A DNA stretch of 48,695 bases. Origin: Nitrospira sp. Its GTDB lineage: Bacteria; Nitrospirota; Nitrospiria; Nitrospirales; Nitrospiraceae. Position numbers and translations under genes: made by a program. The notes beneath the pieces are model-generated. The model worked only from the letters and a program-made list of their open reading frames with translations, made no database searches and was not told the DNA's origin. Positions within the stretch are counted from its first letter, which is position 1, and each line of letters starts with the position of its first letter. Below are positions 1 through 48,695 of the stretch, piece after piece. The DNA is taken from assembly GCA_020853775.1 (NCBI GenBank), contig JADYYH010000068.1:1-48695 (forward strand). Reading direction: 5' to 3'.

Positions 1-693
1 ACCGTCTGTCGCCATCGGGTGCCTCCATCGCTGTACGTAGAAGCTGCTTGGTCGCCGCTCCTATAGCACAGGGAGGAGCCTCGATGGCTTTTTTTATGAC
101 GCGAGTCGTGAATTTTCCGGGCTAGCGCGACAGACCGAATTCGCTTTCTATCGCCCACGCTGAGTACCACACGTCGTGCATCAAGGACAGAGACTCGATG
201 CGATAAACCTCGTGTGCCCACCCGGTTTTCTATTTCTGGAACGGGAGAGCCTCAATGCTGAGAGTGAAGATCCGAGCCCGCTCCCTTGCGTCTCAGCCCG
301 TGCGACGTAACGATGCGCTTTCCCCTCAGTTCGAGCGTTGCTGCCGTTCGTTCTGTATCCTTTTCGACTGAGGCTGTATCGGAAAGGATACCGTGCCTTG
401 CCTGACAGAAGGCTCCGACTGTCCGTATCTAGCGAGCCGAGACAAATGGCCATTCCTAAACCCATGTCAGAACTCAAGAGTCCCAGAGTGGCGCGAAGAA
501 CGACTTGTTGTCGATACAAACGGTACGTCCCTTGCCTTCCGCTCAGTCATGTTCGATGGAACAGCGTTACTTGCTTCCGGAAGCCGTGATACGAATCGGT
601 CACTTCACATCATCATGAAGGGCTGAGCAGATGTCGCCGCAGATTCAATTATCATCATCTCCCTAACCCCCGCCTGACCGGCATGAGGCCCGC
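1..693. other. No convincing gene; possible weak terminator
   Basis: No reading frame here has a credible start, ribosome site and protein-like composition. A frame open from base 1 ends with TAG at 64-66 and could be the tail of a gene outside the window, but it is too short to judge. At about 77-97 a short hairpin (AGCC, loop, GGCT) runs into seven T, which could be a weak rho-independent terminator on the + strand. An imperfect inverted repeat at about 357-391 (TATCCTTTTCG with CGGAAAGGATA) is unexplained. Confidence 0.4.
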
Positions 694-2529
694 ATGAAGC
701 GCAAGGATCGCGCGTTAAACATCCTGGCATGGTGCTACCGACAGCTGAACCGCATTCTCCCCTGGTACCGCCTCCCCAAAATTCTCGGCATCGGCAATCT
801 CGTCGCGCTCCGGCATGACCTGCGACGCTGGAACCTCTTTGACACTGGCCCCCTCATGGCTGGCCACGGAACGCGCCACTGTCCGTTTCACCGCAAGGAC
901 CTCGATGAACGACGGGCGGACGGCTCGCATAACGATCTTCAGGTCCCCTCTATGGGCAGCGCTGGTTGTCCCTTTGGTCGAAATGCTCCATTCGAGACCA
1001 TCTCGTCGCCCGCCGAACCGGGTCTCGAAACACCGAGCCCCCGCGCCATCAGCCGGTTGCTCATGACTCGCACGCAATTTATCCCGGCAACCTCCCTAAA
1101 TCTCCTGGCCGCCGCCTGGATTCAGTTTCAGGTTCACGACTGGTTCGGCCATGAACAGGAAAATGAGGCCTCGGCTCCGATCCCACTGGCGGAAAATGAC
1201 ATTTGGCGCGACAACCCCATGATGGTCCGCCGTACCAAGGAGGCGGCGGGCGCGAGAAGTGGGTGTCCGGCCAAAATCCCGATCTTCCTCAATACAGAAA
1301 CCCATTGGTGGGATGCTTCACAGCTCTATGGCAGCAGCGCACAACGGCAACTGGACGTCCGTGGACAACGAGACGGAAAACTCAAACTTGATCATGGACG
1401 TCTGCCGTCGATGGAGAAACTCGACGGGGAACTCCCTGGCATCGACCTCACCGGATTCAATGACAATTACTGGATCGGCCTCAGCCTGTTTCATACGCTC
1501 TTTGCGCGGGAACACAATGCCATCTGCGAGATGTTACTCACTCACTATCCTTCGTGGACGGATGAGCAACTTTTCCAAAAAGCTCGCCTCATTAATGCCG
1601 CGCTGATCGCCAAGATCCACACGGTGGAGTGGACACCAGCCCTGCTCCAGCATCCCACGCTCGACAGCGGCATGAAAGCCAATTGGTGGGGCCTGCTCGG
1701 CAAACAGATTCGAACGCGAATGGGGCGACTCAGCGACAGCGAAGTGTGGAGCGGGATTCCGGGGTCGCCCCCTGATCACCATACAGCCCCCTATGCCATG
1801 ACCGAAGAATTTGCTGCAGTCTACCGGCTGCATCCGCTCATTCCCGACGAGTACCGCTTCTTCTCGCTGACCGATTCGTCCTTGAGTCATTACAAATCAT
1901 TCCCTGATATCCAGGGCAATCAGACCCGCTCGACCATCGAGGAAGTGGGCATCGACAATGTGTGGTTTTCGTTCGGACTGGCTCACCCCGGACAATTGAC
2001 GCTCGGCAACTTCCCGCGCTTCCTTCAGGAGTTCCGCCGCATCAAGCGATTGCCGAACGGAGATCCCGATGTCTTGGACGTGGCGGCCATCGATATCTTT
2101 CGCGATCGGGAGCGAGGAGTCCCTCGCTACAATGCGTTCCGGCGCATGCTCCGCTTGAAACCGATGAAGAGCTTCAAGGCATTGAATCCAGAATGGGCCA
2201 AACATCTGCACGATCTCTATGAAGGCGATCTCGAACGGCTGGACCTGATGGTCGGGCTCTATGCGGAAACACCGCCGCCTGGCTTTGCCATCAGCGACAC
2301 GGCCTTTCGAATTTTTACGCTGATGGCGCCGCGCCGGCTCAAGAGCGATCGATTTTTCACGGCCGATTTTCGACCGGACGTGTATACATCCGCCGGCATC
2401 GATTGGGTGCAGGACCATGACCTCACGAGCGTATTGCTTCGCCACTACCCGTCGTTGGCGCCGGCCCTTCGAGGCCTCGGCAATCCGTTCTTCCCCTGGC
2501 ACAACGTCCATGAGCCGGTGTCGCAGTAG
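694..2529 (+). CDS. Animal-type haem peroxidase, cyclooxygenase/alpha-dioxygenase-like
   Basis: This 611-residue protein belongs to the animal haem peroxidase superfamily. Residues around 142-151 (FQVHDWFGH) carry the distal haem histidine, about H148. Residues 375-383 (AVYRLHPLIPD region) carry a YxxH pair, Y377 and H380, at the place of the catalytic tyrosine and proximal histidine of prostaglandin synthases and plant alpha-dioxygenases. That pair separates oxygenases from plain peroxidases, so oxygenation of a fatty acid is the likely reaction; the substrate is inferred. There is no clear signal peptide, but the N-terminus is basic and amphipathic, suggesting membrane association. GAGG lies five bases before the ATG. 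A lipoxygenase gene follows after about 80 bases, pointing to shared lipid oxidation. Confidence 0.85.
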   Translation: MKRKDRALNILAWCYRQLNRILPWYRLPKILGIGNLVALRHDLRRWNLFDTGPLMAGHGTRHCPFHRKDLDERRADGSHNDLQVPSMGSAGCPFGRNAPFETISSPAEPGLETPSPRAISRLLMTRTQFIPATSLNLLAAAWIQFQVHDWFGHEQENEASAPIPLAENDIWRDNPMMVRRTKEAAGARSGCPAKIPIFLNTETHWWDASQLYGSSAQRQLDVRGQRDGKLKLDHGRLPSMEKLDGELPGIDLTGFNDNYWIGLSLFHTLFAREHNAICEMLLTHYPSWTDEQLFQKARLINAALIAKIHTVEWTPALLQHPTLDSGMKANWWGLLGKQIRTRMGRLSDSEVWSGIPGSPPDHHTAPYAMTEEFAAVYRLHPLIPDEYRFFSLTDSSLSHYKSFPDIQGNQTRSTIEEVGIDNVWFSFGLAHPGQLTLGNFPRFLQEFRRIKRLPNGDPDVLDVAAIDIFRDRERGVPRYNAFRRMLRLKPMKSFKALNPEWAKHLHDLYEGDLERLDLMVGLYAETPPPGFAISDTAFRIFTLMAPRRLKSDRFFTADFRPDVYTSAGIDWVQDHDLTSVLLRHYPSLAPALRGLGNPFFPWHNVHEPVSQ

Positions 2530-2607
2530 CAACCATGGAGAGGACCCTCGAAGCGATGGCATCGAGCGCTGATCGCCGCCGTGGTTTCTTTCTCAGAGAG
2601 GATGCCC

Positions 2608-4206
2608 ATGTCCCTGATCACATCACTGCAATGGATGGTCCGTAAGCGGTTCTGGAACGGCGTCGCCAGGGCAAAATATAGTATGACTCGTCCCAAGAAC
2701 GTCACGACGGTGGCCGTGCGGCGATCACCGGTGACGCTGATTCCCTTCACAGAATCCTTTCCCGCCATTCCCGTTGCGGGCATCCGCGTCGCAAAGCAGG
2801 TCCCACAGGATGAACGGCAGGCAGTTGCCGAGAGCATGATGCGATTTTTTGCCAATTTCTGCAGGGTGTGGTCTCCCATGCAGGCTGGAAGGCCAGACAT
2901 TGCAGCTAATCCCCATCAGGCTTTGGACGAGGCCTACAGCCGACCCCACCGTCAGGCAGTCTTGCGGAAGGCGGCTGCGGTCCGACTCGATCCGCAACGG
3001 ATGCTGCGTACCCCGACAATGCCGGTCGAGCTCCAGCGCCCTGCTGATTTGGGAATGCTGGCCCTCCGTGGCCCCTATGCGGGATATCTCCGAAAGGCTT
3101 CCCTTAGCCCCGATTGCTTCGAATGGGACATCGAGGAGCTCCGTTCGTACAGCCACCATTCGGACCTCTACGCTCCCTGGGCCCATGTCCTGTTCAAGGC
3201 GGATCCCGCGCAGGCCTCACTCATTCCCGTCCGGATACGGTGCGAACTCGGTTCGGTCCATCCCCGCGATGCGCACTGGGCGCTCGCCACACGAATTGCT
3301 GTGTGCGCCGCCACGACTCATACGGCATTAGTTCGACATTGGACCTGGACGCACCTGATCGGAGGCGAGTATTTCTCAGCCGCCACCCGCACTCACCTGG
3401 CACCAGATCATCCCCTGTGCCGGCTGCTGTGGCCCCACATGGTCGGCACACATACGAGTAATCGGCTGGCCACTCTTGGTCAACTGATGCCCGACGGAGA
3501 TTTTGAAGCCATCTATAGCCTGACCTATTCCGGATTATGCCAACTCATAGGGAAGGCCGGTCAGGACTTCAATCTACGCTCCTGCGATCCGGATGAAGAC
3601 GCGCGTGATCGAGGGCTACTCGAGAGCGGGCTCCCGATGCAGACCTTCTGGAACTGCCGAAGAATCTTTCGGGTGTTTCAGGCCCACGCAGAACGGTATC
3701 TGCGGCTGTACTTTGCGGACGACGACATCCGGACGGATCAGTCGATTCGCAATTGGCTGACTGAGCTGACTCGCTTGTTGCCGAACGGGCTCGGCCTCGC
3801 CTCGGCTCCGCTGACCTGTGCCGCGTTGGCACGAGTGGTCGCTCGATTCATGTACTTGGCTTCCGTCCAGCATGAACAACTCGGCACTCAGCTTTGGAAC
3901 TACCAGCTCTGGGCGCATACCCATCCCGTGCGGGTGTATCGTGATGGCCGTCGGCTGCCGGAAGATGTGTACCAACGGCTGGTCAACTCCAACTATGTAC
4001 TCAATGTGGTCCGGGCGCCCCTGCTGCAGGATTATGCGCCGCTCGCGCTGGTAGAACCCGGACGTCCTGAGCGGCACCCGCGCGCGGAAGCTGCCTTCGC
4101 GCAGTTGCGGCTTGATTTGGCCCGGCTTCAGCGAAAGATGGAGCGCAAACCGTGGGCGCCCTGGACGCTATATCCAGCCGATCTCGAGGCGAACATCAAT
4201 GCCTAA
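2608..4206 (+). CDS. Lipoxygenase-family protein
   Basis: Starting at 2608 (GAGAGG six bases upstream; 2581 or 2602 are alternatives) the protein has 532 residues. The metal-site helix HWTWTH (H244, H249) followed by the HPLCRLLWPHM stretch matches lipoxygenases, which insert dioxygen into polyunsaturated fatty acids using a non-haem iron or manganese. A third ligand candidate is H422 in QHEQLGTQLWNYQ, but the usual H-x3-N/H/S fourth ligand is replaced by glycine. The chain ends NINA, so the C-terminal metal-binding residue, normally isoleucine, would be alanine. No N-terminal PLAT/C2 domain is apparent, as in many bacterial members. It is probably cotranscribed with the peroxidase upstream and overlaps the kinase downstream by eight bases. 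Family assignment is firm; activity with the altered metal site is uncertain. Confidence 0.8.
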   Translation: MSLITSLQWMVRKRFWNGVARAKYSMTRPKNVTTVAVRRSPVTLIPFTESFPAIPVAGIRVAKQVPQDERQAVAESMMRFFANFCRVWSPMQAGRPDIAANPHQALDEAYSRPHRQAVLRKAAAVRLDPQRMLRTPTMPVELQRPADLGMLALRGPYAGYLRKASLSPDCFEWDIEELRSYSHHSDLYAPWAHVLFKADPAQASLIPVRIRCELGSVHPRDAHWALATRIAVCAATTHTALVRHWTWTHLIGGEYFSAATRTHLAPDHPLCRLLWPHMVGTHTSNRLATLGQLMPDGDFEAIYSLTYSGLCQLIGKAGQDFNLRSCDPDEDARDRGLLESGLPMQTFWNCRRIFRVFQAHAERYLRLYFADDDIRTDQSIRNWLTELTRLLPNGLGLASAPLTCAALARVVARFMYLASVQHEQLGTQLWNYQLWAHTHPVRVYRDGRRLPEDVYQRLVNSNYVLNVVRAPLLQDYAPLALVEPGRPERHPRAEAAFAQLRLDLARLQRKMERKPWAPWTLYPADLEANINA

Positions 4207-6937
4207 CGGACCGATGGCGGAGATATCTGACCGCCCCGAAGCGATGGAGGAGCGGCCTTACTCGCTTTTGACGAAAGAGCACACCATTCTCGAACGTCCG
4301 CTGATGGCTTTTCGCCCATTCGGCATCAATGAGCAGGGACGCAAAATCGCGGACGTGAGCGGCACCCTGGTCTTGTCCAGCATTCAACACCTCGGGAAGT
4401 GTGTGGAAAAGAGCGCGGGGCGAGATGCTGCGGACGCCGCCGTGGAACAACTCTGTCGTCTCCTGAACGAGCGTATACCGGACTCGGCGTACCATGTCAC
4501 CCCCGGGTTTCTCAGGAAGGAATGGAACAGTTATTCCTATGAGTTCCTCAGCTATCTTCGCGAGTTCTGCAAACAACTCTCGGGCGATCCGGACTTTCAT
4601 TTCAATACCGGCTTGACCAAGGTGATCTCTCCGGTCTTCCGTGTCCTGGCCAGACCCTTTTCATTGGCCCAATTCTCCCGGCTCGCCCTCTATTGGGCCC
4701 AGCGATATACCCAAGGGACCGTCGAATGTGAAGTAGCGGAGGTGACTGATCACTCGATGATTTACCGCCTGCGCTTTACCGACCATACCCTCCGGCAATT
4801 CGGCCCCTATCTCAAAGCCTGCGCACAACAGGTCTGTGCATCGACAAAAGGCCGCATGGTGGCCGCCCCCACGCTGATTCACGGAGGTCCGGCCGCCACC
4901 GTGACGGATCGGGCCTGCATCGTCGAGGGGGATCCCTGGTGCGAATGGGAGGTCCGATGGCATCCCGAGCCAGCGCTGTCTTACTGGTTTTTGGGAGCCC
5001 TGCTTCCCGGCGTATTGGCGTGGACCTATCTCCACCGCTACTATCCCGCCATATCCGGAGTCGAGGCGCTGTTCGTTGTCCTGATCCCCATTACCATGAC
5101 TGCGCTCGTCACCGAGCTTCGTCAACGCAGTCTAGCGCGCCGACGTGAATCCCTGATCCGAGAGCAAATGCAATTCGTAGACGCGCGGTACGAAGACTTG
5201 CGCGACGCCTTCGTGGAACAGGAGCAGACACGAGTCGAGCTGCGACGTAAGGTCAGTCAACTCACAGCGCTCAATCGCGCGGGGCTTGGCTTCAACTCCA
5301 CGCTGGACCGTGAATCCCTTGTGCAAACCGTTCTGGCTACCCTGATACAAGACTTGCACTACGACCGCGCGATGATCAGCTTTTACGACCCGGAGCGCCG
5401 CATGTTATACGGCGGACGAATCCTCGGCGTTTCGGAGGAGATTGCAGAATTCGTCCGGCGACGGGAATTGCTGGTTACCGATCCGGACGGGTTTCCGGCT
5501 TCCGCCCTGCGCGACGGCAAACCACTTCTCGTCCAGGATGTCGCCGATCTTTGGAAGCACCTACATCCGGCCAACCAGGAATTGGCGCTCCTCACTGGCA
5601 CCAGGTCCCTGATCTGGGTCCCCTTGATCGCAAAGGGCCGGATCCTCGGGACTCTCACGGTCGATCGTACGGCACCCAACACCTTGACAAGCGAAGACCT
5701 GGAGCTGATGGTGACTCTCGGCAACCAGGTCGCAATTGCCTTCGATAATGCCGCGGCCTATGCGCAGATCGAGGAGATGAACATCGGACTGGAGTCGAAA
5801 GTCCGTGAACGCACCGCCGAGTTGGAACGCGCCGACCGATCGCGATCGCTCTTCCTTTCTCATGTCTCCCATGAGCTCAGAACGCCGCTGACCTCGGTAA
5901 AGGGATTTGTCGAAAATCTGCTCGACGGCCTCACCGGCCCGCTGAACGAAAAGCAACAGCGGTACTTAAGCCGTATTGTGGACAATGTTGGCCGCCTCAT
6001 TCGTATGATCAATGACCTCCTGGACCGCACCAGAATCGAAACCGGGCAATTGACGTTGTCGCCCGCCGAAGTTGATCTCGAACGCTGCATCGCCGAGGTC
6101 ATCGAGCAATTACGCCCTCTCGCCTTGGAGAAAGAGCAACTCCTCACGACCGAGTACCCGTCGTCCCCTGTTATTGTGTGGGCGGACCGAGACCGGTTGA
6201 TTCAGATCGTTACCAATCTCGTCCACAACGCCATCAAGTTTACACACCGGGGAGGACTGGTTTCAGTTCACGTCACCACGCCACAGTCGAGCCAGGCCAA
6301 CGTTTGCGTCTGTGACACGGGGCCCGGCATTCCGCCAGAATTCCTCGAAAAAGTATTCGATCCCTTCTTCCGCATGGGGCAAGAGACACGCAGCGGATCG
6401 AAAGGCCTCGGTCTCGGGTTATCCATCGTGAAAACCCTCGTCGATCTTCATCATGGACAGGTAGCTGTGCGCAGCCAACCAGGGGTAGGTACGGAATTCA
6501 GCGTGGGGCTACCCATGATCCCGGCTTCTACACTCACATTATCCGATCAGACCACAGACAAACGTCTGCTCATTGTGGATGATGACCCCGACATTCGTCA
6601 GCTCCTCGTGGATCGCCTGAGCGCCGACGGGTATGAGGTCGCAACAGCCGTGGATGGGGCCCAGGCGATAAAGACGATTCAAGAATGCCGATTTTCAGGA
6701 GTGCTCATCGATATCGGCATTCCTGGAATCAACGGTCTGGAGGTGCTGCGTCAGGTGAGGCAGTCGAACCAGCAACTTCCCATCATCATCATTACCGCCG
6801 CCGAATCGAAAGATCTTGCCGTTCATTCTATCAGTCTCGGTGCTCAGGCCTATGTACTCAAGCCGTTTGACTCGAAAGAACTTGAGCAGGTCGTGGACCA
6901 TTGGTTTACGCGAGTGATGCTTAAGTCCAGTCCATAG
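4199..6937 (+). CDS. Membrane hybrid sensor histidine kinase (V4R-like, GAF, HK, REC)
   Basis: The start at 4199 (ATGCCTAA) overlaps the lipoxygenase stop, implying translational coupling; 912 residues. Domains in order: an N-terminal alpha/beta sensor of about 250 residues ending in a V4R/haem-NO-like motif (ACIVEGDPWCEWEV); two membrane segments at about 262-305; a coiled coil; a GAF domain at about 370-520; a second coil; HisKA with H558 in SHVSHELRTP; an HATPase with N box NLVHNAIKF, DTGPGIP and GLGLGLSIVK; and a receiver from about 789 with D838. Kinase and receiver in one chain suggest a phosphorelay or a diffusible partner. No DNA-binding partner is adjacent. The ligand is unknown; coupling to two oxygenase genes suggests an oxidised lipid or a redox signal. 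Confidence 0.88.
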   Translation: MPNGPMAEISDRPEAMEERPYSLLTKEHTILERPLMAFRPFGINEQGRKIADVSGTLVLSSIQHLGKCVEKSAGRDAADAAVEQLCRLLNERIPDSAYHVTPGFLRKEWNSYSYEFLSYLREFCKQLSGDPDFHFNTGLTKVISPVFRVLARPFSLAQFSRLALYWAQRYTQGTVECEVAEVTDHSMIYRLRFTDHTLRQFGPYLKACAQQVCASTKGRMVAAPTLIHGGPAATVTDRACIVEGDPWCEWEVRWHPEPALSYWFLGALLPGVLAWTYLHRYYPAISGVEALFVVLIPITMTALVTELRQRSLARRRESLIREQMQFVDARYEDLRDAFVEQEQTRVELRRKVSQLTALNRAGLGFNSTLDRESLVQTVLATLIQDLHYDRAMISFYDPERRMLYGGRILGVSEEIAEFVRRRELLVTDPDGFPASALRDGKPLLVQDVADLWKHLHPANQELALLTGTRSLIWVPLIAKGRILGTLTVDRTAPNTLTSEDLELMVTLGNQVAIAFDNAAAYAQIEEMNIGLESKVRERTAELERADRSRSLFLSHVSHELRTPLTSVKGFVENLLDGLTGPLNEKQQRYLSRIVDNVGRLIRMINDLLDRTRIETGQLTLSPAEVDLERCIAEVIEQLRPLALEKEQLLTTEYPSSPVIVWADRDRLIQIVTNLVHNAIKFTHRGGLVSVHVTTPQSSQANVCVCDTGPGIPPEFLEKVFDPFFRMGQETRSGSKGLGLGLSIVKTLVDLHHGQVAVRSQPGVGTEFSVGLPMIPASTLTLSDQTTDKRLLIVDDDPDIRQLLVDRLSADGYEVATAVDGAQAIKTIQECRFSGVLIDIGIPGINGLEVLRQVRQSNQQLPIIIITAAESKDLAVHSISLGAQAYVLKPFDSKELEQVVDHWFTRVMLKSSP

Positions 6938-7153
6938 GGATCCAACAGACGTCGTACGCGAATGCCCTTGCTTCGCCCAAGTGTGGTCGCGCCTGGGATT
7001 TATCACCCAGCGCCCCCCCCTTAAACACCAGTCCGAACCATGACCTCGGACGACAAAGCCTCCTCATCCATCACGAAGATGTCCAAGTCGCCCTCACAGC
7101 CATACCAATCCGAAATGTGTTATCGTCATTAAGACGAACATCGGTGTGGCGTT

Positions 7154-8437
7154 ATGACCTTCTACTCCAGCAGATTGGTGACATTTCCTCACATTTTGCT
7201 GTGGCTCGCCCTGCCAGTGATCATCGACGCTCCCGTGCTTGCAGCCACTCCGATCTTCACTTATACCGACGAGGCCGGAGTTCAAACGCTGACCGACGAC
7301 TTCAGCTCCATCCCCGAGCAGTATCGCTCCCAGCTGACACAGCGCAGCTTCGACACGCCGATATCTCCGGAAACGCCGGCACCGGCGGTGGCGGCCGATC
7401 CACCGATGCGCTCGGCCGATGCGCGCACCATCGCCGCGAGCGGCGAATACCGTATGGGTGATCATGATAGCCGCGCCGATGCCGTTCGCTTGGCGACGGA
7501 AGCCGCAAAGCAGGACGCGCTCGAACAGGTCGCAACCTACGTGGAGAGCGTCACGGAAGTGCGGGATCTGGATGTCACGCGTGACGATATCCGCAGCTAC
7601 ACGGCCGGTATCGTCAAGGTGGTGGATCAGACGGTGACCACGAGGCTGGAGCAAGATCAGGTCGTGATTCGTGTGGACCTCAAGGCCGAAGTCGACCCGC
7701 ATGACGTGGTGCAGGCCATCGCGGCACTCCGGGAGAACGAGCAGGCGCGCAATGAGCTAGCGGCGCTCCGGGCTGAAACCGATCGACTCCAGGCACAAGT
7801 CGACGACACCACCCGCGCGCTGGCCGCCGCCTCTACTCCTTCCGACGTGCAGCAATACACGGATCAACGCCAGGACATGCTCGACCAGATGCAAGCCAAC
7901 GCGCTCCTGTCACAGGCCTGGACAAGTTGGACCTATCCGACATTGGGCTTCTACTCCTATCCATGGTTCGGGGTGTCTGGCATCAACGGCCTGTTGCTAC
8001 AAGCCCAACGCCTCTCGCCGCATCATCGCCACCTCCCGCTCGCGCAACGGATGATCACGGCGAACAACAGTACTTCGCCGGCACAGCCGCCGGTCTCCAC
8101 GCCGCCGCGCCCCTCGCTGCTGGTTCCACCTCTGCTGCACACGCATCAATATCAAGCCCCGCCGCTCCTCAACAGCCAGGGCCAACAGGCTAAGGTGGGC
8201 GACGTGGTGGTCATCCCGACACCCAGGTCGATTCCCTCGACTCCGCAATACACCCCTCAAGCGCCGCCCTACCAGGTCCACCCCAACCATTTCTGGCGGC
8301 CCAGCCCACCGAACATCCAGGGCTCATCCGCTCTGTCTCGCCCGAGCCCCTCGGTCAGCCTGGCGCCTCGGTCCTTTAGCGGACATACCGGTAGCGGCGG
8401 ACATTCCCATGGGGGCGGCGGCCACCGCAGCCGCTGA
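7154..8437 (+). CDS. Exported DUF4124-like protein with FlgT/LPP20-like middle and His/Gly tail
   Basis: This 427-residue protein starts with a signal peptide (cleavage near AAT at about 32). A DUF4124-like stretch follows (IFTYTDEAGVQTLTDDFS). Residues about 95-195 resemble the N-terminal domain of FlgT/LPP20-type envelope proteins (ATEAAKQDALEQVATYVES). A coiled coil runs from about 195 to 240, then a long Pro/Ser/His-rich region ending in glycine and histidine (GGHSHGGGGHRSR) that could bind metal. The three-part arrangement is unusual; I cannot assign a function beyond periplasmic or envelope location. No strong ribosome site precedes the ATG. The 216 bases upstream hold an imperfect hairpin at 6989-7013 and a run of eight C, but no other gene. 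Confidence 0.65.
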   Translation: MTFYSSRLVTFPHILLWLALPVIIDAPVLAATPIFTYTDEAGVQTLTDDFSSIPEQYRSQLTQRSFDTPISPETPAPAVAADPPMRSADARTIAASGEYRMGDHDSRADAVRLATEAAKQDALEQVATYVESVTEVRDLDVTRDDIRSYTAGIVKVVDQTVTTRLEQDQVVIRVDLKAEVDPHDVVQAIAALRENEQARNELAALRAETDRLQAQVDDTTRALAAASTPSDVQQYTDQRQDMLDQMQANALLSQAWTSWTYPTLGFYSYPWFGVSGINGLLLQAQRLSPHHRHLPLAQRMITANNSTSPAQPPVSTPPRPSLLVPPLLHTHQYQAPPLLNSQGQQAKVGDVVVIPTPRSIPSTPQYTPQAPPYQVHPNHFWRPSPPNIQGSSALSRPSPSVSLAPRSFSGHTGSGGHSHGGGGHRSR

Positions 8438-8563
8438 TAGGCGAGTGACATCGCCTCAACAACGGGCCTGCCGTCGAAAGGCAGTCAATGAGGACGGCAT
8501 CGCGCCATTTAGGAAAGTTTGAATAAGGGGCTGGTCATGCACCGATTTCGGTTATAGTGGCGC

Positions 8564-9463
8564 ATGGCGTCCAGGTCCGCGCACCATTCCTCCCCTCTGT
8601 CCCGAGGCAGAAGCCGCTCACACCGCCGCCTCACTTTCGCGGCCCTCCGACGCTTCCTCCATTTCCGCTGGCGCAACCTCCGGGCATTCCTTCGAGCCAT
8701 AGGAAAAACTCATCCGGTGCTGCGCCTCGTCATCGGCGCGGGACTCCTGTTTTTCCTCTGGTTCGGAACCAATTGGATCTACCACGCGATCCACAAACCG
8801 ACCGAAGTATTGTTTCCCCTGGAAGATGCGCTGGACAAGAATCCCACGGCGACCTGGCAGGAATACGGCTCGTTGTTCCGCGAGCATTCAACGGCGATCA
8901 TCACCCCGGAACTCCTCGCGGCGTTAGCGCAGGCCGAGGGCGCAGGCAACCCCGTGGCGCGGACCTACTGGCGTTGGCGATTTTCCTGGAATCCTTTCGA
9001 TTGGTATCGGCCGGCTTCCAGCGCAGTCGGGATGTTCCAACTGACCGATGGCACATTTCGGGAGGCAAGACGCTACTGCATTCACAATCATGTGGTGGTC
9101 GAAGACGGCCCGTGGAACGATCCTCATTCCTGCTGGTTCAATAGCCTCTACACGCGCATTGTTCCGAGCCACGCCATCGAACTGACTGCCGCCTTGCTCG
9201 ATCGTCAGGTCGCCGCGGCCATCGGCTCCCGGAGAAATACCACTCTGACCAGGCAACAGAAGCAAGACCTTGCCGCCGTGATCCATCTTTGTGGGGCGGG
9301 AGCCGGCCATGCCTTCGCTGCTCGTGGCTTCCACCTGACTCCCCACCAGAAATGCGGGGATCATCACGCCGGCACGTACCTCGCCAGGGTGAACGGCTTG
9401 CGGCTACAGTTCGCGCGCCTCGCTGCCGGTAGCAGCCTTCAACGGCTGGTGAAACCGCGCTGA
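8564..9463 (+). CDS. Membrane-anchored lytic transglycosylase, SLT domain
   Basis: The 299-residue protein has a very basic N-terminus, one membrane segment at about 50-70 (LVIGAGLLFFLWFG), then a soluble periplasmic domain. E125 in AQAEGAGNP matches the catalytic glutamate of soluble lytic transglycosylases (usually ESxxNPxA), and SSAVGMFQLTDGTF matches the downstream GAxGLMQ motif. About 20 extra aromatic and basic residues separate the two motifs. Such enzymes cleave peptidoglycan to 1,6-anhydromuropeptides. No Shine-Dalgarno is visible; a TATAGT at 8553-8558 lies so close to the ATG that a leaderless transcript is possible. The upstream frame at 8557 is a shadow. Confidence 0.8.
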   Translation: MASRSAHHSSPLSRGRSRSHRRLTFAALRRFLHFRWRNLRAFLRAIGKTHPVLRLVIGAGLLFFLWFGTNWIYHAIHKPTEVLFPLEDALDKNPTATWQEYGSLFREHSTAIITPELLAALAQAEGAGNPVARTYWRWRFSWNPFDWYRPASSAVGMFQLTDGTFREARRYCIHNHVVVEDGPWNDPHSCWFNSLYTRIVPSHAIELTAALLDRQVAAAIGSRRNTTLTRQQKQDLAAVIHLCGAGAGHAFAARGFHLTPHQKCGDHHAGTYLARVNGLRLQFARLAAGSSLQRLVKPR

Positions 9464-9575
9464 GAGGACCTCCGTCTGCCTTTACCGGGCATTCTGTGAT
9501 GCCAGCCAGGGTTTCCCCGAGTATCCCGAAACGGACCGATGCGATCAACTCACGCTGGAGGGCCCCTGACACAGC

Positions 9576-11031
9576 ATGTTGTCCTTCCTACGCAACCATC
9601 ACCTTACTCGAATGATCGCGCTGATATCGGCGCTGGTCTTGCTGTCTCCGGGTATGGGTCTCTCGCAGGATCATCCACGCCCGCCGCCGGCAACTAACAG
9701 CGAGCGCAACTTGGTTGGGCCGGTCAATCACGCCGATCGGACTGAGACTCCATCACGAAATTCCGACCGGTCTTCGACGCTGAATTGGGAGACGAGAGAG
9801 GGCCGCAGTTATCTCATTCCCGCGGCAGAAATTCTCGCGTATCTCTTCCTGTTGAATCAATTCGATCGGCACTTCACCGATTCGAAATGGGTGCTCGACA
9901 ACGACCAGTTTTCCGTTAACCAGTTCCTGCATCCGTACAGCGGCAGCGTGTACTTTGGACTGGCCCGCTCATCAGGCCTCAACTTTTGGAAATCGTCCCT
10001 GTATAGCGTCGCCGGCAGTTTCCTCTGGGAAATCGGCGGAGAGAAAACGAACCCTTCGATCAACGACATGATTGCGACGCCCATCGGCGGAACATTCCTG
10101 GGTGAGCCGTTGTTCAGGATGACGAATTTGTTATTGGAATCCGACGGTGGCGCCCGGGTTTCTGGCGCGAACTCGGTGCCGCCATCATCTCGCCGCCCAC
10201 TGGATTCAATCGGCTGCTGTTCGGTGATCGCTTCGACACCGTCTACCCCAGTCACCGCCCCGCCACGTTCATCCGACTGGCTGGAGGTGGCACGCTGACC
10301 TCGAGCAGCCATAACGTGGCGTCGAACGTCAACGAGCATGGCGCGGTGGGCGAATTCACCCTGACGTACGGGCTCCCAGGCAAGCACGGCTACAGCTACG
10401 CGCATCCTTTTGACTATTTCGATTTTCATGTCTCCGCGGCCACCGCCAATACCCTAGAAACCATCACCATGCGCGGACTCCTTGCGGGGAACACCTACGC
10501 ATCCGGCGATACGACCCGCGGAATCTGGGGTCTCTTCGGCAGTTACGACTATATCTCGCCGCAGGTGTTCCGGGTCTCCAGCACCGCTCTCTCGCTGGGC
10601 ACCGTCTGGCAGTCCTGGTTGTCGGAGGAACTGGCGCTCCAAGGGACATTCCTGGGTGGCGCGGGTTATGGGGCAGCGGGCAGCATTCAGCGCACGGAAG
10701 AACGGGATTATCACTATGGCACGACGCCGCAGGCGCTACTGGCGCTTCGCCTGATTTATGCGAATCGCGCGATGTTCGACATCACGGGCGGGAATATTAT
10801 GTCAGCAACTTTCTCTCACCCGAACGGCATGGGCAGGGAAATATCATCCGCGCAGAATCGTCCTTCACGCTTCGCGTCTTCGACCGGCACGGGGTGGCGC
10901 TTCGGTATACCCTATCCCATCGAGATGCCCACTACCCGAGTGTAGAATACCGCAATCAAACAGTCACGGCCGTCAGCCTGATGTATGTCATCCTGGGGGA
11001 TTCCGGTTTCGGCGCAGTGGAATGGCGATGA
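9576..11031 (+). pseudogene. DUF3943-type outer-membrane-like protein, two frameshifts
   Basis: The first frame (9576-10298) has a signal peptide and DUF3943-like motifs (VNQFLHPYSGSVYF, SINDMIATPIGG) but loses homology near 10148. The homologous continuation (GFWRELGAAIISPPTGFNR) is in another frame from about 10148 to 10788. A third frame from about 10789 (REYYVSNFLSPERHGQG) ends properly with ILGDSGFGAVEWR and TGA at 11029-11031. Both switches need one missing base and sit in GC-rich runs (GGCGCCCGGG and CGGGCGGG), so either real decay or sequence error is possible. Repaired, the protein is about 485 residues and probably forms a beta-barrel in the outer membrane. Function is unknown for the family. 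Confidence 0.75.
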
Positions 11032-11131
11032 GGGGCATTCGCAAGGGTTTGAGCCCCATCCAACAGGACAAACTCCGCCGCAGGAAGCTGCACGACTGAG
11101 AAAGCCACCGCCCGCCATTACCAACCGTCTG

Positions 11132-12193
11132 CTACGAGATACCGTGCTGCTGGCGGCCGATGGGACCATCATAGCGATTCGTGGATTTGAACAGTTCGTA
11201 GCGCCCGTCCATCGCGAACATGGCGACTCTGGCACGCAGGCCTTCCATTTCGGCGACGGTCATGGGCGTAAACCGCCGTGCGATGTCGAGGTTCTGTTTC
11301 AGCACCTGCGGCGAGTCGATCCCGCTCACCAACGAGGCGATCGGCAAACTCAATACATACCGGATCGCCTCCTCAGGCTGAATGATGCCTTGTTTAATCG
11401 GCTCGGCATTCCCAGTCAAGCTCTTCATGCCTAACGGGGCAATCCCGCGTTCGTTCAGCACCGGCAGCACGTCCCGCTCAAAACTGCGATAGGTCCCGTC
11501 GAACACATTCAGCGGCATCTGGCACGTGTCGAACGGAAAGTCATGCGACAGCATCTTGAGATGGATACTCGGGTGTTTGTGCCCCGTGAATCCAATGAAC
11601 CGCACCTTCCCCAGTCGCTTCGCCTCCAGCAAGGCCTCCGTCGCGCCGTTCGGAGCAAAGTGCCGATCGGGATCATCGTCGTAGACGACTTCATGGATCT
11701 GCCAGAGATCGAGATAATCGGTCTTCAACCGGCGGAGCGACTCGTCCAGCTGCTGAAGCGTCACCTTTTTGTCACGGCCGTGCGAGCAGACCTTCGTCAT
11801 GAGCACCACCTGCTGCCGTTTTCCCTGCAGCGCCTTGCCCATCAACTCTTCAGATCGACCGCCGTTGTACTCCCAGGCATTGTCAAAAAAATTGACGCCT
11901 GCATCGATGGCGGCATGTACTAAGCGAATCGCTTCTCCATCATCCTGAATGCGGCCCCAATGTGCCCCACCGAAACAGAGGGCCGACACCTGCACGCCGG
12001 TTTTGCCTAATGCACGCCGGGGAATGTCGCCGGTTGAAGGACCCGTCACGGAAGCGTCTGCGGCCAGGGCGTCGGCCAAGCGCCCTGGTCCCCCGAGTGC
12101 CATGAGCGATCCCGCCAGGCCCAATCCTTTCAACAGTTGCCGGCGCCCGAGCGTCAGGGACCAGATTCTGTTCAGGGGTGTCTTGGGGGTCAT
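11132..12193 (-). CDS. Tat-exported aldo/keto reductase
   Basis: This is a 353-residue aldo/keto reductase with an N-terminal twin-arginine signal (GRRQLLKGLGLAGSL). The family tetrad is visible: D104 and Y109 in FDNAWEYNGG, the lysine in LMTKVCSH and the histidine in WQIHEV. NADPH-dependent reduction of aldehydes or ketones is the usual reaction, but a Tat signal means export, so the native cofactor and partner are unclear. It is the last gene of the ackA-xfp-HAD run, 53 bases after the HAD gene, and converges with the DUF3943 pseudogene. Confidence 0.88.
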   Translation of the reverse strand: MTPKTPLNRIWSLTLGRRQLLKGLGLAGSLMALGGPGRLADALAADASVTGPSTGDIPRRALGKTGVQVSALCFGGAHWGRIQDDGEAIRLVHAAIDAGVNFFDNAWEYNGGRSEELMGKALQGKRQQVVLMTKVCSHGRDKKVTLQQLDESLRRLKTDYLDLWQIHEVVYDDDPDRHFAPNGATEALLEAKRLGKVRFIGFTGHKHPSIHLKMLSHDFPFDTCQMPLNVFDGTYRSFERDVLPVLNERGIAPLGMKSLTGNAEPIKQGIIQPEEAIRYVLSLPIASLVSGIDSPQVLKQNLDIARRFTPMTVAEMEGLRARVAMFAMDGRYELFKSTNRYDGPIGRQQHGIS

Positions 12194-12246
12194 GCATCAC
12201 CTGCCAGGTTAAAGGTGGAAATCAACAGCAACAACCTCTCGACTCA

Positions 12247-12936
12247 TCATCCTATGAGGGGCTTGGCGGCGGCCAGAAGCGCACGACGATCGAGGGCGAG
12301 CAGTTCGCCGATGCGATCGATGCTGAGGTCGGCCGCAGGAAATGTCCGCAGCACCTCCGGATCGGTCGCATAATGCCCCTGGCGCGGAAACACCGTCGTC
12401 ACCCGTTCGCCCCAATAGGCCTTCACGGCCGTGAGAATCCGCAATTTGTCATCGACCAATACATAGTGATCCGCCGGATACCGCTGCTCGACGTCGTCCA
12501 GTTCCAGCTCTTTGTGAATGTAGATGAGCACATGGCCCTCGACCGCTTCGAAGAGGCCGGATCGGTCGATCTTCCTCGGCTGAAACACAATGTCACCATC
12601 AGAGAGGATCACGGTCTCCGCCCACTGAGCGGTATGGCGAATCACCTCATGCGCCTGCGGAAACACTCGATCAGCAAATGGATAATTCAGCAGGAACCGC
12701 GAGAGGGTGAACAGATGGGAATCCCGGGGATACTCCTGCCGATAGCGCTGGAGCGCCCCGAGATAATCCACATAGCCCAGTTTTTCCCGCAGCTCTTCGA
12801 AAATCGCCCAGTACTGCTGTTCTCCCTTGGTACCGATTTCCTCATCCAGATGTTGCGTGAGGTCGACCGCGATGCGGTCGTTGTCCAACAGCGTATTATC
12901 GACATCAAACAACATGACCACTCTAGGCTCTGCCAT
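12247..12936 (-). CDS. HAD-superfamily hydrolase
   Basis: The 229-residue protein has the HAD motifs: FDVDNTLLD (D11, D13), the ILSDGD motif, and VDDK near residue 160 as the acidic motif. It should be a magnesium-dependent phosphatase. The ATG begins four bases after the stop of xfp, so the two are translationally coupled. Placement between phosphoketolase and acetate kinase genes suggests a sugar phosphate or a damaged metabolite as substrate; that is inference. Confidence 0.85.
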   Translation of the reverse strand: MAEPRVVMLFDVDNTLLDNDRIAVDLTQHLDEEIGTKGEQQYWAIFEELREKLGYVDYLGALQRYRQEYPRDSHLFTLSRFLLNYPFADRVFPQAHEVIRHTAQWAETVILSDGDIVFQPRKIDRSGLFEAVEGHVLIYIHKELELDDVEQRYPADHYVLVDDKLRILTAVKAYWGERVTTVFPRQGHYATDPEVLRTFPAADLSIDRIGELLALDRRALLAAAKPLIG

Positions 12937-12939
12937 GAG

Positions 12940-15315
12940 CTACCGCTTTCCGCTCCACTTCCAGTTCCTGATCTCCGGCATGTCGGTGCCATGGATTTCG
13001 ATGTACTGTTTGTGTTGCATGCGTTTATCCCGCATCTCCTGTTTCAGATACGCAGCCCGCGCCCCCAGCTGCGGCACACGATCCACGACGTCGGCCACGA
13101 GATGGAACCGGTCGAGGTCGTTCAACACGACCATGTCAAACGGCGTCGTCGTCGTGCCTTCTTCTTTGTAGCCTCGCACATGCAGATTGTGATGATTCGT
13201 CCGCCGGTAGGTGAGACGGTGGATCAACCAGGGATACCCGTGGAAGGCGAAGATGATCGGCTTGTCGGTAGTGAACAGTCCATCGAACTCCTTGTCGGAC
13301 ATCCCGTGCGGATGTTCGCTCGCCGGCTGCAACTTCATGAGATCGACCACGTTCACCACGCGCACCCGCAAATCGGGCTGGGCCACGCGCAGAATTTCCA
13401 CGGCCGCCAGCGTCTCCATGGTTGGCACATCGCCGCAACAGGCCATCACGACATCGGGTTCGCTCCCCCGGTCGTTGCTGGCCCATTCCCAAATGCCGAT
13501 GCCCGCCGTGCAATGCAGAATGGCAGAGTCCATATCCAGCCATTGCGGCGCGGGTTGCTTGCCCGCCACCACCACATTCACACAGTCGCGGCTGCGCAGA
13601 CAATGATCGGTCACTGAGAGCAGCGTGTTTGCATCCGGCGGCAGATAGACGCGAATCACTTCCGCCTTTTTGTTCACGACATGGTCGATAAAGCCCGGAT
13701 CCTGGTGGCTGAACCCATTGTGGTCCTGCCGCCACACATGCGACGTCAAGAGATAGTTGAGTGACGCGATCGGCCGCCGCCAAGGTATTTCGCGCGACGT
13801 CTTCAACCACTTGGCATGTTGGTTGAACATGGAATCCACGATGTGAATAAACGCCTCATAACAATTCATGAATCCGTGGCGGCCGGTCAACAGATATCCC
13901 TCGAGCCAGCCCTGGCAGAGGTGTTCGCTCAAGATCTCCATGACCCGTCCGTCGTGGGACACGTGTTCGTCGGTCGGAAGAATTTCTTCCGTCGAGCACC
14001 GGTCGGTCACTTCAAACACCGCGCCCCACCGGTTGGACGCCGTCTCATCCGGCCCGAAGATCCGGAAGTTGTGCATATTCAGTTTCATCACATCGCGAAG
14101 AAACAGTCCCTGCACCCTCGTTGATTCAGCCTCATCCGCACCCGGCTTGACCACCGGCACGGCATATTGCCGGAAATCCGGCATGTGCAGATCACGTAGG
14201 ATGATGCCGCCGTTCGCGCAGGCAATGGCCCCCATACGCCGCTCGCCGATCGGCGCCAGCGACGCAAGCTCGGGCATCAGTTTTCCCGTGTCATCGAACA
14301 ATTCTTCGGGCTTGTAACTCTTCAACCAGCGCTCCAACAACTCGACATGCCCGGGCTTATCCATCTCGGCCATCGGCACCTGGTGGGAGCGGAACGTTCC
14401 CTCCGTCAGTTTGCCGTCCACGTCTTTCGGGCCGGTCCATCCCTTCGGAGTGCGGAATACGATCATGGGCCAGCGCGGCCGGCGGGTGAAGCCGTTGGAT
14501 CGCGCCTCTTGTTGAATGCCTCGAATGGTCGCCACGATTTGATCCAGCGTGGAAGCCATCAACTGATGCATCGTCTCCGGGTCATCGCCTTCGACAAAAA
14601 ACGGTTGGTGGCCGTATCCGATCAGCAGGGATTCGAGTTCATCCGGCGGCATGCGGGCCAGCACAGTGGGACCGGCGATCTTGTAGCCGTTCAGGTGTAG
14701 AATCGGCAGCACGGCTCCATCCCGCACAGGGTTGAGAAATTTATTCGCATGCCAACTGCCCGCCAGCGGACCGGTTTCCGCCTCTCCGTCACCGATCACG
14801 CAGGCCACCAGCAACTCGGGATGGTCGAAGGCCGCCCCATAGGCATGGGCCAGCGAATAGCCAAGCTCCCCGCCCTCGTGAATGGAGCCGGGCGTTTCCG
14901 GCGCGACATGGCTTGGAATGCCGCCTGGAAAAGAAAACTGCTTGAACAGGCGCTGCAGCCCCGCTTCGTCCTGCGAAATGTTCGGATACACTTCGCTGTA
15001 GGTGCCTTCGAGGTAGACATTCGCGACCAACCCGGGACCGCCGTGGCCTGGTCCGGCAATGTAGAGCACGGGAAGATCCTGCGCCTTGATGATGCGGTTG
15101 AGATGGGCATAGATAAAATTCAGCCCCGGCGTCGTTCCCCAGTGGCCGAGCAGCCGCGGCTTGATATGTTCGCGCCTCAACGGCTGCTTGAGCAGCGGGT
15201 TGTCATACAAATAGATTTGCCCGACGGAGAGATAATTCGCCGCTCGCCAGTAGGCATGGATCCGTTGAAGCATGTCCTGACTAAGCGGGTGATTCGCGTG
15301 GGTCGTCTGGTTCAT
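12940..15315 (-). CDS. xfp: Phosphoketolase (xylulose-5-P/fructose-6-P)
   Basis: The 791-residue protein has the length and motifs of bacterial phosphoketolases: [19 protein letters not shown] near the N-terminus, the thiamine diphosphate motif [28 protein letters not shown] in the middle, and a C-terminal [13 protein letters not shown] stretch. It splits xylulose 5-phosphate (and often fructose 6-phosphate) with phosphate into acetyl phosphate and an aldose phosphate, in the cytoplasm. GAGGG lies five bases before the ATG. The acetate kinase gene is 65 bases upstream in the same direction, so acetyl phosphate can be turned into ATP and acetate directly. Confidence 0.97.
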
Positions 15316-15380
15316 GAAGTCCCTCTTTCAGAAGTGAACGTCCCCGGACACCTCATGCCTGATCGGCTGATGCCACGGTG

Positions 15381-16601
15381 TCATGTCGTGCCACGGCTGC
15401 CAGCCAAGGCCAGCAGCCCGCAGACCGATTGCGCGATGTAGCGCTCTTCATCGGTATGGATCACGCGCACGGTTACCCGGCTGCCGGGCGCGGAGATGAC
15501 CGCCTCATGAGCCTCATTACGTGCCTGGTCCAACTGGATGCCGAGAAATCCCAAGCCGTCACACATGCGCGCCCGCACGACGGATGCATGTTCGCCGATA
15601 CCGCCGCTGAAGACGAGCTGGTCCAGTCCGCCGAGCGCCGCCGCGTAGGCGCCGATCCACTTTTTCCCCTGATAACAGAATACCGCGACTGCCTCTGCCG
15701 CGTGCGGATCGCGGCTTTCCTGCGCCAGCAAATCCCGTAGGTCGGGACTCAGTTCAGACAATCCCAGCAGCCCCGACTGCGCATGGACCATATGATGAAA
15801 CTGTTCGGCTGTCATACCTTCGGCTTGAGAAAGGTACGACACCAAGCCAGGGTCCAGATCACCGGACCTCGTGCTCATCGGTAGCCCCGAGGCGGGAGTG
15901 AATCCCATGGTCGTATCGATACTCACGCCGTCGCGCACAGCGGCAAGGCTCGCCCCGTTTCCCAAGTGGGCCAGGACCACCTTGCCACGCACGGCCTCAC
16001 GACCGGCCACCCGTTCCAGCTCCTCCATGAGGTACGCATACGACAGTCCATGAAAGCCGTATCGCCTGACGCCCTGTTTTTCATACCGGCGGGGAATCGC
16101 CAGCAGCCGAGCGACCGGCGGCAGATGTTGATGGAACCCCGTGTCGAAGCAGGCTACTTGCGGAACAGTCGGATACTGAGCTCCCAGAGCTTCGATGATG
16201 GCGAGTTCCGCCGGAAGATGCTCGGGATCGTACGGGCTGAGCCGACGCAATTCGTCCATGACCGTCGTCGAGAGCATTTCCGGATTCGTATAGCGGCTGC
16301 CTCCATGCACGACCCGATGGCCGATGGCCTGTAGAGACGATCCCCGGCCACTTTGCCCGAGTTGGTCGATGAGTATCTGCACGGCAGCCGCGTGATTCGG
16401 AATTTGCGCGATAGACCGCTGATCCTGGCCGGTTGCGCCATCGGTGACGGTCACGATGCCATCGGGAAGCCCGATGCGCTCGATCCGTCCCGATACCGCC
16501 CGGACGGGTGCCGCGCCCAAATGAAACAAGGCCCATTTGACGCTAGACGATCCGGCGTTCACGGTCAGCAGCGCTGGCACTAAGGGTTTGGATTGCGACA
16601 T
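15381..16601 (-). CDS. ackA: Acetate kinase
   Basis: The 406-residue protein shows the acetate kinase signatures NAGSSSVKWALF at the N-terminus, IGHRVVHGG, the CFDTGFH motif, HLGNGASLAAV and FSGGIGEH. It interconverts acetyl phosphate plus ADP with acetate plus ATP in the cytoplasm. It heads the run ackA-xfp-HAD-aldo/keto reductase. GAGAGG precedes the ATG closely. The 116 bases before the next divergent gene must contain its promoter, though I see no strong sigma70 boxes. Confidence 0.96.
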   Translation of the reverse strand: MSQSKPLVPALLTVNAGSSSVKWALFHLGAAPVRAVSGRIERIGLPDGIVTVTDGATGQDQRSIAQIPNHAAAVQILIDQLGQSGRGSSLQAIGHRVVHGGSRYTNPEMLSTTVMDELRRLSPYDPEHLPAELAIIEALGAQYPTVPQVACFDTGFHQHLPPVARLLAIPRRYEKQGVRRYGFHGLSYAYLMEELERVAGREAVRGKVVLAHLGNGASLAAVRDGVSIDTTMGFTPASGLPMSTRSGDLDPGLVSYLSQAEGMTAEQFHHMVHAQSGLLGLSELSPDLRDLLAQESRDPHAAEAVAVFCYQGKKWIGAYAAALGGLDQLVFSGGIGEHASVVRARMCDGLGFLGIQLDQARNEAHEAVISAPGSRVTVRVIHTDEERYIAQSVCGLLALAGSRGTT

Positions 16602-16717
16602 GTCCTCTCACCATAGATCGACCATACGATCAGCGCAACCGGAAAATCCCGAGGCCTTCACATAGGTCTTCTGCGGCAATCACCATAGGGAAAACGCTAG
16701 TTCCAGACAGACCGTGG

Positions 16718-17032
16718 ATGCGCTATTGTACTGGGATGCGTACGCTGCTGCTCATTCTCGTTATCCTGGTCATCCCAAGCACGATGCCGACGAACATGGC
16801 TGCTGCAGCCACCCCCGCGGAGGCCGCGCTACCGGGCGGCACGATTGTCGCGATTGACCAGGAACGTCTCACCCTCACCATTCTCCTTCCCACAGGAGAA
16901 TCTCGCGCACTTCCCGTCCGCGAGGCTCGCCTGCTGCATGGGCTCACCGTCGGGGACCATGTGATCTTCGAGCTCAATGACGAGCACACCTTGATCAAGA
17001 TCACGAAGCTGCCGACCGACCCAGCTAACTGA
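16718..17032 (+). CDS. Small exported protein, unknown function
   Basis: The 104-residue protein has an N-terminal signal (LLLILVILVIP, cleavage near MAAAATP) and a small domain of about 70 residues with alternating beta-strand pattern (GTIVAIDQERLTLTILLP, GDHVIFELN). This resembles small periplasmic OB-like or CusF-like folds, but the metal ligands of CusF are not evident. A start at 16736 (MRTLLLIL) is equally possible. It lies divergent from ackA and 121 bases before the DsbA-like gene, which has its own promoter. Confidence 0.6.
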   Translation: MRYCTGMRTLLLILVILVIPSTMPTNMAAAATPAEAALPGGTIVAIDQERLTLTILLPTGESRALPVREARLLHGLTVGDHVIFELNDEHTLIKITKLPTDPAN

Positions 17033-17068
17033 CGACTTCCATCGCCTGCCGTTTCGGAGCCGTCTTTC

Positions 17069-17096
17069 CTGACAATCCCGATGAATCTTGTATAAT
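17069..17096 (+). promoter_or_regulatory. Sigma70-type promoter for the DsbA-like gene
   Basis: CTGACA at 17069-17074 and a perfect TATAAT at 17091-17096 are separated by 16 bases. The downstream gene starts at 17154 with GGAGG just before its ATG, leaving a leader of about 50 bases. Confidence 0.7.
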
Positions 17097-17153
17097 GCCC
17101 CGCGCATCTCGGTCAGAACCTCTCCATGTCACACTCTCTCAAGCGGAGGCTGA

Positions 17154-17915
17154 ATGAAACCTAGCGCCGGTTACATTGCCCTTTCCCTTCTCTACTGTGC
17201 CGTGGTCGGAAGTCTGTGCTTCCCGCGTAACGCATGGGCGCTCGAGTCAACGGACGGCCAGGTCTCTGGACAATCGCTGGAGGACATCATTGAACGGTAT
17301 ATCAGGACCCACCCGGAAGTGATCGAACAGTCCCTGCAGGGACTCGAGAACAAGCGGGCGGCCGAAGAGCAGCAACGTCAGAAAGCTGCGCTGACGAGTC
17401 ACCAGCCTGAGTTGCTCAATGACCCAGATTCCCCAGTGAGTGGAAATCCGAACGGGGATGTGACAGTGATAGAATTTTTCGACTACCGTTGCGGATATTG
17501 TAAACGAGCGGCATCGGCTTTGACGGAGCTGCAACATCTGGATGCCGGTGTCCGTGTCGTGTACAAAGACTTCCCGATTCTCGGCGAACCTTCCGAACTG
17601 GCCTCCAAAGCGGCACTGGCCTCACATCTGCAAGGCAAACACCAGGCATTTCACGAGGCTCTGTTAGCCATAAAGGATGAGCTCACGAAGGAACAGCTGT
17701 TTCGTGCCGCCAAAGCCACGGGCATGGATATCGAGCGGCTCGACAGAGATATGAACAGGCCGGAGTGGCAAGCAGTCATCGAGAAGAACCGCCGCCTTGC
17801 CAAAACACTGGGCATCAGCGGCACGCCGGCGTTTATCGTGGGAACCGAGCTGGTGCCGGGGGCACTTGATTTGAAAATGCTGCAGGATCTGGTCAGCCAG
17901 AAGCGAGGTCGATAA
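17154..17915 (+). CDS. Periplasmic DsbA-family thiol:disulfide oxidoreductase
   Basis: The 253-residue protein has a signal peptide (cleavage near AWALES), a helical N-terminal region with a coiled coil rich in Q, R and E (about 60-85), and a thioredoxin fold with active site C113-GY-C116 in FFDYRCGYCKRA. The cis-proline loop is SGTPAFIVG with P225. This resembles the Com1/BdbD-like group that has a dimerising N-terminal part, so it may be an isomerase or oxidase for exported proteins. It converges with the giant multicopper oxidase gene, itself an exported cysteine-containing protein, but separate promoters make a direct link speculative. Confidence 0.9.
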   Translation: MKPSAGYIALSLLYCAVVGSLCFPRNAWALESTDGQVSGQSLEDIIERYIRTHPEVIEQSLQGLENKRAAEEQQRQKAALTSHQPELLNDPDSPVSGNPNGDVTVIEFFDYRCGYCKRAASALTELQHLDAGVRVVYKDFPILGEPSELASKAALASHLQGKHQAFHEALLAIKDELTKEQLFRAAKATGMDIERLDRDMNRPEWQAVIEKNRRLAKTLGISGTPAFIVGTELVPGALDLKMLQDLVSQKRGR

Positions 17916-18004
17916 GTCACTATCTCGCCGTACGGCGTCAACCAATCGTTGGGCGGGATAGAACGAATAGTCGCATATGGCTGTGCCACGTCACCAGAAA
18001 CGAC

Positions 18005-18034
18005 AAGGGGAGAAGCACGAATGCTTCTCCCCTT
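18005..18034. terminator. Terminator-like hairpin between convergent genes
   Basis: A perfect 12-bp stem (AAGGGGAGAAGC with GCTTCTCCCCTT) and six-base loop lie between the stops of the DsbA-like gene (+) and the multicopper oxidase (-). There is no long T run on either strand. A second, GC-rich imperfect stem at about 18064-18096 sits right after the oxidase stop. Together they probably end both transcripts. Confidence 0.6.
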
Positions 18035-18102
18035 GGGGTGATTAGGACCGGCACTGCATCCAAGCGGCGGCCTCCCCGTAAAGGAAGACCGCCGCCCTCA
18101 CC

Positions 18103-21100
18103 TTATTGGATGAGATGTGAGGTCTTGGAGGCGTGTGCCTCACCGGACTCAGATCCCGCCCGCTTGACAGAAGGTGCCTGGTGGCTCAACGGAAGAATCC
18201 GTTGATCATCCGCCGGCAAGACCTTCAACAGACCCCATTGACCCGATTGGGCATAGGGCAACCGCTGGTTGCTCCACACATAATCACCCGGCTGACGGAA
18301 GCTTCCGCCTGCCGCAGGGATAAAGGCATCCAGCGATTCCGAGGCTGAGAACTCCACGACGCTGATCTGGTCGGCGCCGCGCATGAACGGCTCGATCGGC
18401 CATTCATGTTTTTCCACACTGAACATGCCGTTCTGTTCATTGCTCGCACCGAACACATGGATACGCACGGGATCTCCCGCATGCGCTTCGATGAGCGGCG
18501 TGGCAATGCTTTCGGGCTTGTCCACCGAGCAGGGCTGGAACACCTTGCCCAGCGAGCATCCGCTGGCTTCACGGAACTTATATGGTTCCGAACGGTAGTT
18601 CACGGCCGTCAGTCCCGCCGTGTTTTGCACGTAGGGCATGAAGCTCGTTCCAATGATGTTGTCTTCATCCTGGAAGAACAGGGCCACATCGCGATAGTTC
18701 TGGCGATGTTCGTAGCCCTGGATCGTCCGATCCACAATCACATCGGCGACCCAGCTGTTCTTGGTGGAAATATCCGCACCGGTCTTCGGATCGCGATAGG
18801 TGGCCCCCTTGGGTCCGATCACGATGCCGCCATACAGGCCGTTGCGCGGGTTCGTCATGACATTCCCCCAATCCCACACCAGGGATGCGGTCTCCCCGAT
18901 GAACGGATCGGCATAGAACGTGTACACGCGGCTCTCACCCGGAGCGACCGTTTGCTCGCCCGGATTGTGGCCCACGTTGGCGCCCAGGGAATCCTTCGGA
19001 TCAAAAGCCAGGCCCAGCGCCGAGAACGACGCACGGCCCTGCTTCATCTTATTGCTCAACTTGACCTTGAGACAGTCCCCGACGTTCGCGCGCAACGTCA
19101 ACGGCATCGGCTGAAGGCCGGACGCCACCGTCGCCACATCTTCATCCAAGACGTAGATCTTGGCATCAGGATTGACCATCTGGATGGTCCGCTCGAAGTC
19201 GACCTCGATGGCATCCGGCGCCTTCGGGTTCAACTTCATCGACGGGAAATCGATGGCCGACACATTGAAATTCTTCACGGGCGCATCGGCAGGACACACC
19301 GCCGGGGCCTTCGGAATTTCGTTCCGGCCACTGTATCCGGCAGGCAACTTCTGGAGATCCGCCACGTCCTTATCGAGGACGCGCAAGATACCCCAAGCGC
19401 CTTCCGAGAACTTGGATGAACGACCATTGAAGTGGATGTAGTCACCCGCCTGCAAGCGTGGTCCACCTGCTTGCGGAATGACCAGGTCGTATCGTTCAGC
19501 GATACCGACATGGATCGAGTTCTTCCGGTTGGCATCGCCGGCATACCGCTCGGTCAGATAGGTATGGCCAGACAACGTCCAAACCATGCTTTCGTTGGTC
19601 ATGGTCTGCAGCAACCGGAACACGACCGTATCACCCAAATAGGCTCGCACCAACGGGGTGTACGGATCGCCGTGTACGGCGCTGCTGAACAGCTTCGAGG
19701 GATCCGGATTCGCGTTCAGGCGTCCGCTGATCGGCTCGGCCCTGAAGTTGAGACCGCCGCCCGTCGTATGGGTACCGCCGTTCAGGAACGGCATCGGCGT
19801 CATCTTGATGTGATCTGGAATCGGGAACGAGATGGTCTTCCCCGCTTCCAAGGCAATTTCCACCGGCTGACCCGGAGGATTACCCGCCGTCACGATATTG
19901 ATCGTGTGCGGCACGCTATCGTTCAACTGCACCAGCAACTCACGGAAGCTGCCGTTCACCCCGTAGCCCACAGGCTCCGCGGTGCGGATGTCCGCCAACG
20001 GACCGCTCCGAATCGGCGCACCGGTCTTCGGATTGTGATAGGTCGACCCGACCGGCTCGACAAGCATCGTGCCGAATCCGCCGTGGCCCCACGTGATCCG
20101 GCCCAACGCATGGTCGTGCCAGAATACGGTGCCCACATCGGAATCCACCCAGAACCGCTGCCGGACAAATTCCACCGTCACGATATCCTTGGCAGGATGA
20201 TCGTTCTTCAACGGCCGAACGAGCGTGATCTCGTTGCCCTTGATCGACTGGATCCGTCCGACTTCATTCCCGCCGACGTTATCCGCGCCGATGAGAATTT
20301 CGATGCCCGGATGATACTGCGCGGCGTTCTTCAGGGTGATCACGCGATCGCCCTTCTTCCCCGCCTTCGTGAAGATAGTGTTCAAAGGCAAGGGCAAGCC
20401 CTTGTCCGTCTTCTTTTCCAACATCGTGAACGGGCGCACCGACTGTTCGTTCGAGAAGCCGGTGATCACGCCGTCCGACGACTGGTTGTCGAACTGCAGG
20501 AAGTGCCAATGGGTATTGACCTTCGACGCATGGAAATTGCCGAAGTCGTCGTCATCCCATTCGCTGGTCAACATCCAATCGACGCAATCGTAGATGTTCG
20601 ACCGCACGACCAGCGGGAAGCGCAGGTCGTTGTTCTTCCGAATGGCTGCTTCCTCTTCATGCAACACATAGATCAACCCGCCTTCGTCCATGATGGCCGG
20701 GGTGTCGCCCTGCTTGTCGGCGAGCATCATCGGCGTATGGATGAAGTGCACGTTGTATTTCTTCGAGCCGGCATTCTCCGGACACAGGCTCCACCGTCCG
20801 TTCTCACCCGGCTTGGCGGGATAGGAACTCGGCTGGCCGTCCTCCTCGAGGTGGATCATTTCCAACCAGGGGGATGGGTTGTGTCCCTTCGAGAACGGCA
20901 CGCGACGGCCGAAGTGCGGCTTCAAGTGCGGCCAGGAGACCTTGCCGGTCAACGGCTCGAACACGATCGGCAACCGCTCGCCAGGATGGGTCGATTGATA
21001 CCGCGGATTCGGCACCGTATTCTCGGGCTCGGTCATGGCGCGATTGCCCTGCCAGTTCCAATTCAGCACGCTCGCATCATAGGAGCGGGTCTGATCGCGT

Positions 21101-22986
21101 TCATCCTTCTTGTGGCCCGGAAGACCCTGCGGCGGGAATTGCATTTCCACCCAGTCCTTCAGCGTCACGATGGCCGGATCAGCCTTCCAATCGGTCTTGC
21201 CCTTCTCAACGATCTTGAATTGCTTGCCGAACCAATCGACGGTCTTGCCGATCAGCTCGTCTGACGTCACACCCACCTTGATGCGGCCCTTGCGGTCCGG
21301 CAACTCCAGCAGGTCCGGCATCACGTCATTGTGATTCGCGCCCTGTTGAATGGTGTTGTAGACACGCCAATATCCCCACATGCCCGCGATGTAGTGGTGC
21401 GCCACGTGGCAGTGGAAGAGGAAGTCTCCGGCCAACTGCTGACACAGACCCGATCCGCACTCCGTTTCCAGATCCATGGTCTCGGACGGACCGATGACTT
21501 CCACGTCAACGCGATCGGACTTCGTCCGGATCACGGGATACTTGACAGGACCGTTCTTCGCCGCATGCCACAAGGGCATTTCGTCGATGGCGCGCGGACT
21601 CCGCGGCCAACGAATCGCGCCACCGTGCGGGTGGTGCGAGTGGAACACTTCGGAACCGCCGTGGACCAGCCGGAACTTGGCCGGGTCACCGAGGTAGCTG
21701 CGCGGAATGGTCGTGGCCGGATCGCCGAAGGTATAGGCGCTGTAGGCCATCGACTCGTCTTCGAAGCCGAAGTATTCGTGCTGCGTCTGCATGTTATCGA
21801 CGCCGAACGGCTCGCTACGATAGTTCAACGCGCGGGCCACCGGACGATACACGTCGGTGAGCGGATCGCGCTGCGGGATGAAGTCGCCCTTCTTGTTCAA
21901 CGGGCGGAACGCTTCGTCGCCGACTTCATGATAAAAGAGCACGAATTCCCGGAAGTCCGGGCCGCTGCCGTTCTTGATGATCGCCTGCCAGCCGCTCTTG
22001 GTCGGCTTAGGATCGCCGGTTCCCAGCGGCTCGAGGTATTCAGATCCCTTCGGCTCGATCACGAACGATCCGAAGAGGCCCATCACGGTCAACTCACGAT
22101 CGTTGCTGTAGGAATGGAACTGGCGGCTGCCCTCCTGCTGAGTCGGGGGAATATACCATTCCATCTCCACGGCTTTGCCCTTGGCCGCGATGCTGTCGGG
22201 ATTGGTGGTCGTGGCCGGTTGTCCCGTGGCCGACATGACCATGCTGGAGCCGTGGATGTTCAAGCTGACTTCTTCATCGCCTTCCAGCTGATTCCGGAGC
22301 GTCATCCGCACGCAATCGCCTTGATTGCCGCGAAGGACCAACGGCTGAATGAACTGATTCTGCAATCCGTTCATGACGCCGCCCGGATCGTACCCTTCCT
22401 TGTCCCGCGCCTCTTTATTCTTGGTCTCTTCGGCGCGGACCTTCTCAATGTTCTCGGTCAGCGTGTACATGTAGCCCGGATAGAAATCGAGCCACATGTT
22501 CAAGGTGATTTCCACATTGATCGCCGACACATCGTAGCTGCGGACCGGCGCACTGGCCGGACACTTCCCGCCTCCTGAAGCGACAGGCTCAGCGCCGCTA
22601 TTCGACATCAACAACAAATCCTGATTCCCGGCGCCGTACTGGTGCAACATGTTAACGTTGTTGTACTGGCCGCCTGTCCGCTGCACTTCGGCATCATGGA
22701 CCAACTGCTCGTTGATCTTGTCCATAATGCGTTGGTGCTGACGTTCCATCATCGCGGTGCGCTCGACATGACCTTCCTGCGCATCTTCGATAATGGTCTG
22801 TCCCTTCAGCTGCTCAGCCCATGCAGGCTGGTTGTGCGCAGCCGAATGCAGCTCCGGCGCCGCCGCCGAGGCCACTTGGAACGCCCCGACGCAGACCGAT
22901 GGAAGCATCACTCCCAACAAGAGTTTCCAGGCCGCCTGGGACCTGCGCTGACTGAGTTTCTTAGGCCCGCTACGTACCGATCTCAT
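18103..22986 (-). CDS. Giant exported multicopper oxidase, MofA/McoA-like
   Basis: The start at 22986 has AGGAGG nine bases upstream; the frame stays open to 23289 but that part crosses the promoter. The protein has 1627 residues with a basic N-terminus and signal peptide (cleavage near SAAAPEL). It contains several cupredoxin domains. Copper motifs: HSHHPH at 449-454, HCHVAHHYIAGM at 525-536 (type 1 cysteine C526, axial Met M536), HWH at 826-828 and HDH at 957-959. Degenerate motifs lie at H245 and H291, and the last domain lacks HCH. Size and layout resemble MofA, MnxG and McoA of manganese oxidisers, so Mn(II) or another metal is the likely substrate; that is inference. A sigma54 promoter with enhancer sites lies upstream, next to a two-component system. 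Confidence 0.88.
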   Translation of the reverse strand: MRSVRSGPKKLSQRRSQAAWKLLLGVMLPSVCVGAFQVASAAAPELHSAAHNQPAWAEQLKGQTIIEDAQEGHVERTAMMERQHQRIMDKINEQLVHDAEVQRTGGQYNNVNMLHQYGAGNQDLLLMSNSGAEPVASGGGKCPASAPVRSYDVSAINVEITLNMWLDFYPGYMYTLTENIEKVRAEETKNKEARDKEGYDPGGVMNGLQNQFIQPLVLRGNQGDCVRMTLRNQLEGDEEVSLNIHGSSMVMSATGQPATTTNPDSIAAKGKAVEMEWYIPPTQQEGSRQFHSYSNDRELTVMGLFGSFVIEPKGSEYLEPLGTGDPKPTKSGWQAIIKNGSGPDFREFVLFYHEVGDEAFRPLNKKGDFIPQRDPLTDVYRPVARALNYRSEPFGVDNMQTQHEYFGFEDESMAYSAYTFGDPATTIPRSYLGDPAKFRLVHGGSEVFHSHHPHGGAIRWPRSPRAIDEMPLWHAAKNGPVKYPVIRTKSDRVDVEVIGPSETMDLETECGSGLCQQLAGDFLFHCHVAHHYIAGMWGYWRVYNTIQQGANHNDVMPDLLELPDRKGRIKVGVTSDELIGKTVDWFGKQFKIVEKGKTDWKADPAIVTLKDWVEMQFPPQGLPGHKKDERDQTRSYDASVLNWNWQGNRAMTEPENTVPNPRYQSTHPGERLPIVFEPLTGKVSWPHLKPHFGRRVPFSKGHNPSPWLEMIHLEEDGQPSSYPAKPGENGRWSLCPENAGSKKYNVHFIHTPMMLADKQGDTPAIMDEGGLIYVLHEEEAAIRKNNDLRFPLVVRSNIYDCVDWMLTSEWDDDDFGNFHASKVNTHWHFLQFDNQSSDGVITGFSNEQSVRPFTMLEKKTDKGLPLPLNTIFTKAGKKGDRVITLKNAAQYHPGIEILIGADNVGGNEVGRIQSIKGNEITLVRPLKNDHPAKDIVTVEFVRQRFWVDSDVGTVFWHDHALGRITWGHGGFGTMLVEPVGSTYHNPKTGAPIRSGPLADIRTAEPVGYGVNGSFRELLVQLNDSVPHTINIVTAGNPPGQPVEIALEAGKTISFPIPDHIKMTPMPFLNGGTHTTGGGLNFRAEPISGRLNANPDPSKLFSSAVHGDPYTPLVRAYLGDTVVFRLLQTMTNESMVWTLSGHTYLTERYAGDANRKNSIHVGIAERYDLVIPQAGGPRLQAGDYIHFNGRSSKFSEGAWGILRVLDKDVADLQKLPAGYSGRNEIPKAPAVCPADAPVKNFNVSAIDFPSMKLNPKAPDAIEVDFERTIQMVNPDAKIYVLDEDVATVASGLQPMPLTLRANVGDCLKVKLSNKMKQGRASFSALGLAFDPKDSLGANVGHNPGEQTVAPGESRVYTFYADPFIGETASLVWDWGNVMTNPRNGLYGGIVIGPKGATYRDPKTGADISTKNSWVADVIVDRTIQGYEHRQNYRDVALFFQDEDNIIGTSFMPYVQNTAGLTAVNYRSEPYKFREASGCSLGKVFQPCSVDKPESIATPLIEAHAGDPVRIHVFGASNEQNGMFSVEKHEWPIEPFMRGADQISVVEFSASESLDAFIPAAGGSFRQPGDYVWSNQRLPYAQSGQWGLLKVLPADDQRILPLSHQAPSVKRAGSESGEAHASKTSHLIQ

Positions 22987-23058
22987 TAGACCTACCTCCT
23001 CTTGAAACCATACAACCTCCGCATCCCCACTCTCTGCCATCGAACTCGCGTCGCGCAC

Positions 23059-23084
23059 GGTGCAGGCCCGTGAAGGCCTGCACC
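23059..23084 (-). promoter_or_regulatory. Hairpin in the oxidase mRNA leader
   Basis: A perfect 10-bp stem (GGTGCAGGCC with GGCCTGCACC) and six-base loop lie in the predicted leader, about 73 bases before the oxidase ATG. No T run follows, so it is more likely an mRNA-stability or regulatory structure than a terminator. Nearer the promoter, ATGCGCATAAAA occurs twice, at about 23168 and 23184. Confidence 0.45.
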
Positions 23085-23211
23085 TCATGGAGTGGAAACA
23101 CCAGGAGGCCGGTCCTTCGGTTTCCACACCCTTGATTCGCGACAACGAGACGACAGCGCACTCAACAATGCGCATAAAAGTCGATGCGCATAAAAATACG
23201 GCGGATACTAG

Positions 23212-23227
23212 AGCAACTCTCGTTCCA
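23212..23227 (-). promoter_or_regulatory. Sigma54 (RpoN) promoter of the multicopper oxidase
   Basis: Read on the minus strand the site is TGGAACGAGAGTTGCT. It matches TGGCACG-N4-TTGCW with one change and keeps the required GG and GC exactly ten bases apart. The start would be near 23201, giving a leader of about 215 bases. The gene for an NtrC-family activator lies just upstream. Confidence 0.75.
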
Positions 23228-23289
23228 GTTTGATCGCGTCCAGAAACGTAGACTTTGTTGGAAGTTTCAGACAGTGGCAGGAATAACAA

Positions 23290-23307
23290 TGGGGCGACGT
23301 CGCCCCA
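23290..23307. promoter_or_regulatory. Palindromic activator site 1 (proximal)
   Basis: A perfect palindrome (20 bp counting flanks, 23289-23308) with the pattern TGGGGC-N6-GCCCCA lies about 100 bases upstream of the predicted oxidase start site, a usual distance for an enhancer bound by an NtrC-type activator. The same pattern recurs at 23381-23398. Confidence 0.6.
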
Positions 23308-23372
23308 TCAAAAACCGGCAATCATCGTAAACACTGCGAATTGAAAGGCTGATGATGAGTGTCAGGAAAATT

Positions 23373-23398
23373 TGTCCCAATGGGACATCGATGCCCCA
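23373..23398. promoter_or_regulatory. Overlapping inverted repeats, activator site 2 (distal)
   Basis: TGTCCCAATGGGACA at 23373-23387 is a perfect inverted repeat with 7-base arms. It overlaps TGGGACATCGATGCCCCA at 23381-23398, which fits TGGGRC-N6-GYCCCA with one asymmetric position. The pair lies about 170-200 bases upstream of the predicted start site. Two or three dimers could bind side by side here. Confidence 0.55.
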
Positions 23399-23490
23399 TC
23401 ATTCAGAAGGACTCACGCCTAAATGATCCTCCGTGAATGGGCACGGTGGCGTCGTGTCTGGAAACGGTGACGAATGGTCCCGGTCGCTTC

Positions 23491-24909
23491 TCAAAACAGT
23501 TCGCGCAAGCCATGCTTTTTGACCATCCGTTCGACCGTTTTTCGATCGACCCCGGCTTCGCGGGCGGCTCGCCCCATGTGGCCTTCGTTTCGCTTGAGGA
23601 GTTCGATCAAGAAACTCCGCTCGAACGTCGTGACCGCCGCTTGCTTGGCATGTTTGAAGGAGCCGGCCTCTCCCGGTCCCGCATCGTCGACCACCACTTG
23701 GCGCAACCGTTCGGGTAAATGCGCGGCGGTAATCAACGGACCATCGGCCAGCACCGCCGCGCGCTCAATCACGTTTTGTAACTCGCGCACGTTCCCCGGC
23801 CACGCGTACCCGCACAGCAACTCGGTAGCCGTGGAGTCCAGGTTCGGAACGAATCCAAGGGCGGCACCCTGCTGCTTCATGAATCGCCGCAAAAATTCCT
23901 GCGCCAGAATGGGAATATCCCCTTCTCTACTGCGCAAGGGTGGCAGCACGATCGGAATGACATTCAGGCGGTAATAGAGGTCCTCGCGAAATTCTCCGCG
24001 CCGGCAGGCGGCTTCGAGATCCTGGTTCGATGCAGCAATCACCCGCACATCGACGTCCAAAAAGCGGATCCCGCCGACCCGGCGCATTTGGCGTTCCTGC
24101 AAGACGCGCAGCAGTCGCGACTGCAAGGTCTGGCTCATCCCGCTGACTTCGTCCAGGAAGACCGTTCCACCCGCCGCCACTTCGAACAATCCGGGTTTTG
24201 AGACATGCGCGCCGGTAAAGGCGCCCTTCTCATGGCCGAACAGTTCCGATTCAAGGAGCGTATCAGGCAACGAGACGCAGTCCACCGGAATAAAGGGACG
24301 ATCGGCTCGTAAACTGGCGTCGTGAATCGCACGGGCGACGAGTTCTTTTCCCGTCCCGCTTTCCCCGTAGACCAGCACGTTGGAATGCGTAGGCGCCACT
24401 TTTTCGATCAAGCTGAAGACCGATTCCATGGCCGGGCTTTCGCCGATGACGCGTGACAGCCCCGCCCGCTTTCCGGACCGGTTCTGCTCGACCGAAACCG
24501 CCTCGTCTCCCGCGGCATGAGTGGTGGGAGCCTCCTCCCCGTCTTCCCCGAAGGCGCGCCGGGCCACTTGTAGAAGGTCGGTACTGGTGAACGGCTTGGT
24601 GATGTAATCGAATGCGCCGTACCGCATCGAGGTGACGGCCGTCTGCACCGTGGCATGGGCCGTCAATAGCACCACCTGCACCGAGGGATCGAAGCGTTTG
24701 GCCGCAGCCAATACTTCAATCCCGTCGAGGTCGGGCATGCGCAAATCCGTGAGAATCAGTCCTGGCCGCTCGCGCTGAATGACGGCCAGTGCACGGGTTG
24801 GATTACATTCTGTCAGACAATCATAGGGTCCACGACTGAGAATCCGGCGACAATTATCGAGCGCATCCTGCTCGTCATCGACGATCAGGATTTTTCCTGC
24901 AATCCCCAT
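23491..24909 (-). CDS. NtrC-family sigma54-dependent response regulator
   Basis: The 472-residue protein has a receiver domain (D55 in LTDLRMPD), a central AAA+ domain with GESGTGKE Walker A and an intact GAFTGA loop (229-234) that contacts sigma54, and a C-terminal Fis-type helix-turn-helix (HMGRAAREAGVDRKTVERMV). Its start overlaps the end of the sensor kinase gene by 25 bases, with GAAGGAG before the ATG. Phosphorylated, it should activate sigma54 promoters; the one at 23212 in front of the multicopper oxidase is the obvious target. In Pseudomonas putida GB-1 a comparable sigma54 regulator, MnxR, controls manganese oxidation. Confidence 0.95.
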   Translation of the reverse strand: MGIAGKILIVDDEQDALDNCRRILSRGPYDCLTECNPTRALAVIQRERPGLILTDLRMPDLDGIEVLAAAKRFDPSVQVVLLTAHATVQTAVTSMRYGAFDYITKPFTSTDLLQVARRAFGEDGEEAPTTHAAGDEAVSVEQNRSGKRAGLSRVIGESPAMESVFSLIEKVAPTHSNVLVYGESGTGKELVARAIHDASLRADRPFIPVDCVSLPDTLLESELFGHEKGAFTGAHVSKPGLFEVAAGGTVFLDEVSGMSQTLQSRLLRVLQERQMRRVGGIRFLDVDVRVIAASNQDLEAACRRGEFREDLYYRLNVIPIVLPPLRSREGDIPILAQEFLRRFMKQQGAALGFVPNLDSTATELLCGYAWPGNVRELQNVIERAAVLADGPLITAAHLPERLRQVVVDDAGPGEAGSFKHAKQAAVTTFERSFLIELLKRNEGHMGRAAREAGVDRKTVERMVKKHGLRELF

Positions 24910-26924
24910 GGCACTCCTTCATGGACTCTCTCGCCGAGCCCCACCGCCGGCAGATACACATCGAAGATCGCGCCCACTGTATCGTTGCGCACCTCGATGC
25001 GCCCGCGATGGTCCGAGACAATTCCATAGCTCAGAAATAACCCCAAGCCCGTCCCCTGGCCGGCCGGTTTGGTGGTAAAAAAGGGGTCGAAAATACGGTC
25101 GACGATCGTGGCCGGCACCCCCGGTCCGTTATCCGATACGCTGACTCGTACCCACTCGTCCCCATTGAGCTGCATCCAGGCGGTACGCACTGTCACCACG
25201 CCGTGGTCACCGCACACGATGACGGCGTCGATGGCATTATTGAGCACATTCAGCAACACGGTTTCCAATCGATCGCGGTCTCCCATCACCGGGGGCAACT
25301 CCGGCGCCAGTTCCGCCTCGATACGCACAGAGAGCGCCGCCACACGCTCCCCCGCCATGGTCACGCACGTCCGTGCCACGCAGTTCAGATCCAGCGGTTT
25401 CAACATCGACACGGTTCCCCGGGAGAAGGTCAAAATACTGCGTGTCACCCGTGAGATCCGTTCCGCCTGCGAGCGGATCGTGACCAGATCGCGGGTGACT
25501 TCCTCCGGGACGTTGGAGTGCGCCGCATCGGCCTCCATACACTCAATCCGGTTCAAAATGATGCTCAAGGGATTGTTGATTTCGTGCGCGATGCCGCTGG
25601 CGACCTTGCCCAGCGTTGCCAGTCGTTCGGACAGTTCCAGCTTCCGCATCTGCCGAGTGATTTCGGCCGTTTTCTCCTCCACCCGATGCGTCAGTTCGGC
25701 GTTCAACGATTCCAATTCTGTGCGCGACGCCTGCAACCGGTCGGCCATGCGGTGCACCGCGACGGCCAGTTCTTCAAATTCGTCGCCCGTTTTGACATCG
25801 AGCGGTCCATCGTAAGTGCCTCGACTGATGGCCTCTACGCCCGTCTTCAGCACCTGAATCGGCCGGGCAATTCTGGTCGCCACATACCGTCCCATGGCCC
25901 ACAAGAGCCCGATCATGACCAACCCGATCGCCGCAAGATTTCTCAGCTGATCGCGAATCGGCGCATAACTTTCCACGGGCTGCTGCCGCACAAAGATGTG
26001 CCAGGTGTTATCGGGCAACATCAGGCCGGTGACCGGAGCAAAACCCACGACTGTGTCCGTTCCGCCATGGCCGTCGTCATCCGCAATGCCCCATCCAGGA
26101 CCGGCAGAGACGATCATGGCCATCAGTTGTCCGGGAATGCGATGCGCCTGGCGGGGAAGAATCGGACAGACGAGCGGATCTCCCGCCGCATTAAACAGCA
26201 TGGCATGGCCGGTCTGCCCGATGCGGATCTGATTGATCATGCCGAAGAGAGTATCGAACCGGTAAGACGCTTTAACGGCGCCGATCACCGTATGGTGCCG
26301 GTCATCGAGGATGGGGACGGCAATATCAAACGTTTCTTCGGGGGTTCTGAACGACCCTACCTGCGCGGGCATCATCCCGCTGAGATAGACATGGTCGATG
26401 CCGCCGGCGCGCACCGCTTCCCACCAAGGCTCCCCGCTGAACGAGTAATGATCCGGCTCGGAACTGGAGGCGACCAGCGCTCCATATTGGTCGACAATCA
26501 ACAGGCCGACGAGTTTGTCGCCACTTCTGACCTTGGTATCCAGAAGAAACCGTGACAGGTCTCGATGCAGGAGCTGGGCTGCGGCTTCCTTGCCCTTCTC
26601 CCAGACCTGCGTACGGGTCTGAATGATACGCTCGGTTTCTTTTTGGTCTGAGGGGTAGGAGGCGTTGGCTGCTTCAACCGGCTGGCGAACTCGCAACGGT
26701 GCGGACCCCAGCAGCCGAGCGGCCTGGATCTCGCTTTGCACGAGCATCGTCACCCGGTCGGCGGCCTGGATCGCCACCGCTTGCAGATTGCCGCCGATGA
26801 CGTCGCGCAGCGACTGCATACCGGACATATAGGCGAGCACCAGCCCGATCAGCAACGGGATGCAGCCAACCAGCACAATGGCGAGTACAATACGGCCCTT
26901 GATGGTACGAATCGTCATCCCCAC
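24885..26924 (-). CDS. Membrane sensor histidine kinase, cache-like sensor
   Basis: A GTG at 26924 or ATG at 26918 starts a protein of about 679 residues. An N-terminal membrane segment (IVLAIVLVGCIPLLIGLVLAY), a large periplasmic sensor region of the double-cache type (about 40-325, with VASSSEPDHYSFSGEPWW), a second membrane segment, HAMP, a coiled coil, HisKA with H447 in IAHEINNPL and an HATPase (DNGPGVP, GTGLGLFLSYG) follow. It is the partner of the overlapping sigma54 regulator. The signal is unknown; placement after a metal-uptake-like gene set and before a metal-oxidase-like gene suggests a metal or redox cue. Confidence 0.93.
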   Translation of the reverse strand: MGMTIRTIKGRIVLAIVLVGCIPLLIGLVLAYMSGMQSLRDVIGGNLQAVAIQAADRVTMLVQSEIQAARLLGSAPLRVRQPVEAANASYPSDQKETERIIQTRTQVWEKGKEAAAQLLHRDLSRFLLDTKVRSGDKLVGLLIVDQYGALVASSSEPDHYSFSGEPWWEAVRAGGIDHVYLSGMMPAQVGSFRTPEETFDIAVPILDDRHHTVIGAVKASYRFDTLFGMINQIRIGQTGHAMLFNAAGDPLVCPILPRQAHRIPGQLMAMIVSAGPGWGIADDDGHGGTDTVVGFAPVTGLMLPDNTWHIFVRQQPVESYAPIRDQLRNLAAIGLVMIGLLWAMGRYVATRIARPIQVLKTGVEAISRGTYDGPLDVKTGDEFEELAVAVHRMADRLQASRTELESLNAELTHRVEEKTAEITRQMRKLELSERLATLGKVASGIAHEINNPLSIILNRIECMEADAAHSNVPEEVTRDLVTIRSQAERISRVTRSILTFSRGTVSMLKPLDLNCVARTCVTMAGERVAALSVRIEAELAPELPPVMGDRDRLETVLLNVLNNAIDAVIVCGDHGVVTVRTAWMQLNGDEWVRVSVSDNGPGVPATIVDRIFDPFFTTKPAGQGTGLGLFLSYGIVSDHRGRIEVRNDTVGAIFDVYLPAVGLGERVHEGVPWGLQEKS

Positions 26925-26990
26925 CCCAGAGAAGACATTCTAAACAACCGGCGGAAGAAAACGCCACCGTACCGTCAATGCGCCCGATGA

Positions 26991-27794
26991 TCAAGACAGA
27001 GGCGGCACCTCCCTTGGTTCGTGCGGCGAACGGGCAGAAAACAGCGCCGTCTCGCTGGGTGTGACCGATTGCGAACGCCGCCGCCTGGCACGATGAAAGA
27101 GCCACAAGAGACATCCCGAGAGACTCATCAAGAGAATAGGCACACCTGGAATGTTCAAGAGGGTTTTCTCAAATCCAAAGAAGTTCAACTGATGCAATTG
27201 CATCACGGCAAAATGCACCCGCCGCCAGCGACCTTCGTCTTCGAGGATCTCCCCCGTCTGGCGATCCAGCACAATTTCCGTGGCATCGGCATCGTCGAAG
27301 CGGACCCGCACGGCATCCTGAGCTCGCTTCTTCTTGCGAGGCGTATACCGCTCCATCTCCACGGCTGTTACCGCTGCCGGCGACCGCACATACTGCTGCG
27401 CGATGACCGGCGCCAACTCAGAAGAAATCGGTGACAGGCGCTCGCCGGTCAGGGCGTCGAGCAAGAGCGTGGTGGCCACGCCCTCAACGCGCACTTTGAG
27501 CTCATAGAACAAGCGACCGAAATCCGACCGCAACACCACTTGCTCGATCGATGCCCGTCCGCCCACGGCTTCCTTTGCCGCGACGATCGCTCGATCCACC
27601 GGCAGCACAGCCGTTTCCAGCGAGAGGCCTGGCAGCGGGCGAACCTTCTCTTTATAGTAGTCATCCCAATAGAGAAATTTCGCGTCTGCCCACAATAGGC
27701 CGGTGACGACGGAGAGCAAGAGAAAGCCCAACGCGCCCATGCCAAACCAGCGATGGACCAGCCTGACAATCCGCTCGGATCCGCCGCGACTCAT
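26991..27794 (-). CDS. PepSY-associated membrane protein
   Basis: The 267-residue protein has an N-terminal membrane helix after RLVHRWFGMGALGF, a periplasmic region with two PepSY-like units (DRAIVAAKEAVGG and LLLDALTGERLSP; VRFDDADATEIVLDRQTGE), a conserved HFAVMQLHQLNFFG stretch and a C-terminal helix. Such proteins often accompany TonB-dependent receptors for iron or other metals, where some act as ferric reductases. Its ATG follows the DUF4198 stop almost directly, so both are cotranscribed. Confidence 0.82.
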   Translation of the reverse strand: MSRGGSERIVRLVHRWFGMGALGFLLLSVVTGLLWADAKFLYWDDYYKEKVRPLPGLSLETAVLPVDRAIVAAKEAVGGRASIEQVVLRSDFGRLFYELKVRVEGVATTLLLDALTGERLSPISSELAPVIAQQYVRSPAAVTAVEMERYTPRKKKRAQDAVRVRFDDADATEIVLDRQTGEILEDEGRWRRVHFAVMQLHQLNFFGFEKTLLNIPGVPILLMSLSGCLLWLFHRARRRRSQSVTPSETALFSARSPHEPREVPPLS

Positions 27795-27795
27795 G

Positions 27796-28614
27796 TTACT
27801 GCCCCATAGGGCGCTCGCCCCTCACCTGCAACGCCAAGGTGCTGCGATGGCGCACGGCCTCATACGCCGTCCCTTCGAACTCCCCAGGAGTTTTTTCGAC
27901 ATGGATCATCTCCAACACGTACCGGCCAGGCCACAGTGGAGTGAAGGACACGATGCCTTCGGCATCCGTTTTCAACTCCTTGTCCCAGCCATTGGGCGCA
28001 TGCACCAGCACCTGCGTCCCCGGCAGGCGTTGCCCATTGAAGATCGCTTTCACGACGATCTCGCCCCCCGGCCCAGGGGTCACCCGGCCGGACGCCAAAT
28101 TCAGCCCGCTTGTGAGCGGGATCAGGTCCAGCGCCAGCGGCGTCGAGTGGTCCCGCTCATGCTCGTTGACGCGGCTTTCCTCCAGGCAGACGAAGTAGGT
28201 CCGCGCATAGAACATCGGCTTGACGATCCCCAGGTCATGCTTGCGTAGATCCTGGACGGGCGCTTTCGCCTGCTCTGCGACCACCGCGTTCCGCCCGGGC
28301 ACACAGGATGAGAGGGCACCGGCAAAGTGGTTCACCTGCTTTGTCAGCGGGACGTCGATCTTCCCGCGCTTCGGATCTTGCACGCGCAACGTGACGCCGT
28401 CTATGGAATCGAGCCGCCCTCCACGTTCTTCCCGTAAGAATTCGGCATATTCCCCGAAGTACACCTTCACTGGTTGTCCTTGGTCTGCCGGTGCCGTCGC
28501 TTCCGTCTCCACCCACACGAAATGGGCATCGGCCGGAACAGCGTCCAACAACCCTGCCACCAATAAGACCCCTAACACCCCCCACAATCCACGATGAATG
28601 ATGGTGCGATTCAT
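27796..28614 (-). CDS. DUF4198-type exported metal-uptake-associated protein
   Basis: From the ATG at 28614 (AAAAAGGAG upstream) the protein has 272 residues. It has a signal peptide (cleavage near ADAHFVW, where the new N-terminus carries a histidine) and an Ig-like C-terminal domain (GEIVVKAIFNGQRLPGTQVL, GIVSFTPLWPGRYVLEMIHV), typical of DUF4198/NikM-like proteins that accompany metal or TonB-dependent uptake. The annotated-looking longer frame to 28758 adds nothing conserved. Genes for a TonB-dependent receptor (46 bases upstream) and the PepSY protein flank it. Confidence 0.8.
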   Translation of the reverse strand: MNRTIIHRGLWGVLGVLLVAGLLDAVPADAHFVWVETEATAPADQGQPVKVYFGEYAEFLREERGGRLDSIDGVTLRVQDPKRGKIDVPLTKQVNHFAGALSSCVPGRNAVVAEQAKAPVQDLRKHDLGIVKPMFYARTYFVCLEESRVNEHERDHSTPLALDLIPLTSGLNLASGRVTPGPGGEIVVKAIFNGQRLPGTQVLVHAPNGWDKELKTDAEGIVSFTPLWPGRYVLEMIHVEKTPGEFEGTAYEAVRHRSTLALQVRGERPMGQ

Positions 28615-28660
28615 GACAGCTACTCCTTTTTCAATTTCGGCCAAAGGCTGCTCTGCGCGG

Positions 28661-30850
28661 TTAAAATCTCCATGAGACACCACCGTAGAAGTTCCGGATT
28701 TCACCGGGCTGAATGCCGATGAAACTGGCCGTGGTACGTTGCGCAATGAATGACTCATCGGTCAGATTGCGCACGCCGGCGAAAATCGCCCACTTCGCCT
28801 TCGGCGGAGCATAGTTAAGCCGGAGGTTCCAGATGGTATAGGACGGGATGGCGCCGTTCGTGCCTAAGGCATTTTCCGCCTGTGTATTCGCCCCATCAGT
28901 GAATTGCTGCGCGACATACATCGCATCGGCCTCAATCGACGCACCGGTCGGATGGTAATATCCCACCAATCCGTAGAACGTCATGCGCGGTGCATAGGGT
29001 AGATCTTTTCCATTGGTTGCTCCGAAGAGCGACTTGGGCCGCAAGAGCGTGATACTTCCACGCGTGACGAATCCTTGCAATGGGCGAACCATTTCGCCCC
29101 AATCGAGGCTCACCGTACTCTCGATGCCCTCCTGCAGAGTTTTTCCCGCATTGACGAACGCGCTGCCCTGCTGCACGATCTGATTCCTGAATTCCGTTCG
29201 GAAGACCGCGACTTCCGCGCTCACGCCGGGAATGATCGTGGATCGAAGGCCGATATCGGAACTCAACGCCCGTTCCGCCTCCAGATCCTGCGTCGTCCCG
29301 CTGGTAGGATCCACCGCGTTCGCAAACGTCGGCGGGCGAAAGGTGGTATGCACGTGGCCAAAGAGCATGCTGTCCGGCGTGAGTTGATACTTCACGCCGG
29401 TCCCGTAGATCAGGCCTTGTGTTGTTTTTGAATTTCTGAAATTGCCGCCCACCGGGGGCACGGCATTCATCGTCTCGCGACTCTGATTGACCTGCTCCCA
29501 GCGTATGCCCGGAGAAATCGTGAAGGCCTCGGTCAACCGGATGGCCGTCTCCGTATAGGCCGCATAGGCCACCGATTCCAGATCCGCGTTATTCGTCGTG
29601 CGACTGATCTTCGAGCCGGCCGTGCCGATGCCCTGAATATCGGTCAAGCGCTCGGCGTGATAGCGCACCCCGGACGTGATCTGTTGCTCCAATCCAAAGA
29701 GCGAAAATTTGAACTGATGTTGCGGCATTACACCGAAAACATTGAACTTGCGCAAAAAATTTGTACTGGTCTGGAGCAGCGCGCCCGTGGTGGCGTTCTG
29801 ATCTTGGACATACCAATTGCGCTCGAACACGTTGCCGTACACGATGATCTTAGCGGTGTTGTGGGCGTCGATCTCGCGGCTCGCGGTCACATCGACCGCC
29901 GTCCGCTGCCCCTTGAACTCATCCAGCGGCTTTCCCGCCAGCGTACGATCGTTGCGATATTGCGTGGGCGTAAGGCTCCCCGGCGTCTGCGTCGTTTCAT
30001 TGTAGTAGGAGAAATTCGTCGTGATCCGCGTCCGATCGTCGGGATTGGCTTCGAACCGCAGGGTGAAGTCGTCCAACTGCGATTTGCTGCGGTCTCTGAA
30101 GCCGTCCGATTGGCGTCGGAGATAGCCCATTTGCGCGCCGAAGTTTCCGAAGTATCCCCCGTACTGCGTGTCGCTCTGAAACAGGTTGAAGCTGCCGAAC
30201 GTGTTCGTCGTGGAGAACCTCGGCGTCGTGGGAATCCGTTTTTGAATGAAGTTAATCATCCCGCCCTGGGTGTTGGGCGAATAGAGAACGGAGGCTCCGC
30301 CTTTGATCACCTCGATATGATCGATGCGTTCGATCGGCACCATGTAATACGTCGAGGCATCTCCAAAAAGGGCCGGCTGGATGGGCACATCGTCCATCAA
30401 CAGAAGAATGTTCTTGCTGCGCCGGGGGTCCATGCCGCGGATGCCGATGTTGGGCCGCAACCCCTGGCCATATTCGTCCAGTACGTTGACCCCTGGAACG
30501 CGCCGCAACATTTCGTCCGCGTTTTTCGGCCGGGCTCGCTGAATTTCCTCGCGTGTGACGACATTGACCGCACCCGCGATGTCCTTTACCGACTCCTGAT
30601 CCGGTTCATTTCGCTCATGCACGTCTTTGACCACCACTTCGGGAATCTTCACCGGCTTAGACTTCGGCGATGGCGCGCCTTCGGCCACAGCTCCTGCGCC
30701 GTCCTCTTTGGACTCGGCCGCAGCGGCCTCCTGGCTTGGAACACCCGCCTCTATGCCTTCAGCCTGAGCAGAGATGCTCAGGCCACAGATAAGTCCTATT
30801 GCCAACAAACACACGACCCCTCCACCCATGCCCCGGATACATCCCGCCAT
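28661..30850 (-). CDS. TonB-dependent outer-membrane receptor
   Basis: A start at 30850 (AAGGAG eleven bases upstream; 30877 is an alternative) gives 729 residues with a signal peptide (cleavage near AQAEG). A TonB-box-like stretch (IPEVVVKDV) precedes the plug (EEIQRARPKNADEMLRRVPG, GIRGMDPRRSKNILLLMDDV, VEVIKGG-type motif), then a 22-strand barrel ending GGVSWRF. FecA-type siderophore receptors are the closest match in pattern; the ligand is unknown. It is followed by DUF4198 and PepSY genes. A terminator-like element sits only about 55 bases before the start, so expression may need antitermination. Confidence 0.93.
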   Translation of the reverse strand: MAGCIRGMGGGVVCLLAIGLICGLSISAQAEGIEAGVPSQEAAAAESKEDGAGAVAEGAPSPKSKPVKIPEVVVKDVHERNEPDQESVKDIAGAVNVVTREEIQRARPKNADEMLRRVPGVNVLDEYGQGLRPNIGIRGMDPRRSKNILLLMDDVPIQPALFGDASTYYMVPIERIDHIEVIKGGASVLYSPNTQGGMINFIQKRIPTTPRFSTTNTFGSFNLFQSDTQYGGYFGNFGAQMGYLRRQSDGFRDRSKSQLDDFTLRFEANPDDRTRITTNFSYYNETTQTPGSLTPTQYRNDRTLAGKPLDEFKGQRTAVDVTASREIDAHNTAKIIVYGNVFERNWYVQDQNATTGALLQTSTNFLRKFNVFGVMPQHQFKFSLFGLEQQITSGVRYHAERLTDIQGIGTAGSKISRTTNNADLESVAYAAYTETAIRLTEAFTISPGIRWEQVNQSRETMNAVPPVGGNFRNSKTTQGLIYGTGVKYQLTPDSMLFGHVHTTFRPPTFANAVDPTSGTTQDLEAERALSSDIGLRSTIIPGVSAEVAVFRTEFRNQIVQQGSAFVNAGKTLQEGIESTVSLDWGEMVRPLQGFVTRGSITLLRPKSLFGATNGKDLPYAPRMTFYGLVGYYHPTGASIEADAMYVAQQFTDGANTQAENALGTNGAIPSYTIWNLRLNYAPPKAKWAIFAGVRNLTDESFIAQRTTASFIGIQPGEIRNFYGGVSWRF

Positions 30851-30906
30851 GATTATGTGTTCTCCTTGTTCATTCACGGCCCCTCAGAAAGACATCAGCG
30901 CACAAT

Positions 30907-30974
30907 AAAAAAGCCCAAGACCGTGTTGATGGTCTTGGGCTCTGGACACTCAACGGTCCTTTGGCCTCTAGGAC
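30907..30974 (-). promoter_or_regulatory. Structured leader with terminator hairpin before the receptor gene
   Basis: On the minus strand AGGCCA is followed by a short stem (GGAC with GTCC), AGAGCCCAA, a perfect 11-bp hairpin (30912-30941) and six T: a textbook rho-independent terminator. It may end the zinc-ribbon transcript, or act as an attenuator for the receptor, since no room for a promoter remains before 30850. AGGAC in the short stem can also pair with GTCCT further 5', giving two exclusive folds. A similar element lies before the tonB-like gene. Confidence 0.6.
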
Positions 30975-30992
30975 ATGCCGGCAGCGGAGGGA

Positions 30993-31181
30993 TTAATTCG
31001 CGAGCATCGCGGGCGGCCTCCCTTCAATCGCCTCAAAATCAATAGTGACGAGACGCCGGCATCGCTTGCACTTGATTTCAATGCCCTGTTCCGCCCAGCG
31101 TGCGACAAGCTGTCCGCACCGGCACCGCACATCGTCGCAAGTCAGCATCCGGGCCGGTTCACGCTTCGTGCTGTTCGTCAT
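30993..31181 (-). CDS. Com-like zinc-ribbon protein
   Basis: From the ATG at 31181 (GGAGG seven bases upstream) the protein has 62 residues. The core VRCRCGQLVARW...IEIKCKRCRRLV with two cysteine pairs matches the Com family, named after the phage Mu zinc-finger protein that opens the mom mRNA for translation. Chromosomal copies have no settled role; they may bind nucleic acid. It ends about 20 bases before the structured leader of the receptor gene, and no phage gene is near. Confidence 0.75.
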   Translation of the reverse strand: MTNSTKREPARMLTCDDVRCRCGQLVARWAEQGIEIKCKRCRRLVTIDFEAIEGRPPAMLAN

Positions 31182-31235
31182 ACCAGTTCCTCCGCTCGAC
31201 GGCGTTTCTCCGCCGCTCTCGATTACCCGTCGCAT

Positions 31236-31694
31236 TTACTTAAAGGCGATTCGTTTGAGTTCGACCGCCGGTAATTCGACCTCACCGAAATCCGATTGCC
31301 CCTTAAAACTCCCGGCGATGGCCAGGGTGAACTCGCCGGCCTTTCCGTCGTTCAGCGTAATCGACACCGCCGGCGGCGTGCCGTTTCCAGACGGTTTCAC
31401 GTCGATCGTTTTGATGACATCGAACTTGATCTTGACCGTGGCGGTGCCACGTTTGACCGGCACCTCCTTCAACTCGTGCGGAACGAACGCGGTCTCACTG
31501 ATTTTCTCTTCCCAGTAGAAGATGACGCCGTGCACCTCGGTCTCGACACCTTTTACATCGGTCGCCACGACCTGAAACGCCTTCTCGCCTTTTGGCTGTG
31601 CGAGCGCTGTCTCGGCCACCAACCACAACAGGCAGGCACTGAACAGGACCGCGCCTACCAATCCACTACGTACCTTCTGTATGCCAGTGTTCAT
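31236..31694 (-). CDS. Exported protein of unknown function
   Basis: From the ATG at 31694 (AAGGAG upstream) the protein has 152 residues with a signal peptide ending near ALAQPKG. The mature part is beta-rich (EVHGVIFYWEEKISETAFV, TVKIKFDVIKTIDVKP, GEFTLAIAGSFKG) without cysteines or obvious motifs. I do not recognise a family. Its position between the tonB-like and zinc-ribbon genes, 40 bases after the former, suggests a periplasmic accessory of the same uptake system. Confidence 0.7.
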   Translation of the reverse strand: MNTGIQKVRSGLVGAVLFSACLLWLVAETALAQPKGEKAFQVVATDVKGVETEVHGVIFYWEEKISETAFVPHELKEVPVKRGTATVKIKFDVIKTIDVKPSGNGTPPAVSITLNDGKAGEFTLAIAGSFKGQSDFGEVELPAVELKRIAFK

Positions 31695-31734
31695 GATGCA
31701 ACTCCTTGATCCACGCGTAATGACGCTGCTGCTG

Positions 31735-32781
31735 TTAACTTTCAAGCCGATAGGCGATCGGCACCAGAATGGTAATGTGCTCTTTCCCCAGCGGGTGTTT
31801 CAGGGCGAGCGGAGACGCTTTCCGCAACACCGAGATGGCATCCTGATCCAGCAAGCCATGGCCGGAGCTTTCGGCGATCAAACATTCCAGAATCGTTCCG
31901 TCATGTCGGATCACCGCTTCCAGCACCACTTTGCCTTCCCAGCGGCGGGCCCGCGCCTGCCTGGGGTATCGTTTCAATTCTTCAATCCGTGTCCACAGCG
32001 ATTCCGCCAACCACCCCAGATCGGCTTGCGCCGCCGCTTCGCGCACTTCACGATGCGCGACTGGACTCTGGTGCACCACCACCGGCTCCGATTCAACCGT
32101 ATGCTGCGGCTCACTGAGGGAAGACGTTGCACTTACGACAGGCATGTCAGTCTCGACGACCGCCTGTGCGACGATGGCCGGCTGCTCTACCGCGGCCGCC
32201 GAAGTCTCAACAGGAACCGCCGACTCCTGCACCACTGCTTCCGACAACTGCGCCGTCACCATTTGGCTTTTGACGGGCTGAACAATGTCATGACTTTCCT
32301 GCTGCACGACTTCTTGGGCGTGGGCCACGACGGCGACCGCTTCGTGAACCGGTTGAGATGCGACGGGCTGTACCTCAGTCACTACCGCCTGCCGTTCCTG
32401 GGGTGCGGATCGTTCCACCACACGGGGCATGACTTGCGTCGCCTGAACCGTTTGAACGACGGCCGTCCGCTCCACGACCTGGGGGACCGGCGCTGGGGAA
32501 GGCTTCGCCACAGGGCGAGACACTGGTTGTTTTGGCTGTGGCGGTTCCGAGACTGGTTGTTGTGAAGGGGTGGACTCAGTAGCGACAGGACTCGGCGGGG
32601 GCGCTGGTTGCAAAGCGACGTCCCATCGAAAGGTCTCCGGTTGCAGGTGAGGTTTCACATCCATCATAGGCTGCATCACAAGGGCCACAAGGCCGCCATG
32701 CAGCATCAATGAGATCAGCCACCCTCCGCTGCGAGATCCGCGTACACGCGCCATATGTGCCGTGAGTGCGACTTCCGACAT
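31735..32781 (-). CDS. TonB-family energy-transducing protein
   Basis: The start at 32781 has GGGAGG before the ATG; a longer frame to 33009 crosses the hairpin and operator and is rejected. The 348 residues comprise a membrane helix (GWLISLMLHGGLVALVM), a long Pro/Gln/Val-rich periplasmic spacer of about 190 residues, and a TonB C-terminal domain (YPRQARARRWEGKVVLEAVI, LDQDAISVLRKASPL). It should couple the proton-driven ExbBD motor to the nearby receptor. exbB and exbD are not in this window. Confidence 0.9.
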   Translation of the reverse strand: MSEVALTAHMARVRGSRSGGWLISLMLHGGLVALVMQPMMDVKPHLQPETFRWDVALQPAPPPSPVATESTPSQQPVSEPPQPKQPVSRPVAKPSPAPVPQVVERTAVVQTVQATQVMPRVVERSAPQERQAVVTEVQPVASQPVHEAVAVVAHAQEVVQQESHDIVQPVKSQMVTAQLSEAVVQESAVPVETSAAAVEQPAIVAQAVVETDMPVVSATSSLSEPQHTVESEPVVVHQSPVAHREVREAAAQADLGWLAESLWTRIEELKRYPRQARARRWEGKVVLEAVIRHDGTILECLIAESSGHGLLDQDAISVLRKASPLALKHPLGKEHITILVPIAYRLES

Positions 32782-32828
32782 TCTCAGACCTCCCTCGCTC
32801 GACAACACAACCAAATCCTGTCCACCAA

Positions 32829-32892
32829 CAAACAAAAGCCCAAAGCTGTCGGGTGACAACTTTGGGCTCTGACCGCAGGGGTCGCTGGCCTT
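32829..32892 (-). promoter_or_regulatory. Structured leader with terminator hairpin before the tonB-like gene
   Basis: On the minus strand AGGCCA, a short stem (GACC with GGTC), AGAGCCCAA and a long hairpin (32837-32868) followed by TTTTGTTTG mirror the element at 30907-30974. The hairpin ends about 55 bases before the tonB-like start, so it could attenuate that gene, or end the efflux operon transcript that stops at 33070. Confidence 0.55.
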
Positions 32893-32974
32893 ATTCGAAT
32901 GTGGTGCGAACTCGACGCACACTCTGCGTCGCTGCCCCAAACTTACCGGGGAGGGGGGGGCTCCCGGCAAGTCT

Positions 32975-32989
32975 TGATAGCAATTCTCA
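32975..32989 (-). promoter_or_regulatory. Fur-box-like operator
   Basis: The minus strand reads TGAGAATTGCTATCA, matching 11 of 14 defined positions of the Fur 7-1-7 core TGATAATnATTATCA. It lies about 195 bases before the tonB-like start and upstream of the leader element, where an iron-repressed promoter would fit. Confidence 0.5.
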
Positions 32990-33069
32990 ATATCATGATC
33001 GCGAATCAATTGTCAATGTGCATCTCGTCACAATGGCGACGGAGGACACTATGTATTTCGTGCGAGTCT

Positions 33070-36000
33070 TTATGCGGCGGGGTGCGGAGAGGTTTCTCGG
33101 GCCCGGACCCATCGTAGTCGTAAACGATCCAGAAGTAGGTATATGACCGGCGTCGTGTAGAGGGTGAGGACCTGACTCACCAGAAGTCCGCCCACGATGG
33201 CGATACCAAGCGGGCGCCGGAGTTCCGATCCGACGCCCATGCCCACGGCCAGGGGTAACGCACCCAGCAGAGCTGCCGCCGTGGTCATCATGATCGGACG
33301 GAACCGCAGCAAGCAGGCCTCGTAAATCGCGGCTTGCGGGGTCTTCCCTTCTCCCATTCGTTCACTCTGCAAGGCAAAATCGATCATCATGATGGCGTTT
33401 TTTTTCACAATGCCGATTAGCAGCATGATCCCGATCAAGGCAATCATGCTCAGTTCCGCCTTAAACAGCAGTAATGCCAACAAGGCGCCGACGCCGGCCG
33501 AAGGCAGCGTGGAGAGAATCGTCAGGGGATGAATGTAACTCTCATAGAGAATCCCCAGCACGATATACACCGTGACCAACGCCGCCAGAATGAGCCACGG
33601 CTGATTCTCAACCGACGATTGAAACGCTTTGGCCGTTCCTTGAAATGTCCCCCGCACAGTCGCCGGCAAGCCGATGTCGCGCATCGCCGAATCAACAGCC
33701 ACGACAGCCTCGCCCAACGACACGCCGGGAGCCATATTGAATGATATCGTCACCGCAGGAAATTGCCCCTGATGGTTGACGGACAGGATCGTATTGGCCG
33801 GTTCATACCGTGTCACAGCGCTCAGCGGCACTTGGGCACCGCTCGGGGAGCGGACATAGATCTCATGCAAGGCAGAAGGATTCTGCCAATATTGCGGCGC
33901 CACCTCCATCACCACGTGGTATTGATTGAGCGGCGTATACATGATCGACACCTGCCGCTGGCCGAAGGCGTCGTATAAGGTATCGTCGATCAGCTGGGGG
34001 CTCAACCCGAGCCGAGACGCGGTGGTCCGATCGAAGACGACCAGGGATTGCTGCCCCCGATCCTGCTGATCGCTGTTCACATCCACAATTTCCGGAAGCG
34101 TCCGCAGTTTGACGTCCACTTTGGGCGCCCAGGTGTTGAGTTCGGCGAGATCCATGCTCTGCAGTGTATATTGATACTGTGCGCTGCTGGCCCGCCCCCC
34201 GATACGTAGATCCTGAATGGCCTGCAGATAAGTCGGAGCGCCAGGCACCTTCGCCAGTTTGGGACGCAGCCGGCCAATCACCTCGTCGGAACTGAGGCCG
34301 CGTTCGTCGAGCGGCTTCAAGGCAATAAACATCCGCCCTGTATTGGTCGTGCCGGCATGGCCCCCGCCGCCCGTGAAGCCGGTGATGCTTGCGACGGCAG
34401 GATCGCTCTTGATGATCTCCACCACTTCGGTCAGTTTCTGACGCATGGCTTGAAATGAGATATCCTGCGCCGCCTGAATATTTCCGAATAACCGTCCGGT
34501 ATCCTGCTGGGGAAAGAATCCTTTGGGCACAAGGATGTACAAATACACCGTGAGTGCCATGGTGCCTAAGGTCACCCCCAGCATGAGACGCGGGTGGCGG
34601 AGCACCCAGGTCAGGCTACTGGCATACCCACGCAGCATGACACCGAACCCCCGCTCGCTCATGCGATACCACCAGCCATGTTTTTGAGCCGAATCCGACT
34701 TCAGCACACGCGCGCACAGCGTGGGAATCGTCGTGAGTGAGATGAGCAGCGACACCAGAATCGCCACCGACAGCGTGACGGCGAATTCCCGAAACAACCG
34801 GCCGAGCATTCCGCCCATCAGAAAAATGGGAATGAACACCGCAACCAGCGAGAGAGTCATCGACACGACTGTAAAGGCGATATCCTTGGCGCCCCGCAGG
34901 GCCGCATCCATAGCCGGCACACCCTGCTCGCGATACCGTGTGATGTTTTCCAACACCACGATCGCGTCGTCGACTACGAATCCGGTCGCAATCGTCAGCG
35001 CCATGAGCGAGAGATTGTCGAGGCTATAACCGAGCACATACATGACGCCAAACGTCGACACCAACGACACGGGAACGGCCACGGCCGGAATCAGCGTGGC
35101 GCGCAGATCGCGGAGAAACGCGAACACCACCAAAATCACGAGGGCCACGGAAATGGCGAGCGTCCGCTCGACATCATGCAACGAGGCGCGAATGACCGGC
35201 GTACGATCCATCACGATGGACAGGGACATACTGCCCGGCAAGGACGCCTCCAGTTGCGGCAAGCGCGCACGGAGACGATCGACCGTTTCAATAATATTCG
35301 CTCCGGCCTGTCGATAAATGATCACTAAGACAGCCGGCGTCCCGTTCGCCACTCCCATCGTCCGCAAATCTTCGACCGACGCTTCCACCGACGCCACGTC
35401 GGACAGGTGCACCGCCCGCCCGTTACGATAGGCCACGATCAGCGGCAGATATTCATCGGCTTTGTGCAACTGATCGTTCGTCCTGATTTCCCAGGTATGA
35501 TCGTCGGAGGTCAGTTGGCCTTTCGGACGATTCACATTGGTACTGCTCAGCACCTGGCGCACCTCTCCCAACCCGATGCCATACTTGTTCAACGCAGTGG
35601 GATTGAGATCAACTCGGACCGCCGGTAAGGATCCTCCGCCCACCGCCACCTGGCCGACGCCTTCCACCTGCGACAGTTTCTGCTGCAGGATGCTCGACGC
35701 CGCATCGTACATTTGTCCGCGCGTGACGAGTTCAGACGTGATGGCCAAAATGAGGATGGGGCCGTCGGCGGGATTCACCTTGCTGTACTTGGGGGCGGTC
35801 GGCAGATTCGACGGGAGATCGGCCCGGGCGGCATTAATCGCCGCTTGCACATCACGTGCGGCACCATCGATATCCCGGTTGAGCTCAAACTGGAGCGTGA
35901 CGTTTGTTCCGCCGATGGTGCTGGAGGACGTCATCTCCGTGACGCCGGCAATACGAGTGAACTGGCGCTCCAACGGAGCGGCCACGGAGGAAGCCATCGT

Positions 36001-36171
36001 TTCCGGGCTGGCTCCCGGCAGCGATGCCGACACGTTGATCGTGGGAAACTCGACCTGCGGAAGGGAGGCCACCGGCAGAAAGGGAAAGGCGACGATCCCG
36101 AGCAACGTCGCGCCGATCGTGAGCAAGGTGGTCCCCACGGGACGTCGCACAAACGGAGCCGAAATATTCAT
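33070..36171 (-). CDS. mdtC: RND efflux pump inner-membrane subunit, MdtC-like
   Basis: The 1033-residue protein is a full-length hydrophobe/amphiphile RND transporter: twelve membrane helices, the large periplasmic loops, and the conserved [14 protein letters not shown] helix 4 with paired aspartates of the proton relay. Its ATG overlaps the stop of the preceding RND gene (ATGA). Two consecutive RND genes after one adaptor are typical of MdtABC/MuxABC, heteromeric pumps for bile salts, novobiocin and similar compounds. No outer-membrane channel gene is adjacent. Confidence 0.9.
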
Positions 36172-39100
36172 GGAGGACCTATCGGCACAGCGTCTCCCAC
36201 CGTCACCTGCCTTGGGCTTCGGCGGAAACGGGCCGCCAGCCGATCCAGAGCCAGGTACACCACGGGTGTGGTGTAGAGCGTCAGCAGCTGGCTCAAGACC
36301 AACCCGCCGACGATCGCAATGCCCAGCGGACGCCGCAGTTCCGAGCCGACTCCGGCCCCCATCGCCAACGGCAGCGCTCCGAACAAGGCCGCCATGGTCG
36401 TCATCATGATGGGACGAAAGCGCAGGAGTCCCGCTTCATAAATGGCCTGTTCCGGCGTCTTGCCCTCCGTGCGTTCGGCGTCCAAGGCAAAATCGATCAT
36501 CATGATGGCATTCTTCTTTACGATCCCGATCAGCAGAATAATGCCGATTAAGGCGATGATGCTGAATTCCATCCGAAATAACATGAGAGCCAGCAGCGCC
36601 CCCACGCCGGCCGATGGCAACGTCGAGAGAATCGTAAGCGGATGAATGTAGCTTTCATACAAAACCCCCAGCACGATATAGACCGTAATCAAAGCGGCCA
36701 GAATCAACAGCGGTTCATGCTCCAGAGAATTTTGGAAGGCCTGCGCCGCGCCCTGAAAACTGCCGCGGATACTGGGGGGAAGGCCCAATTCCTGGGTAAC
36801 CTGACGGATCGCCTCCACCGCCGCGCCGAGCGAACCGTCCGGCGCGAGGTTGAACGAAATCGTCACCGCGGGGAACTGCCCCTGCCGGCTGATGACGAGC
36901 GGCACTGTGGTATCGGTCACCCGGGTGAAGACGTGTAACGGCACGGACCCGCCTGTTCCACGCACCTCCAACGCTTGCAGCGCGTCCGGCCCCTTCTGAA
37001 ATTCCGGCATCACCTCCAGAATGACGCGATATTGATTCAACTGCGTAAACATCGTCGAGACCTGCCGCTGGCCAAAGGCATCGTACAGGGTATCCGTGAT
37101 GAGTTGCGGCGTAATGCCCATGCGCGAAGCGGTATTGCGGTCGATTTCCACCAAGGAGGCCAGCCCTTGCGTGAGTTGATCGCTGCTGACATCGCGCAGT
37201 TCCGGTCGCAGCTGCAAACTGTCCAGCAATTTGGGTGCCCAGCGGTTCAACTCCTCCAAATCGGCATCTTCCAGCGTGTATTGAAATTGCGTCCGGCTCA
37301 CCCGATCTTCCACCGTGAGATCTTGGACCGGCTGCATATGCAAGGTGATGCCGTCCACGTCGACCACGCGTGATTCGAGCCGTCTGATGATATCGCCGGC
37401 GCCACCCAGCCGCTCGCCCAGCGGCTTCAGATTGATGTACATCCGCCCGCTGTTGAGCGTCGTATTCGTGCCGTCCACACCGATAAACGAGGTGAGGCTT
37501 TCGACGGCCGGCTCCTCGAGGATGACGCGAGCCAGCGCTTGCTGCCGTTCCGCCATCGTGCCGAACGACACCGTTTGTGGTCCCTCCGTGATGCCCAGAA
37601 TGACGCCGGTGTCCTGGAGCGGGAAGAAGCCCTTGGGAATCAGCACAAACAGCGCAATAGTCACGACCAGTGTGGAGGCTGTCACGATCAGGGTCGCCTG
37701 CTGACGCCGCAGCACCCACTGCAGACTTCGTCCATAGCCGGCGATGATGCGATCCAACATCCGCTGCGAGGCCCGCGACAACGGCCCGGGATGTTCCTCG
37801 CGACGCTCTCGCAACAGCCTGGCGCACATCATCGGGGTCAGCGTGAGCGACACGACGGCCGAAATGAGAATGGTGATACTCAGTGTCACGGCAAATTCCC
37901 GGAACAGGCGCCCGACCACATCGCCCATAAACAATAAGGGAATCAGTACCGCGATTAGAGACACCGTTAAGGACACAATGGTGAAGGCAATCTGCTTCGA
38001 TCCCTTGAGGGCGGCCTGAAAGGGCGACTCTCCCTGTTCGATGTAGCGCGCGATGTTTTCGATCATCACAATGGCATCGTCCACCACGAAGCCGGTAGAG
38101 ATCGTCAACGCCATCAAGGTGAGATTGTTCAGGCTGAAGCCCATGAGATACATGATGCCGAAGGTGCCGATCAGCGAGAGCGGCACCGCCACTGCCGGAA
38201 TCACCGTGGCCGGCAAGGTCCGGAGAAACAAGAAAATCACCAGGATCACGAGAGCCACCGCCAGCACCAATTCGAATTGCACATCGCGCACGGTCGCGCG
38301 AATCGAGGTGGTGCGGTCCGTCAGCACCGAGACCTGCACGGAAGACGGTAACGTGCCCTGCAGTTGCGGCAGCAGTTTTTTTACCCGATCGACCACTTCA
38401 ATGACATTCGTCCCCGGCTGGCGCTGGATATTGACGATCACCGCCGGCGTCTCATTCATCCAGGCCGCCTGTTTGGTGTTCTCGACATCATCGATGACCT
38501 CCGCCACGTCCGACAGCCGAACCGGCGCGCCATTGCGATAGGCCACGATCAACGCCTTGTAGTCCTTGCCGGCGAATAACTGGTCCGTGGCATTGATGAT
38601 CGAAGCGCGGCGAGGCCCGTCGAAGCCGCCTTTGGCTTGGTTCACATTGGCGGCTGCCACGACGAGGCGGAGATCCTCCAACGTCAACCCGTAGGCGGCC
38701 AGCGCACGAGGATTCGCCTGGATGCGCACAGCCGGGCGCTGTCCCCCGCTGATGCTCACGAGGCCGACGCCGGACAATTGCGAAATCTTCTGCGCGAAGC
38801 GGGTTTCGGCAAAGTCCCGAACCTGCGCCAGGGGCAATGTCGCGGAGGTCAAGGCCAAGGTGAGGATCGGCGCGTCGGCGGGGTTCACCTTGCTGTAGAC
38901 CGGCGGCGCAGGAAGATCGCGAGGCAGGAATGTGGCCGCCGAATTCATGGCCGCCTGCACCTCCTGCTCGGCCACGTCGAGGTTGATATCGAGGCTGAAT
39001 TGGAGGGTGACGACGGAACTTCCACCGGAACTCGTCGAGGTCATCTGGTTGAGTCCCGGCATTTGCCCGAACTGCCGTTCCAGCGGAGCCGTGATGGACG

Positions 39101-39281
39101 ATGTCATCACGTCCGGCCCGGCACCGGGATAAAACGTCACAACTTGAATGGTCGGGTAATCGACCTGCGGAAGCGCGGACACCGGCAGGTGGCGATAGGA
39201 CAGCGCTCCGGCCAGCAGAATCGCGATCATCGTCAGGACCGTAGCCACCGGCCGGACGATGAAGAGCCGCGAGGGGTTCAC
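36168..39281 (-). CDS. mdtB: RND efflux pump inner-membrane subunit, MdtB-like
   Basis: The 1037-residue RND transporter begins with a GTG whose bases overlap the adaptor stop (GTGA) and has the proton-relay helix [17 protein letters not shown] and the usual HAE family segments ([29 protein letters not shown]). It is a paralogue of the following gene and probably forms a mixed trimer with it. Which of the two is MdtB and which MdtC is set here only by order. Confidence 0.9.
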
Positions 39282-40516
39282 GTGCGTTTCCCCTGTGTGT
39301 TCCGTTCTGCTCCGGCCGGTGGATTCTCCTGGTTGGTCGGCACCGCCCCGCCCGATGGCCGGATCTCCACCTTACTGCCTTCGCGCAACTTTTCCGTGCC
39401 ATCGACCACCACGGTCTCGCCTGACGCCAGGCCGTTGTCGATCGAGGCGTCTTCACCCTGCGACACCCCCACGGTCACTGCGCGCACGCTGACCGTCTGT
39501 TCCGGATCGTTGACCACGTAGACAAATGTTCCCTTGGGGCCGCGTTGAATCGCTGCGGACGGCACCACAATCGCATCACGCTTGATGTCGAGCAGAAGGC
39601 GGGCATTCACAAACTGATTGGGGAACAGCGCGCTGTCGTCGTTCGGAAACACCGCCTTCAGGCGGACGGTCCCGGTGGTCGGGTCGATTTGATTGTCGAC
39701 GGTGAGCAAAGTCCCCGTCGCCAATTTGCGTTTCTGTTCGCGATCGAAAGCCTCCACGACCAAAGGTTTCCCGGCCTTGAGCCGTTCGAATACGGCCGGC
39801 AGATGATCTTCCGCTAAGGCAAAGACCACGGTGATCGGCTGCAATTGCGTAATCACCAGCAAGCCGTTGGGATCGTTCGCATGCACGATATTGCCCGCAT
39901 CCACCAGGCGCAACCCGACTCGCCCGTCGATCGGCGCCGTAATACTCGAATAGGTCAGCTGCAACTTGGCATTGTCGATCTGCCCCTGATCGGCCTTGAC
40001 GATACCCTCATACTGACGCACCAAGGCTTCCTGGGTATCGAGCTGCTGCTTGGGAATGAAGTTTTGTTTGTACAGGTCGCGATAGCGGTCGAAATCCAGT
40101 TGCGCATTTTTCAACTGCGCCTGGTCGCGCGCCATTTGCCCCTGGGCCTGGATCAGCTGCACTTCAAAGGGGCGCGGATCGATTTGCGCCAGTAGCTCAC
40201 CGTTGTGCACCAGCTGCCCTTCCTTGAAGAGCACGCGCATCAGCTGGCCGTCCACACGACTTTTTACCGTCACCGTATTCATCGGAATGACGGACCCTAA
40301 CCCGTTCAAATAAATGTTGATGTCGCCGCTTTTCGCCACCGCTGCCACGACTGGAGTATTGCGCGCGGCCACCGGTGGACGCTTCTCCGCGCGATTGGGT
40401 TGCGCTTCACCGGATCGAGTCATCAGAACGTAGGTTCCCACTGCCAGCAGGCAGGCCGCGGAGAGCCCGATCATCCATCGTTTCAAGAGTGTGGAAAATC
40501 TTACAGACTCAGCCAT
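39278..40516 (-). CDS. mdtA: RND efflux periplasmic adaptor, MdtA-like
   Basis: From the ATG at 40516 (AGGA about nine bases upstream) the adaptor has 412 residues: a membrane or signal segment ([15 protein letters not shown]), the half-motif lipoyl domain ([21 protein letters not shown]), a helical hairpin and beta-barrel ([33 protein letters not shown]). It links the RND subunits to an outer-membrane channel. A 7-bp hairpin at 40536-40558 lies just before the ribosome site. Confidence 0.9.
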
Positions 40517-40828
40517 CACGACTATCCTTCCGTCCCCCGGCATCTTGCGCCTGCCGGGCATATTCGCAACTCATGCGCCAGCGCTGCAGCAGCTGGGCAG
40601 AGAGCCCAACCTAACCTGCCACGAGTGCTGTGCGCCTGCGAAGCGGAGACCTCATCTCTGCCGTAGCTCGAACTTCTGCATCATACCCCATCCACCCTCA
40701 GGACCGCAGACCTGGCCCCGCATCATTCTAGTCGCCGGGAGACAGGCAGAAGTGACACGCTTCGTAAACAATTGATCGAGACCGGCTCTGGAGTAGGACC
40801 CTTATCAGGCCGAACCCGCTCTTCGAGG
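40517..40828. other. Leader/promoter region of the efflux operon
   Basis: No gene is visible between the LysR stop and the adaptor start. A perfect stem, CCCGGCA with TGCCGGG, at 40536-40558 is followed by the GGAAGGA ribosome site and could affect translation of the adaptor. No convincing promoter boxes or LysR-type dyads were found. Confidence 0.4.
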
Positions 40829-41737
40829 TCACCCGCCCGGTTTTCGCCGCCAGCGCCTGTTGACGACGATGCGCACCTGATCAGCCAGTGCCTGGGCCGC
40901 CCCGCTTCGGTACCCCCCCTTTTTCCATAAGAGCCCGAGGCCACGGCGAGGGGTGGGATGTTTGAGCGGAATGCCCCGCAGTCCGTCATGTCCTGCTAAT
41001 CCCAGAGACAGCCGTGGGAGCACGGTCGCCAACTTGCTGGTCTTCACCGTCGCAAGAATGCCTTCGATCGAATTCATTTCAACCGTCACCTTCGGCACGA
41101 TGCCCGCCTGCTCGAAACTGGCGTTCAATAACCGGCGCGTACAAAAGATGTCCGGCAGGAGCACCAGGGGCTCGTCAGCCAGGGAGGTCAGCGGGAGGTA
41201 ACGGCGCGTCGCAAAGCGATGCCTCGGTGAGGCGATCAAGACAAAATCTTCCTCGAAGAGCGGCTGGGCCTCCAACCGGTCGGAGCCGGCGGGAACAAAC
41301 CCGATGCCCAATTCCAATAACCCGCTCTTCACGCCGGCTTCGATATCCGGCCCGGACAGTTCATCGAGTTTCAGCGAGACCTGCGGGTGCAAGGTCGAAA
41401 ACCGGCCGACAATGTCAGGAACCAGGTAGGCATTGACCGTTTGGACCACGCCGACGGCAAGAGTGCCCCGCTGCAGCCCTTCCTCTTCGGCAATGGCGAC
41501 TTGCGCCAGTTCCATTTCCCGCAACGCGCGCCGGGCATGTTCACGAAAGATCGATCCGGCCCGCGTCAGCTGAACCGACCGTCCCGCCCGGTCGAAGAGC
41601 GGCACGCCGACTTCCTGCTCCAACTGTTTGATCTGGGCGGACAAGGCCGGCTGAGAGACCGGCAGTCCCTCGGCCGCTTTCGTAAAATGTAGCGCGTCGG
41701 CCACCGCGAGAAAATACCGAAGATGGCGGAATTCCAT
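40829..41737 (-). CDS. LysR-family transcriptional regulator
   Basis: The ATG at 41737 gives 302 residues. The N-terminal winged helix (MEFRHLRYFLAVADALHF, SQPALSAQIKQLEQEVG) and the effector-binding domain (GTLAVGVVQTVNAYLVPDIV, LELGIGFVPAG) place it near CynR-like regulators. It reads in the same direction as the efflux operon 312 bases downstream and is divergent from the MOSC genes, so either could be its target. A dyad lies in the divergent gap. Confidence 0.92.
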   Translation of the reverse strand: MEFRHLRYFLAVADALHFTKAAEGLPVSQPALSAQIKQLEQEVGVPLFDRAGRSVQLTRAGSIFREHARRALREMELAQVAIAEEEGLQRGTLAVGVVQTVNAYLVPDIVGRFSTLHPQVSLKLDELSGPDIEAGVKSGLLELGIGFVPAGSDRLEAQPLFEEDFVLIASPRHRFATRRYLPLTSLADEPLVLLPDIFCTRRLLNASFEQAGIVPKVTVEMNSIEGILATVKTSKLATVLPRLSLGLAGHDGLRGIPLKHPTPRRGLGLLWKKGGYRSGAAQALADQVRIVVNRRWRRKPGG

Positions 41738-41761
41738 GCTCCGTCTTATCATAACTAGAAG

Positions 41762-41776
41762 TGATTGATCTAATCA
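41762..41776. promoter_or_regulatory. LysR-type operator dyad
   Basis: TGATTGATCTAATCA has 5-base inverted arms and fits the T-N11-A pattern of LysR boxes. It lies in the gap between the divergent LysR and MOSC genes, close to a possible promoter for the latter (TTGACG at 41788-41793, TAGGGT at 41812-41817, spacer 18). Confidence 0.5.
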
Positions 41777-41849
41777 GAACAAACACTTTGACGCCTCGAC
41801 CGGCCTGGCACTAGGGTGAGCGCGGTGTAAGGATCATATGGAGGAGCTC

Positions 41850-42674
41850 ATGACCACTGTGCCATCTCAGCTTGTCGGTACCCTCGCTACAGTATGGCGC
41901 TACCCGGTCAAGTCCATGCGGGGAGAAGAATTGAACTCCGCGGAAATCACCCCCCGAGGCCTAAGAGGCGATCGAGGGTATGCGGTGATCGATGCAGAGA
42001 CCGGCAAGGTCGCCAGCGCCAAACATCCGAAAAAATGGGGCCGGTTGTTCGACTGTCACGCCCGACTGGAGCCGGGCCGCACAGACCTCCACGAGGCACC
42101 GGTGGCTGTCATGTTGCCAGACGGAACCTGGGCGACGAGCGGCACCGCAGACATGGACGAGCAACTGTCGGCTCTCTTTGGCCGAACTGTGCGCTTGACT
42201 GCTGCGGTTCCCGCCATCCCGCAACTCGAAGAATTTTGGCCCGACGTATCGGGACGTGCCAGACAAAATACGGTGACCGAAGAAGCCATGCCGGCCGGCA
42301 CCTTCTTCGATGGGGCGCTCGTCCACCTCATGACGACTGCCACCCTCGATGCGCTCCGGAGGGTGTACCAGGAAGGCCGGTTTGAAGTGCGGCGGTTCCG
42401 ACCCAACCTCGTGGTAGCATCACGCCATGGGGAGCCTCAGTTCGCGGAGAATGAGTGGATCGACCGCACGTTGGCGATCGGCAAGGAACTCCGACTGAAG
42501 ATCACTGGGCCTTGCGCCCGGTGTGTGATGACCACCCTCCCCCAGGGAGACCTGCCTGAGGATTCCGGCATCCTTCGGACCGCCGTGCAACATAATCGAG
42601 CTGCCGTGGGTGTTTATGCCACGGTCCTTGTCCCCGGCCGAGTCATGCGGGGAGACCAGGTCCGGCTGCTCTAA
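41850..42674 (+). CDS. MOSC-domain protein, YcbX-like
   Basis: The ATG at 41850 with GGAGG five bases before is preferred over 41838; 274 residues. An N-terminal MOSC_N beta-barrel (VWRYPVKSMRGEELNSAEIT, RGDRGYAVID) precedes a MOSC domain with the conserved cysteine motif GPCARCVMTTLPQGDLP (C222, C225). MOSC proteins carry sulfur on a cysteine or bind molybdenum cofactor; YcbX reduces N-hydroxylated compounds with a molybdenum centre. The electron partner, often a fused ferredoxin, is absent here. Confidence 0.9.
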   Translation: MTTVPSQLVGTLATVWRYPVKSMRGEELNSAEITPRGLRGDRGYAVIDAETGKVASAKHPKKWGRLFDCHARLEPGRTDLHEAPVAVMLPDGTWATSGTADMDEQLSALFGRTVRLTAAVPAIPQLEEFWPDVSGRARQNTVTEEAMPAGTFFDGALVHLMTTATLDALRRVYQEGRFEVRRFRPNLVVASRHGEPQFAENEWIDRTLAIGKELRLKITGPCARCVMTTLPQGDLPEDSGILRTAVQHNRAAVGVYATVLVPGRVMRGDQVRLL

Positions 42675-42728
42675 TCGGGAACTTCATTGATAACGGCATT
42701 CCACGCTCGTAGCTAAAGGACATCCGGT

Positions 42729-43436
42729 ATGACGACCGGACTCATACAATCGATTCAGGTGGGTCTTCCTCACACGGCACTATCCGACCCCGCCCACAAT
42801 CCGGCCCAGCCATCCTGGACCACCGGCATCTTCAAGCGTCCCGTTCGCGGACCCGTCCAGCTGCAGCGGCAGAACCTGGAGGGTGACGGCCAGGCAGATC
42901 TGATCCACCATGGTGGCCTCGACAAGGCCGTATGCGTGTATCCCTCCGAGCACTGGTTCCACTGGAGCGGCATTCTTCCGCAGCGGCAGATGCTCGGAGG
43001 CGAGTTCGGTGAAAATTTCACCCTCGAAGGACTGACGGAAGCCGACGTCTGCATTGGAGATATCTTTTCAGTGGGGTCTGCCGTCGTGCAAATCTCTCAA
43101 CCCCGCCAGCCCTGCTGGAAACTGGCCCGGCGCTGGCAGATCAAGAATCTGGCGGTGCAGGTCCAAGAGACCGGATTCACGGGATGGTATTTTCGCGTCC
43201 TGCAGGAAGGGCTCGTCGAATCGAATACGTCCCTGTGTTTGATCGATCGGCCCTACCCCGAATGGACCGTCAGCACAGCCAATCGGATCATGCATCAGGA
43301 GCAGGACAATCTGAGAGCCGCTGAGCATTTGAGCCTCTGCCCCCTGCTGTCCTCAAGTTGGCAACACTCGTTGCGGCAACGCAGCCGGCAGCACAAGGGG
43401 CCGGATCCGCAGCAACGACAATTCGGCAATCCTTAA
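42729..43436 (+). CDS. MOSC-domain protein, YiiM-like
   Basis: The 235-residue protein has the YiiM layout: GIFKRPVRGPVQLQ, the DGQADLIHHGGLDKAVCVYP motif, GGEFGENF, a conserved cysteine C129 in QPRQPCWKL and a C-terminal helical 3-alpha domain. It probably carries molybdenum cofactor and reduces hydroxylated bases or oximes. It follows another MOSC gene by 54 bases in the same direction, so both are likely cotranscribed. Confidence 0.9.
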   Translation: MTTGLIQSIQVGLPHTALSDPAHNPAQPSWTTGIFKRPVRGPVQLQRQNLEGDGQADLIHHGGLDKAVCVYPSEHWFHWSGILPQRQMLGGEFGENFTLEGLTEADVCIGDIFSVGSAVVQISQPRQPCWKLARRWQIKNLAVQVQETGFTGWYFRVLQEGLVESNTSLCLIDRPYPEWTVSTANRIMHQEQDNLRAAEHLSLCPLLSSSWQHSLRQRSRQHKGPDPQQRQFGNP

Positions 43437-43468
43437 TTCTTCACCATCACTCATCCCCGGGAGGTCTT

Positions 43469-43807
43469 ATGACACGTCTGATTCTATCCGCTTGCACTGT
43501 GGCCCTTGGCGCAACACTGACCATGAGTGCCTGGAGCGCCGCTGAAAATGTGACCACCATCAACATCCTGTCTCCGCGCAACGGCGACTCCGTGCCGGAA
43601 ACGTTCGAAATCAAATATGAGATTTTGAATGCGCCGGATGGGAATCATGCTCACGTCTATCTGGATGGCGCCTATCAGAAGGGGTTCAAGGGCACATTCA
43701 CGCAAGTGCCCAAAGGCGAACATACCATTACGGTCAAAATCGCCGATCACGATCACAAAGATGCAGGAACAGCGACAGACAGCGTCACGGTGAAGGTCAG
43801 GGAGTAG
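43469..43807 (+). CDS. Small exported Ig-like protein
   Basis: The ATG at 43469 has GGGAGG before it; the longer frame from 43358 overlaps the YiiM-like gene and is rejected. The 112 residues start with a signal peptide (cleavage near AWSAAEN) followed by one beta-sandwich domain (INILSPRNGDSVPETFEIKY, HAHVYLDGAYQKGF, KGEHTITVKIADHDH) resembling DUF4399-type or Big-like domains. Several histidines could bind metal. Function is unknown. Confidence 0.75.
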   Translation: MTRLILSACTVALGATLTMSAWSAAENVTTINILSPRNGDSVPETFEIKYEILNAPDGNHAHVYLDGAYQKGFKGTFTQVPKGEHTITVKIADHDHKDAGTATDSVTVKVRE

Positions 43808-43869
43808 GAGGGACGCGTCGCGGGTGCAGGGGCCGCCTGACACGACGCGGGTTTCAGGCTCGCACGGCA

Positions 43870-43898
43870 GGAAGGCGGCCCACCGTCCGCCGCCTTCC
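43870..43898. terminator. Hairpin terminator between convergent genes
   Basis: A perfect 10-bp GC-rich stem (GGAAGGCGGC with GCCGCCTTCC) with a nine-base loop lies between the Ig-like gene (+) and the exported protein gene (-). There is no T run on either strand, so efficiency is uncertain. Confidence 0.55.
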
Positions 43899-43915
43899 TC
43901 ACCAGTGCTCAGCGG

Positions 43916-44599
43916 CTATTGCCCGCCCTGTGTCGACGCACGGGTGGACGAGCTCTGCAGATCCATTTCAAACACGACCGGACTGTCGGGATTTTTCGGG
44001 TCGATCCGGAGGGGCATCATGTCGGCCGCGAGTTTCACCAGCGGCACCGCCACAATGTGCGGAGCCTTCTCCGATGGATTCGAATGGAGCGCAATACGAA
44101 CGCTCTTCGGCCGCTGGCTGGGCGCTACCTGCGCGAGCACATCCTTGCCCATAAACCCGACCAGCATGCCGCTGCCGTCAGCCAGCTTATGAACCTCGTA
44201 CGCACTCGTCGAAGAAGACACCCGGTCCAGAGCCAGATCCGGACTCTGCGTCACCAGAGCGAGTCCCAGAAATTTGGGCAGGATAAAGCCGAAGGTCCCT
44301 GTCGGCGCTTGCGAAAACATCACTTTCGAGGTGGAGGCGCCCAGTTCGGCGACTCCGTTCTTGCTGCGTAACTGGCGACGCAGGTCCACTTCATTTCCCG
44401 GCGTGTCGATCATCACAACCGAAGGGGCCGCCTTTTGAACCGGCAAGACTTCCGTTTTGCCTCCACCCGGGCTGGTACCTCCACGTGCAGCGTTGAGAGG
44501 GGCGGGCAGAAATCCTGTGAGGAAGAGTCCCACCAAGCCCACGGCCGCTAGGTAACGGATCGGCGCATGAAACGTCATTCGAGCGATGAAATCACACAT
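43916..44599 (-). CDS. Exported protein of unknown function
   Basis: The 227-residue protein has a signal peptide (LAAVGLVGLFLTGFLP, cleavage near LNAARG), a low-complexity glycine stretch, and a domain without familiar motifs (FGFILPKFLGLALVTQSPDL, AYEVHKLADGSGMLVGFMGK). Starts at 44599 (AGGAG very close) and 44578 are both possible. The region is open and codon use looks like its neighbours, so it is a real gene, but I do not recognise the family. Confidence 0.7.
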   Translation of the reverse strand: MCDFIARMTFHAPIRYLAAVGLVGLFLTGFLPAPLNAARGGTSPGGGKTEVLPVQKAAPSVVMIDTPGNEVDLRRQLRSKNGVAELGASTSKVMFSQAPTGTFGFILPKFLGLALVTQSPDLALDRVSSSTSAYEVHKLADGSGMLVGFMGKDVLAQVAPSQRPKSVRIALHSNPSEKAPHIVAVPLVKLAADMMPLRIDPKNPDSPVVFEMDLQSSSTRASTQGGQ

Positions 44600-44691
44600 A
44601 ACTCCTGATCCTCCTGAACAAGCGAGCTGTCGTTCCGGAGGATTCTAAGAAGCCGACTCACGAAAATCAAACAGGAAGGGGGAAATTCGCC

Positions 44692-45132
44692 TCACGGATA
44701 GAAACTGATCCGGCGTCCGGCAATGGCCTGCGCGACGGATGCCAGAATCTGTTCCCGCTCCGCCGGTTTCTCCAGGAACTCCACAATGCCCTGCCGTCGC
44801 AACGAGGAGGCCAATGGCTCGTCATGATACCCGGTCAACACGATGACCGGGAGAGAAGGATATTGGGCGCGGAAATAGGTGATCGCCTCCACGCCATTGA
44901 TGCGCGGCATACGGATGTCGCAGATGATCGCATCCAGCATCAGCGGATTGTCGCCGCTGTTCAACACTTCAACGGCCTTGCCGCCGTCATCCGCTTCCTC
45001 CACATCGTACCCCGCCTGCGTCAGCATCATGCGAAGCAGACTGCGGATCGAGGCTTCATCATCCACCACCAAGACCCGTCCCAGGCTGACCTTGTCGCCC
45101 GTGCTGAGTCCGAACGGCCATGCCATTCCCAT
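44692..45132 (-). CDS. Single-domain response regulator
   Basis: The ATG at 45132 follows GGGAGGG by five bases; 146 residues. A short N-terminal extension precedes one receiver domain: VLVVDDEASIRSLLRMML, the phosphoacceptor D72 in ICDIRMPRINGVEAI, LTGYHDE and the C-terminal lysine in EFLEKPAER. No output domain follows, so it signals by protein contact. No kinase is adjacent; the nearest orphan candidate in the window is the hybrid kinase at 4199. Confidence 0.88.
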   Translation of the reverse strand: MGMAWPFGLSTGDKVSLGRVLVVDDEASIRSLLRMMLTQAGYDVEEADDGGKAVEVLNSGDNPLMLDAIICDIRMPRINGVEAITYFRAQYPSLPVIVLTGYHDEPLASSLRRQGIVEFLEKPAEREQILASVAQAIAGRRISFYP

Positions 45133-45469
45133 GGTGTCCCTCCCTTCGCCAGACGCATTTGCTCCCTCCGTTGGCGATGCAAGGACAAGACCGTTCAGCG
45201 ATGACAATGGACACTATCGATTCAACAGGTTAGCGAGCGGCGTTTTCGATCTATCGCCTAACAGCTTCTTTTGGAGTGGTGGAATCACACCACCCCGGTG
45301 CATATGCACCATCGCTTCCGGGCGAGCTATGGCTGAGTGGGCAAGCGGCTCAGGAATGAGGATGGCCAGGCGCGGCATCACCGCGTGCTGTTACACAGGA
45401 AAGACAGCGGGGCAGGACCGATATCAGACCAGGCTCTCATGAGAGTGGTTCATCACATCGCTCATGGCT
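45133..45469. other. Intergenic region with short dyads, no gene
   Basis: No credible coding frame. Two dyads lie close together: GTGGTG-GAATCA-CACCAC at 45276-45293 and the 14-bp palindrome GGTGCATATGCACC at 45297-45310. They could be operators for the response regulator gene upstream in its promoter region or part of a terminator for the DUF1328 gene; the sequence does not decide. Confidence 0.4.
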
Positions 45470-45649
45470 TCACGCCGTGAGCTTACGCGCAACCACCACA
45501 CCAGATATGGCGAAGGTCAGGACAATCGCCAGGAAGATGTAAAACAGTATCTCGGCCACATCAGACGCGCTCTCCGCAATGCCTGTAAATCTAAATGCCG
45601 CAGCGACCATGGCGAGGACGAAAAATATTGCCGCCCATTTGAGAAACAT
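45470..45649 (-). CDS. DUF1328 small membrane protein
   Basis: From the ATG at 45649 (GGAGG five bases upstream) the protein has 59 residues: MFLKWAAIFFVLAMVAAAF, then FTGIAESASDVAEILFYIFL and a second membrane helix. This is the DUF1328/YtjA pattern, small inner-membrane proteins often linked to envelope or general stress. No partner gene is nearby. Confidence 0.88.
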   Translation of the reverse strand: MFLKWAAIFFVLAMVAAAFRFTGIAESASDVAEILFYIFLAIVLTFAISGVVVARKLTA

Positions 45650-45690
45650 AGCTACCTCCATGGCTGACATTCTGAGCTCCGCACCCGACA

Positions 45691-46272
45691 TTACCGCAAG
45701 GCTCGTTCACTCAGAATCTCTGTATACAATTGGCAGTACCGGTCGGCCTGCGCTTCAAGAGAAAAATGTCTCAGGGCGTATTGGCGGCAGTTTGCACCCA
45801 GTGCCATTCCGCGTTCAGGGTTCTGTAGCAATTCCAACAAGGCCGCACCCAACGCGCCCGCCTCGCCGGACGGTACCAGCAAGCCAGTCTGACAATGCTG
45901 AATCATGTCGGGAATCCCTCCGACATCAAAACCCACCGCCGGCGTGCCGCAGGCCATCGATTCGAGCACCGTATTCGGCAGGTTGTCCTGCAACGAGGGG
46001 ATCACCAGCAAATCGGCCGCGCTGTAAATGTTGGAGAGCAATCGATCGCTGTTGATGTGTCCGAGGTAGGAATGGGGGATGTGATGCCCGAGGTCGGGGC
46101 TATGATGACCCACCGTGACGAGATGCAGTTCGGGGATCAAGGTGCGGATATGCTCCAGGGCCCGCACCAGCACTTCGAAACCTTTCCGGAACAGCGGGAG
46201 CCCATCGGCAACAAACAGGATCACCTTCGCTTGGGGGGGGAATGCCGAAGACCTCTCTGGCGCGTCCGACAT
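45691..46272 (-). CDS. Glycosyltransferase GT4, C-terminal part after frameshift
   Basis: This frame carries the nucleotide-sugar-binding half of a GT4 glycosyltransferase: AKVILFVADG, the VGHHSPDLG loop, and the donor motif PSLQDNLPNTVLESMACGTP. The start called at 46272 is artificial; the homologous reading joins the upstream frame at the G8 tract (46233-46240, + strand). With seven instead of eight G, FGIPPQAKVILF reads through in one frame. Confidence 0.8.
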   Translation of the reverse strand: MSDAPERSSAFPPQAKVILFVADGLPLFRKGFEVLVRALEHIRTLIPELHLVTVGHHSPDLGHHIPHSYLGHINSDRLLSNIYSAADLLVIPSLQDNLPNTVLESMACGTPAVGFDVGGIPDMIQHCQTGLLVPSGEAGALGAALLELLQNPERGMALGANCRQYALRHFSLEAQADRYCQLYTEILSERALR

Positions 46273-47053
46273 CGCGAGGCGAAAACTCGGTGAGGTCGAG
46301 GCCAGAGGGAATCACCGATACGGGGAAACGGCCCAGGATCGGGCTGCACCGGACCTTCTCGGCGAGCCACGTGCTCGGAGTGGCAAAATGTATCTGCTCC
46401 GCGGAGAGTTGATCAAACAGCGATTTCTTGCGCGTCCAGATTTCATGAGAGAGATCATTCGGTCCCGCGGCCACCAGTTGAGGACAGTCCCCGCATTGAC
46501 GGAGATAGCGGCCGCACCCCAGATCATAATGGCAGCCGCTCGTAAACGCATTCATGTCATGCAGCGTCCACACGACGCGCGTGTTCTTCGAAAAGGCCCC
46601 GAAGAAGGAGGGATAATCCACAAAGTCCGCGATCCAATGCAGGTTGAGAATGTCATAGGGCGGGAGTTTCGACAGGATGTCGGTGCCATATTCCGAGCGA
46701 TCGGTCCGGAAGGGTTCAACTGTATGGCTGTCGGGAGGGATGGCCGGACGGAGCTTGCGTTCAATGTGTTCACGCCGGATGCGGCGCTCGGCTCGTTCGC
46801 AGAAGGTGGTGGCCGGTTCGAATCTGATCACGGACCCGTCCGAGGTCCGTGCTTCGCGGACAACCATGGAAGAATCGATGCCTACCCGCCGCAAGCCGTC
46901 ATGGAGCCGATAGGCCGCGCGGGCTGCGCCGCCGGCGACGTCGTAGGTGCTGAGATGCACGACTTTGTGGGGACGAAACGAAGCACTGCGGCTAACCGTG
47001 ATATCGTCTTGTTCCTGGCCGTCGAGTTCAAGGGGAGTGGTGCTTCTGGACAT
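46100..47053 (-). CDS. Glycosyltransferase GT4, N-terminal part, frameshifted
   Basis: From the ATG at 47053 (GAGG about eight bases upstream) the frame encodes the acceptor half of a GT4 enzyme: HLSTYDVAGGAARAAYRLH, LNLHWIADFVDY, WTLHDMNAFTSGCHYD with a cysteine cluster (CGRYLRQCGDCP), and SVIPSGLDL. After FGIPPPS, coded by the eight-C run (G8 on the + strand at 46233-46240), the remaining residues lose homology. Repaired, the gene spans 47053 to 45691, about 453 residues, and would add a sugar to a surface polysaccharide. The neighbouring Wzt-type ATPase fits that role. Confidence 0.8.
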   Translation of the reverse strand: MSRSTTPLELDGQEQDDITVSRSASFRPHKVVHLSTYDVAGGAARAAYRLHDGLRRVGIDSSMVVREARTSDGSVIRFEPATTFCERAERRIRREHIERKLRPAIPPDSHTVEPFRTDRSEYGTDILSKLPPYDILNLHWIADFVDYPSFFGAFSKNTRVVWTLHDMNAFTSGCHYDLGCGRYLRQCGDCPQLVAAGPNDLSHEIWTRKKSLFDQLSAEQIHFATPSTWLAEKVRCSPILGRFPVSVIPSGLDLTEFSPRDVGRAREVFGIPPPSEGDPVCCRWAPAVPERFRSAGAGPGAYPHLDPRTASRHGGSS

Positions 47054-47196
47054 GATCGGGTCCTCTATTCATCTTCCACCATGTTGCTGAGGAAAATGTC
47101 GTGGGATGAGTCCCGATCATGCCTGCTCGCGTCTCCACGCTCCACTAGGCATATCCCGAGGAATGACGCGATGCACGCCCCCGTCGATCCGCCCCT

Positions 47197-48459
47197 TCAA
47201 ACCAACGACTGCACATCATCCCGGACCGTCTGCGTCCAATCATATTTGATCAACACACACTTACCTCGCCAGTTGGGAGGATAACTTTTGCCTGTCCCGT
47301 AAAAGTCTCCATCCACCACCGATAACAGGCTGGCGTTATGCACCCAATCCTGCACCTCTTTGTCACTTTCGACGTAGGACATCACATAATACCGCCCGCC
47401 TGAGAGGGGCCATTCGGGAACCCGGAACTCAATGAAACCCTCTCCGGACAAATCGAGCGGTAACGGGTTCACGAGATCGGTGGACATGAGAAAATACGCC
47501 GTCCCATAGGGATCGCCGATTCGAGCATGTAACGAGAGCTCCACGCGGCATCGCCGGATGATCTTTTCCGGCAGGCATCGATAGTGCCATCGCACAATCG
47601 TCTCTCGCCCGCAGATGGCCGATGCGGAGACCTGGCGATGCTGATCGAGCACCTCGATGGCCGTCGCAATGACCTGTCCCTTGCCTTGCCTGTCAGAGCG
47701 TGCCTCCAACTGATTGGTCGCCAAATCGGCAGTCATGCCTGCATAGGCCTGCACGACATCCCGAGCCGGCCCTGTGACGGCCACACGTCCCTGCGACAGG
47801 AACAGCGCACGCTGGCAGAGGTTCTCGATGATCGGCAGATTGTGACTGACCACCAGGACCGTCCGACCGCCCCGACTGGCCTGCCGCATCTTTCCTAAAC
47901 ATTTCTGTTGAAAGCCGGCATCGCCGACGGCCAGGACTTCATCCACGATGAGGATGTCGGGCTCAAAATGGGCGGCTACGGAAAAGGCCAAGCGGACATA
48001 CATCCCACTCGAATACCGTTTCACCGGCGTGTCGATAAACTCCTCGATGCCCGCAAAATCAATGATCTCCTCTAATCTGGCGGCGATCTCGGCGCGGCGC
48101 ATGCCGAGAATGGATCCGTTCAGGAAAATATTTTCGCGCCCCGTCAGCTCGGGGTGAAACCCCGTGTCGACCTCGAGAAGCGAACCGACGCGGCCATAGA
48201 TATCGGCACTGCCCGACGTCGGCGCCGTGATTCTCGACAGGATTTTGAGGAGGATGCTTTTTCCGGCCCCGTTATGCCCGATAATGCCGAACACTTCCCC
48301 CGACGTCACGTCGAAGGAGATATCCGTCAGGGCAGCAAATTCTCTTCCCTTCCCGGCGTCCTCCGAACGGCTCGGCTTCCACCAGCACAGCGCAGCTGCG
48401 ACACGATCTCGGAGCGTATCGTGACGCGCCGGCTGGCCCAGGACATAGCGTTTGGTCAA
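47197..48459 (-). CDS. Polysaccharide ABC transporter ATPase, Wzt-like
   Basis: The frame begins at a TTG (48459) and has 420 residues. It has Walker A GHNGAGKSILLK (Ile where Thr is usual), the signature YSSGMYVRLAFSVA, Walker B PDILIVDEVLAVGD and the H-loop VVSHN, then a C-terminal domain of about 170 residues of the Wzt carbohydrate-binding type. It should power export of an O-antigen or similar glycan and select finished chains. The true start is probably ATG 48490: MGNVAISVDHL reads in a second frame and would join TKRYVLGQ if one base near 48460 were removed. The permease gene is not in the window. Confidence 0.85.
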   Translation of the reverse strand: MTKRYVLGQPARHDTLRDRVAAALCWWKPSRSEDAGKGREFAALTDISFDVTSGEVFGIIGHNGAGKSILLKILSRITAPTSGSADIYGRVGSLLEVDTGFHPELTGRENIFLNGSILGMRRAEIAARLEEIIDFAGIEEFIDTPVKRYSSGMYVRLAFSVAAHFEPDILIVDEVLAVGDAGFQQKCLGKMRQASRGGRTVLVVSHNLPIIENLCQRALFLSQGRVAVTGPARDVVQAYAGMTADLATNQLEARSDRQGKGQVIATAIEVLDQHRQVSASAICGRETIVRWHYRCLPEKIIRRCRVELSLHARIGDPYGTAYFLMSTDLVNPLPLDLSGEGFIEFRVPEWPLSGGRYYVMSYVESDKEVQDWVHNASLLSVVDGDFYGTGKSYPPNWRGKCVLIKYDWTQTVRDDVQSLV

Positions 48460-48579
48460 GATGATCGACTGAGATGGCGACGTTGCCCATAAGCCCGCAT
48501 GACGTGGATAAAGACTACTCGCTCCACTTATGTGTCACACATCGTGTCGCAGATCACCTCGGACTTTCCCTAGCCCGCA

Positions 48580-48695
48580 TTATTCACGATGACTTCTACT
48601 GCAACCGCCGATACGCCGCGGCGACAAGCTGGCATGCGGTTGTGCGGCATGCCAGCGGGCGGGATCGCTCCTCGCGGCCTCAACATACTGTTTCA
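48580..48695 (-). CDS. Possible 3' end of a gene entering from the right edge
   Basis: On the minus strand a frame is open from the window edge to TAA at 48580-48582, about 38 codons (starting KQYVEAARSDPARWHAA). The composition is protein-like but no motif is recognisable. It could be the tail of a transporter or glycosyltransferase gene upstream of the ATPase; a chance frame is about as likely. Confidence 0.25.
   Translation of the reverse strand, partial: KQYVEAARSDPARWHAAQPHASLSPRRIGGCSRSHRE

Follow-up and report, generated by a model that had tools for sequence, protein, structure and literature searches.

The window analysed here, the whole 48,695-nt stretch of the Nitrospira contig JADYYH010000068.1 (assembly GCA_020853775.1), carries at positions 694–6937 a cluster of three genes that all lie on the + strand, as do the domains and motifs described within them, and that follow each other with small gaps in the ORF list (694–2529, 2581–4206, and 4199–6937). 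The first gene (694–2529) encodes a predicted heme-containing alpha-dioxygenase (PF03098) of 611 aa, as indicated by PDB matches, a Calothrix homologue, and invariant catalytic and substrate residues. The second (2581–4206) encodes a lipoxygenase-fold protein with a non-canonical metal site, 541 aa long as listed and recognised from PF00305, PDB matches, and an AlphaFold model, and the third (4199–6937) a hybrid histidine kinase of 912 aa counted from its ATG, identified from Pfam domains, motifs, and the overlap with the lipoxygenase stop. Pfam matches were An_peroxidase (6e-105) for the first gene, Lipoxygenase (1e-8) for the second, and GAF, HisKA, HATPase, and REC for the third. While the lipoxygenase gene is listed from a GTG at 2581, an ATG at 2602 or 2608 is a likelier start judging from relatives, and for the kinase we took the ATG at 4199, upstream of which a TTG at 4112 is listed. 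The initial annotation had described the kinase start as overlapping the lipoxygenase stop, and this was borne out as an overlap of 8 bp, with the context AATGCC plus stop recurring in nine loci. Both enzymes and the sensor domain of the kinase had dN/dS values of 0.09–0.21; a decayed or chance cluster was ruled out by these values together with synteny in other genomes. The genes after the kinase (7154–10945) comprise two without a Pfam match and one DUF3943 gene; they are partly retained behind the cluster in close relatives, judging by ORF length and position, and have no evident lipid link.

The best PDB matches of the first gene were the plant alpha-dioxygenases 4hhr and 4kvj (E 7e-116 to 1e-106, residues 16–603), against 5e-23 for the next family outside the alpha-dioxygenases and 6e-18 at best for cyclooxygenases. 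The gene had been labelled a cyclooxygenase-like peroxidase; with PDB scores about 98 orders of magnitude better for alpha-dioxygenase (4hhr), a cyclooxygenase identity is ruled out and the label gives way to alpha-dioxygenase. The Y-x2-H motif pointed out under the earlier label was confirmed, and comprises the catalytic Tyr377 and proximal heme His380 (YRLH, 1822–1833), placed by PDB match and alignment; the distal heme His148 lies in an HDW motif (1135–1137). These roles were taken from the plant equivalents in PMC8720084, which gives the heme His pair, the catalytic Tyr, and the carboxylate-site His, Thr, and Arg of the rice enzyme. Y377, H148, H380, H309, T314, and R547/R548 were invariant across 11 aligned alpha-dioxygenase sequences, including fused forms and an acidobacterial one. 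Judged by its sequence, the gene product is a complete alpha-dioxygenase that keeps every published catalytic residue, with its activity predicted.

Homology extends over the whole length to both bacterial (the cyanobacterial CalDOX, LepDOX, and CsDOX) and plant (4hhr, 4hhs, and 4kvk) alpha-dioxygenases, which share the catalytic Tyr, the heme His pair, and the carboxylate-binding His, Thr, and Arg. Unlike these known enzymes, the present ones are linked to a kinase and also to a lipoxygenase, in part by fusion, and Nitrospirota are absent from the five bacterial phyla with alpha-dioxygenases listed in PMC8720084. The homologue in Calothrix sp. PCC 6303 shares 50% identity across 95% of its length; CalDOX, an assayed Calothrix alpha-dioxygenase that is perhaps other than this homologue, prefers C10–C16 saturated acids. 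Genes for GMC oxidoreductase and patatin-like phospholipase lie close to the homologue on the Calothrix plasmid (L206), the latter echoing a patatin-like gene in the cluster of genome G189 described below. One dioxygenase gene of the set (L027:8099–9931) is interrupted by an in-frame TGA, reflecting decay or an assembly error.

The second gene matched PF00305 (E 1e-8) and PDB lipoxygenases (E 3e-13), and its AlphaFold model (pLDDT 78.9) superposed on 5-lipoxygenase (7ttj) with Z 32.4 and rmsd 2.5 over 379 aligned residues, and on the Pseudomonas aeruginosa lipoxygenase with Z 31.9, C-terminus aligned to C-terminus. On this model the protein has a lipoxygenase fold, which does not in itself imply oxygenation of 1,4-pentadiene fatty acids. 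Canonical lipoxygenases bind their metal through three His, a fourth ligand that is Asn, His, or Ser, and the carboxylate of a C-terminal Ile. Alignments place H247, T248 at the position of the first iron His, and H253 at that of the second on a metal-site helix (3319–3339), and H431 and G435 at the positions of the third His and the fourth ligand (3871–3885). The placement of T248 derives from a gap-free stretch between the G189 homologue and the Cyanothece lipoxygenase, carried to the family by alignment. Among 17 sequences, H253 and H431 are invariant, the first iron His position is Thr, Leu, or Ile in all 17, and the residue just before it (H247) is His in 16 and Asp in one; the fourth ligand position is Gly and the last residue Ala in 17 of 17. 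The canonical ligand set is therefore incomplete, with ligands 1 and 4 replaced and a C-terminal Ala instead of Ile.

The earlier designation of this gene as a lipoxygenase thus stands for the fold and falls short at the canonical metal site. Since purifying selection acts on the family (dN/dS 0.14–0.21), the altered site is a stable variant rather than decay of a single copy. In comparison with the bacterial lipoxygenases CspLOX2 of Cyanothece (5med) and LoxA of P. aeruginosa (4g32), the protein has the same fold (Z about 30–32), two of the three iron histidines, and the position of the C-terminus, but differs in the replacement of the first His by Thr, Leu, or Ile and of the fourth ligand Asn/His by Gly, in its C-terminal Ala, and in having no N-terminal beta-barrel domain. 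One homologous gene, in genome G121, is broken by a frameshift, again through decay or an assembly error. Published Nitrospira lipid profiles contain 16:0 and 16:1 and no polyunsaturates (PMC3660363). With two iron ligands missing and lipids of this kind, ordinary lipoxygenase chemistry on the organism's own lipids is doubtful, and pentadiene substrates would need an outside source.

The kinase begins with a sensor domain (4199–4966) assigned to the H-NOX fold by its AlphaFold model, fold matching, and invariant columns, and continues through a hydrophobic stretch that is probably a two-helix membrane hairpin (4970–5125; the second helix from hydropathy, the first by eye). It then carries a GAF domain (5306–5740; PF01590, 7e-18), a HisKA domain with the motif SHELRTPL (5843–6046; PF00512, 2e-21), a HATPase_c domain with N, G1, and G2 boxes (6185–6517; PF02518, 4e-29), and a receiver domain (6569–6895; PF00072, 4e-29). 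The HisKA His, the N and G boxes, and the receiver Asp are all present, as in a hybrid histidine kinase. The sensor domain (first 256 residues) had zero Pfam matches at E 10, and searching PDB sequences with a profile returned chance matches only, with a best E of 0.68. Its model, built from 36 relatives (pLDDT 92), superposed on H-NOX (3tfd) with Z 14.0 and rmsd 2.8 over 169 of 182 residues; VirS (Z 11.6) and palmitate-bound Bet3 (Z 8.7) followed further down the fold list, and the Foldseek list included the V4R-type phenol sensors MopR, PoxR, and DmpR.

Among the 36 sequences, there was no invariant His in the sensor domain and, going by sequence columns, no conserved His in the helix that precedes the first strand (columns 145–182), where the proximal heme site lies. 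Four cysteines (Cys208, 213, 240, and 248) are invariant, and the spacing of Cys240 and Cys248 equals that of Cys177 and Cys185 in the zinc site of DmpR; V4R zinc sites consist of Cys, Glu, Cys, and Cys. We therefore take the domain, on the strength of its model, to be a ligand-binding, heme-free member of the H-NOX/V4R fold that probably carries a structural metal. It shares its predicted fold with H-NOX (Nostoc) and V4R proteins (DmpR, MopR, and PoxR) and a Cys-x7-Cys pair with the DmpR zinc site; unlike them, it has no Pfam or sequence match and no clear heme ligand, and it is membrane-tethered before the GAF-HisKA region.

Conserved synteny of the cluster was looked for beyond the source strain and was found. 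The lipoxygenase is present in 20 of 175 family genomes, and the kinase lies beside it in all 20, spanning several genera, with 19 directly adjacent and one (G189) with a single gene between. Close relatives matched by the lipoxygenase were Nitrospira and Nitrospiraceae metagenome-assembled genomes and one Acidobacteria contig (L031), on which a sigma-54 activator gene (2–619) lies just before the dioxygenase–lipoxygenase pair. In 13 genomes the dioxygenase adjoins the lipoxygenase (in G018 and G121 it is truncated where the contig stops), while seven have lipoxygenase and kinase without a neighboring dioxygenase: six of genus g4 (G085, G153, G296, G302, G311, and G314) and G319, with the absence call limited in G319 and G302 by a contig end at or near the lipoxygenase.

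In two single-contig complete genomes, G189 and G231, dioxygenase and lipoxygenase are fused into single proteins of 1741 and 1592 aa, respectively (L095:8610–13835 and L101:7658–12436), through glycine-rich, hydrophobic linkers of about 360–550 aa in which no Pfam family scored above cut-off. The fusions resemble the coral allene oxide synthase–lipoxygenase (3dy5) in joining a heme enzyme to a lipoxygenase, and differ from it in being bacterial, in having an alpha-dioxygenase as heme part, and in their long glycine-rich hydrophobic linker. In G189, the fusion stands in a run of FadL, patatin-like, dioxygenase–lipoxygenase fusion, RoxA-like, kinase, and second heme peroxidase genes. Heme peroxidases distantly related to the dioxygenase, animal-type proteins of about 950–1060 aa, occur at L095:495–3677 and in about 25 other family genomes; they are widespread in genera g4, g5, and g7, and one of them is the member of the G189 run with the fused enzymes.

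The sensor domain itself is far more widespread: it turned up in 137 of the 175 family genomes and also in a sister family of the same order, with weak matches in other parts of the phylum. We collected about 100 kinase loci from sensor-domain matches blind to their neighbors, plus the lipoxygenase loci; two loci entered twice, and related genomes are non-independent events in the counts that follow. A FadL long-chain fatty-acid porin gene lay directly downstream on the same strand at 73 of the 99 kinase loci with room for it (median gap about 5 bp), and the gene directly upstream was a RoxA-like di-heme gene at 28 of the 99 and a lipoxygenase at 20. Kinase and FadL without either a lipoxygenase or a RoxA-like gene directly upstream were seen at 41 loci, and in window-type clusters FadL is not adjacent. 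The source genome holds a single RoxA-like gene and, in total, two FadL genes; one FadL and the sole RoxA-like gene flank a paralogous kinase on contig 57, and in the window's genus most genomes have a di-heme gene resembling RoxA and oleate 10S-dioxygenase ahead of the FadL-side kinase copy.

The three intact RoxA-like proteins that were checked have two CxxCH motifs 235–250 residues apart; published spacings are 245 and 235 for the oleate 10S-dioxygenase/diol synthase pair PA2077/2078 and 199 for RoxA (PMC4496055). Going by these motifs, the spacing is as in PA2077/2078 rather than RoxA. In the kinase tree, which has long branches, the kinases linked to a lipoxygenase occupy at least three positions, and one such clade is nested among kinase–FadL pairs without an oxygenase. 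A 1847-aa kinase of the same family (L110:2557–8100; genome G323, C20) has four sensor-domain matches in an open frame followed by GAF, HisKA, HATPase, and receiver domains, with a RoxA-like gene before it and FadL after it.

FadL, alpha-dioxygenase, the lipoxygenase fold, the di-heme oxygenase, and the patatin-like lipase have long-chain fatty acids in common, which leads us to propose a fatty acid, or an oxygenated derivative of one, as the signal read by the kinase. That a single sensor family is linked both with FadL and with fatty-acid oxygenases unrelated to each other further supports what we regard as a reasonably probable reading, that the cluster is a lipid-sensing two-component module in which the enzymes tune or produce the ligand of the co-translated kinase. 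In such a module, long-chain fatty acids would enter through FadL or be freed from membranes, and the alpha-dioxygenase would convert them to 2-hydroperoxy fatty acids, from which 2-hydroxy acids or aldehydes shortened by one carbon would arise. Oxygenation or rearrangement of the fatty acid or the hydroperoxide might fall to the lipoxygenase-like partner. A fatty acid or oxygenated product could then bind in an H-NOX/V4R-type pocket of the sensor domain, which would be cytosolic and tethered to the membrane, and binding would alter autophosphorylation and relay via the receiver domain to a downstream regulator; no response regulator emerged as the kinase's target. Counting against the module are the 41 loci with FadL and neither oxygenase directly upstream, the missing FadL beside window-type clusters, the two lost metal ligands, the 16:0/16:1 lipids of Nitrospira, and the handling of aromatic hydrocarbons by other FadL/TodX proteins and V4R-type sensors. 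The oxylipin-making module with a coupled kinase that the initial annotation had proposed is thus upheld in part: its fatty-acid theme finds support in synteny, the two fusions, FadL, and the RoxA-like genes, the oxygenated product is a possible ligand of the kinase next to the unmodified fatty acid, and pentadiene chemistry on the organism's own lipids is doubtful.

A narrower form of the lipid-sensing module, whose likelihood overlaps with that of the whole and which we consider a serious possibility somewhat short of even, holds that the kinase senses free long-chain fatty acids imported by FadL, or the membrane lipid state, with the oxygenases serving as output or detoxification and without any oxygenated signal. 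The alpha-oxidation for which alpha-dioxygenases may serve (PMC8720084) would suit such a role, and the nesting of a lipoxygenase-linked clade within kinase–FadL-only branches looks as if the enzymes had joined an existing fatty-acid sensor. The 41 loci with FadL and neither oxygenase also favor it, indicating that oxygenation is dispensable for the basic role of the kinase and that the ligand may be an unmodified fatty acid. However, window-type kinase copies keep the enzymes without an adjacent FadL, and different oxygenase families (lipoxygenase with or without dioxygenase, or RoxA-like) recur directly upstream of the kinase. We find it rather unlikely that dioxygenase and kinase form the functional unit, with the lipoxygenase-like protein as a partner that binds lipid but has lost catalysis. 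While the first iron His and the fourth ligand are lost in all 17 sequences, lipoxygenase and kinase persist without a neighboring dioxygenase in the six g4 genomes and G319, and purifying selection acts on the gene, with H247, H253, H431, and the C-terminus strongly conserved, which also argues against a dead protein.

Two further readings concern what the sensor domain detects. That it is a metal, redox, or gas sensor reading oxidative state, with the enzymes and FadL as lipid-repair targets, is suggested by H-NOX as the closest fold, by the four invariant cysteines with two spaced 8 apart like Cys177 and Cys185 of DmpR, and by the GAF domain. We nevertheless judge this unlikely, with no invariant His, nor any conserved one in the helix preceding the first strand, and with a cysteine pattern that fits the structural zinc of V4R sensors for small organic ligands. 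Aromatic hydrocarbons are also handled by FadL/TodX proteins and V4R-type sensors, and PF03349 covers both FadL and TodX; together with MopR, PoxR, and DmpR in the Foldseek list, this would fit a sensor of aromatic or other hydrocarbons in the manner of DmpR and MopR, with FadL as a TodX-like porin and the oxygenases acting on hydrophobic xenobiotics. Such a role appears quite improbable, as fatty acids are the substrates of the alpha-dioxygenase and lipoxygenase families, the carboxylate-binding H309, T314, and Arg547/548 pair of the dioxygenase are kept, and one cluster includes a patatin-like lipase gene.

Oxylipin signaling is central in eukaryotes, and both enzymes of the cluster have relatives among the plant and animal proteins that produce such oxidized-fat signals. 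Among the bacterial work consulted, Pseudomonas aeruginosa provides the clear case. In its ODS system, the LysR regulator OdsR responds to the diol synthase products (PMC6377657), and ExFadLO, a FadL-type protein, exports oxygenated fatty acids according to work cited in PMC5155153. Like ODS (PA2077/PA2078 and OdsR), the Nitrospira loci combine fatty-acid oxygenase genes with a dedicated regulator and have a FadL-type protein in the theme, and the paralog cluster holds a relative of the same di-heme family. The window cluster does not, however, consist of a di-heme oleate diol synthase pair with a LysR-type OdsR: its regulator is a hybrid histidine kinase, its enzymes are an alpha-dioxygenase and a lipoxygenase-like protein, and any autoinduction in Nitrospira is conjectural. 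The single parts are already known, while receptor type, enzymes, and fusion differ from ODS. No description of a Nitrospira lipoxygenase or oxylipin cluster, or of a FadL–histidine kinase–oxylipin cluster, was found in the open-access literature searched. More tentatively, and with distinctly less confidence than in the lipid-sensing module, we propose a bacterial two-component family sensing oxygenated fatty acids, that is, a Nitrospira oxylipin circuit composed of an H-NOX-fold non-heme kinase, FadL, exchangeable oxygenases, and a lipoxygenase with an altered metal site. The exchangeable oxygenases of such a circuit could conceivably be either the alpha-dioxygenase with the lipoxygenase-like protein or a di-heme 10S-dioxygenase-like enzyme, in parts that differ from the Pseudomonas circuit.

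The kinase family is spread through environmentally important nitrite oxidizers that live on CO2 and nitrite, and the cluster suggests a so far undescribed bacterial way of sensing fatty acids or their oxidized products. If this is true, it would provide a testable lipid receptor along with a family of lipoxygenases whose metal site is changed, and may point to a possible communication route with plants, algae, or neighboring bacteria.

Follow-up and report, generated by a model that had tools for sequence, protein, structure and literature searches.

A leader RNA element preceding iron-uptake genes in Nitrospira-type bacteria and its association with a small Com-like Cys4 protein

Nitrospira-type bacteria carry a short RNA element, a putative switch, in front of many iron-uptake genes. 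It is usually accompanied by a small, putative zinc-finger protein that is remotely homologous to Com, an RNA-binding translational activator of phage Mu, and together the two suggest a two-part RNA control system for iron. No description of this element or of a chromosomal Com regulon was found in the literature searched, which left out most subscription papers and all preprints. The starting point was a 48,695-nucleotide stretch of DNA from Nitrospira sp. (contig JADYYH010000068.1 of assembly GCA_020853775.1, hereafter referred to as the window), which is one contig of a 4.25 Mb genome. On its minus strand the order is two RND pump genes, element A, tonB, a gene for a 152-residue protein, a gene for a 62-residue Cys4 protein, element B, a TonB-dependent receptor gene, and genes for a DUF4198 protein, a PepSY protein and a histidine kinase.

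In a preliminary description based on the sequence alone, it was noted that similar RNA-like leaders precede the tonB-like gene and the receptor gene. That observation is confirmed, and both elements read as had been described. Element A (minus strand, 32833 to 32890) consists of GGCCA, a short stem referred to as P1 (GACC/GGTC, 32871 to 32883), AGAGCCCAA, a terminator-like hairpin referred to as P2 (32835 to 32870), and a T-rich tail. Element B (minus strand, 30907 to 30966) consists of GGCCA, P1 (GGAC/GTCC, 30944 to 30959), AGAGCCCAA, P2 (30910 to 30943), and a T run. The start codons lie about 50-57 nt beyond the hairpin tails, with the ATG of tonB at 32781 and that of the receptor at 30850. 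Both elements fold better than dinucleotide shuffles, with z-scores of -3.75 and -4.91 for A and B, respectively. A terminator scan of positions 30800 to 33150 located both hairpins, and its third hit is nested within element A. Two corrections to the preliminary description are required, however. It was proposed that AGGAC in the receptor copy can pair with either side, but this is particular to that copy and is not a feature of the other classes of element, and it was thus not retained. The alternative that recurs is the pairing of the 5' GGC with the GCC of AGAGCCC, referred to as P0; in element A the 5' arm at 32888 to 32890 can pair with GCC at 32865 to 32867. In addition, two copies was an undercount, as the genome holds four more candidates.

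The tonB gene (minus strand, 31735 to 32781) encodes a TonB_C domain (PF03544, E 2.2e-16). The following gene (minus strand, 31236 to 31694) encodes the 152-residue protein, which has no Pfam match. The Com-like gene, which encodes the proposed trans factor (minus strand, 30993 to 31181), ends 26 nt before element B, and the receptor gene (minus strand, 28661 to 30850, its start assigned from orthologues) encodes a protein matching PF00593 and PF07715. Upstream of tonB there is a sigma-70-like promoter, TTGACA-16-GATATT (minus strand, 32989 to 33016), which is a consensus match only, with 10 of 12 positions and one site found against a shuffle mean of 0.5. A Fur-box-like site, GATATTGAGAATTGCTATC (minus strand, 32976 to 32994), overlaps its -10 and matches a Fur consensus at 14 of 19 positions. 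A C-rich inverted repeat (CCGGG..CCCGG) lies between this site and element A at 32946 to 32967.

The two elements share GGC(C/T), a small variable P1, AGAGCCC and a terminator-type P2, and they belong to an RNA family. The pattern GGCCA-N8-24-CAGAGCCCAA occurs in 23 of 29 genomes of the genus in recurring contexts, and is not there by chance. An alignment of 25 copies from three contexts shows invariant GGCCA, CAGAGCCCAA and TTGGGCT with two covarying stems. A covariance model, R1, gave nine matches at E≤10 in the source genome. Six are full-length copies, namely elements A (63.2 bits) and B (71.8 bits), those at C41:13745-13806 before an HD-domain gene, C105:95993-96055 before a periplasmic protein gene and C29:218-276 before an AraC-TonB pair (C denotes contigs of this genome), and a weak one at C41:12821-12883, just upstream of a second Com-like gene and partly inside an overlapping reading frame. 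The remaining three are partial matches on the opposite strand of the same hairpins. R1 finds the element in 29 of 29 genomes of the genus. In a second, sequence-only alignment of 30 copies of the other classes, 10 of 18 pairs change on both sides, and there are 92 such doubly changed cells against 31.8 in shuffles and 3 to 29 in slid controls, such that P1 and P2 covary strongly. Model R2, built from this alignment, finds the element in 144 of 175 genomes and 17 of 22 genera of the family, and in 134 of 395 genomes of a phylum sample. Of these, 36 lie outside the family among 285 sampled, although five of the 36 are weak (E 0.002-0.007) and not far from what chance gives at that threshold. 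No Rfam family matched the window at its gathering score. In a search of six loci at E≤10 the only match at an element was NsiR1 at 30.2 bits against a cut-off of 39, which is taken as chance hairpin similarity.

Among 112 distinct copies, GGC is present in 110, the 7-mer is AGAGCCC in 98, and its GCC core is kept in 110. In the families denoted f7, f12 and f32 the 7-mer becomes AAAGCCC and the base after GGC becomes T or G in most copies seen, which fits a three-pair P0. The minimum free energy fold of the 5' half alone is closed by GGC/GCC, followed by an internal loop and P1, in 102 of 112 copies against 648 of 1120 controls with shuffled interiors. This is a modest excess given that the controls also close it in 58%, and P0 is too invariant to provide covariation support. 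P2 uses the same AGAGCCC, and thus the two folds exclude each other. A pairing of 5' AGAGGCC with the 3' arm GGCUUU was also considered, but was dropped because the 5' AGA is not conserved in classes A and C. Both window copies show a stable hairpin followed by a T-rich stretch, and at least 6 T in 9 nt follow P2 in 97 of 111 copies, with AGAGCCC placed by an approximate pattern in this count. Several class C copies, including the one in this genome, lack a good U tract. Start codons lie about 15-28 nt after P2 for most HD and several AraC genes and about 50 nt for tonB, receptor and class D genes. The class D leaders at loci L087, L093 and L094 (L denotes the loci examined) carry an extra inverted repeat after P2, shortly before the start codon. 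In L190 (1501-1565 and the next 120 nt), and likewise in L203, tandem elements lie between com and a porin-like gene, the second copy having its P2 directly before the Shine-Dalgarno site. In loci L186, L187, L191, L192, L193, L194, L196, L199 and L210 of family f2, a second GC-rich hairpin with CTCCTCCTG or similar in or near its loop follows the element by about 10-110 nt. It recurs across genera and may be a further regulatory RNA.

The downstream genes are mostly tonB, exbB, TonB receptors, AraC regulators, HD-domain proteins, a multicopper oxidase and a Bfd-type ferredoxin. Pfam searches with 20 selected proteins, 19 of them encoded downstream of elements, revealed a multicopper oxidase, a BFD-type ferredoxin, ExbB (two), TonB, STN, HD_5 (two), AraC (two), AMP-binding, weak MauG-like and porin matches, a β-propeller, and several with no informative match. 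The twentieth is the FMN-binding protein upstream of class C. The class C locus also holds FbpABC-, ExbBD- and TonB-like genes, named by eye from their translations. In loci L198 and L200 a family of small proteins (about 60-80 residues) follows the element, in families f12 and f7. The theme is iron handling, but some targets, such as the class D periplasmic protein and the HD-domain protein, are not proven iron genes.

The element is coupled to the Com-like gene in both genomic position and phyletic distribution. The source genome has four good Com-like genes (E≤1.5e-6): one in the window, two on C41 flanking the class C element, and one on C53 beside a TonB receptor, a PepSY and a Fur-like gene (named by eye), where no convincing element was detected. 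Forty-nine of the 85 loci scanned hold a Com-like gene. Among 150 elements and 150 Com-like genes, at least 86 elements have a Com-like gene within 5 kb against 0.43 expected. All 86 are on the same strand, and in 15 of them the Com core ends 34-55 nt upstream of the element. Sixty-eight of the 86 lie at 3.0-3.7 kb in the class C order, which is one inherited arrangement and not 68 independent events. In an independent test, 80 loci were chosen by the Com protein alone, these being the best 80 of 225, and 70 of them, counted by hand, carry a full-length element, always on the com strand; the ten misses include short, cut contigs. The named relatives found in this way are Nitrospira, including Nitrospira moscoviensis, in which com, element and target start lie within 300 nt. 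Within the family of 175 genomes, both occur in 134, the element only in 10, Com only in 14, and neither in 17 (Fisher P 5e-9, not corrected for kinship or completeness). The ten genomes with an element but no detected Com-like gene include four, designated G069, G079, G134 and G161, that are listed as 98-99% complete. Outside the family the corresponding counts, made by hand for 285 genomes, are 32, 4, 13 and 236. At L044 (2813-2980) a diverged Com-like gene lies on the strand opposite to its TonB receptor and PepSY neighbors, with no convincing element, and at L172 (5824-5987) two elements lie 37 nt apart, the second overlapping the 5' part of a Com-like open frame.

The Com-like proteins contain about 60 residues, with four cysteines, the putative zinc ligands, invariant in 20 of 20 aligned rows, although the first pair is CxC rather than CxxC. 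A profile-profile alignment with Mu Com itself gave a probability of 94.2 and an E-value of 1.1e-7 over 30 columns. Pfam Zn_ribbon_Com (PF10122) is the most frequent weak match, with 9 of 20 rows at E≤1 and a best E of 2.1e-4; the scores seen, 13.9 and 16.1, lie below the gathering cut-off of 22.9. A sequence search of the PDB with the Com-like profile gave no convincing relative. Com of phage Mu binds CC(N)2-3GAG in a hairpin next to the translation-inhibition structure of mom and activates mom translation, and SELEX yields two GAG(N)2CC cores on both sides of a variable stem of 3-4 nt (PMC6483171). The elements described here carry CC(N)1-3GAG at the 3' site in 95 of 112 copies, at the 5' site in 75, and at both in 72, around a short variable P1. 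At the 3' site the spacing is N2-3 in 53, N1 in 42, and no motif is present in 17, and this is thus resemblance, not proof.

With regard to the iron signal, GATATTAATAATCGTTCTC or a close variant lies upstream of the main com gene in 32 of 32 loci examined, matching a Fur consensus at 14-15 of 19 positions, whereas 5 of 1200 random stretches reach 14. That these are Fur sites is inferred.

On the basis of these data, the two elements are best regarded as members of a protein-responsive leader RNA family of Nitrospirota that controls iron-homeostasis genes, a reading to which we assign a probability of roughly 0.66. In this view each RNA forms either the 5' hairpin (P0, an internal loop and P1) or P2 (AGAGCCC with GGGCUYU). 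P2 with its U tract would end transcription or, where it abuts the Shine-Dalgarno site, hinder translation. The Com-like protein, which should be made when iron is scarce if the conserved site is indeed a Fur box, would bind the 5' half and keep P2 from forming, thereby switching the downstream gene on. What the analysis establishes is the RNA family with its covarying stems and target genes, its coupling to the Com-like gene, the remote homology to Mu Com, and the Fur-box-like site. The binding of the protein, activation as its direction, the level of control (mainly antitermination, and translation at short-spaced copies), regulated read-through, and iron as the signal are inferred from sequence alone; this mechanism is the simplest reading of the data. 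The interpretation offered in the preliminary description, namely a metal- or cofactor-responsive attenuator matching no familiar riboswitch, is partly supported. The elements are attenuator-like regulatory leaders shared by functionally linked genes, with mutually exclusive pairings and no match to a known riboswitch. Occurrence at many unrelated gene ends, which had been set beforehand as grounds for rejection, is not observed, as the genome has about six copies, mostly before iron-related genes. Direct binding of a metal or cofactor is not supported as the leading reading, given the coupling to the Com-like protein, but a ligand role cannot be excluded.

A less likely alternative is that the Com-like protein binds the element with the opposite sign, stabilizing P2 or blocking the ribosome and so repressing, for example as feedback on its own operon. 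Com paralogues closely preceded by an element (L148, L153 and L172, and also L222, L239 and L252) allow autoregulation. Mu Com is an activator, however (PMC6483171), and a Fur-controlled com that represses iron uptake under iron scarcity would be illogical for most targets. About equally unlikely is a small-molecule or metal riboswitch, in which the 5' hairpin with its internal loop is the aptamer for iron, haem or another metal, P2 is the expression platform, and the Com-like protein is merely a neighbor. The mutually exclusive folds, the strong conservation of GGC and AGAGCCC, the iron-related targets, and the ten genomes with an element but no detected Com are in its favor. Yet the conserved core is very small for an aptamer, the coupling to com across families in the phylum is left unexplained, and there is no Rfam riboswitch match. 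Ordinary intergenic terminators that tune gene ratios in iron operons, conserved through shared ancestry only, are the least likely, for although most copies have P2 plus a U tract and element B sits between two operon genes, the GGC and the covarying P1 are conserved outside P2 and spread over unrelated downstream genes and many families, a pattern of GCCCAA..TTGGGCT plus a T run occurs only at these two places in the genome, and the second copies in L190 and L203 keep the 5' module though P2 there is no typical terminator.

The closest known system is com-mom of phage Mu, which likewise has a small Cys4 protein, a com gene directly upstream of the target, and an RNA hairpin site with CC..GAG motifs beside an inhibitory structure (PMC6483171). 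The present system differs in being chromosomal, with many target genes, Fur-box-like control of com, a terminator-type P2 rather than a translation-inhibition stem, a CxC first knuckle, and mostly N1-N2 spacing. Com-like genes (PF10122) immediately precede unrelated LlpA bacteriocin genes on Pseudomonas chromosomes, their role being stated as unexplored, with no defined RNA element or iron regulon in the account seen (PMC6240691). In protein-dependent attenuators of the LicT/SacY, TRAP and PyrR types, an RNA-binding protein decides between a 5' structure and an overlapping terminator, the protein and RNA being unrelated to those described here. The RyhB sRNA and NiCo-type metal riboswitches provide a second, RNA-level layer of iron or metal regulation; here there is a cis element plus a putative zinc-finger protein, without sRNA or ligand evidence. 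An unlikely possibility is that the Com-like proteins are themselves iron-responsive RNA-binding regulators, their CxC...CxxC site responding to iron as well as zinc, which with this element would form a phylum-wide post-transcriptional iron regulon in Nitrospirota, a bacterial counterpart of the IRE/IRP system related by descent to phage Com.

Nitrospira are key nitrite and complete ammonia oxidizers, and iron is costly for them. A dedicated RNA element with a protein partner would add a regulatory layer below Fur, would give the Com family, whose role on chromosomes is described as unexplored (PMC6240691), a defined regulon and RNA target, and would offer over a hundred natural site variants with which to solve how Com reads RNA.
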